From NCBI GenBank assembly GCA_016931115.1, contig JAFGFM010000134.1, positions 1-46,339 of the forward strand: a DNA stretch of 46,339 nucleotides. Reading direction: 5' to 3'. The notes below the pieces were generated by a model. It did not search any database and was not told the DNA's origin. It saw only the letters and a list, made by a program, of their open reading frames with translations. The translations under genes and the position numbers were made by a program. Source of the stretch: Deltaproteobacteria bacterium (GTDB taxonomy: Bacteria > Desulfobacterota > DSM-4660 > Desulfatiglandales > HGW-15). Numbering within the stretch: the stretch's first letter is position 1; each line of letters starts with the position of its first letter. Shown piece after piece: positions 1-46,339 of this stretch.

Positions 1-1128
1 ACGGCCAAGCTTATAAAGGCTGCCGGTGACAGGCATCTATGGTCGGAAACCTATAACCGTGAACTGGATGATGTGTTTACCATTCAGGAAGAGATATCAA
101 CCGCTATTGTTGACAATTTAAGAATACGGCTTCTGGGCAAAGAAAAGGAATCTCTTGCTAAGCCATATACTAAAAATATAGAGGCGTATGAAGCGTACAT
201 TAAGGGGCGTTATTACTATTTAAGTTTCACGAATGAAGGCAGGAAAAAAGCTTTACAATATTATGAAGAGGCGGTCAGGTTAGACCCGTGCTATGCCCTG
301 GCATACAGCGCTATTGCCGAATATTATTGGGGTACACCATCAAAAGGACCAAGAACAATATCCAGAGATGAGGCTTATACCAGGGCAATGGAGGCAATCA
401 ATACCGCATTGGAAATAGATAACAGTATTCCCGAGGCCTATGCGACTCTGGGGATAATAAAAATGCATTATGAGTGGGACATAAAGGGAGCTGAAAAGGC
501 CTATAAAACAGCCGTTGACCTTAACCCGGGCCTCTCCAAGGTGCATTATGATTATGCATTTTATCTGGCAATAACTGGGGATATAAATAATGCTTTTCTG
601 GAGGCGAGAAAATCAATAGAGCTTGATCCGCTTTTTGGTCTTACCCATATGTGTTATGGAATTTGTCTCCTTGTTTCAGGCCAGTATGATCAGGCATTGG
701 AAAAATTACTACAGGGTCATGAAATGATGCCAACATATGTAGACGCATTCACATGCCTTGCATCCGTATATATTTTGAAAGGGATGTTTGATGAGGCCAT
801 GGATGAAATAATAAAGGGACTGGAGATTGCTCCGGGAGAACATATACTGCTCAGCCAGTTGGGCCATATAAATTCACTGAAAGGGAAAAAAGAGAAAACA
901 CAGGAAATACTGAATGAATTGCTTGAAATATCCAAAAAAGAATTTGTGAATCCTGTTGCTGTGGCCTCGTTATATATCGATCTGGAAGAAACAGACAAGG
1001 CATTTGAATGGCTCGAAAAATCCTGTGAGACGCGTGAGATTTCTTTTTATTTTCTAATGGCGGGGCAATTACGCTTTTTATATTTAGATCCGCGGGTTAA
1101 TCCATTTTTTAAAAAGCTGGGTGTGTAG
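1..1128 (+). CDS. TPR-repeat protein, 5' end outside window
   Basis: The reading frame is open from the first base, so the gene starts upstream of the window; the first ATG inside it, at 73, is internal. The first residues include a HLWSETYNRELDDVF segment, the motif seen in bacterial TolB/FlgO-like N-terminal regions of adenylate-cyclase-associated or winged-helix TPR proteins. The rest is a series of tetratricopeptide repeats: units such as AYEAYIKGRYYY, ALQYYEEAVRLDP, AYATLGI and AFLEARKSIELDP recur at about 34-residue spacing up to roughly residue 290 of the visible part. TPRs are protein-protein interaction scaffolds. In related proteins the missing N-terminus often carries a DNA-binding or cyclase domain, but that cannot be seen here. 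The stop lies 9 bases before the transporter gene, so the two are probably co-transcribed. Confidence 0.85.
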   Translation, partial: TAKLIKAAGDRHLWSETYNRELDDVFTIQEEISTAIVDNLRIRLLGKEKESLAKPYTKNIEAYEAYIKGRYYYLSFTNEGRKKALQYYEEAVRLDPCYALAYSAIAEYYWGTPSKGPRTISRDEAYTRAMEAINTALEIDNSIPEAYATLGIIKMHYEWDIKGAEKAYKTAVDLNPGLSKVHYDYAFYLAITGDINNAFLEARKSIELDPLFGLTHMCYGICLLVSGQYDQALEKLLQGHEMMPTYVDAFTCLASVYILKGMFDEAMDEIIKGLEIAPGEHILLSQLGHINSLKGKKEKTQEILNELLEISKKEFVNPVAVASLYIDLEETDKAFEWLEKSCETREISFYFLMAGQLRFLYLDPRVNPFFKKLGV

Positions 1129-1137
1129 TGATATAGA

Positions 1138-4100
1138 ATGACACGACTATGCAAAATGCTTGATATCAAAGAGGGAGAAGGTAAACCTGCTGTTATCATG
1201 TTTGCTTATTTCTTTTTCTTTGGCGCTACTCTCACGGCTGGTAAAACAGCGAGAGAAACTTATATTGATGTTACCTACCTCCCTTTAGTTTTTCTGGCCG
1301 CTGCATGTGTGGTTGCTCTAATAGCTATTCTCAATTATTTTGCATCAAAGCGTATAGACCTTGTAAAAAATCAATTCAGCGCAATCTTATTAAGCGGTCT
1401 TTTTTTTGCGGCCAGCCTTATCTTTTTCCAGAATAACCTGAATGGATTAATGATTCCATTCCTGTATGTGTGGATCGATGTGATCACCATTGTCATCAAT
1501 TTTCAGTTTGTAATTTATGCCGGTATGGTATTTAACTCGCGTCAGGCCAGGCGTTTGTTCGGGATAATCCTGTGTGGCAGCCCGATAGCGGGGATTGTAA
1601 TTGGTGCAGGTATCAAACCTTTTGTGAGGCTATTTGGGACAGATTATCTGCTGACCCTAACTGCAGGATTCATCCTTTGCTGCGTGCTGTCAGCCTGGTT
1701 TGTCAGGCCATGTATTCATCAGAGTAATTTTACCCATAAGAGCCCACAGGAGGGACAGAAAAATAATGGTTCTCTTGACAGTTATCTAAAGATGCTGGCC
1801 CTTGCCACTGGTGCAGCAGCCATGGTCACAACCATTATAGATTACCAGTATATTAGTTTTGTCAAAGATGCCATTACTTCCAGCCATGGCCAAGCCGGTT
1901 TTTATGGCACTATTCGTTCAATAACAAGTTTTATTTCGCTTCTTATACAGCTTTTACTGACAAGATGGGTGCTCGACAGATTTGGTATACTGACAGCCAT
2001 GCGAATCCTGCCCACCGGATTGGGTATAGGCGCTATAGCCATGTTATTTAATCCATCACTTTTAAGTGCTCTGTTAGGAAGGTTCTCAGAACAAACAACA
2101 AAATTTACCCTTAACAAGACCTCATTTGACCTTCTCTGGGTTCCGGTCTCTCATGATCAGAAACAGAGGAAGAAATTGTTTATCGATGATACGATCAAGG
2201 CAGGTATGCAGGGGCTTACCGGGGCCTTTATTTTTATTTTTATCAAGGTATGGCCTTTGCCCTATCATACTCTAATGCAGGCTTTAAGCCTGGTTGCACT
2301 TATTTCACTCGGAATATGGTTCTTCACAACATTTCATCTGAAAAAAGGATATGTATCAGCGCTGGCATCAGCCATTGAAAATCGCCAGCTTGATTTAAAT
2401 CAGATGAATCTTGATATCACTGATAATGAAATAGTTAAAACCATAGAGAATGCCCTTAACAGCAATGAAGAGGCCAAACAGATATTTGTGCTTGAATTGA
2501 TCTCAGAGCTTTCTCTTGCTCCCTGGGCAAATACCTTGAGAGATCTTTTTAAAAATGGAACACCTTCTGTACAGGCAAAGATACTTTCCATGACTGCTGA
2601 ATATCCGGATATTCTAACTAATGAGGATATTCGAAAGACAATTGAAGGTCATGGAGTTCTTACCGCTGATGCGTTTGTAATTGCCGGAAAACGTAATATG
2701 GAAGAACTTATCCCGGTAATGGTGGATACTATTGAAAATTTAATACCTGAAAATGTCGAGGTCTGTGCTGCTGCCGCAACAGCCCTTTTGATTATGGACA
2801 AGGGGCACGGCGAATCAGCGGCCAGGTCGATCAGGGAAAAACTGGTGGGAGATAATGAGAATATAAAGGCGGTCACCCTGAGGATGTTACATCATATCCC
2901 TGATTTTCTTACTGGCACCCAGCTTCAAGAATACTGTATGAGTGATTCCATTCATGTCTGCAGAGCGGCACTAGACATTGCACATCAGAAACACCATTCG
3001 GATTTATTACCATGCATAATTCATTGTCTTAAACACCCTCAGACACGTTCTGCTGCACGAAAGGCACTGGAGATATATCCTCCCGGTGATGTGATCGATA
3101 ACCTGGTAATTTTTCTAACCCAGGATGAAATAGATACGGATCATAAGATTCATGTAATCCGGACACTGAAGGATTTCCCTGATCCTCGATCAATATCAAT
3201 ACTGGTTCAAATGTTAGACCACAGGTTTATAAAAATCGAATCTGAAAGCATAGATGCCCTTTTGAAAATTGCAAGGCAGACACCATTACCTGCTGAGATA
3301 TTACAGCAGCTTAGTGATAAAAGCAGCATTATTGCCAGGCGCATCTATGAACTGTATCAAATGAAAAGAATGGTGGTTAAGGGTCATGAAGGATTGCTTC
3401 TCGCTGATCTTTTTACTGCTGAAATAGAACAACGCACCTTGATGCTCATTAAACTCCTTGCATTACCTTTACCTGATATTTCCATTGAAACCTGTTTAAA
3501 AAATGGCAAATATGAATATGGGCCACAGGCTGATAACCTGAGAGAGATATTTGATAATACCCTTACAAGAACTGTATGCGGTTATGTCCTTCCGCTGCTC
3601 CAGAATATTTCTATTGAACAGCGTTGCATGGCCGGGCAGCGCTATTTTACAGATTTACCGGATGACCTGGATTTGGAGCTAAGCCGGCTGATACAATCAC
3701 CTGTTGAATATCATCGTATCATTGCGCTTGATTATGCGGTTAGTCAATACCATCGTAAGGTGTTGGAGCAGGTTGACCGGTCAACTTTAAAGCATCAACC
3801 AGTCTGTAATGAAATTATTTCAAGGCATATTAAAAGGAATAACAAGGCACCTGTTGATCTGCCGCATTTTTTTGACCCACAGTTAGAAAAACCGGAAAAG
3901 GAGTTAAATATGCTATCTGTACTGGAAAAAACCATTATTTTAAGGGGTACAAATTTATTCAAAAATGTTCCAGGTGAAGATATTTATTTTTTAGCACAGG
4001 TGATGGAGGAGGAACGTCTTGCAAAGGGAGAGATCCTGTTTAGAAGCGGAGATAAGGGTGATTATCTTTACATAGTCGTAAGCGGAGAAATTTATATTCA

Positions 4101-4344
4101 CCTTGATAAAACAGAGCTTAACCGCCACTGTAAGGGGGATTATTTTGGTGAGATGGCCCTTCTTGATGACAGCCCAAGATCAGCGGATGCAACCGCCAAG
4201 GAAGAAACCCTTCTCTTAAGGATAAATCAGGATAACTTCCTGGATATAATGATGAACCACAAAGAAGTTCGAAGGAATATTATGAGGAAGTTAAATGAAC
4301 GTTCCCGAAGGCTTACTGAAAAATATGCCGGGACAATGCCATAA
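1138..4344 (+). CDS. Nucleotide-translocase-like membrane protein with HEAT repeats and C-terminal cNMP-binding domain
   Basis: This 1068-residue three-part protein begins with roughly 400 residues of hydrophobic helices; its start, MLDIKEGEGKPAVIMFAYFF, resembles the ATP/ADP-translocase-like (Npt/TLC, MFS-type) family. The middle, about 420-850, is alpha-helical and HEAT-like. The C-terminus, about 935-1060, is a cyclic-nucleotide-binding domain whose phosphate-binding cassette is intact (GEMALLDDSPRSA, with E1005 and R1014). A plausible role is a transporter or membrane sensor gated by cAMP or cGMP; the substrate is unknown. Translation may start at 1138 or at the ATG six codons later (1156), which fits the family N-terminus better. 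No clear ribosome binding site separates the two. The gene follows the TPR gene closely. Confidence 0.82.
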   Translation: MTRLCKMLDIKEGEGKPAVIMFAYFFFFGATLTAGKTARETYIDVTYLPLVFLAAACVVALIAILNYFASKRIDLVKNQFSAILLSGLFFAASLIFFQNNLNGLMIPFLYVWIDVITIVINFQFVIYAGMVFNSRQARRLFGIILCGSPIAGIVIGAGIKPFVRLFGTDYLLTLTAGFILCCVLSAWFVRPCIHQSNFTHKSPQEGQKNNGSLDSYLKMLALATGAAAMVTTIIDYQYISFVKDAITSSHGQAGFYGTIRSITSFISLLIQLLLTRWVLDRFGILTAMRILPTGLGIGAIAMLFNPSLLSALLGRFSEQTTKFTLNKTSFDLLWVPVSHDQKQRKKLFIDDTIKAGMQGLTGAFIFIFIKVWPLPYHTLMQALSLVALISLGIWFFTTFHLKKGYVSALASAIENRQLDLNQMNLDITDNEIVKTIENALNSNEEAKQIFVLELISELSLAPWANTLRDLFKNGTPSVQAKILSMTAEYPDILTNEDIRKTIEGHGVLTADAFVIAGKRNMEELIPVMVDTIENLIPENVEVCAAAATALLIMDKGHGESAARSIREKLVGDNENIKAVTLRMLHHIPDFLTGTQLQEYCMSDSIHVCRAALDIAHQKHHSDLLPCIIHCLKHPQTRSAARKALEIYPPGDVIDNLVIFLTQDEIDTDHKIHVIRTLKDFPDPRSISILVQMLDHRFIKIESESIDALLKIARQTPLPAEILQQLSDKSSIIARRIYELYQMKRMVVKGHEGLLLADLFTAEIEQRTLMLIKLLALPLPDISIETCLKNGKYEYGPQADNLREIFDNTLTRTVCGYVLPLLQNISIEQRCMAGQRYFTDLPDDLDLELSRLIQSPVEYHRIIALDYAVSQYHRKVLEQVDRSTLKHQPVCNEIISRHIKRNNKAPVDLPHFFDPQLEKPEKELNMLSVLEKTIILRGTNLFKNVPGEDIYFLAQVMEEERLAKGEILFRSGDKGDYLYIVVSGEIYIHLDKTELNRHCKGDYFGEMALLDDSPRSADATAKEETLLLRINQDNFLDIMMNHKEVRRNIMRKLNERSRRLTEKYAGTMP

Positions 4345-4365
4345 AATAGAGCGGAAAATAATATT

Positions 4366-4446
4366 AACGCCGAAATACACGAAATACACGAAAATAAATA
4401 ACTTTAAATGTATTATCATTATTTCGTGTATTTCGTTAGTGGTTAA
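4366..4446. repeat. Inverted repeat of short-period CGAAATACA units
   Basis: Two tandem CGAAATACA units on the left (4371-4389) face their reverse complement on the right (ATTTCGTGTATTTCG, 4420-4435), with an AT-rich loop between. The element lies between two convergent genes and could act as a bidirectional transcription stop. Its build, short-period units ending near GTGGTT, resembles the CCACAGAG-type repeats elsewhere in the window (14237, 24126, 38512, 44291, 44801). Confidence 0.65.
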
Positions 4447-4456
4447 AAGTCTTCTC

Positions 4457-5353
4457 TTAAAAAAGCACCTTATCCTCGCCTTTTTTATTAATGAGCCCCT
4501 GAATCAACTCAATAAGTTTGTCACGTCGTTTAAAAAATGCCATTATTTCCATCCTGTTTAAATATGGCTCAAGAAGGCCTTGAACCACTCCCTCATCAAG
4601 ATGGTGCAGGTTATACCAAAGCCCCCTTGAGCAATGGGTCACCTTTTCAGGATTAGGAAGAGTAGCGTCCCTGGAAAAGGATTGTGTATGGTCTATCAAA
4701 ATCAGCCGCCAGTTTGAGTCAATTAATATGTTACCCTGATTTCTGTCAATGTTGTTTATCAGGTTATCAAATACCTGCGTGTCCCACATCTGTTTGTTCC
4801 ATGAGGGTTCATCGGGTGGCAGTATCTTTTCCTTTGCGCGCTTCTTGTCTGTCATGGTATCCTCTGCCCACAACTGGAGTGTGCCCTGCTTTCTGTTTAT
4901 GGTCCTGCGTATGGTTGGAGGCATATTGTTGAGGCCCAGTAATCGATTCACTTCAAAGGCTGCTATTTCACTCTTACAGCAGTCACGAAAATACCGGGAT
5001 CCTTTTGCAGTACCAACAGCAGGGGAAGAAGAATTATCAACCCTGCTTTCATGCCGGAAGATTGCATTAACCTCTACCCCATCCTTTTTAAGTAGATATT
5101 TTATCGGTCGTTTAACACCGGAGCGAATGGTTTCTGATTGAACCGGTTCAGCAATTGCCAGAAATGCTATGATATCATCAATGGTACTAAAAGGAAGGGG
5201 CTTACCATCAGGGCCGGTCCAGACATGATCCGCCCCGTATTCAATCTTCTGGGATGTGAACTGGTTACTGTCATCTGCCTTGCAGGTATGGCTGCCTGCA
5301 AGTAACAGTAACGTGAATAAAAATACTGAATAAATCTTTGCTGCTTTTATCAT
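4457..5353 (-). CDS. Secreted kinase-fold protein (Fam20C/HipA/PI3K-like pattern)
   Basis: This 298-residue protein has a cleavable signal peptide (hydrophobic core at about 8-20, likely cut after CKA near residue 26), so it should act outside the cytoplasm. The C-terminal half carries a kinase-like pattern. E134 lies in the helix EIAAFEVNRLLG. A catalytic-loop-like segment, FDNLINNIDRNQGN, supplies D203 and N208, and LILIDHTQSF supplies a metal-binding D221. This order (NxDRxxxN followed by IDH) is typical of the Fam20C, HipA and PI3/4-kinase branch rather than of Hanks-type kinases. The substrate is unknown; a protein or a glycan is possible. The gene stands alone on this strand, with a repeat downstream. 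Identification rests on motifs only, so the exact family is uncertain. Confidence 0.6.
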   Translation of the reverse strand: MIKAAKIYSVFLFTLLLLAGSHTCKADDSNQFTSQKIEYGADHVWTGPDGKPLPFSTIDDIIAFLAIAEPVQSETIRSGVKRPIKYLLKKDGVEVNAIFRHESRVDNSSSPAVGTAKGSRYFRDCCKSEIAAFEVNRLLGLNNMPPTIRRTINRKQGTLQLWAEDTMTDKKRAKEKILPPDEPSWNKQMWDTQVFDNLINNIDRNQGNILIDSNWRLILIDHTQSFSRDATLPNPEKVTHCSRGLWYNLHHLDEGVVQGLLEPYLNRMEIMAFFKRRDKLIELIQGLINKKGEDKVLF

Positions 5354-5498
5354 GGCTGCTCCTTAGCTATAAAAAGGATCATCCAATACAGGTAACTTGT
5401 CAAGGGTAATTTTATCAATAATGATGCTCCCCAGCGCAACCGAAGGGTATCAATCGGAATTGCGCCATAGTATTCTGGCGAAGGCGAATAAAAACTCT

Positions 5499-5641
5499 CC
5501 GCCGCAAGCGGCGGGGTATCTAAAAAACATGGAACGCCCCAAGGGGCAGGGTATAAAACCCAAGCTTCGCAAAAAAAGCACCATAGGTGCGAAATATTAA
5601 TAGCACTATACGTGAATCAATTTTATCAGCCCCATCGGGGC
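5499..5641. repeat. Cluster of four short perfect hairpins
   Basis: In the gene-free stretch 5354-5695 four GC-rich palindromes recur: CCGCCGCAAGCGGCGG (5499-5514), GCCCCAAGGGGC (5536-5547), GCACCATAGGTGC (5578-5590) and GCCCCATCGGGGC (5629-5641). The last two are each followed by a similar AT-rich tail (GAAATATTAATAG and GTCATATTAACAC). They resemble REP or MITE-type intergenic repeats. No convincing gene was found in this stretch. Confidence 0.6.
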
Positions 5642-5695
5642 GTCATATTAACACCATTTATTCATCACTACTATTATGCTGAAGAATATTCCCTC

Positions 5696-6064
5696 TTATT
5701 CCCCCAATAACAATGGCAGCCATGGCATAGCCTTTGATGGTTGAGAGTTATAATCATCTGGCATTGTTTTTCTTTTATATTCTTTTAAATTTGTATAGCC
5801 ATCACCATCATCATCTTCATTGGCATCATTTACTAACGGGTCAAGGTCATACTGGACTTCCCACCCATCCGGCATACCATCATTATCAATCTCTGAATCA
5901 AGGGGATTTGTCTCTCCTGTGTCAACAATGCCATTATGGTTTGCATCCTCTACTCCATCAGATATCCCATCAATATCTGTATCAGCCTTTGAAGGGTCAG
6001 TTTCTCCTGTATTAACTATTCCATTTCGGTTCTTGTCTTCAGCGCTAATCTTTGTGAGTAGAAT
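5696..6064 (-). pseudogene. Remnant of a thrombospondin-type-3/calcium-binding-repeat protein
   Basis: On the minus strand an open frame of about 120 codons encodes successive acidic calcium-loop repeats (DKNRNGIVNTGETDP, DTDIDGISDGVED, DNDGMPDGWEVQYDLDP, DDDGDGYTNLKEY) and then stops. This is the usual C-terminal part of a large secreted protein with thrombospondin type 3 or dockerin-like repeats. An in-frame stop at 6065-6067 precedes it, and no ATG or ribosome binding site is available, so the N-terminal part is missing. It directly abuts the stop codon of the lytic transglycosylase gene, which suggests that a rearrangement removed the rest. The His-rich reading frame on the opposite strand is its antisense shadow. 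Confidence 0.7.
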
Positions 6065-6068
6065 TTAT

Positions 6069-6782
6069 CTATAAAGATTTTGTATTTACTGATGTATCTG
6101 CCTGAACCATTTGAGATTCATTTACAGGGCCATTCTTATAGAATGCCTGGTATGCAAGAACCTTCTTGATATATTTTTGAGTCTCCCTGAATGGCGGCAC
6201 ACCATTATGTCTTCTTACATTTGTTGCACCTGCATTGTATGCTGCAAGCGCAAGCTCAACATCCCCATTAAAACGCTCAAGCAGGGACTTATAATACCTT
6301 ACCCCTGCATGTATGTTTTCTTCAGGATCAAGGACATCTTTCACACCTAAATATTTTGCTGTCCCTGGCATAAGCTGCATCAGCCCCTTTGCTCCCCTGC
6401 GTGAAACAGAGCTATTATTGTATCGGGACTCTGCCATTATTATTGCCCTGATAATAGCCAGCTCCACATCATGCTCGTTTGCAGCCTTATATATAATCGG
6501 GTAGTATAAGGATTCAGACTGCGCTATCTGGTTTGTGAAAAATTCATCAATAGAAGGCTCTGCTGGTTTTTCTTCCGGGCGCTGTATAACAACAACAGCA
6601 GCAGGTTCCTGTTTTTTATTAAATGAAAATATATCAAAGATATTTACATGCACAGTAAACATATACTGAAGAATACAAATAAGCATCAGGTATTGCATAT
6701 GCCTTACTGAAAGTGTTTTTCTTCTGGATAATTCTGTCAAAATACTGTTCCTCGCCTTTTTCAAAGAATATTTGTACTGCAA
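6069..6782 (-). CDS. Membrane-anchored lytic murein transglycosylase (SLT domain)
   Basis: This 237-residue protein has one hydrophobic segment at about 30-50, a proline-rich linker, and a C-terminal SLT (goose-lysozyme-like) domain at about 90-215. The family motifs are all present: the catalytic glutamate E118 in AESRYN, then GAKGLMQLMPGTA, then AAYNAGATNVRR. Such enzymes cleave the beta-1,4 bond of peptidoglycan and form 1,6-anhydromuramic acid in the periplasm. The single N-terminal segment could be a signal anchor. The gene is alone; its stop codon abuts the calcium-repeat remnant. Confidence 0.9.
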   Translation of the reverse strand: MQYKYSLKKARNSILTELSRRKTLSVRHMQYLMLICILQYMFTVHVNIFDIFSFNKKQEPAAVVVIQRPEEKPAEPSIDEFFTNQIAQSESLYYPIIYKAANEHDVELAIIRAIIMAESRYNNSSVSRRGAKGLMQLMPGTAKYLGVKDVLDPEENIHAGVRYYKSLLERFNGDVELALAAYNAGATNVRRHNGVPPFRETQKYIKKVLAYQAFYKNGPVNESQMVQADTSVNTKSL

Positions 6783-7153
6783 TTAAGCATATTATTCAGG
6801 CAATGATTGTGCCACAGGCAGTTCGAAAACGGCTGAAATAAAAAGTTGTGATTTCAGGCAGATATAAATTCAGGATTTTTAGGTTTGCAGGATTATGTAA
6901 AAATTTACCAGATTTTTATGTAATTGGATGCCATATATCGGAACTATAATCTAGGTAAAGTTTTATACATGGGATGAGACAGCTTAAAAAATCAAATTCA
7001 AGTGTTTGTCCACAAAATAGCCTGCTCATGCAGCAAGATGAAGGGATGTTTATGCTGGCGCAGGGCACAGGGCTCAATGCGCAAGGAAAACATTTGTTCT
7101 GTCAGTACATGAATTACAGTTGGCTTAGAACAGTTATTATAAAATTGAGTCTT
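6783..7153. other. Gene-free intergenic stretch
   Basis: No supported gene was found here. The only structure seen is a short run of degenerate GGCACAG/GGCGCAG/GGCTCAA units at 7056-7088, of the same kind as the larger array at the right end of the window. Confidence 0.5.
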
Positions 7154-7372
7154 TTATACCTTTTGGCCGATGATCAGCCCTGTGGATGCAGTCTCCTTCC
7201 TTTCAACAAATGCAATGCCTGCCTCATTAAACCACCCCTTTATCTCAGACTCTGTGTATGTGTCACCGGCCTTTGTATTAACCAGCATATTGAGTGCAAA
7301 GAATGCCCCGAATGCAAATGTAGCTCCATTAAATTTAAATGGTTCCCTTTGACATGAAATATAAAAGAACAT
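7154..7372 (-). pseudogene. C-terminal remnant of an O-methyltransferase
   Basis: The minus-strand frame encodes a segment running from ALNMLVNTKAGDTYTESEIKGW to SGLIIGQKV-like residues (here TGLIIGQKV). This is the C-terminal signature of the dimerising SAM-dependent O-methyltransferases (Methyltransf_2, acetylserotonin O-methyltransferase-like). Only about 70 residues remain of a family of roughly 330-350; the SAM-binding core and the dimerisation domain are absent. The first residues do not look like the family, so the truncation point lies near 7340-7372. The promoter of the next operon now occupies the same bases on the other strand. Confidence 0.65.
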
Positions 7373-7377
7373 ATAAT
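7349..7377 (+). promoter_or_regulatory. Consensus sigma-70 promoter of the sugar operon
   Basis: A perfect TTGACA (7349-7354) and a perfect TATAAT (7372-7377) are separated by 17 bases. They lie about 30 bases before the UroD-like start codon at 7407, which has a GGGGGT ribosome binding site. Both boxes match consensus fully, so constitutive strong transcription is expected unless a regulator binds. Confidence 0.75.
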
Positions 7378-7406
7378 TCGCGAAAAATCAATCGGGGGTC
7401 ATAAAA

Positions 7407-8738
7407 ATGGAAAAAAACTGGAGCACTCTATCACCTGAAGAAAAACGTGAAATACGATTTAAAAAATGGATTTCAACAGAGGGAAGGCATTTTAACAGCC
7501 CGGAGGCAGAACAGAAATACAAAGATATAATTACAAGATATATCAAGGCCATAAAACTTGAAGAGCCTGACAGGGTGCCTGTCATGCTTCCCACCGGCAC
7601 CACACCAATATACATGGCAGGTATGACCTATAAAGAGGCCATGTATGATAATGAAAAACTCGTTAAAGCATACATGGATGTATTCAAGGTATTTAAGGCG
7701 GATGATTATGCGGCGCCCATGATACCCTCAGGCAGAGCCTCTGCGCTTCTTGACACAAAATGTTCAAAATACCCAGGGCACGGGCTCCCTGAGGATGGCC
7801 ACGGCAACCAGTTTGTTGAGGGTGAATACATGAAGGCTGATGAGTATGATCTCTTTATCAATGATATGTCCGATTTCGTGTTCAGATGCTACCTTCCCCG
7901 CACAATGGGGCTATTGGAGCCTCTTACCATGTTTCCGCCTTTGCCTAATTCACTGGGGTTCCCCAATATGTTCCTGAGCGCCATGTCAAACCCGCAGGTC
8001 CAAAATATGCTTTTAAAGATGGTCGAATATGGCAAAGAAGAGGCAAAGTGGCAGCTCCCCTTTATGAAGTTCAGGCAGATGGCAATGGCCGAAGGATATC
8101 CTGCAATGATGGGTGCATATGCCCATGCACCATTTGACCTTATGGGCGATACCTTAAGGGGCACCCGTGGAATAATAATGGATATGTACAGGCAGCCAGA
8201 CAAGTTGCATCAGGCAATGGAAAAGATAGTACCTCTTAATATTAAAATTGCAGTGGATGGTGCAAACATGTCAGGGGTGCCAATAGCGGTATTCCCGCTT
8301 CACAAGGGTGATGATACCATGATGTCTGACAAGCAGTACAGGGAGTTCTACTGGCCCACATTCCGAAAGGTAATTATGGGCATCTATGAAGAAGGGGTTG
8401 TTCCGCTCCTCTTTGCAGAGGGGAAATATAATGAGCGGCTTGAGATTATTAAAGACCTGCCCAGGAGCAGCGTAATCTGGTATTTTGACCAGACAGATAT
8501 GTTCAGGGCAAAAGAGATACTTGGCAATCATGCCTGCCTTATGGGTAATGTACCCACCTCCATGCTATGCACCTCAAAGGCCTCGGAGGTAAAGGAATAC
8601 TGCCGAAAGCTGATTGAGATAGTTGGCAAGGGAGGCGGTTATATACTTGCAGGCGGGGCATCGCTGGACAAGGGCATACCTGAAAACATACATGCCATGA
8701 GTGAAGCGGCATTTGAATATGGTGTTTACAAAAAATAA
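7407..8738 (+). CDS. Uroporphyrinogen-decarboxylase-family protein
   Basis: This 443-residue protein belongs to the UroD/MtaA TIM-barrel superfamily (RYIKAIKLEEPDRVPVMLP near the N-terminus; HACLMGNVPTSMLCTSKASEVKEYCRKLI and GKGGGYILAGGASLDKGIPENI near the C-terminus). Many anaerobe members are corrinoid-dependent methyltransferases rather than haem enzymes, and this one is longer than haem-type UroD (about 350). The usual MtaA zinc ligands are not evident: the region expected to hold HxC reads LLFAEGKYNERLE, and the expected PGCGI cysteine is alanine (GGASL). Classical zinc-dependent methyl transfer is therefore doubtful. It is the first gene of a sugar operon, 24 bases before the isomerase gene, which suggests it acts on a sugar-derived compound. 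No corrinoid protein gene is nearby. Confidence 0.8.
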   Translation: MEKNWSTLSPEEKREIRFKKWISTEGRHFNSPEAEQKYKDIITRYIKAIKLEEPDRVPVMLPTGTTPIYMAGMTYKEAMYDNEKLVKAYMDVFKVFKADDYAAPMIPSGRASALLDTKCSKYPGHGLPEDGHGNQFVEGEYMKADEYDLFINDMSDFVFRCYLPRTMGLLEPLTMFPPLPNSLGFPNMFLSAMSNPQVQNMLLKMVEYGKEEAKWQLPFMKFRQMAMAEGYPAMMGAYAHAPFDLMGDTLRGTRGIIMDMYRQPDKLHQAMEKIVPLNIKIAVDGANMSGVPIAVFPLHKGDDTMMSDKQYREFYWPTFRKVIMGIYEEGVVPLLFAEGKYNERLEIIKDLPRSSVIWYFDQTDMFRAKEILGNHACLMGNVPTSMLCTSKASEVKEYCRKLIEIVGKGGGYILAGGASLDKGIPENIHAMSEAAFEYGVYKK

Positions 8739-8762
8739 TTTTTTTAAAGGAGCATATCAATC

Positions 8763-9890
8763 ATGAAAAAATCATATCACAGCCTGTGCGCATGGACATT
8801 CAATGCAGGTAAGGGGGGTTTCACCCCCTATGATACACGCGCAGCATGGGCAGGCGACAAACTTGATACAGTTGGAAAGATAGAACTTATAAATGAACGT
8901 ATCAGGCCCAGACTGCCTGGCCATATAGAACTCGGTTTTGAGATACATTATGACTATGAATACTGTGAAGAGAATGCAAAGGCCATTGCAGATGCCCTGT
9001 GCGAAAACAATATCGCTCTTGCCATGGTTACACCGGGCGCTCACAGGCATTTCCCATATGGAGGCATATGCTCACCTGATCCGGTAGAGAGAAAGGCGGC
9101 AAATGCATATGGCGCAAGATCGGTTGAACTGGCATATAAAGAGCTGAAAAAGGCATGGAGCAAAGATGTCCCTCCAACATTTGTGCTGTGGAACGGATCA
9201 TACGGCTATGACCTTGCCTCAACAGGGATACAGAAGATGTATCAATATCTCAAGGAGGGTATTGCCGGGTTGTGCAAGCTGGAAAAATCACTTGGCGGAG
9301 AGCTCTATATTGCAATAGAACCAAAACCCAATGAGGGATACCCTGCCATGTTCCTGCCCACGGTTGCAAGCGCTATTGTATTCTGGAAAAAACTGGAGCA
9401 GGAGTATGGTATTGATATTACCAAAAAGGGGTTAAACAAGGAGTTCGGTCACTCCGAGATGATAGGCCTTGACCATATATATGATACAGTGGAAGAGATC
9501 GATAATAACATGCTCATGCATATGCATGTAAACAGCCAGGGATACAATGATGGCATCATACTTGGTGGCCCTGGTAAATTTGATATTGACCACGGCGCAA
9601 GGATAAATGGCATGAACATCGCCATTGCAGGTCTTATAGATCAGGCAGGGTTCAACCGCTGGAAAGGTCATGATATGCAGGTAAGGGCACATGACACAGA
9701 AGAACAGGGAATAGACAGGGTTGTAAGAAGTGTCCTGAGCTGGGATGCATGTGAAAGGGCAGCCAGTGACCTGGACTATAACCTCTTATGGCAATACCTT
9801 GTTAAGAGAGAGACTGCAAAGGCAGAAGACCTGATGAGGGACTCTGTTGTGCGCGCATGCAAATATTTTAATGAGGTGTATGTTAAATAA
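8763..9890 (+). CDS. Xylose-isomerase-like sugar isomerase
   Basis: This 375-residue TIM-barrel protein carries the xylose isomerase signature. IEPKPNEG contains E186 and K188. EFGHSEMIGLDH supplies E227 and H230, matching the E-x-x-H metal and substrate site. A MHMHVNSQG...GGPGKFDIDHG segment stands where XylA has its second metal site (DLNxQ...KxDQD). The family interconverts aldose and ketose through a divalent-metal hydride shift. The second site differs from canonical XylA (HVNSQ instead of DLNDQ), so a substrate other than D-xylose is possible. The ribosome binding site AAAGGAG lies 10 bases before the ATG. Neighbouring xylulokinase-like and GH3 genes support a pentose-type pathway. Confidence 0.82.
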   Translation: MKKSYHSLCAWTFNAGKGGFTPYDTRAAWAGDKLDTVGKIELINERIRPRLPGHIELGFEIHYDYEYCEENAKAIADALCENNIALAMVTPGAHRHFPYGGICSPDPVERKAANAYGARSVELAYKELKKAWSKDVPPTFVLWNGSYGYDLASTGIQKMYQYLKEGIAGLCKLEKSLGGELYIAIEPKPNEGYPAMFLPTVASAIVFWKKLEQEYGIDITKKGLNKEFGHSEMIGLDHIYDTVEEIDNNMLMHMHVNSQGYNDGIILGGPGKFDIDHGARINGMNIAIAGLIDQAGFNRWKGHDMQVRAHDTEEQGIDRVVRSVLSWDACERAASDLDYNLLWQYLVKRETAKAEDLMRDSVVRACKYFNEVYVK

Positions 9891-9933
9891 AGGGGTCGAG
9901 GGTTCAAGGGGTCAAGGGATTTCATAACCTTAT

Positions 9934-9960
9934 GTAGAGACAAGGCATGCCTTGTCTTTA
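9934..9960. terminator. Palindrome, possible terminator after the isomerase gene
   Basis: A perfect GACAAGGCATGCCTTGTC palindrome (9939-9956), extended by GTAGA/TTTAC on its flanks, lies about 45 bases after the isomerase stop. It resembles a widespread intergenic repeat and could stop transcription, although no T-run follows. The stretch 9891-9930 before it holds degenerate GGTTCAAG/GGTCAAGG units. Confidence 0.4.
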
Positions 9961-9996
9961 CGAAATAGATGATACTAAGAGCGGTCGGGAATAAAT

Positions 9997-10178
9997 CCCA
10001 ATGTTGTTGATTTAAGCCTCATAGTACGTCATTCCCGCGAAGGCGGGAATCTATTTGTTTTTATTTTCAAATACATAAAGTGGATCCCCGCTGAAGTTAA
10101 TCCCTTACTGGATACGGGGCGGGGATGACGATTAAGTCGAAATGGCTGTGCGGTTTTCTTAAGTCAACAACATTGGGG
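9997..10178. mobile_element. MITE-like element with a nested palindromic repeat
   Basis: Terminal inverted repeats CCCAATGTTGTTGATTTAAG (9997-10016) and CTTAAGTCAACAACATTGGG (10158-10177) differ at one position and enclose about 140 bases without a gene. Inside lies a second palindromic unit (10027-10130) that starts CGTCATTCCCGCGAAGGCGGG and ends GGGGATGACG; its core resembles the dRS3 type of repeat (ATTCCC...GGGAAT). The element sits between the isomerase and kinase genes, so it may have split an originally tighter operon. A related palindromic unit lies at 38409-38488. Confidence 0.6.
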
Positions 10179-10237
10179 ATAAATCCTGCCCCTGCGAAAA
10201 ACAAGATCAAAAAGAAGCCCTGTAACGAGGAGATAAT

Positions 10238-11842
10238 ATGGCGCTATCCTGCGGCATCGAATTCAGCACCCAGTCATGCAAGATTGTAATCCTTGATCTG
10301 GCTGCAAACAGCATCTGCTTCATGGACTCATTCAATTATGACCAGGCATTTCCTTCATATAAAACTGGGGGTGGTGTGCTTCCTTCATCATCCGGTGACA
10401 TAAGACATACATCGCCATTCATGCTTGTTGAGGCAATTGACCTTGCATTTAAAAGGGTAAAGGAGAGCGGCATAGATGTATCAGCTATTAAGGCCATAAA
10501 GACCGACGGGATGCAGCACTGCACAGTATATGTTAACACATCTTTCGGACCATCGGTTTCTCGCCTTGACCCTGGACAGACACTTATCACACAGCTTAAG
10601 ACAACTGTCTCACGCCCTTCATCCCCCATATGGGAAGACAGGAGCACTCATACGCAGGCAGAATACCTTACTGATGCACTGAAAAATGATGGGGGCATAA
10701 TAGGCCTCACAGGAAACAGGGCAGAGCTGAGGTTCCCTGCGTCACAGATTCTGAAATGGGCAAAAGAGCACCCTGAAGAGTATAACAACACATCAAACAT
10801 ATTTGTCCTGAGCGCATTTATCACCTCTATCATTTCTGGTAAAATTTCACCTATAGATACAGGGGATGGATGGGGGACAAACCTGAACACCCTTGATATA
10901 GATAACCCCTGCTGGAATGAAAGGGTGATCAGCGTTATGGATAAATACCTCTCTCATTCAGGCATAAGGTCTTTACTATCTTCAAGACTGGGCGCGATCG
11001 ACCATTATGATTCCAATGCAGGTAAAATCTCTCCCTATTTCTCTAAAAAATATGGCCTATCACCTGATACTCAAATCCTGACAGGCACTGGTGACAACCC
11101 TGCCACACTGCTGGGCTGCGGCGGTAATATTGTTATCTCGCTGGGGAGCAGCTATACAGTAAATGGCGTGATGGATGAAATAACACCATCAAAGGATGGT
11201 GAATTCAACATATTCGGTTATACAAAAGGAAAGGCAATGGCCCTTTCAGTAATCACCAATGGCGCAAAGGTGCATGATCATTTTTTAAAGAGATATCTTC
11301 TCAAAGCTGAAGATAAAACCCCTGTTGATTCAGACTGGAGAGAATATGTAAATATCGCTGGCCCTGCCCTGCTCTCTCATGATGAAAAGTTGCTTCAACC
11401 CTATCTCTTTGATGAATCTGTACCATTACGAAAAAAGGGCATTATCAGGGCAAATTTTCATGAAGATAATCCCGAAGAAAACATCAGGGCATTGATCCTG
11501 TCTCAGGCGTTATCACTGAAACTCCACTCAGGCCACCTTGGGGAGGTTAATGAGCTGTGCATTGTTGGCGGCGGCTCAAAAAACAGCCTCATGATGCAGT
11601 GGATCGCTGATGCCTTTAATGCAGAGACCTGCACCATAGAAAGCCCTGCGGTTGCTGCGCCCCTTGGGTGTGCTCTAAGTGCTGCTGTAAATACATTGAA
11701 CATTTCCTATGAAGAGGCAGCAAAAAGGTATGTGAGAAAAGATGCTTCATCCATAAAAAGGCCTATCCCTGAAAATGTAAAAACCATGAAGGAAATTATA
11801 AAAAGGTATTTTGAACTTGAAAAAACCAGCAAGCCCCAATGA
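10238..11842 (+). CDS. Xylulokinase-like FGGY carbohydrate kinase
   Basis: This 534-residue FGGY-family kinase resembles the eukaryotic-type xylulokinase (human XYLB) more than Escherichia coli XylB: GIEFSTQSCKIVILDL at the N-terminus, SPIWEDRSTHTQ, GNRAELRFPASQI, SPIDTGDGWGTNL, GTGDNPATLLGCGGNIVISLGSSYT and the C-terminal nucleotide-site motif CIVGGGSKNSLMMQWIADAF. The family transfers phosphate from ATP to a ketose such as D-xylulose. A strong GAGGAG ribosome binding site precedes the ATG. With the isomerase upstream and the GH3 enzyme 19 bases downstream it forms a hydrolysis, isomerisation and phosphorylation route in the cytoplasm. The exact ketose is not determined by sequence alone. 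Confidence 0.85.
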   Translation: MALSCGIEFSTQSCKIVILDLAANSICFMDSFNYDQAFPSYKTGGGVLPSSSGDIRHTSPFMLVEAIDLAFKRVKESGIDVSAIKAIKTDGMQHCTVYVNTSFGPSVSRLDPGQTLITQLKTTVSRPSSPIWEDRSTHTQAEYLTDALKNDGGIIGLTGNRAELRFPASQILKWAKEHPEEYNNTSNIFVLSAFITSIISGKISPIDTGDGWGTNLNTLDIDNPCWNERVISVMDKYLSHSGIRSLLSSRLGAIDHYDSNAGKISPYFSKKYGLSPDTQILTGTGDNPATLLGCGGNIVISLGSSYTVNGVMDEITPSKDGEFNIFGYTKGKAMALSVITNGAKVHDHFLKRYLLKAEDKTPVDSDWREYVNIAGPALLSHDEKLLQPYLFDESVPLRKKGIIRANFHEDNPEENIRALILSQALSLKLHSGHLGEVNELCIVGGGSKNSLMMQWIADAFNAETCTIESPAVAAPLGCALSAAVNTLNISYEEAAKRYVRKDASSIKRPIPENVKTMKEIIKRYFELEKTSKPQ

Positions 11843-11861
11843 CTCATGAAAGGAATCTAAA

Positions 11862-14189
11862 ATGAACCAGCATTTATATAAAGACCCGTCAAAACCTGTT
11901 GATGAGAGGGTAAAAGACCTTATTAGCAGGATGACCATTGAAGAGAAGATACTTCAGCTTACATCTATCTGGCTCAGCTTTGACCCTGAAATGGGTGAAA
12001 TGGCCCCAACTATCATGGGAGATGATCTTGATAAAAACGCTGCCGGGCTTGATATAGACTATTATCTGAGGTCAGGCATTGGACAGATCACAAGGGTCTT
12101 TGGCAGCAGGCCTGTTGACCCTGTAGCAGGCGCAAAGACAGTAAACCGCATCCAGAAAAGGCTCAGGGAAGAAACACGACTCGGTATACCGGTAATCTGT
12201 CATGAGGAGTGCCTGAGCGGACTTATGGCCCAGGGTGCAACATCCTTTCCATCACCTGTTAATTACGGCTCAACATGGGAGCCGGAACTTATTCAGAAGG
12301 TGGGTGATGTAATCAGGCATCAGATGAGGCAGCTGGGTACACATCAGGGTTTAGCACCTGTATGTGATGTTGGCAGGGATGCGAGATGGGGAAGAATTGA
12401 AGAGACTATGGGCGAAGACCCCTATCTTGTTGGCACAATGGTGACAGCCTATGTAAAGGGACTTCAGGGTAATGATATAAAAAATGGGGTACTTGCCACC
12501 CTGAAACATTTTGTAGGTTATTCATTCAGTGAAGGGGGCAGGAATTTTGCGCCTGTACATGTGGGTAAACGCGATCTCATGGATATCTTTTTTATACCCT
12601 TTGAGATGGCTGTGAAGGAGGGCAAGGTACTCTCACTCATGAACGGCTACCATGAGTTTGACGGCGAGGTGCCAGGGGCTTCATACTGGCTGCTCACCGA
12701 GGTGTTAAGAAATCAGTGGGGATTTGATGGATACACGGTCTCTGATTATGGCTCCATCACCTTTCTGAAAGATATGCACATGATTGTAGCAACAACAAAG
12801 GAGGCAGCTGCTGCTGCCCTTAAGGCAGGGCTTGATATTGAACTCCCCAACCCCACCATGTACCCTCAGGGGTTAAAGGATGCACTTGCTGATGGTCTGA
12901 TAACAGAGGCGAATATAAACAGCTCTGTAACAAGGATACTGAAACAGAAGTTCAGGCTTGGCCTCTTTGAAAACCCCTATGTGGATACAGATGCAATCAG
13001 TTTGAACCTGCCAGAAGAGCGGGCACTTTCCGCAGAGGTGGCGGAAAAATCCATCACCCTCTTATCCAATAATAGTATCCTTCCCCTGTCAAAGGAGATA
13101 AAAAAGATAGCCCTTATAGGCCCCAATGCACATGAGGTTATGGCCCTCTTCGGCAACTACAGCTTTGAAAACCATGTGGTATCCACCCATTATAAGGATA
13201 TGGCAGAGAAGGTGGTACATGCACCCACTGTACTTGATAAGTTAAAGGAAAAAATTGGTGCAGAGAGGGTCATATATGCAAAGGGATGCAACATACTTGA
13301 TAAAGATATCTCCATGATACCTGATGCTGTTAGTGCGGCCAATAATGCAGATATAGCCATCCTTGTAGTTGGTGACAAGGCGGGCCACTTCAGGGCTGGC
13401 ACAGTAGGTGAGGGTACAGACACCCCTGACCTATCTTTACCAGGTGGACAGGAGGAGCTTGTAAAGGCAATCTTTGATACAGGTAAACCTGTAGTAATAG
13501 TTCTACTTAATGGCAGACCATTTGCCATGCCGGAGATTGCCAAAAAGGCATCTGCAATCATTGAGGCATGGTTCCCTGGCCAGGAAGGGGCTGGCATTAT
13601 TGTTGATACCCTGTTTGGAGACCTCAACCCTGGCGGCAAAACCACACTCACATTTAGCCAGTCCGCAGGGGTACAGCCCCTGTTTTATAACCATAAATTT
13701 CTTTCACAGGGCTTCCCGAAACTGCCTGAATTTACCCCCGTGTTCCCGTTTGGTCATGGCTTTAGCTATACAGAGTTTACATACAGCGATCTTGAGCTTT
13801 CATCCGCTCAAACAGGCACTGATGGTAAGGTAGAAATTAGCTTCAAGATAAAAAACAGCGGAGATCGCAAGGGTGATGAGGTAGCACAGCTTTATATAAA
13901 TGATCCGGTTGCCAGCATCCCCAGGCCGGTAAAGGAGCTTAAGGGTTATAAGAGGGTTTCTTTGCTGCCCGATGAACAGAAAAAGATAGTTTTTACGCTT
14001 TATGCGGATATCCTTGCATTTACCGGCCTTGATTACAGGAAGATAATAGAACCAGGCGAAATAAGGATTATGATAGGGTCATCAAGTGAGGATATCAGGC
14101 TCGAAAAAAGCATTACCATTACAGGTGAGAAAAGATACCCTGGTGAAGATAGGAAGTTAATAACAGATGTAAAATTGATGAATTGCTAA
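11862..14189 (+). CDS. Cytoplasmic GH3 glycosidase (beta-xylosidase/beta-glucosidase type)
   Basis: This 775-residue enzyme has the complete GH3 architecture: an N-terminal (beta/alpha)8 domain (PVICHEECLSGLMAQGATSFPSP, then GRDARWGRIEETMGEDPYL), the nucleophile aspartate D295 in TVSDYGSI, an alpha/beta sandwich domain (about 390-620) and a C-terminal fibronectin-III-like domain (about 665-770). No signal peptide is present, so it should hydrolyse imported oligosaccharides or glycosides inside the cell and release the non-reducing terminal sugar. Operon context with isomerase and xylulokinase homologues favours xylosides, but GH3 specificity cannot be read from these motifs. Its ribosome binding site (AAAGGAA) overlaps the spacer after the kinase gene. 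Confidence 0.9.
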   Translation: MNQHLYKDPSKPVDERVKDLISRMTIEEKILQLTSIWLSFDPEMGEMAPTIMGDDLDKNAAGLDIDYYLRSGIGQITRVFGSRPVDPVAGAKTVNRIQKRLREETRLGIPVICHEECLSGLMAQGATSFPSPVNYGSTWEPELIQKVGDVIRHQMRQLGTHQGLAPVCDVGRDARWGRIEETMGEDPYLVGTMVTAYVKGLQGNDIKNGVLATLKHFVGYSFSEGGRNFAPVHVGKRDLMDIFFIPFEMAVKEGKVLSLMNGYHEFDGEVPGASYWLLTEVLRNQWGFDGYTVSDYGSITFLKDMHMIVATTKEAAAAALKAGLDIELPNPTMYPQGLKDALADGLITEANINSSVTRILKQKFRLGLFENPYVDTDAISLNLPEERALSAEVAEKSITLLSNNSILPLSKEIKKIALIGPNAHEVMALFGNYSFENHVVSTHYKDMAEKVVHAPTVLDKLKEKIGAERVIYAKGCNILDKDISMIPDAVSAANNADIAILVVGDKAGHFRAGTVGEGTDTPDLSLPGGQEELVKAIFDTGKPVVIVLLNGRPFAMPEIAKKASAIIEAWFPGQEGAGIIVDTLFGDLNPGGKTTLTFSQSAGVQPLFYNHKFLSQGFPKLPEFTPVFPFGHGFSYTEFTYSDLELSSAQTGTDGKVEISFKIKNSGDRKGDEVAQLYINDPVASIPRPVKELKGYKRVSLLPDEQKKIVFTLYADILAFTGLDYRKIIEPGEIRIMIGSSSEDIRLEKSITITGEKRYPGEDRKLITDVKLMNC

Positions 14190-14236
14190 GTACTGGATTA
14201 CATTAATTCAATAATATTTGACCTGCTTTTTTTATG

Positions 14237-14256
14237 TTACCACTGAGGACACAGAG
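14237..14256. repeat. Short-period CACAGAG-type repeat
   Basis: The run TTACCACTGAGGACACAGAG sits between the GH3 and lspA genes, which converge. A degraded partner (CATGTTCTCCATGCG) lies at 14290-14304. It belongs to the same repeat type as the arms that flank the GxxExxY gene at 44291 and 44801. Confidence 0.5.
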
Positions 14257-14306
14257 TAAAAGGAGGTTTTATGTTTAAAGCCTCGATTCCATGTTCTCCA
14301 TGCGCT

Positions 14307-14822
14307 TTAAAATAACTCCTGCTTTTCTTTCTGAATCTTTCTCCCATCACTTAAGATAAACAAAAAGAGGAATATTGCCCCGAAGGTTATGTAAATATCC
14401 GCCACGTTAAGAATACCTGTCCTGACTGGGCCTATACCGAAATTCATAAAATCCACTACCTTTCCATCATACATAAGCCTGTCTATAAGGTTGCCGATAC
14501 CTCCGCCAAGCACCAATGCCAGCATAAGGGTCTGCCGTATGGAAAAGGCCTTTGAAAAGATCAGGTATACAAACATGGCCAGAAGAAACAGGGACACAGC
14601 AACAGAAAAGAGCCAGAACCTGATCTCTTCATTTACAGTGGCACCCATGCCTAAAAATCCTCCGGTATTTTCTGCATATGTGAGAACAAAAAAGTTATAT
14701 AAAAAAGAGATGGGTGCTGAATTCTGAAGGTATTCCTGTGCAATCTTTTTTGTAACCTGATCAGATATGACCGTTCCGAAAAGTATCATTAAAATATATA
14801 AGGCCCTGGTTTTTATTTGCAT
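14307..14822 (-). CDS. lspA: Lipoprotein signal peptidase II
   Basis: This 171-residue membrane protein has four hydrophobic segments and the two family motifs, GGIGNLIDRL and GILNVADIYI. The catalytic aspartates correspond to D114 and D142. LspA cleaves the signal peptide of prolipoproteins after diacylglyceryl modification of the lipobox cysteine. The N-terminal motif DQVTKKIAQEYL is also typical. Length matches the family. It stands alone, convergent with the GH3 gene. Confidence 0.95.
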   Translation of the reverse strand: MQIKTRALYILMILFGTVISDQVTKKIAQEYLQNSAPISFLYNFFVLTYAENTGGFLGMGATVNEEIRFWLFSVAVSLFLLAMFVYLIFSKAFSIRQTLMLALVLGGGIGNLIDRLMYDGKVVDFMNFGIGPVRTGILNVADIYITFGAIFLFLFILSDGRKIQKEKQELF

Positions 14823-14955
14823 ATGCTTTACTTTTTCCTTATGAGATATTATAGAGATTCCGATTCAGACAATATATTACATAGAAACATTTAGATCAAT
14901 GAAGAGATAGAGATATATATAAAATATTTGTAAGAGTTAAAAAAAGGAGCAATAA

Positions 14956-15258
14956 ATGGCCTGGACAAAAATCCTTTTGAGCGGTGATGACCTTAAATCA
15001 GGGGAGGTCAAGAGATTACAGGCGAGATTTCGTGATGTCTTTCATGATGCGGGCATGCCTACAGACATGGCCATGTTTGCGGGCATGCCAACAGCTACAG
15101 GATACTTTCCATTTTATCTGACACCGGCATGCACAAAGATTGCTGAAAATTTCATATCAGAATATGCAGGGGTCAGTTGTGACAAACCTCAGAAAAGCGG
15201 CCTTGAACCGACAATGGTGATAGGCTTTAACAGGGGATGGGATTTACTTATAGAATAG
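14956..15258 (+). CDS. Small protein of unknown function
   Basis: This 100-residue protein was not recognised. It has a good ribosome binding site (AAAAAAGGAG, 5 bases before the ATG), so translation is likely. It has no signal peptide and no membrane segment. Visible traits are a repeated DAGMPTDMAMFAGMPTATGY region, two spaced cysteines (about residues 55 and 75), and a C-terminal EPTMVIGFNRGWDLLIE. It faces lspA divergently and is convergent with the LarA-like gene, so no operon helps to assign a role. Confidence 0.65.
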   Translation: MAWTKILLSGDDLKSGEVKRLQARFRDVFHDAGMPTDMAMFAGMPTATGYFPFYLTPACTKIAENFISEYAGVSCDKPQKSGLEPTMVIGFNRGWDLLIE

Positions 15259-15295
15259 CTGTCTGTCGATAAAAATCCCGTAAACCGTGAATCCT

Positions 15296-15355
15296 GGGCC
15301 TTGAATTATTAATTTTGAATTTTAAATCTTGAATCTTGAATTTTAAACCGGAAAC
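15296..15355. repeat. Degenerate TTGAATTTT/CTTGAAT short-period repeat
   Basis: Units of about 8-9 bases (TTGAATTAT, TTGAATTTT, CTTGAATCTTGAATTTT) repeat up to the stop codon of the LarA-like gene. It lies between convergent genes. The composition differs from the GGCACAG arrays, but the short-period style is the same. Confidence 0.5.
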
Positions 15356-15356
15356 C

Positions 15357-16688
15357 TTAAACCTGTATTTGTTCCAATTCCGGTATTATAACACCGCCTG
15401 ATGGTACAATAATAACCCCGGGAGATTGAATTAATTCTGAACCTGAATGGATTGCGTCTTCAATGGTTGCCGCATAAATAAAGCCGAGCTTTTCTGCATC
15501 CTCTTTAGGGACTTCCTCTGAAAACAGGATAATATGATAACTTTCAAGGGCAAGAATCACCTGGGCAATAGACATATTAAGTTCAGGCGCACCCCCGCTG
15601 ATAATCCTCTGCCCTGAATTGAAGAAATCAAAAAGCGCCTCCTTAAGTCTGCCTTTGTATTTTTCCCTGAATTCCAGGCATGCATCAAGATATCCCTTGT
15701 TAAAGGCTGAAGTGCATCTGCCCACAAGAATAATCACACCCTGCTCCCTTGTAATAATGGATGCAGGCTCAAGGGGCTTCATAAGCTGGGTTGCCTGCGT
15801 ATATGGAAATGCGCTTATAATGGTGATATCTGCCTTTTTTTTAAAGGTTTTTGAAACAAGTTTTTTACATATATCCGCACCTTTTTTATGGGCAGATATC
15901 GGGTTGCCCGCCACTACCTGATACAGATTATCATTATGGTCAAGCACACTGTTTATAATAAAATCAAGCCTTCCTGCACTGGCAAGGGATATTACTTCAT
16001 CATAAAAAGGGTTGTTAGAAAATTCACCGAGAACAACCTTCCTGAATGCATACCTCATATGATGTTCAAGTATGGCATCAAAATTGGAAATGCCAGGGAA
16101 CATGATCTTTCCGCCACCTCCAAAACCGTTTAAGGGGTGCGGGAAAATGGAACCTATGCCTATCCTGAAATCTGCCTCATGGGCCATCCTGTTTATCTTT
16201 ACGATCGTACCTGATTTAAGCTTACCCACAGGCACAAGGTCAGGGGAGAGAGAGTCATGATTGATAATGGTGTAATTATTAACAACCTCCTCACCATAGG
16301 TCAGTATCATTTCTTTCCTGGTCAGTGCTTCATGCGTACCGAGTGCAACAATTATTATAATATTGCTTTCAGGTATAGATATGGCGTCAAGCTTTTCAAG
16401 CAGATACTTAAGTATCTCTTTTTTGGGTGAATTGCGGGTGTTGTCCTCTATGAGTATTGCTATCCTGTCGAAGGGCCTTAACTGTTTTTCAAGGGGCAGC
16501 GCATCAACAGGGTTATCAAGGGCATTTATGGTAAGATTTTTTATATCGGATAAAACAGGAATATCTTCAAAATCCGCCACATCCAGGATGTTAAAGCGCT
16601 CAGGCACATTGAAAAATAATTTCTTATGCCCATATCTGATATAGAGATCTTTCACAGGGTACGCCATGATGTTGTTAATATGGTGCAT
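15357..16688 (-). CDS. LarA-like nickel-pincer 2-hydroxyacid racemase/epimerase
   Basis: This protein of about 443 residues belongs to the LarA family (formerly DUF2088). Nickel-pincer residues known from lactate racemase are conserved: H119 in VALGTHEA, H184 in SIFPHPLNGF, K194 in GGGGKIMFPG, and a HH pair near 209-210. EDNTRNSPK matches the substrate-loop motif. The family racemises or epimerises 2-hydroxyacids, and many members act on compounds other than lactate. The frame also opens with TTG at 16691; ATG 16688 is used here, and ATG 16667 is possible. It overlaps the alcohol dehydrogenase gene by a few bases, so the two are translationally coupled. LarB, needed to make the cofactor, is encoded at 32179. 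Confidence 0.85.
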   Translation of the reverse strand: MHHINNIMAYPVKDLYIRYGHKKLFFNVPERFNILDVADFEDIPVLSDIKNLTINALDNPVDALPLEKQLRPFDRIAILIEDNTRNSPKKEILKYLLEKLDAISIPESNIIIIVALGTHEALTRKEMILTYGEEVVNNYTIINHDSLSPDLVPVGKLKSGTIVKINRMAHEADFRIGIGSIFPHPLNGFGGGGKIMFPGISNFDAILEHHMRYAFRKVVLGEFSNNPFYDEVISLASAGRLDFIINSVLDHNDNLYQVVAGNPISAHKKGADICKKLVSKTFKKKADITIISAFPYTQATQLMKPLEPASIITREQGVIILVGRCTSAFNKGYLDACLEFREKYKGRLKEALFDFFNSGQRIISGGAPELNMSIAQVILALESYHIILFSEEVPKEDAEKLGFIYAATIEDAIHSGSELIQSPGVIIVPSGGVIIPELEQIQV

Positions 16689-17898
16689 CAAGGAGGCTTT
16701 TTAAAAGATCCTTTACCTCCACTTCTATCAATTCCTTTGGGTTGCCCTGGCTGCAGAAATCATTTGCATATACATTATATATATGGTCAATGTCCTCCTC
16801 CTTAAAGCCATACTGTTCGGCCAGATAACCGGGCTGTATCTCAATATCATGGAGGAGCTGCTCCATCTCGTCAAACCAGCGGTCTGCCATTTCAAGCTGT
16901 GTCATACCTGTTGTATCAATACCCATTGCCAGGGTCATTGCAGCAAATTTTTCTATGGCTGCCGGTTGATTATACCTTTCAGCCCCCAGAACAAGGGCGC
17001 CATTGACATGCCCGTGATGACAGTCAGTTACAGCGCTTAACTGGTGACCCAGGCCGTGAACAATGCCTGCCCCTGCCCCAAAGCCTATGGCTATCCCACC
17101 CATAGTGCTTGCCCAGCACATCTTTTCACAGGCATCCCTGTTCATCCGGTTATGGGTGAATTCCCTGATGTTTTTATATATAAGTTCAATAGCCCTCATG
17201 AGAATACCATATGAATAGGGCGATTGAACCTTTGTTAAAAATGCCTCAAATCCGTGTGACATGGCATCAAAACCTGTCCATGCGGCAAGCTTTTTAGGCT
17301 GAAGCCTCATAAAAAGAGGGTCTATAACCGCTACTGTTGAATGTATATTTGGTGCGCCTATAAGCACCTTTGCGCGTTCTCTGGTGTTGCTGATTGCTGC
17401 CCATGATGTCACTTCAGCTCCAGTGCCTGATGTGGTCGGCACAGAAATCTGGGGAATAACGCACGGGTTCAGCCTGGCAAGTGTCTCCATCCAGGGAGGG
17501 TTAAGCTTTGCTGCAAAATTACCCACATCTCTTCCGCCGTTTGCATCAATTGCCCTGATGCATTTCCCAACATCAATAGAACTGCCGCCACCTACTGCAA
17601 CGATCCCATCACATCCGGTATCCTTGAATACCCTGTAGCACTTCATTATCTCATGATCTTTAGGATTCGAGGTTATGCTATCAAAAACTTCACAGGCGAT
17701 ACCGCCGTTTTTCAAGACCACCTTTACCTCATCAATAATACCTGTCCCCTTAAGACCTGATGTGGTTATCAGGGCCTTTTTAATGTGGTTTGCCCTGCAT
17801 TCATTCGCTATTGTTTCATAAGACCCCCATCCCAGGGCAATTTTGGGTATAGGATTAGTGTAAAGAATAGGAAACTCGTAAATATTTTTATTAAACAT
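16675..17898 (-). CDS. Iron-containing alcohol dehydrogenase
   Basis: This 407-residue group III (Fe-ADH) dehydrogenase carries the NAD(P)-binding GGGSSIDVGK loop, PTTSGTGAEVTSWA, and metal-binding histidines in GFDAMSHGFEAF and GLGHQLSAVTDCHHGHVNG. The family reversibly oxidises alcohols to aldehydes or ketones, or interconverts hydroxyacid-type substrates. Translation start is well supported by AAGGAGGGATGAC before the ATG. Overlap with the LarA-like gene suggests a shared pathway in which a hydroxy compound is epimerised and then oxidised, or the reverse. The substrate is unknown. Confidence 0.9.
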   Translation of the reverse strand: MFNKNIYEFPILYTNPIPKIALGWGSYETIANECRANHIKKALITTSGLKGTGIIDEVKVVLKNGGIACEVFDSITSNPKDHEIMKCYRVFKDTGCDGIVAVGGGSSIDVGKCIRAIDANGGRDVGNFAAKLNPPWMETLARLNPCVIPQISVPTTSGTGAEVTSWAAISNTRERAKVLIGAPNIHSTVAVIDPLFMRLQPKKLAAWTGFDAMSHGFEAFLTKVQSPYSYGILMRAIELIYKNIREFTHNRMNRDACEKMCWASTMGGIAIGFGAGAGIVHGLGHQLSAVTDCHHGHVNGALVLGAERYNQPAAIEKFAAMTLAMGIDTTGMTQLEMADRWFDEMEQLLHDIEIQPGYLAEQYGFKEEDIDHIYNVYANDFCSQGNPKELIEVEVKDLLKSLLDAPY

Positions 17899-17929
17899 GT
17901 CATCCCTCCTTAATAATAGTCTTTAACAT

Positions 17930-18382
17930 TCAGCATTTTTTTGTGTATATCTCTTCTGCAAACAACATCACTTCATCTGTCTGCCTGGCAACCTCTGCCC
18001 TCAGTCGTTTAAGATGGGCAAGTCCCTGCCTGTCTACCTTTCGATCTTTAATGGCCTCCTTTATTGACTCTGAAAGATGAGAAACCGCAAGAAAGATATC
18101 ATTTACCTCTTTCTCAAAGTTACTTGTTATATCACCTGTAGCAGGTTTCTGATAAAGAGCCCACCCACAAGGTTCCAGAAATGACTTTATATCAGGGTCA
18201 CCGGTTGCTTCAACAGCTGCCTTGATAAATTCCATATTAATTTTGATTCGTCCATAAAGGCAGTCATACACGGTCTGCTGTGACTTTCCCAAAATAGCAG
18301 CGATCTTTTGAACCGCCTGTTTATTCTCTTTTCTGCCGGTTATAATCCTGTGAATCTCAGAGGCAATTTCTTCAAATTCCAT
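17930..18382 (-). CDS. Phage CII-like helix-turn-helix regulator
   Basis: Start chosen at 18382 because GGGAGAG lies 4 bases before this ATG; an in-frame ATG 15 codons upstream has no such site. The 150-residue product carries a helix-turn-helix in its N-terminal half (QAVQKIAAILGKSQQTVYDCLYGRIKINMEFIKAAVEATGD), resembling the phage regulatory CII (CP76) family, followed by a helical C-terminal segment rich in charged residues. It lies just upstream of the dehydrogenase/LarA pair in the same direction and divergent from the flavodoxin-like gene, so it could control either. No other phage genes were seen nearby. Confidence 0.65.
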   Translation of the reverse strand: MEFEEIASEIHRIITGRKENKQAVQKIAAILGKSQQTVYDCLYGRIKINMEFIKAAVEATGDPDIKSFLEPCGWALYQKPATGDITSNFEKEVNDIFLAVSHLSESIKEAIKDRKVDRQGLAHLKRLRAEVARQTDEVMLFAEEIYTKKC

Positions 18383-18524
18383 AAGACTCTCCCTGTTTGG
18401 TATAATTTTAAAATGATTGGTTTGCATATATATAGCTCTTTATAAAAAGAAAGTCATCTGGTAATCTACCTTTATTCGTAAGTATTGTAACTTTTTCAGG
18501 CTATTTATAAAAAGGAGAATAACT

Positions 18525-19196
18525 ATGAGGGTAATGGCTATCAATGGGAGTCCGAGAAAGGAGTGGAACACAGGCATAATGCTAAAAAAGGCCCTTGAAG
18601 GGGCAGAATCAAAAGGGGCAGAGACAGAAATCATTCACCTCTATGACTACAATTTTAAAGGGTGTACAAGCTGCTTTGCATGTAAGATAAGGGGCGGTAA
18701 AGGCTATGGAACATGCGGGTTCACGGATGAGATGACCCCTGTTTATGAAAGGATAAAAGAGATAGATGTTTTAATTCTCGGGTCGCCCATATATTTCGGT
18801 GATGTCACCGGTGAATTGCGCTCTTTTATCGAAAGGCTCCTTTTCCCCTATCTTGTATATAGCGTGCCGCCAAAGACCCTTTTCCCTAAAAAAATAGGAA
18901 TTGGCCTTATATATACCATGAATTGCCCGGAGGAGTTTGCAGCTAAAGTGGGTTATGACAGGTTATTCACCGGAAACGAACAGATCATGAACATGATACT
19001 TGGAAAGGCAGAGTCTCTTATGAGTTATGAGACATACCAGTTTAAAGATTATTCAAAGGTTGTTGCAGATGGTATTGATGAGGCACAAAGAAGGAAAAGA
19101 CGCGAAGAGGTGTTTCCAATTGACTGTGAAAAGGCATTCAAGCTGGGTGCAAAGCTTGTTGAAGAGGAGCAGAAAATGTCACAGAAGATATATTGA
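18525..19196 (+). CDS. Flavodoxin-like NAD(P)H-dependent FMN reductase family protein
   Basis: This 223-residue protein begins MRVMAINGSPRKEWNTGIML, the FMN-phosphate loop of the flavodoxin-like reductase family. GCTSCFACK and ILGSPIYFGDVTGELRSFIERL are the other flavin-contact motifs. The CxxCFACK pair is common in iron-sulfur-flavoprotein-like anaerobe members, but a full cluster-binding set is not obvious. It probably carries electrons from reduced pyridine nucleotide or ferredoxin. AAAAGGAG precedes the ATG. The gap to the enolase-like gene is 165 bases, so co-transcription is possible but unproven. Confidence 0.85.
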   Translation: MRVMAINGSPRKEWNTGIMLKKALEGAESKGAETEIIHLYDYNFKGCTSCFACKIRGGKGYGTCGFTDEMTPVYERIKEIDVLILGSPIYFGDVTGELRSFIERLLFPYLVYSVPPKTLFPKKIGIGLIYTMNCPEEFAAKVGYDRLFTGNEQIMNMILGKAESLMSYETYQFKDYSKVVADGIDEAQRRKRREEVFPIDCEKAFKLGAKLVEEEQKMSQKIY

Positions 19197-19361
19197 GAGC
19201 GAAAATTTAAAATGGCATTAGATAATAATAAGTTGAAATTCCATATTATAATGGAGATAATAACCCCCTGTTTCAACCCAAATAAGTATCAGGATTTACG
19301 CGGCTAATAAAAAGGTCATTGATGACTTATCATTAAAAAAACCTTATCTGGAGAAATAATA

Positions 19362-20876
19362 ATGGCAAAAGAGACAATAATTACAAATTTTACACTCAAG
19401 GGAAGAGAGGTTTTATCCTCCTATGCAGCTTACACCATTGAAGGAGTAATGACAGCAAGGGTAAAAAGGGGGCGTGACACCTGGACAATTGAGGAAAGAA
19501 ACGGCATCGCCAAAGGCACATCAGATGGTGAAAATGAGGCGATATATATCGAGAATGACAAGGCAATTAAATCCATTGAAAAGAATATAGTGCCCCTCCT
19601 ACCTAAAAAGGTGGTTATCAAAAGGGCTGAAGACATTATTAAGGCAGCCTGCGAGTTTGATCTCAAGCTTGTTGAAAAGGCCGGCCCCAATAAAAAGAAA
19701 TGGGGTGGAAATGCCTGTCTTGCCTCATCCACGGTCTTTTTCCAGACACTGTTAAAGGCATCAGGTTACGAGGCATGGCAGCTTTTAGCCCCGAAAGGAA
19801 TGAAGACATTTTATATGCCCAACATAGCCTTCAATATGGTATGCGGCGGCGAGCATGTACCAGGCACCAAGCAGGACATACAGGAGATGTTCTTTCTTTC
19901 CATGAATCAAAAGTCCATAAAGGGGGTTTTTACACAGGCAATAAAGTTCTTCAAGCAGTTTGAAAAGAACCTTGTAAGAGACGGGCATACAACAGGCACC
20001 GCCAAGGAAAGAGGCTTTGTGTTCCCTGTGAAGGACAACTACGAAGGTCTAAAAAGAATAAAGGAATGCGCAACACAGCTGGGTTTAAAACCTGCTGATT
20101 ATGCAATAGGCACTGACAATGCCTTCAGCGAAATCCAGAAGACTGCAGAGCTAAAAGAAAAGGGGCTTTATGACATGAGGTTTTCCGGGCTCGGCATAAA
20201 GACCAGCGAAGAGCTTATTGAATTTGATGCTGACATTGTAAAAAGTGCGGATAATTTTGTAACCATGGAAGACCCTGGTTCAGAATCCGATATCAATGCA
20301 CACAAACTCATGAATGAAAAATATGGCCACAGGGTACAGATCGTTATTGATGACGCTGCTGTAACACAAATGAGGTTTATCATCCCGTTCCTTGCAGCCC
20401 CCGAACAGAAAAACAGGGCAGGTAACTCTGTTCTTATAAAACTCAACCAGGCAGGGACATTTACAGAGACCTGTCTGGCAACAGAGATTGTCCTTGGCAT
20501 TGCAGACCCGGACCGCGTTGAAACCTTCCTTGCAGCCAGAAATGATTTAGGCAGGGTATTAAAAGAGCTTAAGGCCCTTGGCGTTAACAGCCTTAAGGAG
20601 GCACTCGACAATATTAAAAAGATAGGTGCAACCGCCTTTTTCTCACACCGTTCAACAGAGGGTTCATCCGAGTTTCTGCCATATATGCCAATGATTTATG
20701 GCGCTGTATCGAGAAAGCTCTGGTTCAAGGCTGGCGCACCCAATGGTGAAAGAAACCTACAGAATTACAACCCGCTTATAAGGGCTGAAGAGGCAATGAA
20801 TGAGATGGGTATAAAAACTGTTGTTGCAGGCTTTGAAGGACTGCCGGATGGGGTAAAAATTCCAGCGGTAAAGTAA
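19362..20876 (+). CDS. Divergent enolase-superfamily protein
   Basis: This 504-residue protein aligns with enolase along its length but is clearly not the glycolytic enzyme. Matching segments are GGEHVPGTKQDIQEMF (enolase GGxH...IQEF), VTMEDPGSESD (metal glutamate), VIDDAAVT (metal aspartate), LIKLNQAGTFTET (catalytic lysine K360), FFSHRSTEG (substrate histidine) and WFKAGAPNGERNLQNYNPLIRAEE (K456). Catalytic residues are retained, so an active enolase-type lyase is likely. Differences include an extra segment of about 40 residues before SHRS and changed N-terminal loops, which suggest another substrate. It lies 13 bases before an asparagine-synthetase-type gene and is probably coupled to it. 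Confidence 0.75.
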   Translation: MAKETIITNFTLKGREVLSSYAAYTIEGVMTARVKRGRDTWTIEERNGIAKGTSDGENEAIYIENDKAIKSIEKNIVPLLPKKVVIKRAEDIIKAACEFDLKLVEKAGPNKKKWGGNACLASSTVFFQTLLKASGYEAWQLLAPKGMKTFYMPNIAFNMVCGGEHVPGTKQDIQEMFFLSMNQKSIKGVFTQAIKFFKQFEKNLVRDGHTTGTAKERGFVFPVKDNYEGLKRIKECATQLGLKPADYAIGTDNAFSEIQKTAELKEKGLYDMRFSGLGIKTSEELIEFDADIVKSADNFVTMEDPGSESDINAHKLMNEKYGHRVQIVIDDAAVTQMRFIIPFLAAPEQKNRAGNSVLIKLNQAGTFTETCLATEIVLGIADPDRVETFLAARNDLGRVLKELKALGVNSLKEALDNIKKIGATAFFSHRSTEGSSEFLPYMPMIYGAVSRKLWFKAGAPNGERNLQNYNPLIRAEEAMNEMGIKTVVAGFEGLPDGVKIPAVK

Positions 20877-20889
20877 ACACAGTTTTATT

Positions 20890-22779
20890 ATGTGTGGAAT
20901 CAGCGGAATAATCTCATACAATCTTTCTCAAGATGAAATATACCACAGGCTTGAACAGATGGGCGCCCTCCAGGCCCATCGCGGCCCTGATGATAAAAAA
21001 GAGGCCGTGTATGCCTTCAAATCAGGTTTTGTTGGATTCGGTTTCAGGCGGCTTTCCATCCTTGACCTTGAAACAGGCATGCAGCCGATCGTGTCACAGC
21101 AGGATCAATCTGCCATCATATGTAATGGCCAGGTCTATAATTATCTTGAACTAAGGGCCACCGCCCCTGAAATGGAATACACTACAAAAGGGGATATTGA
21201 GGTCGCACTTAACATGTACAGAAAGCATGGTCTGGATTTTCTGAACAGGCTGAACGGTATGTATGCCGGTGCAATATATGATTATAATAATAGAAAAATT
21301 ATACTCTTCAGGGACAGGTTCGGTATAAAACCCCTTTACTATACTGAATGGGAGAACAACTTCTTTTTCTCATCAGAGATAAAACCTCTCTTAAAAGGGA
21401 GCATGAGACCGGCACAGATCAACCGGGACCGAATAGAGACCTTTTTTAAATACCGCTATGTACCGGGTACAGATACCATGTTCAATGGCATTAAAAAGCT
21501 CCCGCCTGGCTCTTATCTTGAATACAACCTGGATAGTAAAAAATATGAAATAAAAAGGTACTGGGAGTACCGACTTGACCGGGTTGTTCCAGATATGAAG
21601 TTAGAGGAGGCATCCGAGGAGTTTATCAGGCTTTTCAGGGATGCGGTCAGGATAAGGATGAGGTCAGATGTAGAGGTAGGCACACTCTTAAGCGGGGGCA
21701 TAGACTCCTCTGCTGTTTCATCAGAGGCAACAGTAACAAAACCAGACATCAGTCTCTTTTCTATCTCCTTTAATGAAGATAAGTATAATGAACTTCCACT
21801 GATAGAGGAGTTTATCAAAAAGAATGACAACCGATTCAGACTAACAAGGCAACATACAGGGCTGTGCGGGTCAGAGATGCTTAAAGAGTTACCTGAAATC
21901 ATCAAATCTATTGAAGAGCCCATATCACTTGGCACCATCCTGCCCACAGACCAGGTATGCAGGATGGCGGGTGAAAGGGTGAAGGTTGTATTAACAGGAG
22001 AAGGGGCAGACGAGATATTTGGGGGGTACCGCAAATTCCTTATAGAAACTGCTGCAAGCGTATATCACAGCCTCTCTATTTCCGAGCAGAAAGGGCTTGA
22101 GGGGTTATACCCTGAATTAAGGTCATACATGAAAATAAGGAGTAACAACCCTGTAGAAAGATATATCCAGAGTGAATCCCTTTTTACAGGTGATGAATTA
22201 AGGGAACTAACCGGAAAGGATCATGTAAATGATCTTTTTCCTTTAGATGCCACACCATATTTAACGGGTAATGAACACCCCCTTAATGCGGCCATCGCTA
22301 TGGAAACCAAAGCAAGGCTTCCTGATTATGTGATACTCAGGCTTGATAAGCTTTCTATGAGGCATTCACTTGAGGCGCGCACCCCGTTTCTTGATTACAG
22401 GCTTGCAGAGTTTGCTGCTACCCTTCCGATTAACTTTAAGGTAAACCTTGCAGATAATCGTGAAAAATCTATATGCGGTAATTCATTTGCCACCTATTCC
22501 ATCCTGGACAGGGATACAGCCCTCAGAAAAAAACAGCCCTTTACCATACCAATGGCAGACTGGCTTTCAGACCCTTCAAGACTGCCTGAATGTATAAAAG
22601 AGGTAATGTTTGGAGATATGGTTAAAAGACGGGGCATCATAAATCCTGCTATCCTGAAAAGAGAAATCGCACTTATTTCAAAGGAGAATGTCGGTCCCCA
22701 GACACTGGTTTCAGAGGCAGACAGGGTTTATGCGATTATTATATTTACCTTATGGTATGACCTTTTCTTTTCAAAATGA
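20890..22779 (+). CDS. asnB: Glutamine-hydrolysing asparagine synthetase family
   Basis: This 629-residue AsnB-type enzyme has a class II glutaminase domain starting with the catalytic C2 (MCGISGII; then AHRGPDD, RRLSILDL, NGQVYNY) and a C-terminal ATP-pyrophosphatase domain (LLSGGIDSSAVSSEA, then LTGEGADEIFGGYRKF and FLDYRLAEFAA). The family makes an amide from a carboxylate, glutamine and ATP; some members amidate peptides or natural products. C2 fixes the start although no clear ribosome binding site is present, consistent with coupling to the preceding gene. Company of a ligase and an enolase relative makes a specialised role plausible, but ordinary asparagine synthesis is not excluded. 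Confidence 0.9.
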   Translation: MCGISGIISYNLSQDEIYHRLEQMGALQAHRGPDDKKEAVYAFKSGFVGFGFRRLSILDLETGMQPIVSQQDQSAIICNGQVYNYLELRATAPEMEYTTKGDIEVALNMYRKHGLDFLNRLNGMYAGAIYDYNNRKIILFRDRFGIKPLYYTEWENNFFFSSEIKPLLKGSMRPAQINRDRIETFFKYRYVPGTDTMFNGIKKLPPGSYLEYNLDSKKYEIKRYWEYRLDRVVPDMKLEEASEEFIRLFRDAVRIRMRSDVEVGTLLSGGIDSSAVSSEATVTKPDISLFSISFNEDKYNELPLIEEFIKKNDNRFRLTRQHTGLCGSEMLKELPEIIKSIEEPISLGTILPTDQVCRMAGERVKVVLTGEGADEIFGGYRKFLIETAASVYHSLSISEQKGLEGLYPELRSYMKIRSNNPVERYIQSESLFTGDELRELTGKDHVNDLFPLDATPYLTGNEHPLNAAIAMETKARLPDYVILRLDKLSMRHSLEARTPFLDYRLAEFAATLPINFKVNLADNREKSICGNSFATYSILDRDTALRKKQPFTIPMADWLSDPSRLPECIKEVMFGDMVKRRGIINPAILKREIALISKENVGPQTLVSEADRVYAIIIFTLWYDLFFSK

Positions 22780-22861
22780 GTGCATATAGTATTCAGAAAT
22801 GCAAATAACAAAGTATAATAATATCATTTGGAGGTGAGCCTTACTGTTAAAAGGAGAATTT

Positions 22862-23776
22862 ATGGATCAGGGTAACTACATTGCAGAATACAGCCAGAGG
22901 CTCTTAACATTACTGAAGGGAAAAATCATCCCGGGAAATCAGACCTTTGGGTTTGAATATGAATTTTTACCAAAGTTGCCGCTCAACCTTGATATTATGC
23001 AGCAGATCTACAGGTTTTTACCTGAAAAGGGGTTTGAACGACAGGGTACAACATTTGTACATAAATCAGGCATGTATATAGATTTTGAGCCTGGCGGCCA
23101 GATAGAATTCCACACACAGCCATTACTCGCGAATGAAAAAGAGAGATTCACCAATTGCCTCAGCCTGATAAAAGATGTTTTAGCCATTTTTAAAAATGAC
23201 CTGGGCATAGAATATCTTGCCAGAGGTTATATTGCCGGGCGCAAGGATTCACCACTCTGTCTTGATTCACAAAGGTATATCAACCTGCACAACAGACTTT
23301 CAAGATGCGGCACAAGAGGGCTGGAGATGATGAAAGGGACTGCATCCATACATCTCCATGCCGGAATTAAAGATATTGATGAACTGCCCCTCATTCTTGC
23401 TGCAATGATAAAGATGTCTGAGATGGATGAATTTAAAATGGGGCCGGACAGGAGGGATATTTGGGACAATACTGATCCCACCAGGTGCGGCCAGCCTTTT
23501 AAAGTCAGGTATGACATGAAGCCATCCGAGGTAATCGAGATGATTGTGGATCATGCTGCAAGGGCATATCATATTGGTAAAAATCTGCCATTCCTAAAAA
23601 CAGATGATCTCTCCTTTGATGCATTCATGTATCATCTTACAACTATCTTTACAGATATCAGGCTGAATATAAAAGGCCCATCCATTGAACTCAGGACCAT
23701 TGACAGTGTGCCCTTTGATCAGTTTAAACCAAAATGGTTAAGATTTATAAACGTGTTTCAAAATAAATTATTTTGA
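22862..23776 (+). CDS. Short glutamate-cysteine-ligase-type (GCS2-like) ligase
   Basis: This 304-residue protein resembles the plant/proteobacterial GCS2 branch of glutamate-cysteine ligases (also EgtA): FGFEYEFLP at the N-terminus, MYIDFEPGGQIEFHTQPL, GTRGLEMMKGTASIHLHAGI, then RRDIWDNTDPTRCGQPF and the closing GPSIELRTIDS. These map to metal, ATP and glutamate contacts in that family. It is shorter than typical GCS2 enzymes (about 400-450). The reaction should be ATP-dependent amide formation on a glutamate-like acid; the amine partner is unknown. AAAAGGAG supports the start. It sits between the asnB-type gene and a glutaredoxin, which hints at a thiol product. Confidence 0.75.
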   Translation: MDQGNYIAEYSQRLLTLLKGKIIPGNQTFGFEYEFLPKLPLNLDIMQQIYRFLPEKGFERQGTTFVHKSGMYIDFEPGGQIEFHTQPLLANEKERFTNCLSLIKDVLAIFKNDLGIEYLARGYIAGRKDSPLCLDSQRYINLHNRLSRCGTRGLEMMKGTASIHLHAGIKDIDELPLILAAMIKMSEMDEFKMGPDRRDIWDNTDPTRCGQPFKVRYDMKPSEVIEMIVDHAARAYHIGKNLPFLKTDDLSFDAFMYHLTTIFTDIRLNIKGPSIELRTIDSVPFDQFKPKWLRFINVFQNKLF

Positions 23777-23793
23777 ATTATAGGAGCGACTAT

Positions 23794-24051
23794 ATGAAAA
23801 AAGTAACAATATATACTACTCAGACTTGCCCATACTGCATAAAGGCAAAGAGTCTTCTTGAAAAAAAAGGGGTCAGTTACTATGAATTAAGGATTGATCT
23901 TAACCCCGAACTCGCAATAGAGGCAGTAACAAAGAGCGGTGGAAGACGCACAGTACCGCAGATTTTTATAGAGGATCATTATGTAGGTGGGTCTGATGAA
24001 CTGCATGCACTGGAAAAAGAGAATAAACTGGACCGCTTGTTCGCGGATTAG
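23794..24051 (+). CDS. Glutaredoxin (CPYC active site)
   Basis: This 85-residue protein starts at the ATG preceded by TAGGAGCG; seven upstream in-frame codons overlap the ligase gene and lack a site. It has the classic dithiol active site CPYC (TQTCPYCIKAKSLL), the cis-proline TVPQIF and the glutathione-binding GGSDELHAL. Glutaredoxins reduce disulfides or deglutathionylate with a low-molecular-weight thiol. It follows the ligase gene by 17 bases in the same direction, so a functional pairing with a thiol-producing pathway is suggested. Confidence 0.92.
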   Translation: MKKVTIYTTQTCPYCIKAKSLLEKKGVSYYELRIDLNPELAIEAVTKSGGRRTVPQIFIEDHYVGGSDELHALEKENKLDRLFAD

Positions 24052-24125
24052 AGACAAGAGATACCCTATAAACATCAACATTGGGTATAACAGGAGCTCA
24101 CGCAATAAAAGGTTAAAAGATAAAA

Positions 24126-24154
24126 ACTCCGTGTTCTCCGGGTCCTCCGTGGTT
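24126..24154. repeat. Short-period CTCCGTG-type repeat
   Basis: The run ACTCCGTGTTCTCCGGG followed by TCCTCCGTGGTT is a copy, in the opposite orientation to 14237, of the CCACAGAG-type repeat. It lies between convergent genes. Confidence 0.5.
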
Positions 24155-24171
24155 ATAAAAAATAATATTTT

Positions 24172-24636
24172 TCAAATCACACTTAAATTATGAAATGCAG
24201 AACTTAATCTTTCATGCTCTATCTTGATGCACCTGTCAATGACCAGGGTCACCCCGGCTTTTAAGGCCTTTTCACACGCCTCACTGTGAAAGACCCCGAG
24301 CTGCATCCATATCACCTTTATACCTTTATTAATTGCCTGGTCAACAGCATCCGGTATTCGTTGGCTGCTTAAAAAAAGGTCGGCCATATCAACATCATGG
24401 GGTATATCAGCTATTGAACCATAACATTTTTCACCGAGTATCTCTTTCTGGCCCGGATTAACAGGGGTGATACTGTACCCGTGTTTAACAAGGTATCTGG
24501 CGACCATGTTGGATGGCCGCTCCTCCTTTGGTGAGAGACCAACAACAGCTATCTTCTTTGCATTATCAAGTATCTGCCTGATTTTTTCGGGTGAAGGATT
24601 GATGCTATCAATAAAAGGCTTATCGAGAATAATCAT
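24172..24636 (-). CDS. CoA-binding domain protein (YccU-like)
   Basis: This 154-residue protein is a single Rossmann-like CoA-binding domain: KKIAVVGLSPKEERPSNMVARYL, YSITPVNPGQKEILGEKCYGSI, then VIWMQLGVFHSEACEKA and a closing VIDRCIKIEH. Such stand-alone domains bind CoA or related nucleotides; their role is unsettled. It overlaps the preceding tatA-like gene by 4 bases (ATGA), so the two are translationally coupled. Confidence 0.88.
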   Translation of the reverse strand: MIILDKPFIDSINPSPEKIRQILDNAKKIAVVGLSPKEERPSNMVARYLVKHGYSITPVNPGQKEILGEKCYGSIADIPHDVDMADLFLSSQRIPDAVDQAINKGIKVIWMQLGVFHSEACEKALKAGVTLVIDRCIKIEHERLSSAFHNLSVI

Positions 24637-24935
24637 TTTATTATCTCGTTTACCTTTTTAACCTTGTCTGATATCTCCATAGCCTTTCTCACTCCTGGCA
24701 CATGATTCAATACCTGCTTCTTGATGCCCTCCTCCAGCAGATCAGTGGTTTCTTCTTTATCTTTTTTTTTAGAGGGTTCCTTTTCAGGCGAGCCTTTTAT
24801 CTCTTTTTTGATATTTCTGAATTCACGTATTGCGCCGCCAAGCCCCTTCCCTATATCCGGGATCCTTTTTGCGCCGAATATGATAAATATGATAACTGCA
24901 ATAACTATTAGCTCTGGTACTCCAAGTCCAAACAT
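24633..24935 (-). CDS. tatA: Twin-arginine translocation protein TatA/E
   Basis: The 100-residue protein has the TatA layout: one N-terminal membrane helix (VPELIVIAVIIFIIFGAKRIPDIGKGLGGAIREF, with the FGAKRIP hinge), an amphipathic helix, and a charged Lys/Glu-rich tail. TatA subunits form the translocation channel for folded proteins. No tatC is seen nearby. The gene follows purM by 13 bases and overlaps the CoA-binding gene. Confidence 0.92.
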   Translation of the reverse strand: MFGLGVPELIVIAVIIFIIFGAKRIPDIGKGLGGAIREFRNIKKEIKGSPEKEPSKKKDKEETTDLLEEGIKKQVLNHVPGVRKAMEISDKVKKVNEIIK

Positions 24936-24948
24936 CTTTTATTTCCTT

Positions 24949-26004
24949 TTATTTTATGTACTCTATGGGTTGATCATCTTTGCCCCGTGCCTCAACCGAC
25001 CCTATGTGATAGGCTGTTTCACCCATACCTTTCAGCCGCTGTAACGCCTCGCTAAGGTCATCGCCGCTTACTACTATGATAAGGCCAAGGCCGTTATTAA
25101 ATGTCCTCAGCATATCCTCATCAGAGATGTCGCCTGCCCTTTTAAGATAATTGAACACAGGCGATGGTTCCCATGATGATGTCTTTATAACAAGCTTACA
25201 CTGTGAAGGCAGTATCCTTGGCAGGTTATCTGTAAGGCCTCCGCCCGTGATATGGGCTATCCCATAAATGCGGAACCCCCTGCTGATGTTAGTTACTGTC
25301 TTCACATAAATCCTTGTAGGAGTAAGGAGCTCTTCGCCAAGGGTCTTTCCGAATTCATCAACATAGTCAGTAACCTTCATCTTCAGCTGTTCAAAGAATA
25401 TCTTTCTTGCCAGGCTGTAACCATTGCTGTGAAGCCCTGTTGAACTTATACCGATAAGCTGATGCCCGAATGCGATCTCTGAACCGTCAAGGAGCTGGTC
25501 ATTATCCACGATACCTGTAACAAATCCGGCAAGGTCATACTCCCCTTCACCATAAAAACCGGGCATCTCTGCTGTTTCACCACCTATAAGGGAGCAGCTT
25601 GCCTCTATACACCCGGCTGATATGCCTTTCACAATCTCTACACACTTATTAACATCAAGGCGGCTCATTGCTATATAATCAAGCAGAAAAAGAGGCGTTG
25701 CACCCTGAACAACTATATCATTTACGCACATGGCAACAAGGTCTATACCCACTGTGTCATGCTTATCCATCATAAATGCGATCTTGAGTTTTGTGCCCAC
25801 CCCGTCTGTAGATGCAACAAGAACAGGGTTCTTCATATCCTGTGTTTGAAGGGAATAAAGCCCTGAAAAGCCGCCTATATCAGTGATAACATTAGATTTA
25901 AAAGTCTTTGATACTATTGGTTTTATCAATTTTACAAAATCATTACCGGCATCTATATCAACGCCTGCCTCTGCATATTTGTCCTTTTTCTTCTTTGATG
26001 CCAT
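24949..26004 (-). CDS. purM: Phosphoribosylformylglycinamidine cyclo-ligase
   Basis: This 351-residue AIR synthetase has the expected motifs: YAEAGVDIDAG at the start, VASTDGVGTKLK, GIDLVAMCVNDIVVQGATPLFLLDYIA, LIGGETAEMPGFYGEGEYDLAGF and HITGGGLTDNLPRILP. It performs the ATP-dependent ring closure to aminoimidazole ribotide, step five of purine synthesis. Full length. First gene of the purM-tatA-CoA-binding run. Confidence 0.97.
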   Translation of the reverse strand: MASKKKKDKYAEAGVDIDAGNDFVKLIKPIVSKTFKSNVITDIGGFSGLYSLQTQDMKNPVLVASTDGVGTKLKIAFMMDKHDTVGIDLVAMCVNDIVVQGATPLFLLDYIAMSRLDVNKCVEIVKGISAGCIEASCSLIGGETAEMPGFYGEGEYDLAGFVTGIVDNDQLLDGSEIAFGHQLIGISSTGLHSNGYSLARKIFFEQLKMKVTDYVDEFGKTLGEELLTPTRIYVKTVTNISRGFRIYGIAHITGGGLTDNLPRILPSQCKLVIKTSSWEPSPVFNYLKRAGDISDEDMLRTFNNGLGLIIVVSGDDLSEALQRLKGMGETAYHIGSVEARGKDDQPIEYIK

Positions 26005-26149
26005 AAAAACGTTACCGCCAGTTTATTTATTAATATTGATTATCAATCGAGCAGTCGATATGTATAATTCATATATAAAAAGATACTAAATAGTGTGTCA
26101 GATACCCTGTTTTGTCAACAGTTTTCTTACTGCACCAATTTAAGCCAAA

Positions 26150-27121
26150 TCACTCGCGAACCAGCACCTTAAGAAAAAGATCGCCACTCCGGTCATATGA
26201 TATCCTTTTCCCCATGCCCCTTAACCTGAGCGTGGAACCATCCTTTACACCGGGTGGTATGGTTACCCTGAAAAGCCTCCTTTGAAACCCCCAGGGTATA
26301 TTGACCATTTTTCTGGTTCCATTTATTGCCTCTATCGGGCTTATCACTATATCACCGGTAAGATCAGGGTTTTCAAGGGTACTGATCGTATGTATGTTCT
26401 GTAGCGCGGGTGTACCCTTTTTTGATGTAGCCACACGCAGTTTACCGCCTATGCCTGATCTGGGTGCAATAAGCAGCATCTTTAAAAAGATTATCCCTGC
26501 GATAAAACCCCCTATATGGGCCCACCAGGCAATGCCGCCGCCGTGAACCGATGACCTTGCCGCATTAATAAATTGCAGTAAAAACCAGATGCCAAGGAAA
26601 ATAAAGGCAGGCACCTCTATAAAATATGGAATAAAGAAAAGAGGTATCAGCGTAAGTATCTTTGACCTCGGGTATAATATCATGTAAGCGCCCATAACAC
26701 CGGCAATAGCCCCGCTTGCCCCTATCGTGGGTATGGTGGAATGCGGATTTAGTGCCAGATGCAACAGGCCTGATGCAATGCCGCTCATCAGATAAAAAAT
26801 CAGGTACCTTACATGACCGAGCCTGTCTTCTATGTTGTCACCGAATATGTATAATGACCACATGTTCCCGAGAAGGTGCCAGAACCCGCCATGAAGAAAC
26901 ATGAAAGTAACAAGGGCTATTACCTGTTCCATCGGATGAAACATCCTCCCTATCTCAGGCACAGTATACCTGGCTGGCACAAGCCCGTAGATGCGTATAA
27001 ATGAGTCGAACCCTGTTCCCTGTGACAGTTGGATCAGAAAAAAAAGGATATTAACAGCAATTAATATGTTGTTCACAACCGGGTAATTTTTTGAACTGAT
27101 TGTATCTCGTAATGGTAACAT
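26150..27121 (-). CDS. Rhomboid protease fused to a DnaJ-C-like domain
   Basis: Residues 1-225 form a rhomboid intramembrane serine protease with six predicted helices: HGGFWHLLGNMW, the catalytic serine S137 in TIGASGAIAG, and catalytic histidine H202 in WWAHIGGFIAG. Residues about 255-323 look like the C-terminal substrate-binding domain of DnaJ (DIVISPIEAINGTRKMVNIP, then FRVTIPPGVKDGSTLRLRGMGK and SGDLFLKVLV). Rhomboids cleave transmembrane helices; the extra domain could present misfolded substrates. The start has GGAAAAGAC before ATG. The gene is alone, divergent from the Ser/Thr kinase gene. Confidence 0.85.
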   Translation of the reverse strand: MLPLRDTISSKNYPVVNNILIAVNILFFLIQLSQGTGFDSFIRIYGLVPARYTVPEIGRMFHPMEQVIALVTFMFLHGGFWHLLGNMWSLYIFGDNIEDRLGHVRYLIFYLMSGIASGLLHLALNPHSTIPTIGASGAIAGVMGAYMILYPRSKILTLIPLFFIPYFIEVPAFIFLGIWFLLQFINAARSSVHGGGIAWWAHIGGFIAGIIFLKMLLIAPRSGIGGKLRVATSKKGTPALQNIHTISTLENPDLTGDIVISPIEAINGTRKMVNIPWGFQRRLFRVTIPPGVKDGSTLRLRGMGKRISYDRSGDLFLKVLVRE

Positions 27122-27423
27122 GTCTTTTCCTGTTCAATAATATGAATCTGTAATACCAGAATCCCGCATTCAGCAAAAGATAAAATAAACACCCTATATA
27201 ACAAGGCAACCACAGGGCATTAAATGATTGTTGTTTAACCTCTAACGGGTTTAATTATAATACACCGTTTAAGGTAGCCTTTAACAGGTGAATTCTATTG
27301 ACATTTTCTGCTCTTATTTCTAAACAGTTATAATATTTTAGAAATATTAAAGACATTAACAGTGCCTGAATTATTAATATCGCTCAAGGCGGATAAGTTC
27401 CGGTTAAACGAACACGGGTAAAA

Positions 27424-28704
27424 ATGGACGAGAACTCAGTAGACAGAAGTTTTTCAGAGAGCCTTGCAGGCATAAAAAATATCGGCAGGTATGAAATAGT
27501 CTCAAAACTTGGCCGGGGCGGTTCAGGTATTGTGTTCCTGGCAAAAGACCCCTATATAAAAAGAAAGGTTGCAATCAAGGTTGCCCAGACTACAACAGAC
27601 AGGTCAAGGGAGAAATTTCTTGTTGAGGCACAGTCAGCAGGTCAGTTCAGCCACCCGAACATAGTATCTATCTATGATGTGGGTGTGCAGGCAGATTTCT
27701 GCTACATTGCGATGGAGTATATTGATGGGCATACCCTTAACAGATACTGTGACAAAAACAATCTCCTTCCCCTTCAAAAAGTCATTGAGATCATATTGAG
27801 CGTATGCAGCGCCCTTGACTACAGCCACAGGATGGGGATCATCCACAGGGATATTAAACCCGCCAATATTATGCTCGACGAAGAGGGTTTAACCAAGATC
27901 ACCGATTTCGGGGTTGCCCAGATGATAGAGGATATACCTTCAGCCGGTTTTTTTGGCACCCCGAGCTATATGTCACCTGAACAGGTCAAGGAATCTGCAA
28001 TCGGTTTTCAGAGCGATATCTTTTCAGTTGGCTGTGTATTGTATGAACTCCTTTCCGGGGAGCAGGCATTCCCGGGTGATAATAATTTTTCTATTATCTA
28101 CAAGATAATTAATACAGAGCCTCAGCCCATAAATTCTGTAAGAGGTGACCTTCCTGAGATAATAGGTGATATAGTAAAAAAGGCGATCGCAAAGGAGACT
28201 GGCGCAAGGTATCAGACATGCACTGAACTTGCCTATGACCTGAGGATTTCATTGAGGGGTATATCAGGCTCTGCAGTAAGCAGTGACAAGATAAAGGATG
28301 TGGCTGATTACATATCACATCTTAAATTTTTTAAGAGCTTCCCCCATGACGAGGTAAAAGAGATAGTTGCACTGAGTCAGATACTCAAGGTAGAAAACGG
28401 AAAAAGGATAGTCTCTGAAGGGGAGATAGATGATACATTTTATATACTGATGAGCGGCAGGGCCGGTGTCAGGAAAAAAAGCAACCTTATAGCCACAATT
28501 AATACTGGCGACTGTATTGGTGAGATGGCCCTTATAGGAAGCCAGAAGAGGATTGCAGATGTTACAGCTGAAACAGACTGCATCCTGTTAAAGATCAGTG
28601 CATCACTGCTTGATAATGCCTCCGATTCCCTGAAACACCTCTTTTTTAAAAACTTTGCTGTAACACTGGTTCAGAGATTATCCACATCCTCCAGAAATAG
28701 ATAG
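27424..28704 (+). CDS. Hanks-type Ser/Thr protein kinase with C-terminal cNMP-binding domain
   Basis: This 426-residue protein has a complete protein kinase domain (about 22-285): LGRGGSGIVFLA loop, K52 in VAIKVAQ, catalytic D143 in HRDIKPANIM, D161 of DFG, and GTPSYMSPEQ in the activation segment. A cyclic-nucleotide-binding domain follows (about 300-420), with cassette IGEMALIGSQKRIADVTA retaining the glutamate and arginine that contact the cyclic phosphate. No membrane segment is present, so it is cytoplasmic. A cNMP-regulated kinase is the simplest reading. The 302 bases upstream contain no gene. Confidence 0.92.
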   Translation: MDENSVDRSFSESLAGIKNIGRYEIVSKLGRGGSGIVFLAKDPYIKRKVAIKVAQTTTDRSREKFLVEAQSAGQFSHPNIVSIYDVGVQADFCYIAMEYIDGHTLNRYCDKNNLLPLQKVIEIILSVCSALDYSHRMGIIHRDIKPANIMLDEEGLTKITDFGVAQMIEDIPSAGFFGTPSYMSPEQVKESAIGFQSDIFSVGCVLYELLSGEQAFPGDNNFSIIYKIINTEPQPINSVRGDLPEIIGDIVKKAIAKETGARYQTCTELAYDLRISLRGISGSAVSSDKIKDVADYISHLKFFKSFPHDEVKEIVALSQILKVENGKRIVSEGEIDDTFYILMSGRAGVRKKSNLIATINTGDCIGEMALIGSQKRIADVTAETDCILLKISASLLDNASDSLKHLFFKNFAVTLVQRLSTSSRNR

Positions 28705-28706
28705 AA

Positions 28707-30521
28707 TCACAGATCAGTAATATTCTTATCTGTAAATCTTTCATACTGTTTTCTATAGTATGGATTGCTTCTATCAAGCAATATTGCCTCTTCTATTATT
28801 TTCACAGCCATCTCTCTTTTACCTATTAGAAAGCAGGCCTCTGCAAGGGTATCAAGGAATACTGGCGACCTTTCCAGCGCGACAGCCTCATTTGCCAGTT
28901 CAAAGCCCCTTTTTATATCATCAGCTTCAGGATTTTCTAAGGTAAGAAGCAGCCATGCAAGGTTGTTGAGGGCAGTAGCCTGCTTCCTGTCCAGGACAAG
29001 TATTTTTTCATATATTTCCTTTGCCTCAGTAAATTTTTCCATCTCATGATATGCCATTGCAAGGCTCATCATAAGATCAATATCCCCTGGTTTTTCATTT
29101 GCCTCATTTTTTATCATGCTTGTGATAAGGTTGTTTGTAATATATCTTTTTATCGGGGTTATGAAAAACAGGGAGGAAACCATGAAAATACCTGCGATAA
29201 ACAGGATACAGGCGGATACAACAAGCCTTCTGTGTCTTTTTATCAGGCCGGGGTTTTCTTTGCTTTTTAACAAAAATTCCACCCTCTGTCTGATACTGAA
29301 GTGGTGCCAGCTCGGCAGATCCCTTATCCGCCCGCTTAAAAGGGCTATCTTTTCAAGTGAGTTTATTATAGGTTCAGGGTCATTAAGCGTGACCGCAGCA
29401 TAGGCATCAGCCTCTCTTTCAAAGTGGCGCATGAAAAATCCCATGATAAACCTGAAATATATGATCAGGCCCAGGACTACAGGAAGAACAAAAAGGAGCA
29501 TCTGCAAATTTTCAGGCATGCTGTGTGATGAAACCTTTGAAATCAGGTATCCAATAAAAATGGAATAATAGTCTGAATCAATAAGCCCCATAACAAGTAT
29601 GAAAAAACCGATAAACAACAATGAGAGCTTTACCTGGTGTTTAAATTTTGCATGCCCTGCCTCATGGGCCATTACTGCATTCAGTTCAGATGGTGTAAGT
29701 ATATTCATAAGCGAATCGGTAATCATGATATACCTGTATCCGGGTATAATTCCCATTATCCCTGCGGTCATCATCTTTCCTTCAAGGATCGGCCAGTTTA
29801 CAATATCCCTGTATTTAAAACCCAGTTGCCGTAAAAAAACCCTTATGCCCTCTGCCTTAAATGAATCGGGCAAAGGTTTGCAGCCCCAGAAATACTTTAT
29901 TACAACAGGTATAAAAATCATGATTATGATTAAAAAGAAGACCAGAAAGATTATCTGACCTGCGGGCCTTTCAAGAAATATTTTTAGCCCCTGCCAGGGA
30001 CTGTAGTTAATAAGGTCAGTAACAATGGAGAGCATTAACCACGGGAATAAAACAGGGATATTAAACCTGATATTTCCTGTGATAAAACCCCTCCTGCCAA
30101 TATCTGTACCAAAAATTTTATTATAGGCAGGATGGGCAAAATACCACATGGTGCCTAAATAGATGATAAAGATGATTAATGCAGAAAGGCCCTGGAAAAT
30201 GTATATTTGGCCGGCAAAGGGTATTACCTCTATCAACCCTTTCAGGTTAAATGAAAAGAGGTCAATGGTGAACAGAATAATGGCTGATAAAGAGAGCTTA
30301 AAAACAAGCCTGGAATATATAGCCGCATAGCCTGATGCATAACCCCTTTCATATAACCTGATGAGGCGTCTGAAACCCACCCTGCACATAAAGGCATATA
30401 GTGCCCAGAAAAGGGCTATCATTGATATGCTGTATAACAGGGACCCGGATATGTCCCTGTCATAAAGACTCATATTAAATAAAAGGAGAACAATAATAAA
30501 ATAGATTATATTATTGAACAT
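28707..30521 (-). CDS. M48-family membrane metallopeptidase with C-terminal TPRs
   Basis: This 604-residue protein has several membrane helices and an M48 (HtpX/Ste24-like) peptidase core with the zinc motif H286-E-A-G-H290 (VMAHEAGHAKFKHQ) and a downstream glutamate in READAYAAV. The C-terminal 110 residues form TPR-like repeats (MEKFTEAKEIYEKILVLDRKQATALNNLAWLL). M48 enzymes take part in membrane protein quality control. It starts 6 bases after the RNase G/E stop with an AGAGGGT site, so the two genes are coupled. Confidence 0.9.
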   Translation of the reverse strand: MFNNIIYFIIVLLLFNMSLYDRDISGSLLYSISMIALFWALYAFMCRVGFRRLIRLYERGYASGYAAIYSRLVFKLSLSAIILFTIDLFSFNLKGLIEVIPFAGQIYIFQGLSALIIFIIYLGTMWYFAHPAYNKIFGTDIGRRGFITGNIRFNIPVLFPWLMLSIVTDLINYSPWQGLKIFLERPAGQIIFLVFFLIIIMIFIPVVIKYFWGCKPLPDSFKAEGIRVFLRQLGFKYRDIVNWPILEGKMMTAGIMGIIPGYRYIMITDSLMNILTPSELNAVMAHEAGHAKFKHQVKLSLLFIGFFILVMGLIDSDYYSIFIGYLISKVSSHSMPENLQMLLFVLPVVLGLIIYFRFIMGFFMRHFEREADAYAAVTLNDPEPIINSLEKIALLSGRIRDLPSWHHFSIRQRVEFLLKSKENPGLIKRHRRLVVSACILFIAGIFMVSSLFFITPIKRYITNNLITSMIKNEANEKPGDIDLMMSLAMAYHEMEKFTEAKEIYEKILVLDRKQATALNNLAWLLLTLENPEADDIKRGFELANEAVALERSPVFLDTLAEACFLIGKREMAVKIIEEAILLDRSNPYYRKQYERFTDKNITDL

Positions 30522-30526
30522 ACCCT

Positions 30527-32026
30527 CTATTTATTTCCATTATCGTCAGTCTTGAATTCCAGGTTTCCACCACCGGGCGGCAGGGTTATGTCACCCTTTA
30601 TCTGGATAGATACATTGTGCCTCTCTTCAAGCTCCACCAGTTCATGTCTCTTTTTATTGAGGATATAGTCTGCCACCTCCAAAGGAAGGGTTGCTGTTAC
30701 AGTTGCAATATCACCCTTTGATATGCCTTTCTGTATCCGTCTCATAAATGAAAGGGCGGCTGCACCTGGGCCTATTACTGTACCCCTGCCCTGGCAGTGA
30801 TCGCATATAACATAGGTCTTTGATTCAATGGAGGGTCTTAACCTCTGGCGTGAAAGTTCAAGGAGCCCGAACTTTGAAATAGGGGCCACATCGGTCTTTG
30901 CCCTGTCTTTTTTAAGCTCTTCACGCAGGGTCTTTTCAATGGCCCTTATATGTTTTTTATCGCGCATGTCTATAAAATCTATAACCACCAGACCGCCAAG
31001 GTCGCGTAACCTGAGCTGCCTTGAAGCCTCTACTGCCGCCTCAAGATTGGTGCTGAAGGCCATGCTTTCTACATCCTTGCTGCTTTTTGCCCTGCCTGAG
31101 TTTACATCTATGGCAATTAATGCCTCTGTAGGGCCAAAGACAATTGACCCCCCTGATTTGAGTTTCACGTTGTTCAGATAAATACTTTCAATCTGCTCTT
31201 CAATGCCGTAGTTATCAAAAATGGGGCGGTTTTCCTTGTAGAGTTTAACCTTGCTGGAATCCCTTGGAGAAAAAATCCTCATGTATTCCTTTATCTTGGA
31301 ATAGGTTTCCTTGTCATCCACTATGACCTCTGAAACCTCACTGTTATAATAATCCCTGAGGGTCCTGAGGCAAAGGTCATCCTCCTTGTGTACAAGGGTA
31401 TATGGAGGGAGCTTTGCTACATCCTTCTTGATATTTTTCCAGAGCCTCAACAACCTGTTAAGGTCCTTTGATAGGTCTTTTTTGCTCTGCCCTTCAGCAA
31501 CTGTTCTTATGATATAGCCCACACCTTCAGGGTATTTCATATTATTCATTATTTCCTTGAGGCGGTTTCTCTCCTCTTCGCTCTCTATCTTCTTGGATAC
31601 GCCATTTATTGTACGACCCGGGGTCAAAACAACATATCTTCCGGCAAGGGAGATATATGTGGTGAGATGGGCGCCCTTTTTACCGGGCATATCCTTTAAC
31701 ACCTCAACAAGAAGCTCCTGCCCCTTGTCTATAACCTTTTCAATGGGGGGGTAAGGGCGATCCCTGCTTGTTTCAACTGCCTCATTGTAATATTCCGGGT
31801 GAATGGAGTCTATTGGTAGAAAACCATTCTTATCAGCCCCAAAATTGACAAAACAGGCCTGGAGGCTAGGCTCTATACGTTCAACCACACCTTTATAGAC
31901 ATTACCCTCCATCTGCTCGCCGCTTATGGTATCAATATGAAACCCTTCAAGCATACCATCAGAAACAAAGGCGATACGGAGCTCTTCTGACTCAACCGCA
32001 TTGATCAACATAATTTCTTTTTTCAT
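30527..32026 (-). CDS. rng: Ribonuclease G/E family endoribonuclease
   Basis: Start chosen at 32026, where AGGAAGAG precedes ATG; in-frame codons upstream lack this. The product of about 499 residues has an N-terminal S1 RNA-binding domain (GNVYKGVVERIEPSLQACFVNFGADKNGFLP), the catalytic DNase I-like part with metal aspartates in ALIAIDVNSGRAKSS and VVIDFIDM, and the zinc-link CDHCQGRG near the C-terminus. It lacks the long scaffold tail of RNase E, so RNase G type is likely. It processes rRNA and mRNA. Next gene is the M48 peptidase. Confidence 0.92.
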   Translation of the reverse strand: MKKEIMLINAVESEELRIAFVSDGMLEGFHIDTISGEQMEGNVYKGVVERIEPSLQACFVNFGADKNGFLPIDSIHPEYYNEAVETSRDRPYPPIEKVIDKGQELLVEVLKDMPGKKGAHLTTYISLAGRYVVLTPGRTINGVSKKIESEEERNRLKEIMNNMKYPEGVGYIIRTVAEGQSKKDLSKDLNRLLRLWKNIKKDVAKLPPYTLVHKEDDLCLRTLRDYYNSEVSEVIVDDKETYSKIKEYMRIFSPRDSSKVKLYKENRPIFDNYGIEEQIESIYLNNVKLKSGGSIVFGPTEALIAIDVNSGRAKSSKDVESMAFSTNLEAAVEASRQLRLRDLGGLVVIDFIDMRDKKHIRAIEKTLREELKKDRAKTDVAPISKFGLLELSRQRLRPSIESKTYVICDHCQGRGTVIGPGAAALSFMRRIQKGISKGDIATVTATLPLEVADYILNKKRHELVELEERHNVSIQIKGDITLPPGGGNLEFKTDDNGNK

Positions 32027-32178
32027 AAATTTTCTCTTCCTGTATATTTTAATAAACAGCAATCATATTGCTGTAATTTTCTTTATTAGATACCATCATT
32101 TGAGTTAATTTTAAACACTGCTATCTGGTTTAAACCTAAAAGTCAATATTCGTCAGCCAGGGTTTTATCAGGTGTCTG

Positions 32179-32931
32179 TTAATGTCTCCTGTTAATCACA
32201 CTTGCCGCATACCCCGCACCGAATCCATTATCAATATTAACTACAGTAACGCCTGATGCGCATGAATTAAGCATGCCCAGAAGCGCGGATATACCCCCGA
32301 AACTTGCCCCGTATCCAATGCTTGTGGGTACAGCGATCACAGGTTTATCAACAAGGCCGCCTATCACGCTCGGAAGCGCCCCCTCCATGCCTGCAACAAC
32401 AATCAGCACCTCTGCACTGAAAATTGTCTCCTTCCTCGCAAGTATACGATGAAGGCCTGCCACGCCAATATCGTTTATTGTCTCTACCCTGTTTCCCATA
32501 AATTCTGCTGTAACTGCCGCCTCTTCAGCAACAGGTATATCAGATGTACCAGCGCATATCACAAGGATGGTGCCACGCCCTGTGATCTCAACAGGCTTTT
32601 TTGTCAGCATAAGGACCTTTGATCTTTCATGGTATTGGCTTAAAGGAAATTCCCTCACGATCTTCTCAGCCTTCTCGCCAGAAAGCCTTGTAACAAGAAT
32701 GCGCTCATCCTTTTCATACATCCGCTTCATTATAGATATAATATCTTCAGCCCTTTTCCCCTGTCCGAATATCACCTCAGGTGTGCCCTTCCTGAGTTCC
32801 CTGTGATGATCTATATTTGCAATACCAATATCCTCAAATGGCAGGGTTTTAAGGCTCTCCATTACCTCTTCAACTGTAAGATTATTATCCCTGAGATCGA
32901 TCAGAAGTTCTTCAAGTTTTTTTTTGTTCAA
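32179..32931 (-). CDS. larB: Nickel-pincer cofactor biosynthesis protein LarB
   Basis: This 250-residue protein is LarB-type: an N-terminal helical part, TPEVIFGQGKRAEDI, then the PurE-like (AIR carboxylase) domain with VICAGTSDIPVAEEAAVTAEFMG and GGLVDKPVIAVPTSIGYGASFGGISALLGMLNSCASGV. LarB carboxylates and hydrolyses nicotinic acid adenine dinucleotide in the first step to the nickel-pincer cofactor. The start codon is TTG with AGGAAA five bases upstream. A LarA-like enzyme is encoded 15 kb away; larC and larE are not in the window. Confidence 0.9.
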   Translation of the reverse strand: MNKKKLEELLIDLRDNNLTVEEVMESLKTLPFEDIGIANIDHHRELRKGTPEVIFGQGKRAEDIISIMKRMYEKDERILVTRLSGEKAEKIVREFPLSQYHERSKVLMLTKKPVEITGRGTILVICAGTSDIPVAEEAAVTAEFMGNRVETINDIGVAGLHRILARKETIFSAEVLIVVAGMEGALPSVIGGLVDKPVIAVPTSIGYGASFGGISALLGMLNSCASGVTVVNIDNGFGAGYAASVINRRH

Positions 32932-33303
32932 AGAGATTTCCTTTCTGGAATATCTATTATTTTAATCATAAGCACTGTTTTGATTATATAACTTCCTGCG
33001 GTTCGGCTACACTATATACCATATGAATGGTCGTTTTGATACAATCTTATTATGTTTTCCATATTTTCCATCGAAAATTACTAAATTTTACAATAAATTA
33101 CAACTCCTTTATTCAACTTACCGGAAATATGCGGCTTTTATTTTTTTCTTCATTAAAATCAAGGTTATTAATGATTGATTAATAATAAACAAACAGCTAT
33201 TATCCGAACAATCCAAATAAAAAGTTATACTTAAAATAGAAACCATACAAATTCCGGCTCATCTTTGTGTATAACATTCAAAATGTAAAGAAAGCCGGAT
33301 CAA
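32932..33303. other. AT-rich gene-free boundary of the accessory island
   Basis: No gene was found. The stretch is markedly AT-rich relative to the left flank and ends in a hairpin, with arms CCGGCT (33254-33259) and AGCCGG (33293-33298) and an inner ACATT-CAA-AATGT (33274-33286), a few bases before the first cassette gene. No integron integrase gene or attI site was recognised here. Confidence 0.5.
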
Positions 33304-33615
33304 GTGAATAAATTGTTAACGGCAATGAAGATAATAGAGCAAAAACAACTAAAAGTGGACGACGAGTTGCTTTCTATTTGTAATAAAATACATGCGGAAG
33401 GAAAGTCCGATGAAGAATGGGCTGAAATAGAGTCATGTGATATGTTCCAGAGCCCAAAGTATTGCGGTGGTTATGATGCTACAGAGCAGGGCTTTTGGTT
33501 CAGTTACTATGATCAAAATAAAAAAGAGTGGTGGTTTGAAATAACAACTGAATCGCTTAATAAAATCATAAAAGGGGAATTACAATATTTGGATCTATAT
33601 GAACCAAATAATTAA
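33304..33615 (+). CDS. Cassette-borne protein of unknown function
   Basis: This 103-residue acidic protein was not recognised. The frame opens with GTG at 33304; ATG at 33325 is an alternative start. Neither has a strong ribosome binding site, and a hairpin ends 5 bases before the GTG. The product contains aromatic-rich stretches (QGFWFSYYDQNKKEWWFEI) and two cysteines, and no signal peptide or membrane segment. An attC-like palindrome begins 15 bases after its stop, so it reads as an integron cassette gene. Codon use is more AT-rich than in the flanking chromosome. Confidence 0.6.
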   Translation: MNKLLTAMKIIEQKQLKVDDELLSICNKIHAEGKSDEEWAEIESCDMFQSPKYCGGYDATEQGFWFSYYDQNKKEWWFEITTESLNKIIKGELQYLDLYEPNN

Positions 33616-33630
33616 GGCAGTTAATAAACA

Positions 33631-33695
33631 AATTAACAAGACCGCGGAGGCTCCATTTTGTTTTTCGCGAAGCATCACGGCGCGGCTTGTTATTT
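33631..33695 (+). other. attC-like recombination site 1
   Basis: Imperfect palindrome. AACAAG-A-CCGCG (from 33635) pairs with CGCGG-CTTGTT (ends 33691), leaving one unpaired A. The outer ends read TTAAC and GTTATT, the AAC/GTT triplets that define attC core sites. It lies just after the first cassette gene and before the second. Confidence 0.5.
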
Positions 33696-33716
33696 GAGGG
33701 TTATTTTTCAAAAACT

Positions 33717-34394
33717 ATGGACTTTAACCACTTAATAAGCAAACAAGAACTTCAAAAACCAATTAGCACAGACAAAGCTTTCAAATGGGTTGAGTCCTTG
33801 CTTAATAGGTTTCTTGAATCCGAGGATTCAAAAAGATTTCTAAGGCTTAAAAATGGAGTTACCCAAGAACTAATTGATGAACTTTATCCGCTAGGGAAGT
33901 ATTCAAAAAATTATTACAATAATCCTGATATTTTTTTGAAATATTACCCTGGATCAGAAAAATCTTTTGATGCTGATTTTATTGATGGTAAGGGAAATTT
34001 AATTGAAAAAGTAGAAGTTACCATGGCCATTGATGGTCAGCAACAACGAATACAATCGGAAGCGATTAATGAATTTGGGCATTCACCTGTTTATCAAACT
34101 CCTAATTATACTGGGAATAGAAGAAACAGAGTTTTAAAAGAGACAGAATCAACCACCATTAGCTCTGATAAAATATTTGAAATACAAACCAAAAGAATCC
34201 AGGAGGCTTATAGGAAAAAACATACGAACATAATAAAATATCCCAACATGACCTTATTAATAGGTGTTGACATTCCATTGTTTATGGAATGGGAATATGA
34301 GAGGATTATTAGTCAATTTGAAATGCTAGAAAACAGTTTTGAAAGTATTAAATGCGTTAATGTGTCAAGTGATCACTGTTGGGTATTAAAATAA
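33717..34394 (+). CDS. Cassette-borne protein of unknown function
   Basis: This 225-residue protein starts at ATG 33717; a TTG-initiated extension of ten codons from 33687 would run into the attC-like site and is less likely. It was not recognised. The centre, DADFIDGKGNLIEKVEVTMAIDGQQQR, has an acidic residue followed by E-x-E at a spacing that loosely recalls a PD-(D/E)xK nuclease core, but this is only a resemblance. No membrane segment is visible. The stop codon TAA lies inside the left core of the next attC-like site, as is usual for integron cassettes. Confidence 0.65.
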   Translation: MDFNHLISKQELQKPISTDKAFKWVESLLNRFLESEDSKRFLRLKNGVTQELIDELYPLGKYSKNYYNNPDIFLKYYPGSEKSFDADFIDGKGNLIEKVEVTMAIDGQQQRIQSEAINEFGHSPVYQTPNYTGNRRNRVLKETESTTISSDKIFEIQTKRIQEAYRKKHTNIIKYPNMTLLIGVDIPLFMEWEYERIISQFEMLENSFESIKCVNVSSDHCWVLK

Positions 34395-34521
34395 CAATCG
34401 CATCTACAAGGACCGTGCTATTTTTTCGCCTTTTTTGAAGTATATGCCAACTCAGTAATATCGTACCTTAAACATGCTAAGTTGGTGTGCACCGCACGGC
34501 CTGTAATGCAGCGCGTTACAT
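34389..34521 (+). other. attC-like recombination site 2
   Basis: Long imperfect palindrome. TAAC...GCAT..ACA-GG-CCGTGC on the left (34392-34418) pairs with GCACGG-CC-TGT-ATGC...GTTA on the right (34494-34518), with A34409 and A34412 unpaired. The left begins TAACAATC and the right ends GCGTTA, the form known from classical attC sites. It overlaps the stop codon of the preceding gene. Confidence 0.6.
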
Positions 34522-34556
34522 TTCAGAATTCCATGCAATGAAGAAAGGAGAACACT

Positions 34557-35240
34557 ATGATTTGGTGGTTAATAGGTGGTATTATATTGTTTTTTATTCT
34601 TCGGTCTTTTTGGAAAACACACACTCATCCTGCTCACATTCTCGACAGGCAAGCTATCAATATGAATTGGGACCTGTGTGAAACAATAAAAGATGAACAG
34701 GGATATCGCAATACTTGTTTCTGTAGAGACGGTATTAAAGTGATGATATCTTTTTCCGAAAAAAATATACATCTAATTCATCCGAAACAAAATAAAACAT
34801 TTAATGATTTTATAGAACTCGAAAGGTTTCTTACAAAAAAAGACATTTCAAACTCCACAAATGAAACTGGAAATAATGTATCAAAGTGTCTCAACGAAAT
34901 GATGCAGATTAAAAAAGAGATTAATGTTCTTGCATTTGTTGAGGTTGAAAGCGCTGTGAAAGAATTAATAAAAGATACAGATAAAACAAATTATTCAATT
35001 GATGTTGATGGCCTAAGTCCCAGAACTCTGGTGTTTTTATTAATTACTAATGTAATACAAACCCTTTTACCTACAGGGCAATACCATATATACAGAGGCA
35101 CATTAAACAAGCAGGGAAATGCGCTTCTAACTCTATGGGATAAAGCTACAAACGAATTACAAAATCTTAATTATTATACTGAAAAAGAAGCTCAGGAAGA
35201 CAAAACTTGGATAAGAACAAAAATCGAAGCTGTCGGGTAG
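34557..35240 (+). CDS. Cassette-borne single-pass membrane protein of unknown function
   Basis: This 227-residue protein has one N-terminal membrane helix (about residues 2-17, IWWLIGGIILFFILR) and a cytoplasmic or periplasmic soluble part that was not recognised. A good AAAGGAG site precedes the ATG, about 40 bases after the attC-like crossover point, as in many cassettes. The soluble part holds a CETI...CFC cysteine pair near residues 40-60 and an alpha-helical C-terminal half. attC-like site 3 starts 34 bases after the stop. The function is unknown. Confidence 0.65.
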   Translation: MIWWLIGGIILFFILRSFWKTHTHPAHILDRQAINMNWDLCETIKDEQGYRNTCFCRDGIKVMISFSEKNIHLIHPKQNKTFNDFIELERFLTKKDISNSTNETGNNVSKCLNEMMQIKKEINVLAFVEVESAVKELIKDTDKTNYSIDVDGLSPRTLVFLLITNVIQTLLPTGQYHIYRGTLNKQGNALLTLWDKATNELQNLNYYTEKEAQEDKTWIRTKIEAVG

Positions 35241-35274
35241 CCTACACTCCATTTTTTTGTCTTCAAGCCTTGAA

Positions 35275-35335
35275 ATGTAACATAAGCATTCAGTGGAGCG
35301 CAAAAAGCGTACCCCACTGATGCCAGGCGTTGGTG
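35275..35335 (+). other. attC-like recombination site 3
   Basis: A 61-base imperfect palindrome of canonical size. AAC...GCAT-T-CAGTGG (35279-35296) pairs with CCACTG-ATGC...GTT (35313-35331), with one unpaired T in the left arm as in known attC sites. Outer cores read ATGTAAC and GTTGGTG. The central loop holds a small GCGC-AAAAA-GCGT hairpin. This is the clearest of the three. Confidence 0.65.
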
Positions 35336-35572
35336 TGCTGGAAAGTAAAAAGAATAAAATGTCATATTGGTAAATGAAGGAAGTTGCAAGTTACATGTAA
35401 CTCAAGGGCGAGAGAATGATTCAAAATATTTTCAGGAGGAAAAACAAGGCCAGTAAATAAATCCGGATATCTCTATTACTTGATATTTCTTTGAAAATAA
35501 AATTAAAAAAACGTAGTATTCAAAAGCATCAAATCTTTATAAGTCAGTAAATGAAAATAAGGAGCATTGTTG
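35336..35572. other. Gene-free stretch between attC-like site 3 and the small membrane gene
   Basis: AT-rich. Only very short frames occur (for example a 13-codon one at 35416), and none is supported. Confidence 0.4.
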
Positions 35573-35787
35573 ATGAAAAAATGGAAGTGGCCGATTTCTG
35601 ACGGAACTGTGGGTTTTATAAATAGCCTAATATTTGTTTCTATTATAATAATTATTGATATTTTAATAATATGCTGCCCGTTTCCATTGGCTCATGGTTT
35701 ACCGCAATAGGTTTTGATAATATTTATGAGCATGATCATATGATGTACAAAGTAAAGAAGTTGTTAAAAATTAAAGAAAGGGGTTAA
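35573..35787 (+). pseudogene. Small membrane protein disrupted by a frameshift
   Basis: ATG 35573, with AAGGAG nine bases upstream, opens a 45-codon frame encoding a charged start (MKKWKWPIS) and one membrane helix (about residues 15-33, IICC at the end), closing at TAG 35708. At PFP near 35680 the sense continues in another frame (GSWFTAIGFDNIYEHDHMMYKVKKLLKIKERG) up to TAA 35787. A single lost base would join the two into a protein of about 71 residues. Either the gene is broken or a sequencing error is present. It was not recognised. Confidence 0.5.
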
Positions 35788-35835
35788 AGTATAACTGAAC
35801 CACTCAATTCAACAGACTGTTTAACTGCACTGCTG

Positions 35836-36231
35836 ATGATCGGGGCCGCAAACTTTATGAACGAACTTACTCTTGACGAAATACGACAAAAATTAGTTGC
35901 AGCATATTCAGGCAACGAGGAAGAAGAACAATATTTTATTGATAGAATAAACGATTTCAATATGTTGTTGAGGTTATTGGTTATTTGTGCATCTCATTAT
36001 AATTACTATTCTGATTCACAGGAACAAGCTGCTTATTATATATCTCTTTTTTCAGGCGAATTAATAAAGGAGGTGTCAGCACTTCTTGTAACTTATGCAA
36101 CCTCATACTTTGTTGAAAGTGCCGACATATCTTTTAAAGCGAAGGCATATTTGATTGAAGCAATTAAGAAGTCTGAAGATTATGATGATATCAGACAATA
36201 TATCGATCTTGATAACTGTAATGATTATTAA
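35836..36231 (+). CDS. Protein of unknown function
   Basis: This 131-residue, mainly helical acidic protein was not recognised. Start could be ATG 35836 or ATG 35857 (MNELTLDEIRQKL); neither has a clear ribosome binding site. The sequence, with NEEEEQYFIDRINDFNMLLRLL and VTYATSYFVESADISFKAKAYLIEAI, suggests a helical bundle. It lies in the AT-rich island after the attC-like array, but no attC-like palindrome was found after its stop. Instead the region 36240-36330 holds repeated ATATGAATAGG(G/T)GTCA units. Confidence 0.5.
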   Translation: MIGAANFMNELTLDEIRQKLVAAYSGNEEEEQYFIDRINDFNMLLRLLVICASHYNYYSDSQEQAAYYISLFSGELIKEVSALLVTYATSYFVESADISFKAKAYLIEAIKKSEDYDDIRQYIDLDNCNDY

Positions 36232-36407
36232 AACAACATATGAATAGGGGTCATATGAAAGCAATATGAATAGGTGTCAAATCTGCCGTTGACTCTTGGA
36301 GTCAAATATGAGTCAAGGGGTCAAAGAGTCGATCAGCGTCAATCCTACACAGTTGACAATGATACTGTCATTGATTGGTACCAAATAATAAATGGAAGTA
36401 AGAACCT

Positions 36408-37013
36408 ATGATAAATCAAAAAATAATTCGTATGCTTGACATCATTTCTCGGGAACTCAATGAAAGACAAGTTCCTTACTCATTAATTGGTGCTTTGGCT
36501 CTTGGTAGTTATGGCTTTCCAAGGTTTACCGCGGATGTTGATATACTGACTGAGAATACTTACAGCGATATCATCTCTGAGCTTATGGAAAATCTAGGGT
36601 ATACATGTTTTCAGAAAACAAAATTATTTGCACAGTTCGATTCTGAAAAAGGTGATTTAGGTAAAGTCGATTTCATGTTTGTATCAACGGATGAAGGTAA
36701 GAATATAATCAAGAGGAGCGCTTTTATTGTAGATGAGCTTATAGGAAGTAACCCTGTTGTTCAGCCGGTAGATTATATAGGGTTAAAATTAATGGCTATT
36801 GCCAATAACCCCACACGGTCAGTTAAAGATATTGTTGATATATTTCAGTGCCTGCAGGTTGTAAAAAATGGGTTGCTCCCCACGACTTTTGAATTGCCTG
36901 ACAGAGAGAGAATATATTATTATGCTGACCATTTCGGATTGCGTGAAAGGGTAGATGATATCTTCAGAAAACTTAATGAAAAAGCAAATGCGCCAGAGGG
37001 CTTTGAGCTATGA
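36408..37013 (+). CDS. Nucleotidyltransferase-fold protein (AbiEii/MNT-like)
   Basis: This 201-residue protein has the pol-beta nucleotidyltransferase signature: helix SLIGALALGS (G33, S34) followed by ADVDIL with the metal aspartates D43 and D45, and a further acidic strand (GKVDFMFV). Stand-alone enzymes of this type include AbiEii-type and MenT-type toxins that modify RNA or protein, as well as non-toxic relatives. It overlaps the next small gene by 4 bases, forming a two-gene unit. A decayed second copy of the unit lies at 38004-38339. The promoter region of about 60 bases is shared by both copies. Confidence 0.75.
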   Translation: MINQKIIRMLDIISRELNERQVPYSLIGALALGSYGFPRFTADVDILTENTYSDIISELMENLGYTCFQKTKLFAQFDSEKGDLGKVDFMFVSTDEGKNIIKRSAFIVDELIGSNPVVQPVDYIGLKLMAIANNPTRSVKDIVDIFQCLQVVKNGLLPTTFELPDRERIYYYADHFGLRERVDDIFRKLNEKANAPEGFEL

Positions 37014-37204
37014 ATAAAGAAATGGAACGTATAGAGCGTGATAGAATGCTTATCAGGGAAATGATAGATGCTTCATTTGAACTTGCCAGAAAAAAGGGGC
37101 GCCATGATCTTGAACCTGGCTGTAACTGCATTTCATGCATCAATAAACGAAAGCGAATTATGGAGAATGCCGGAGAGAATGACGAGTGGAAGTACACGCT
37201 TTGA
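37010..37204 (+). CDS. Small Cys-motif partner of the nucleotidyltransferase
   Basis: This 64-residue basic-acidic protein overlaps the nucleotidyltransferase stop codon (ATGA), so the two are translationally coupled. It begins with a charged helix (MNKEMERIERDRMLIREMIDAS) and ends with a CNCISC cluster and KRKRIMENAGENDEWKYTL. The family was not recognised. Conservation of the coding sense in a second, frameshifted copy (38142 onward) supports that it is a real gene. A possible role is antitoxin or accessory factor, by context only. Confidence 0.55.
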   Translation: MNKEMERIERDRMLIREMIDASFELARKKGRHDLEPGCNCISCINKRKRIMENAGENDEWKYTL

Positions 37205-37254
37205 TATCCTCCTTGTTTCCATGATCACTGTAGGAGAAAGAAGAAACATCTTTC

Positions 37255-37611
37255 CTAAAGCAGATCGAAAACGATTTTCAGAGCTTCATCAATTTTTTCC
37301 AAAAAGTTCTCTTCCAACTCTCCTCGTATTTTGACCAGTCGAGCCCGATGATCAATGGGACGTGTCTGCAGGCAATCTGCCACAGATTTCTTGATTAATC
37401 CATTTTTAGCAGATGGGATTATTTCAACATTTGTGATGATACTGGCTTTTCTATCAGTCCATTCAGTTAATGGAACTACCTGGATAACCGGTACCCGCTC
37501 ATTATAGATGTTGTTTGTAACAATAACACATGGTCTGATCTTTCCGGTTTCCGAACCCCTGGTTGGATCAAGATTCACATCAATAACCATTCCTCTCTTT
37601 AATGTGTTCAT
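37255..37611 (-). CDS. MazF/PemK-type endoribonuclease toxin
   Basis: Start set at ATG 37611, which overlaps the antitoxin stop (ATGA); eleven upstream in-frame codons lie inside the antitoxin gene. The 118-residue product has the MazF fold signature: MKRGxV-type start (LKRGMVIDVNLDPTRGSETGKIRPCVIVTN), VVPLTEW, and ADCLQTRPIDHRARLVKIRGEL. MazF toxins cut RNA at short single-stranded motifs. Full-length. The upstream ribbon-helix-helix gene is its likely antitoxin. Confidence 0.9.
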   Translation of the reverse strand: MNTLKRGMVIDVNLDPTRGSETGKIRPCVIVTNNIYNERVPVIQVVPLTEWTDRKASIITNVEIIPSAKNGLIKKSVADCLQTRPIDHRARLVKIRGELEENFLEKIDEALKIVFDLL

Positions 37612-37841
37612 GCCGTCCACTCTGATAATGATGCATCTGTCCATTCCTTTGTTTCATCATCTTCTTCATAGACTTCGGCATATAAAGTGGCCGACTCCAT
37701 CAAACGCTGCTTAGCCAATTCTGAAGACAAATGATCAAGTGCAGCACGTACTACGTCGCTTTTATCCTTAAATCCATATTGCTTATATTGCTCAATAAAC
37801 TCGATATGTGATTCTTTAATAGTAAATTTGGCCTGAATCAT
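37608..37841 (-). CDS. Ribbon-helix-helix antitoxin of the MazF-type toxin
   Basis: Start set at ATG 37841, which has a strong GGAGGG site; the longer frame has none. The 77-residue product begins with a ribbon-helix-helix DNA-binding motif (MIQAKFTIKESHIEFIEQYKQYGFKDKSDVVRAALDHL) and ends with an acidic toxin-binding tail (EVYEEDDETKEWTDASLSEWTA). Such antitoxins bind and inhibit the toxin and repress the operon. The stop overlaps the toxin start. Confidence 0.85.
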   Translation of the reverse strand: MIQAKFTIKESHIEFIEQYKQYGFKDKSDVVRAALDHLSSELAKQRLMESATLYAEVYEEDDETKEWTDASLSEWTA

Positions 37842-37884
37842 TGCGCCCTCCAAATAAGCCTTTATATTAACCCTATTTTTGGGG

Positions 37885-37916
37885 CCTATTATAGGGCCTA
37901 AGCAGTAAACTGTCAA
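37885..37916 (-). promoter_or_regulatory. Antitoxin-toxin promoter with operator palindrome
   Basis: On the minus strand, TTGACA (37911-37916) and TATAAT (37888-37893) are 17 bases apart, a perfect sigma-70 promoter. The -10 box lies inside the palindrome CCTATAATAGG (37885-37895, arms CCTAT and ATAGG around one base), extended by GGCC on both sides. Binding of the antitoxin there would block RNA polymerase, giving autorepression. Confidence 0.75.
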
Positions 37917-38003
37917 AGCCTTTTCCTTTAAAAGCATCATCTTTCTGGCAATTTGTCCGGCTCAGCCTTGATTGTAGGAAGACGATAGGTGTCACAACCG
38001 CAC

Positions 38004-38339
38004 CTACACAGTTTACAATGATGCTATAATTGTCTGGTATCAGATAATAATAAAGGAAGCTAAGAACCTATGATAATCAAAATATAATTCGTATGCTTGA
38101 CATTATTTCTCGGGAACTCAATTCAGAAGGCTTTGTGAATTATGAATAATGATAGAGAACGTATAGAACGCGATAAAAGGCTTATCAGGGAAATGATAGA
38201 TGCTTCATGGGAACTTGCCAAAAAAAAGGGCTACATGACCTTGAGCCATGCTGTAACTGCATTTCATGCATCAATAAACGAAAACGAATCATGGAGGATA
38301 CAGGGGATAACGACGAGTGGAAGTACACGCTTTGATTGC
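38004..38339 (+). pseudogene. Decayed duplicate of the nucleotidyltransferase unit
   Basis: This stretch repeats the region 36346-37204: the promoter-side bases (CCTACACAGTTTACAATGAT), the first codons of the nucleotidyltransferase (CGTATGCTTGACATTATTTC), then a jump that removes nearly the whole gene, then the small partner gene from its start. The partner copy has lost one base in its A-run (AAAAAAAA at 38219-38226), which shifts the frame before the cysteine cluster. It is therefore non-functional. The toxin-antitoxin module lies between the two copies. Confidence 0.75.
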
Positions 38340-38408
38340 CCCTTGTTCCCATGGTCACCGCGGGAACAAGAATAAACAAGCAAGCCGGGGAATATCCTAA
38401 TCAAAAAC

Positions 38409-38488
38409 CGTCATTCCAGTGCAGACGGGAATCCATTTTAGATTTTAAAAGCTAAAGCCAATGGATGCCCGCCTTCGCGAGCATGACG
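38409..38488. repeat. Palindromic repeat of the CGTCATTCC type
   Basis: Left end CGTCATTCCAGTGCAGACGG and right end CCGCCTTCGCGAGCATGACG (both about 20 bases) are imperfect inverted repeats around an AT-rich loop. It is a second copy of the inner element at 10027-10130. The gene-free stretch 38340-38731 also holds the repeat at 38512. Confidence 0.55.
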
Positions 38489-38511
38489 ACATAATATTTT
38501 GTTCTAAATAT

Positions 38512-38542
38512 AACTTTGTGTTCTTCGCGTCTTCGCGGTTAA
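38512..38542. repeat. Short-period TTCGCG-type repeat
   Basis: The run TTTGTGTTCTTCGCGTCTTCGCGGTTAA resembles the CTCCGTG-type repeats at 24126 and 44801, with T-rich changes. Confidence 0.4.
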
Positions 38543-38731
38543 TCTTTTCCTTGTCCCCTTTTTCTTCTTTTTAGAGGATCCCAAATATTTTGCATTGACA
38601 ATGGTTTTATTTTAGATTCAAAATTAATTTAAAATTTAGTAATATATGACGCATATAATATAAATATTGGCTTTCCATAGTGCATTTTATGACACAGAGG
38701 CAATAGAAAGCTATCAGGATGGAGGTTTATT

Positions 38732-41179
38732 TTGTATCAATTCAGACCGGTAACAGATCGAATGCGCACCATGTATGAAGCGATTCGTGAGCGAATATAT
38801 CATGTAGACCCGGAACGATCACTTATCGTTACAGAAGCAAGTAAAAAACACGAGAATGTTATCCCTGTTCTCAGGTACCCGATGATCTTCCGCGAGATGT
38901 GCGAAAAGATGACCCTGAGAGTCGAAGACTTTGAAATCCTGGTGGCAAACAACAGTAAATATTTTTGCGGTACTATAATCAATCCCATCTGGGGCGGAGG
39001 TGAGATATACTTGAACCCTGTGGATAAGGGCGAATGGAAAATGGGCGATGACGGCTATTATCACAATTCCGCTACTGATGAGCTTCGAATGATTATGAGT
39101 CAGAAAGACTATGACGAGCTGAATTCAGTTCGTGAGTACTGGAAGAACCGCACGTTTACCAGTCTGGCAGACGCATGGCAGCCGGAGGGGTATGATGAAC
39201 TGGCGAATCTTGCAGTTCGTGACTTTGGAAAGGAGGCCCCGCTTATTCTGATGCCTCCAGGTCACATGACACCCGGATATTCAAAAATATTGAATACAGG
39301 CTATGCCGCCATCTCTAAACGGGCAAGAGACTGGATGGATGCACACAGGAACAATCTTATGGGTGAGGACGTAGAGAAATATATTTTCTACTCTTCTGTG
39401 GAAATATCCTGTAGTGGCGCTACAACCCTTCTCAAACGATACGGGCAGGCATGCCTTGATAAAGCTGCTAAATGCAGTGACCTAAAGCGTAAAGCGGAGC
39501 TCACCCAGATGGGTGAAAACCTGACATGGATCTCCGAGAACCCTGTTCGTACCTTCTGGCAGGCCTGCCAGGCCGCGCTGCTTTATGAAATGATGATATC
39601 AATGGCCGGTGTAAATGATATCGGCTCCTTTGGTCGCTTTGATCAGTATACCTGGCCCTTTTTAAAAAAGGACCTTGAAGAAGGTAGTATCACCATGGAC
39701 CAGGCACAGGAGATTGTCGACTGCTTTTTCATGAAGGTAAACAGCTTTTATAATGGAGGTATAGGTCCGCTTGTTCCAATAATCGGCATCGGCAATACCT
39801 ACCTTCATACTACCATCGGCGGCGTAGATCCGGATACAGGTGAGGACGCCAGCAACCCGGTCACCTACATGACCCTCGAAACATTAGGCCGGCTCAGCCT
39901 GCATGATCCGACAGTTTCTCTTCGTGTACATAAAAACACGCCCGATAAGCTGTGGGAGTGCGCCATTACTGTAAACAAACAGGTGGGAGGTCTGCCGCTC
40001 TACCAGAACGATGACGTGATCATCCCCGGCATTATGAAGGAACTTGGATTCAGCCTGCGCGATGCGAGGGATTATGCGCTTATCGGGTGCCAGGAGATTA
40101 CAGGTTCAGGTAATGACTATGCCGCAGGAAGCGGGATATCCCCGCCCAGCGGATACCTGCATTACAGCTCTATGTTTAACATGGCAATCAACGATGGTAT
40201 TAACCCCTATAACGGCGAACAATGCCCCATCCACACAGGGTATTTGTACGATATGAAGTCCATTGATGAAGTTAAGGAGGCTTTTACCGCTGTTGCCCGT
40301 TATATCGTAAGGGCGCAGGTGTCCATTGACAATTATCTTGAATATATTTTTATGAATAATATGATCTTCCCTATTGTCTCCATGTCAGTAGATGGCTGTA
40401 TGGAAAGCGGAAAAGATATCTCATGCGGAGGAGCCAAATACAACTCATACGGCGGAACCGCTGTGGGCCTGGCCACCATCGCGGACTCAATCACTGCCAT
40501 TAAATACATGTGTTTTGACAAAAAAAAGTGCACAACACGCGAGCTCTACAATGCGGTTATGGCCAACTGGGAGGGATACGAGTCCCTTCGTCAAATCATC
40601 ATAAACGAGGTGCCGCACTTCGGCAATACCGACCCTTATGCAGACATGGAGATGAAGTGGGTAACAGATACCTATTATAATGTCTGCAAAGATTGTTACA
40701 GCACCAGGTCGAAAATCTATAAGGCCGGCATGTACAGCGCGGCTAACCATGTTGCACAGGGTTACCATACCTGGGCCACACCGGACGGTCGAAAGGCGGG
40801 TACGCCGATCGCCGACGCTGCTTCTCCTGTTCAGGGGAGGGACAAGCTCGGACCGACAGCCGTGCTTCAATCCGCTCTCTGCTATGACCATAGAAAATTT
40901 ATGGACGGTATGGCGCTGAATGTACGAATCCATCCCTCGGTACTCGACCGGGAAGATGGAATCGCAAAGGTGCGTGACATGACAAAGACATATCTGAATT
41001 CAGGCGGAATGGAAATACAGTATAATATAGTATCCTCCGACACCATGCGCGCAGCACAGTCGGACCCGGAGACCTATCGCGATCTTGTCGTGCGCATTGC
41101 AGGCTTTTCCGCCTATTTTGTGGAGCTTTCTATCGACTGCCAGAATGATCTTATTTCACGTACTGAAAATTATTTGTAG
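38732..41179 (+). CDS. Orphan glycyl radical enzyme
   Basis: This 815-residue enzyme of the pyruvate formate-lyase/glycerol dehydratase superfamily has the thiyl cysteine C453 in LIGCQEITGSG, followed by E455 (the CxE motif of dehydratases and C-X lyases), and the glycyl radical loop RIAGFSAYFVELSIDCQNDLISRTE with G791. Substrate is unknown: GCQE differs from the GCVEP of choline lyase and glycerol dehydratase. No radical SAM activase is adjacent, although such enzymes need one. The start is TTG at 38732, supported by GGAGG eight bases upstream; no nearer ATG fits. A possible TTGACA box is at 38595. It lies just after the accessory island. Confidence 0.85.
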   Translation: MYQFRPVTDRMRTMYEAIRERIYHVDPERSLIVTEASKKHENVIPVLRYPMIFREMCEKMTLRVEDFEILVANNSKYFCGTIINPIWGGGEIYLNPVDKGEWKMGDDGYYHNSATDELRMIMSQKDYDELNSVREYWKNRTFTSLADAWQPEGYDELANLAVRDFGKEAPLILMPPGHMTPGYSKILNTGYAAISKRARDWMDAHRNNLMGEDVEKYIFYSSVEISCSGATTLLKRYGQACLDKAAKCSDLKRKAELTQMGENLTWISENPVRTFWQACQAALLYEMMISMAGVNDIGSFGRFDQYTWPFLKKDLEEGSITMDQAQEIVDCFFMKVNSFYNGGIGPLVPIIGIGNTYLHTTIGGVDPDTGEDASNPVTYMTLETLGRLSLHDPTVSLRVHKNTPDKLWECAITVNKQVGGLPLYQNDDVIIPGIMKELGFSLRDARDYALIGCQEITGSGNDYAAGSGISPPSGYLHYSSMFNMAINDGINPYNGEQCPIHTGYLYDMKSIDEVKEAFTAVARYIVRAQVSIDNYLEYIFMNNMIFPIVSMSVDGCMESGKDISCGGAKYNSYGGTAVGLATIADSITAIKYMCFDKKKCTTRELYNAVMANWEGYESLRQIIINEVPHFGNTDPYADMEMKWVTDTYYNVCKDCYSTRSKIYKAGMYSAANHVAQGYHTWATPDGRKAGTPIADAASPVQGRDKLGPTAVLQSALCYDHRKFMDGMALNVRIHPSVLDREDGIAKVRDMTKTYLNSGGMEIQYNIVSSDTMRAAQSDPETYRDLVVRIAGFSAYFVELSIDCQNDLISRTENYL

Positions 41180-41241
41180 TCTGTAAAAGATCGGAGCAAC
41201 AGCCCGTTGACATTTAACAGTTTTGAATAAAAACTAAATTC

Positions 41242-44200
41242 TCATCTTTTATACCTGTCCAGAAACCCGATCCACTGGGCATTCACATTTATGGAGCCAA
41301 AGTCCATATCCACCTTCCCTTTAATGATATATGGCCTTGCGGCATTCAGCATATGGCAGTAGGTGTTGTACACCTTTGGGAAAAACACGGTTTCATATAT
41401 GCCGGTTGTATCCTCAAATGAAACGAATTTCATCTGGTCACCCTCCTTTGTCATTACAGTTTTACCTGTTACAAGCCAGCCTGTCATGGTTACATATCTC
41501 CCCACACAGTTATGTAGATCCTTTGCCTGTACATAATGAATCTTAGTCAGAAGATCGTTATAGAGTTCAAGCGGGTGCATGGAAAGTATAAAGCCCAGCG
41601 CCTCTGATTCATGCTTGAGCATCACCTGTTTTGAATATTCCTGTTGGTTCAGGGCAGGCTTGATTGTGGCAGGCGCCGGCCTTTTATTGTAATCAAACAG
41701 GGTTGGGATTGATGCACCTTCATCCTTATCAAAAAACTCAAGTGCCTGCAAGATAAGCCCCGGCCTGTTGATGTTGCCCGCAATACTGTCAAGGCATCCT
41801 GCCTTTACGAGTATCTTTACATCCTGCAGGTGAATATGGCCTGACATGCGCCTTAAAAAATCATTAAAGGATACAAACAGGCCATTTTTATTCCGCTCAT
41901 GGATGATTGAATCCTTTGCATCTGTTGAGAGTTCACTTATCTGCATGAATCCTATTCTTATAGATTTGTCTTTCCCTGCGTATTTTATTTCGCTTGAATT
42001 GATATCGGGCGGTTGTATTGTAATACCCATACGTCTCGCCTCGGAGATATACCCATAGGTGGAGTAGTATCCCCCACCGTTTGAGATAACAGAGGCCATG
42101 AACTCGGCAGGGTAATGTGCCCTTAACCATGCTGATTTGTATGCCACCATGGTGTAACTTGCCGAATGGGGCTTACAGAAGCTGTAACCGTCAAACCCCA
42201 TTATCATCTCCCACACCTGATCAATTATATCCCTTGTTACCCCCTTTTCAGATGCACCTTTTATAAACCTCTCATGAAAATCCCTTAATTTTTTCTCACG
42301 GTTTTTTTTACTTACCACCTTCCTCAGCATGTCTGCCTCAGCGGCATCAAAACCTGCCATGTATATGGCCGCCTGGCTCAACTGCTCCTGAAAGACCATA
42401 ATGCCAAGTGTCTCATCCAGCACAGGCGCCATAAGAGGATGAACATGCCCCCATGGTGCGCCGTGAAGCCGTGAAACCCATGCGCGTATACACTGGTTGG
42501 ATGCAGGCCTTATAATGGATGTAACAACCACATTCAGGTGAAAATGGTCCATTTTAATATAGTCACCGAATGGAATCCCGCTCGCCACCTTTGTAAGCAC
42601 CTGCCTTGTGGCAGGGCTCTCAAAATAGAACACCCCGAATGTATCGCCTTTGTAAAATATCTTCACTGTTTCAGGGTCATCTATTGGGTTCCAGTTGGCA
42701 TAGTCTATCTTTACACCATAGTTTTTTTCTACAAGGGCAATGGCATCCCGTATAACTGCAAGGCTCCTGTTGCCTAAGATATCTATTTTTACAAGCCCTG
42801 CCTCCTCTACAGAGTCCTTTTCCCACTGGAGCACCTGAACCCCGTTTGCAGATATCTCGACCGGGCAGTAGCGCCTGATTTCATCCGGCACAATCACCAC
42901 ACCGCCGCAGTGGACAGAGAGGTGATTAAGATGATTTTCAAGCTGGACAGCTGTTTCAATTATTTGATTCCACGGGGTGGTAAACTCTACGCCCCTCATC
43001 TTTGGATGATCCTTTAACCCCTCCCATACATCCTTAAGACGCCATGCAAAGCCGATCCTCTCTGTTACAGTGCCGATCTCCTGCTCAGTAAGCCCGAACA
43101 CCTTTGCCACCTCCCTTATTGCAGAGCGTGCTCCAAAGGTGTTGTGATTTGCCACCATAGCGGTCTTTTTATTCCCATGATGTGAAAAAAGGTAGTCCAG
43201 CACCTGCTCGCGTTCATCCCAGGCAAAGTCTATATCTATATCAGGCGGATCAACCCTGCCCGGATTAAGAAAGCGCTCAAAAAAGAGGTTATGCCTTATG
43301 GGGTCAACATGGGTTATCCCAAGGGCATATGAGACAATGGATGCAGCAGCGCTACCCCTGCCGCATGAACGGGGGCTCTTTTTTGCCAGGTCTGCCACAA
43401 CAAGGAAATAGTGGCTGAAATTCTTTTCGGATATGATCCGCATCTCATGGTCAATGCGCGCCCTGACCTTTTCTGTAATCTCGCCATAACGCCTCTTGCA
43501 CCCCTCTATTGTTGCCTTATAAAGCGTGTCAAAGGCCTGTTTATCGTTCATGTTCTCAAAGGAAGGAAAGGTGAGGCTGAATATATCCCACTCCCTCATG
43601 CACTCATTAGCCACCTTAGCCGTATTTGCGATTGCATCAGGCACATGGGGAAAGTGGTCAACCATGGCCTGGGCAGAACAGAAAAAATTATGTTCAAGGC
43701 AGCAGTCCGCCTTTTTAAGACGGGAGAGCTTTGTGTTAAGGGCTATTGCCCTTAACACCCTGTGGAGTGGATATTGTTCTTTGTTAATAAGATATACCCT
43801 GTTTGTGGCAATGGGCGGGAGACTGTACTCCCTTGCAAAGGCAAGGCACTTATGCATACTGTACCCTGGCGACATCTCAACATAGAGGTCTGTATTCGAA
43901 TCACGCCTGAGTGTCTTAAGCAGCCTGAAATCATCTGAGAATATTATGAGCCCGTTTCTGTTTTCCCTTAGCGCATCAGCCAGTTCAAATCCCTTATGAC
44001 ACTGCCTGGCAGAGATGATCCTGCACAGGTTTGAGTACCCTTCCCTGCTCTTCACCAGAAGGAGCGCCCTGCTGTTATCTGTTGTTATCTCGCTTCCGAC
44101 AATGGGCCTGATATTCATCTCACGCGCTGTTTCAAGAAAAAAGATAAGCCCGTACAGGCCGTTTGTGTCTGTGAGTGCAAAGGTATTCATACCCGTATCA

Positions 44201-44286
44201 AGGGCAGCACGGCAAAGCCCTTCAATGGAGCCAATGCCGCGGCACCTGGAAAAGGAGGAGTGGACGTGAAGATGGATGAAAGCCAT
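41242..44286 (-). CDS. dnaE2: Error-prone DNA polymerase III alpha subunit, DnaE2/ImuC type
   Basis: This 1014-residue C-family polymerase has a PHP domain at the N-terminus (FIHLHVHSSFSRCRG), the palm with catalytic aspartates D349 and D351 in PPDIDIDF, CGRGSAAASIVSYALGITHVDP, and later QLSQAAIYMAGFDAAEADMLRKVVSKK, GYSFCKPHSASYTMVAY, plus a C-terminal OB-fold (about 930-1014). Length fits DnaE2, not replicative DnaE (about 1160). DnaE2 works with an ImuB-type protein in translesion synthesis. An ImuB-like gene lies upstream, separated by the GxxExxY element. The start lacks a clear ribosome binding site, perhaps because the element was inserted there. Confidence 0.9.
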   Translation of the reverse strand: MAFIHLHVHSSFSRCRGIGSIEGLCRAALDTGMNTFALTDTNGLYGLIFFLETAREMNIRPIVGSEITTDNSRALLLVKSREGYSNLCRIISARQCHKGFELADALRENRNGLIIFSDDFRLLKTLRRDSNTDLYVEMSPGYSMHKCLAFAREYSLPPIATNRVYLINKEQYPLHRVLRAIALNTKLSRLKKADCCLEHNFFCSAQAMVDHFPHVPDAIANTAKVANECMREWDIFSLTFPSFENMNDKQAFDTLYKATIEGCKRRYGEITEKVRARIDHEMRIISEKNFSHYFLVVADLAKKSPRSCGRGSAAASIVSYALGITHVDPIRHNLFFERFLNPGRVDPPDIDIDFAWDEREQVLDYLFSHHGNKKTAMVANHNTFGARSAIREVAKVFGLTEQEIGTVTERIGFAWRLKDVWEGLKDHPKMRGVEFTTPWNQIIETAVQLENHLNHLSVHCGGVVIVPDEIRRYCPVEISANGVQVLQWEKDSVEEAGLVKIDILGNRSLAVIRDAIALVEKNYGVKIDYANWNPIDDPETVKIFYKGDTFGVFYFESPATRQVLTKVASGIPFGDYIKMDHFHLNVVVTSIIRPASNQCIRAWVSRLHGAPWGHVHPLMAPVLDETLGIMVFQEQLSQAAIYMAGFDAAEADMLRKVVSKKNREKKLRDFHERFIKGASEKGVTRDIIDQVWEMIMGFDGYSFCKPHSASYTMVAYKSAWLRAHYPAEFMASVISNGGGYYSTYGYISEARRMGITIQPPDINSSEIKYAGKDKSIRIGFMQISELSTDAKDSIIHERNKNGLFVSFNDFLRRMSGHIHLQDVKILVKAGCLDSIAGNINRPGLILQALEFFDKDEGASIPTLFDYNKRPAPATIKPALNQQEYSKQVMLKHESEALGFILSMHPLELYNDLLTKIHYVQAKDLHNCVGRYVTMTGWLVTGKTVMTKEGDQMKFVSFEDTTGIYETVFFPKVYNTYCHMLNAARPYIIKGKVDMDFGSINVNAQWIGFLDRYKR

Positions 44287-44829
44287 GATATCACCACAGA
44301 GACACAGAGATCACAGAGTTTTTATTTTAAAGTATTAATCTTTTTATTCCCTGTCTTAAAACAGGCACATTAAAGTTTATTAAAAGGCCAACCTTAAGGG
44401 CTCTCAATTTTAAATAAGTCAATAATTGTGCCTCATGTATAGGTAACAAACCATCAACAGACTTCAACTCAAGAATAACAATGTTTTCCACCAGAATATC
44501 TATTCTGTATCCACAATCCAGTTTTATACCTTTATATTTGATTGGAAGAGATTGCTGTCTTTCATAATTGATATGGTGCAATTTGAATTCATGACAAATG
44601 CATTCCTCATAGGTAGATTCCAGAAGGCCTGGGCCCAACTCTTTATGTACTTCAATTGCCGCACCAATTATTTGGCCTGTAAGATGATTAATATCCATTC
44701 TATAGCTCCTTACCTTAAAATATAGAATTATTACCAGTTGCGAAGGGAGACATTAATCTAATCGAACAGATGCTTCTCTGTTTGATTAAAACAATCACAC
44801 CCTCTGTGCCCTCCGTGCCTCTGTGGTTA
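44287..44829. mobile_element. GxxExxY cassette bounded by inverted short-period repeats
   Basis: The unit begins with TCACCACAGAGACACAGAGA (from 44291) just upstream of the dnaE2 start and ends with the reverse-complement-like CTCCGTGCCTCTGTGGTTA (44811-44829), which overlaps the imuB stop codon. Arms are about 29 bases with roughly three quarters identity. Between them lies only the GxxExxY gene. The layout suggests an insertion that separated two genes once adjacent. Confidence 0.6.
44327..44698 (-). CDS. GxxExxY protein (PD-(D/E)xK nuclease-like)
   Basis: This 123-residue protein is the short GxxExxY family: [17 protein letters not shown] contains the G-x-x-E-x-x-Y signature, followed by a nuclease-like core with D in [16 protein letters not shown] (D, E and K of a PD-(D/E)xK site) and QLLTYLKL. 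The biological role is unknown. AAGGAG precedes the start. It is flanked on both sides by inverted copies of the short-period repeat. Confidence 0.88.
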
Positions 44830-45993
44830 AACTTTAGTTTTTCCATAATTAACTAGTTCTTCCCCATACTTCTCCCTTATTCTGTCCATCGCAACAGAAA
44901 TGCTGTTCTTTTTTAAAACCTGCGGATCAGGCATTGAAAAGAGCGGAAGCTGCCCTGCTGTTTTTTTTAGGTCTGTGAACCTTACCCTCATGAATCTTAC
45001 ACCGCATCTCCTGTCACATGCCCTGAAAAAGAGCCCTTCAATAACCGGGTAGAGTTCGCTCTCCCAGAAACCCTGTGAGGTAAGGGTGGCCTTTCTTACA
45101 CTCTCCAGCTGATCCGAGTACCTGATCATAAGCCCTGCCCTGCCCGGCCTTAGCCCCCTTTTTCTGAGCCTCTGGGCGCATCTCTCCACAAGCCTGTAGA
45201 GCTCGGCAAGCAGCCCTTCATCATCATTGATATCCCTTTCAAGGGTGACATCCTCGCTTACCTCTGGTTCTGCTGAGGGCGGAAGCACAGGGGTGGGATC
45301 AATCCCTGTTGCCCTCTGGTGTATAACCCATGCCTGATTCTTGAAGATCAACTTCAGGTTACCCGCGTCCATCGCGGCTATTTCCTTCACAATGGTGATA
45401 TTAAGCTCTTCAAGAAGCATACGGCTTTTTACATGGCCTATACCGGGGAGATAATCAACATTAAGGGGGGCCATAAAGGATGATTCCTGACCCTGATCAA
45501 CATCCATGATGCCTCCTTTTGGTAAAAGCCTTGATGCAATGCTTGAGACCATCTTGTTCCCTGCAACACCAACCGCGCCTGAAAGGGACAACCGGGCATT
45601 TATATCGCGGCTTATGCGCCACGCCGCATCCTTTGCCCTGCCCCACAGCCGCCTTGTGCCTGTAACATCAAGAAAAATATGCCCCGGTTTTGACGGCTCC
45701 CACACAGGCGTATACTCGGAAACAGCCCTTGAAAGAAGCATTGAACCCCTTTCCACCAGGGCCGGATTTGGGGGAAGCACGATCAGTTCAGGACAGAATC
45801 TTAATGCCTTTCCAATGGCCATGCCCGTGAATATACCTTCACCCCGCGCCTCTGATGATGCGGCAAGGATCAAGGCCCGGTCTGACTTAGGCTGCGCCAC
45901 AACAACAGGCCTCTCCCTTAACTCCGGGTGATTAAGCCTCTCCAGGGTTATGGGGAAGGAGGGTATGTGGAGATGGAGAATGTGGCGGAACAT
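44827..45993 (-). CDS. imuB: ImuB-like Y-family polymerase homologue lacking catalytic residues
   Basis: This 388-residue protein has the Y-family layout but the catalytic carboxylates are missing: where active Y-family polymerases have DxD near the N-terminus it reads LHLHIPSFP, and where they have SIDE it reads SKPGHIFLDVTG. This is the hallmark of ImuB, which acts as a scaffold linking DnaE2 to the clamp. The helix-hairpin-helix (VDYLPGIGHVKSRMLLEEL) and little-finger regions are kept. The start has no ribosome binding site and lies about 10 bases from a repeat array, so upstream sequence may have been displaced. No imuA or lexA gene is seen. Confidence 0.85.
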   Translation of the reverse strand: MFRHILHLHIPSFPITLERLNHPELRERPVVVAQPKSDRALILAASSEARGEGIFTGMAIGKALRFCPELIVLPPNPALVERGSMLLSRAVSEYTPVWEPSKPGHIFLDVTGTRRLWGRAKDAAWRISRDINARLSLSGAVGVAGNKMVSSIASRLLPKGGIMDVDQGQESSFMAPLNVDYLPGIGHVKSRMLLEELNITIVKEIAAMDAGNLKLIFKNQAWVIHQRATGIDPTPVLPPSAEPEVSEDVTLERDINDDEGLLAELYRLVERCAQRLRKRGLRPGRAGLMIRYSDQLESVRKATLTSQGFWESELYPVIEGLFFRACDRRCGVRFMRVRFTDLKKTAGQLPLFSMPDPQVLKKNSISVAMDRIREKYGEELVNYGKTKV

Positions 45994-46000
45994 GGGAAAA

Positions 46001-46152
46001 CAAGGGCGCAGGGCTCAAGGCTCAAGGCGCAAGGGAAGAAGGGGGTAATAAAAATCAAGGCACAGGGCACAGGGCACAAGGCGCAAGGGAAGAAAAGTGT
46101 AATAGGACTCAGGGCACAGGGCACTGGGCTCAAGGCACAGGGTGCAGGGAGA
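46001..46152. repeat. Degenerate short-period tandem repeat array
   Basis: Units of about 7-8 bases (GGCGCAG, GGCTCAA, GGCACAG, GGCACAA, GGCGCAA) are repeated in three blocks, each closed by GGGAAGAA or GGGAGA. It runs from just upstream of the imuB start to 20 bases before the stop of the four-helix-bundle gene. Small frames on both strands come from the repeat itself. Confidence 0.75.
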
Positions 46153-46171
46153 CAGCACTATGTTAAAAAGG

Positions 46172-46339
46172 TTATTCATTTTTATGTTCTTCTCTGGCTT
46201 TAATAAGCTTTGCAAGCATACTTGAAATAGAACGACATTCATTACTGATATGGGTAAACTTACTTTCATCAATAACACCTATCACGTGGGCAATGATTGA
46301 TTGTGTAAGAAGTTCAGCTGAAGAGCCTTTTGCTATATG
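46172..46339 (-). CDS. Four-helix-bundle protein (23S rRNA IVS type), 5' end outside window
   Basis: The last 55 codons of a minus-strand gene read AKGSSAELLTQSIIAHVIG, then ECRSISSMLAKLIKA and stop. KGSSAEL(L/R)TQ is the signature of the four-helix-bundle family first found in 23S rRNA intervening sequences. These proteins are often found scattered alone in genomes. The gene starts beyond the right edge of the window. Confidence 0.75.
   Translation of the reverse strand, partial: HIAKGSSAELLTQSIIAHVIGVIDESKFTHISNECRSISSMLAKLIKAREEHKNE

Follow-up and report, generated by a model that had tools for sequence, protein, structure and literature searches.

A divergent enolase beside a conserved asnB-gcs2-grx cassette that may make an amidated gamma-glutamyl thiol

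Four consecutive genes on the analysed contig encode a divergent enolase, an AsnB-type amidotransferase, a short GCS2-like ligase and a glutaredoxin (Grx), and the locus raises the question of whether they constitute a single new biosynthetic pathway, as the original prediction proposed, or unrelated units. The window, that is, the whole stretch of DNA that was analysed (46,339 nucleotides), corresponds to contig G000:C180 of a 5.18 Mb assembly that is 98.5% complete, relatives being mostly deltaproteobacterial metagenome-assembled genomes. The open reading frames and their profile matches agree with the predicted coordinates and families of all four genes. The predicted spacings were likewise recovered, with 13 bases between the enolase stop and the asnB ATG and 17 bases between the gcs2 stop at 23776 and the grx ATG at 23794, while asnB and gcs2 are 82 bases apart. 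The ATG at 23794 is taken as the start of grx, the TTG listed at 23773 being less likely. The genes considered here are as follows:

18525..19196, + strand: FMN-reductase/flavodoxin-like protein (PF03358, 78.5 bits)
19362..20876, + strand: divergent enolase, second sequence class (PF00113, Enolase_C, 104 bits; TIGR01060, 132 bits)
20890..22779, + strand: AsnB-type glutamine-dependent amidotransferase of the cassette subfamily, Asn_synthase plus GATase (PF00733, 211 bits; TIGR01536, 388 bits)
22862..23776, + strand: short GCS2-like carboxylate-amine ligase, candidate gamma-glutamyl-cysteine-type ligase (PF04107, 23.1 bits, cut-off 21)
23794..24051, + strand: CPYC class I glutaredoxin (TIGR02181, 107 bits)

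These genes form two unrelated features that lie side by side, the divergent enolase on the one hand and an asnB-gcs2-grx cassette (20890-24051) on the other. The FMN-reductase/flavodoxin-like gene upstream, which the original prediction had tentatively included, is a real gene, but outside the window it accompanies the cluster only in the sister species; its neighbourhood conservation is thus restricted to the genus, and the protein is probably not part of either unit. Further upstream, the minus strand carries a pair of genes at 15357-17898 encoding a LarA-family protein (malate/2-hydroxyacid racemase-like, with scores below cut-offs) and an iron-containing alcohol dehydrogenase, next to a gene (17930-18427) whose small product is a putative HTH protein; this set is kept in the sister species.

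The asnB-gcs2-grx cassette is real and well supported as a unit. In a search of 297 genomes of the phylum, with cut-offs of E ≤ 1e-6 for gcs2 and E ≤ 1e-110 for the AsnB subfamily, both subfamilies were found in exactly the same 10 genomes, which span four genera and three families, and in each of the 16 testable loci from these three families gcs2 is immediately preceded by asnB. Most cassette loci come from one family, so that they represent only three independent lineages. The presence of grx is usual: the gene is directly downstream of gcs2 in the window and in 11 of 17 loci, lies 2.7 kb away in one more and was not seen within 0.85-1.5 kb in four, the remaining locus not being judgeable because its contig ends. 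Within family f44, gcs2 was identified in 15 of 16 genomes, the sixteenth being 68% complete. The predicted joint conservation of four genes therefore holds for asnB and gcs2, and usually for grx, but not for the enolase, as detailed below. A search of a plasmid collection with gcs2 returned weak Shinella matches only, and a literature search found no paper on the cassette. Several observations concern the surroundings of individual loci. In family f44 (L053 791-4666, L054, L056), the cassette is preceded by genes for a response regulator, MoaD-like and ThiF/MoeB-like proteins and an AmpG-family transporter, part of which set is also seen in L058 and L055. In a single genome, gcs2 and grx are separated by the gene of a large putative sensor of 922 aa (L056 4018-6786). 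Outside the window's phylum, one marginal GCS2-like match (8e-16) was obtained, in a single genome from the phylum to which G323 belongs (L138 1501-2241).

The AsnB proteins of the cassette are monophyletic, with a clade support of 100/100, and present the Cys2 nucleophile, the SGGxD motif, the catalytic Lys region and a Glu/Asp pocket. They carry two signatures in the glutamine pocket, Q81 and G101, which correspond to Gln in place of Glu-76 and Gly in place of Ser. Glu-76 belongs to the glutamine pocket (PMC6748925), and its replacement by Gln in all ten cassette AsnBs marks a distinct AsnB subfamily. In human ASNS, the acidic pocket E364/D367/E368 binds the aspartate amino group (PMC6748925), and this pocket is retained in the cassette AsnB as E371/D374/E375. 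The same Glu/Asp/Glu arrangement is kept in PDB 7ylz, which is titled a hydroxyamidotransferase, and hence the acidic pocket does not discriminate between AsnB substrates and was discarded as a substrate test.

The alternative that survives best is that the cassette AsnB is a plain asparagine synthetase and gcs2-grx a gamma-glutamylcysteine/redox pair, with their linkage reflecting shared regulation of nitrogen and sulfur metabolism. A TIGR01536 score above the cut-off (388 bits) and the retained acidic pocket are in line with this explanation, as is the finding that no full AsnB other than that of the cassette was identified in the window's genome (G000) or in G134, both of which have AsnRS. 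No AsnRS, however, was found in the family f44 carriers tested, which should therefore form Asn on its tRNA and have no translational requirement for the free amino acid; these genomes nevertheless keep the cassette AsnB, which is the only full-length AsnB in at least four of them (G141, G216, G259 and G046). The sister species (G208) encodes the cassette AsnB in addition to other AsnBs. Moreover, none of the 297 genomes has the subfamily without also having gcs2, and all of its ten members share the Glu-76 to Gln change. Asparagine synthesis is a possible but less likely role for the cassette AsnB.

All ten GCS2-like members of the cassette match PF04107, weakly so for the protein of the window (23.1 bits), and the family profile matches plant glutamate-cysteine ligases with E = 6e-15. 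Glu, Arg and His motifs are invariant in the family, and the protein scores far under the functional cut-offs of EgtA and of plant GCL (35.7/370.8 and 34.8/463 bits, respectively). A single-sequence AlphaFold model of the protein has a mean pLDDT of 47. In the accompanying Grx, TVP and GG-D, which bind the Cys and Glu moieties of glutathione, are retained. Immediately before the CPYC motif, all 13 cassette members have Thr9 instead of the Lys or Arg of other Grx, in a comparison with few other Grx that includes one PDB Grx with Trp at this position. Lys at the position of Thr9 contacts the glycine carboxylate of glutathione (PMC11724882), and Thr9 would be compatible with a thiol that lacks this carboxylate, for example an amide or a dipeptide.

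The thiol context of the carriers was assessed through the enzymes that make known thiols. Bacillithiol synthase (BshC) was found in none of the 16 genomes searched, which include cassette carriers. A true glutathione synthetase (GshB) was found in only one of ten carriers (G134); the PF02955 ATP-grasp matches of the other nine are weak, absent or RimK-like and were rejected as GshB. With GshB lacking in nine of ten carriers, a gamma-glutamyl thiol formed by the GCS2-like ligase would not proceed to glutathione in most of them. We propose that the product of the cassette is, in general form, an amidated gamma-glutamyl thiol, a reading to which we assign a probability of roughly 45% and in which the substrates, the sequence of reactions and the thiol itself are inferred. 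The GCS2-like ligase would first use ATP to couple an amino acid, cysteine being the most likely one, to the gamma-carboxyl of glutamate. AsnB would then activate the free carboxylate of the gamma-glutamyl product as an acyl-adenylate and amidate it with glutamine-derived ammonia, yielding a small amidated gamma-glutamyl thiol that Grx would use in place of glutathione. The small thiol or gamma-glutamyl product that had been predicted for the locus is compatible with the three-gene cassette. A more specific version of this proposal remains doubtful: the cassette may both make and use a low-molecular-weight thiol that has not been described before, either gamma-glutamylcysteine amide or a molecule close to it, by means of the short GCS2 and a dedicated AsnB, and this compound may be the principal thiol in a family without glutathione or bacillithiol. 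A literature search found no paper on gamma-Glu-Cys amide as a bacterial thiol.

The cassette could instead make an amidated gamma-glutamyl dipeptide that is not a thiol, for example an osmolyte similar to N-acetylglutaminylglutamine amide (NAGGN), with Grx as a passenger. NAGGN biosynthesis follows the same AsnB-plus-ligase logic, the cassette AsnB reaches 298 bits against TIGR03104, and grx is missing at some loci. That score, however, is below the TIGR03104 cut-off of 570 bits, the ligase belongs to the plant-GCL/EgtA type and grx is kept in three families, all of which make a non-thiol product improbable.

Compared to canonical enolases, the divergent enolase shows 25-30% identity, while identity inside its own class is at least 65% across phyla (65-83% among metagenome-assembled genomes, MAGs, of several phyla). 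The two groups are fully separated in the phylogenetic tree, where the divergent group is fully supported. As predicted for this protein, divergence is accompanied by retention of the catalytic residues: S54, H165, E175, E216, D252, E303, D331, K360, H429, R430, S431 and K456 do not vary among the divergent and canonical proteins of the alignment, so that the catalytic Lys/Glu pair, the three metal ligands, the phosphate-binding Arg/Ser and the mobile-loop Ser and His are all retained. An extra, lineage-specific segment lies between K360 and H429. The protein exceeds the cut-off of the broader PF00113 model (104 versus 21.5 bits) and falls under the TIGR01060 equivalog cut-off (132 versus 300 bits), and automatic annotation can therefore miss it. 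A protein search identified relatives with 70-83% identity in 33 named MAGs of Deltaproteobacteria, Bdellovibrionales/Oligoflexia, Fibrobacteres/Chitinivibrionales, Myxococcales and Planctomycetes. No match was found in the plasmid collection, and a literature search found no paper on this enolase class. In the tree, one divergent enolase from a Desulfobulbaceae-labelled contig (L025 321-1820) falls inside Bdellovibrionota, through either transfer or mis-binning of the contig.

In 26 of 36 carrier genomes, a PF00113 search found the divergent enolase and no canonical one, the two forms occurring together in the other 10. Among other genomes of the window's phylum, the canonical enolase is missing in about 19 of 294 (~6%), a difference (Fisher p = 1.2e-18) that mixes phyla and MAG qualities and that far exceeds what incompleteness would give. 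The identification of the divergent protein as the only enolase found in most carriers points to an ordinary enolase function, rather than to a step of a new pathway. A separate glycolytic eno, the existence of which had been raised as a question by the original prediction, is present in the window's genome as a canonical enolase truncated by a contig end (C77:3-587), and the divergent enolase is hence not the sole enolase there. The sister species has a complete canonical enolase, so both forms are present in the genus. The divergent protein, although unusual in sequence class, most likely works as an ordinary enolase in glycolysis/gluconeogenesis. Its genomic replacement of the canonical form supports a probable 2-phosphoglycerate dehydratase, which would interconvert 2-phosphoglycerate and phosphoenolpyruvate; the class is spread across phyla and usually takes the place of the canonical enzyme. 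Bacteria described as 'enolase-negative' have been reported from the rumen (PMC6118326) and belong to a different group. The existence of this class explains why some bacterial genomes would seem to lack a standard enolase, since its members score below the cut-off with their catalytic residues intact.

The large divergence of the protein, its insertion between K360 and H429 and its coexistence with a canonical enolase in 10 of 36 genomes could also be read as signs of another substrate, with the enzyme acting as a carboxyphosphonoenolpyruvate synthase or another acid-sugar dehydratase. Such a role is quite improbable in view of the conservation of all catalytic, metal-binding and phosphate-binding residues and the lack of any other enolase found in 26 of 36 carriers. 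No PEP mutase or phosphonate genes were detected among the cluster and neighbour proteins scanned, and the predicted link to carboxyphosphonoenolpyruvate-type chemistry gained no support.

The genomic neighbourhood of the divergent enolase further separates it from the cassette. No relatives of asnB, gcs2 or grx were found near the enolase in the loci of its 33 named relatives, no gene family is found beside it at more than three loci, and no enolase was found beside the cassette loci outside the window's genus. The arrangement seen here is common only to the window and the sister species, in which about 350 bases separate the enolase from asnB, versus 13 in the window. Taken together with the sole-enolase evidence, these data led to the rejection of the enolase as a pathway member. 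A single new pathway comprising all four genes, for instance with carboxyphosphonoenolpyruvate-like chemistry, is in line with the 13-base spacing in the window but is already largely refuted, and very improbable, given the wider spacer of the sister species, the absence of linkage in the 33 named loci and at cassette loci outside the genus, and the predominance of the divergent enolase as the only one found in its carriers. The original observation of the gene cluster is upheld and its interpretation in part, with support for the cassette but not for enolase membership.

Both units can be compared with known systems. The divergent enolase has the fold family (TIGR01060/PF00113) and all the catalytic residues of the canonical enzyme, eno, and differs from it in its length of about 500 aa, its insertion of about 40-50 aa, its low identity (25-30%) and its score under the TIGR01060 cut-off. 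With plant-type glutamate-cysteine ligases and EgtA (GCS2), the cassette ligase has in common the EPGGQ-E, (R)xxIW and HLTTIF...R motifs, but it is shorter (~304 versus ~450 aa) and scores well under the TIGR01436 and TIGR03444 cut-offs. The cassette AsnB shares an Ntn glutaminase plus synthetase domain organization and the SGGIDS and GEGADE motifs with AsnB and AsnB-like amidotransferases (NAGGN AsnO, XrtA amidotransferase, 7ylz), and is set apart from them by its own clade and by the Gln and Gly that replace Glu-76 and Ser in the glutamine pocket. For the proposed product, the precedent is the glutathione amide of purple sulfur bacteria, the partner reductase of which repels the carboxylate form and has lost a carboxylate-binding Arg (PMC8877833; PMC6336425). 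In a literature search, no biosynthetic amidating gene was found for that system, and most cassette carriers differ from it in being without GshB. If the proposal is correct, the cassette would constitute an amidated thiol pathway of two enzymes only, and would provide genes for amidated gamma-glutamyl thiols in anaerobes, a kind of molecule known from purple sulfur bacteria. The proposed cassette and the glutathione amide system would then have in common the logic of an amidated gamma-glutamyl thiol, their occurrence in anaerobes and a Grx-type partner fitted to the missing carboxylate.
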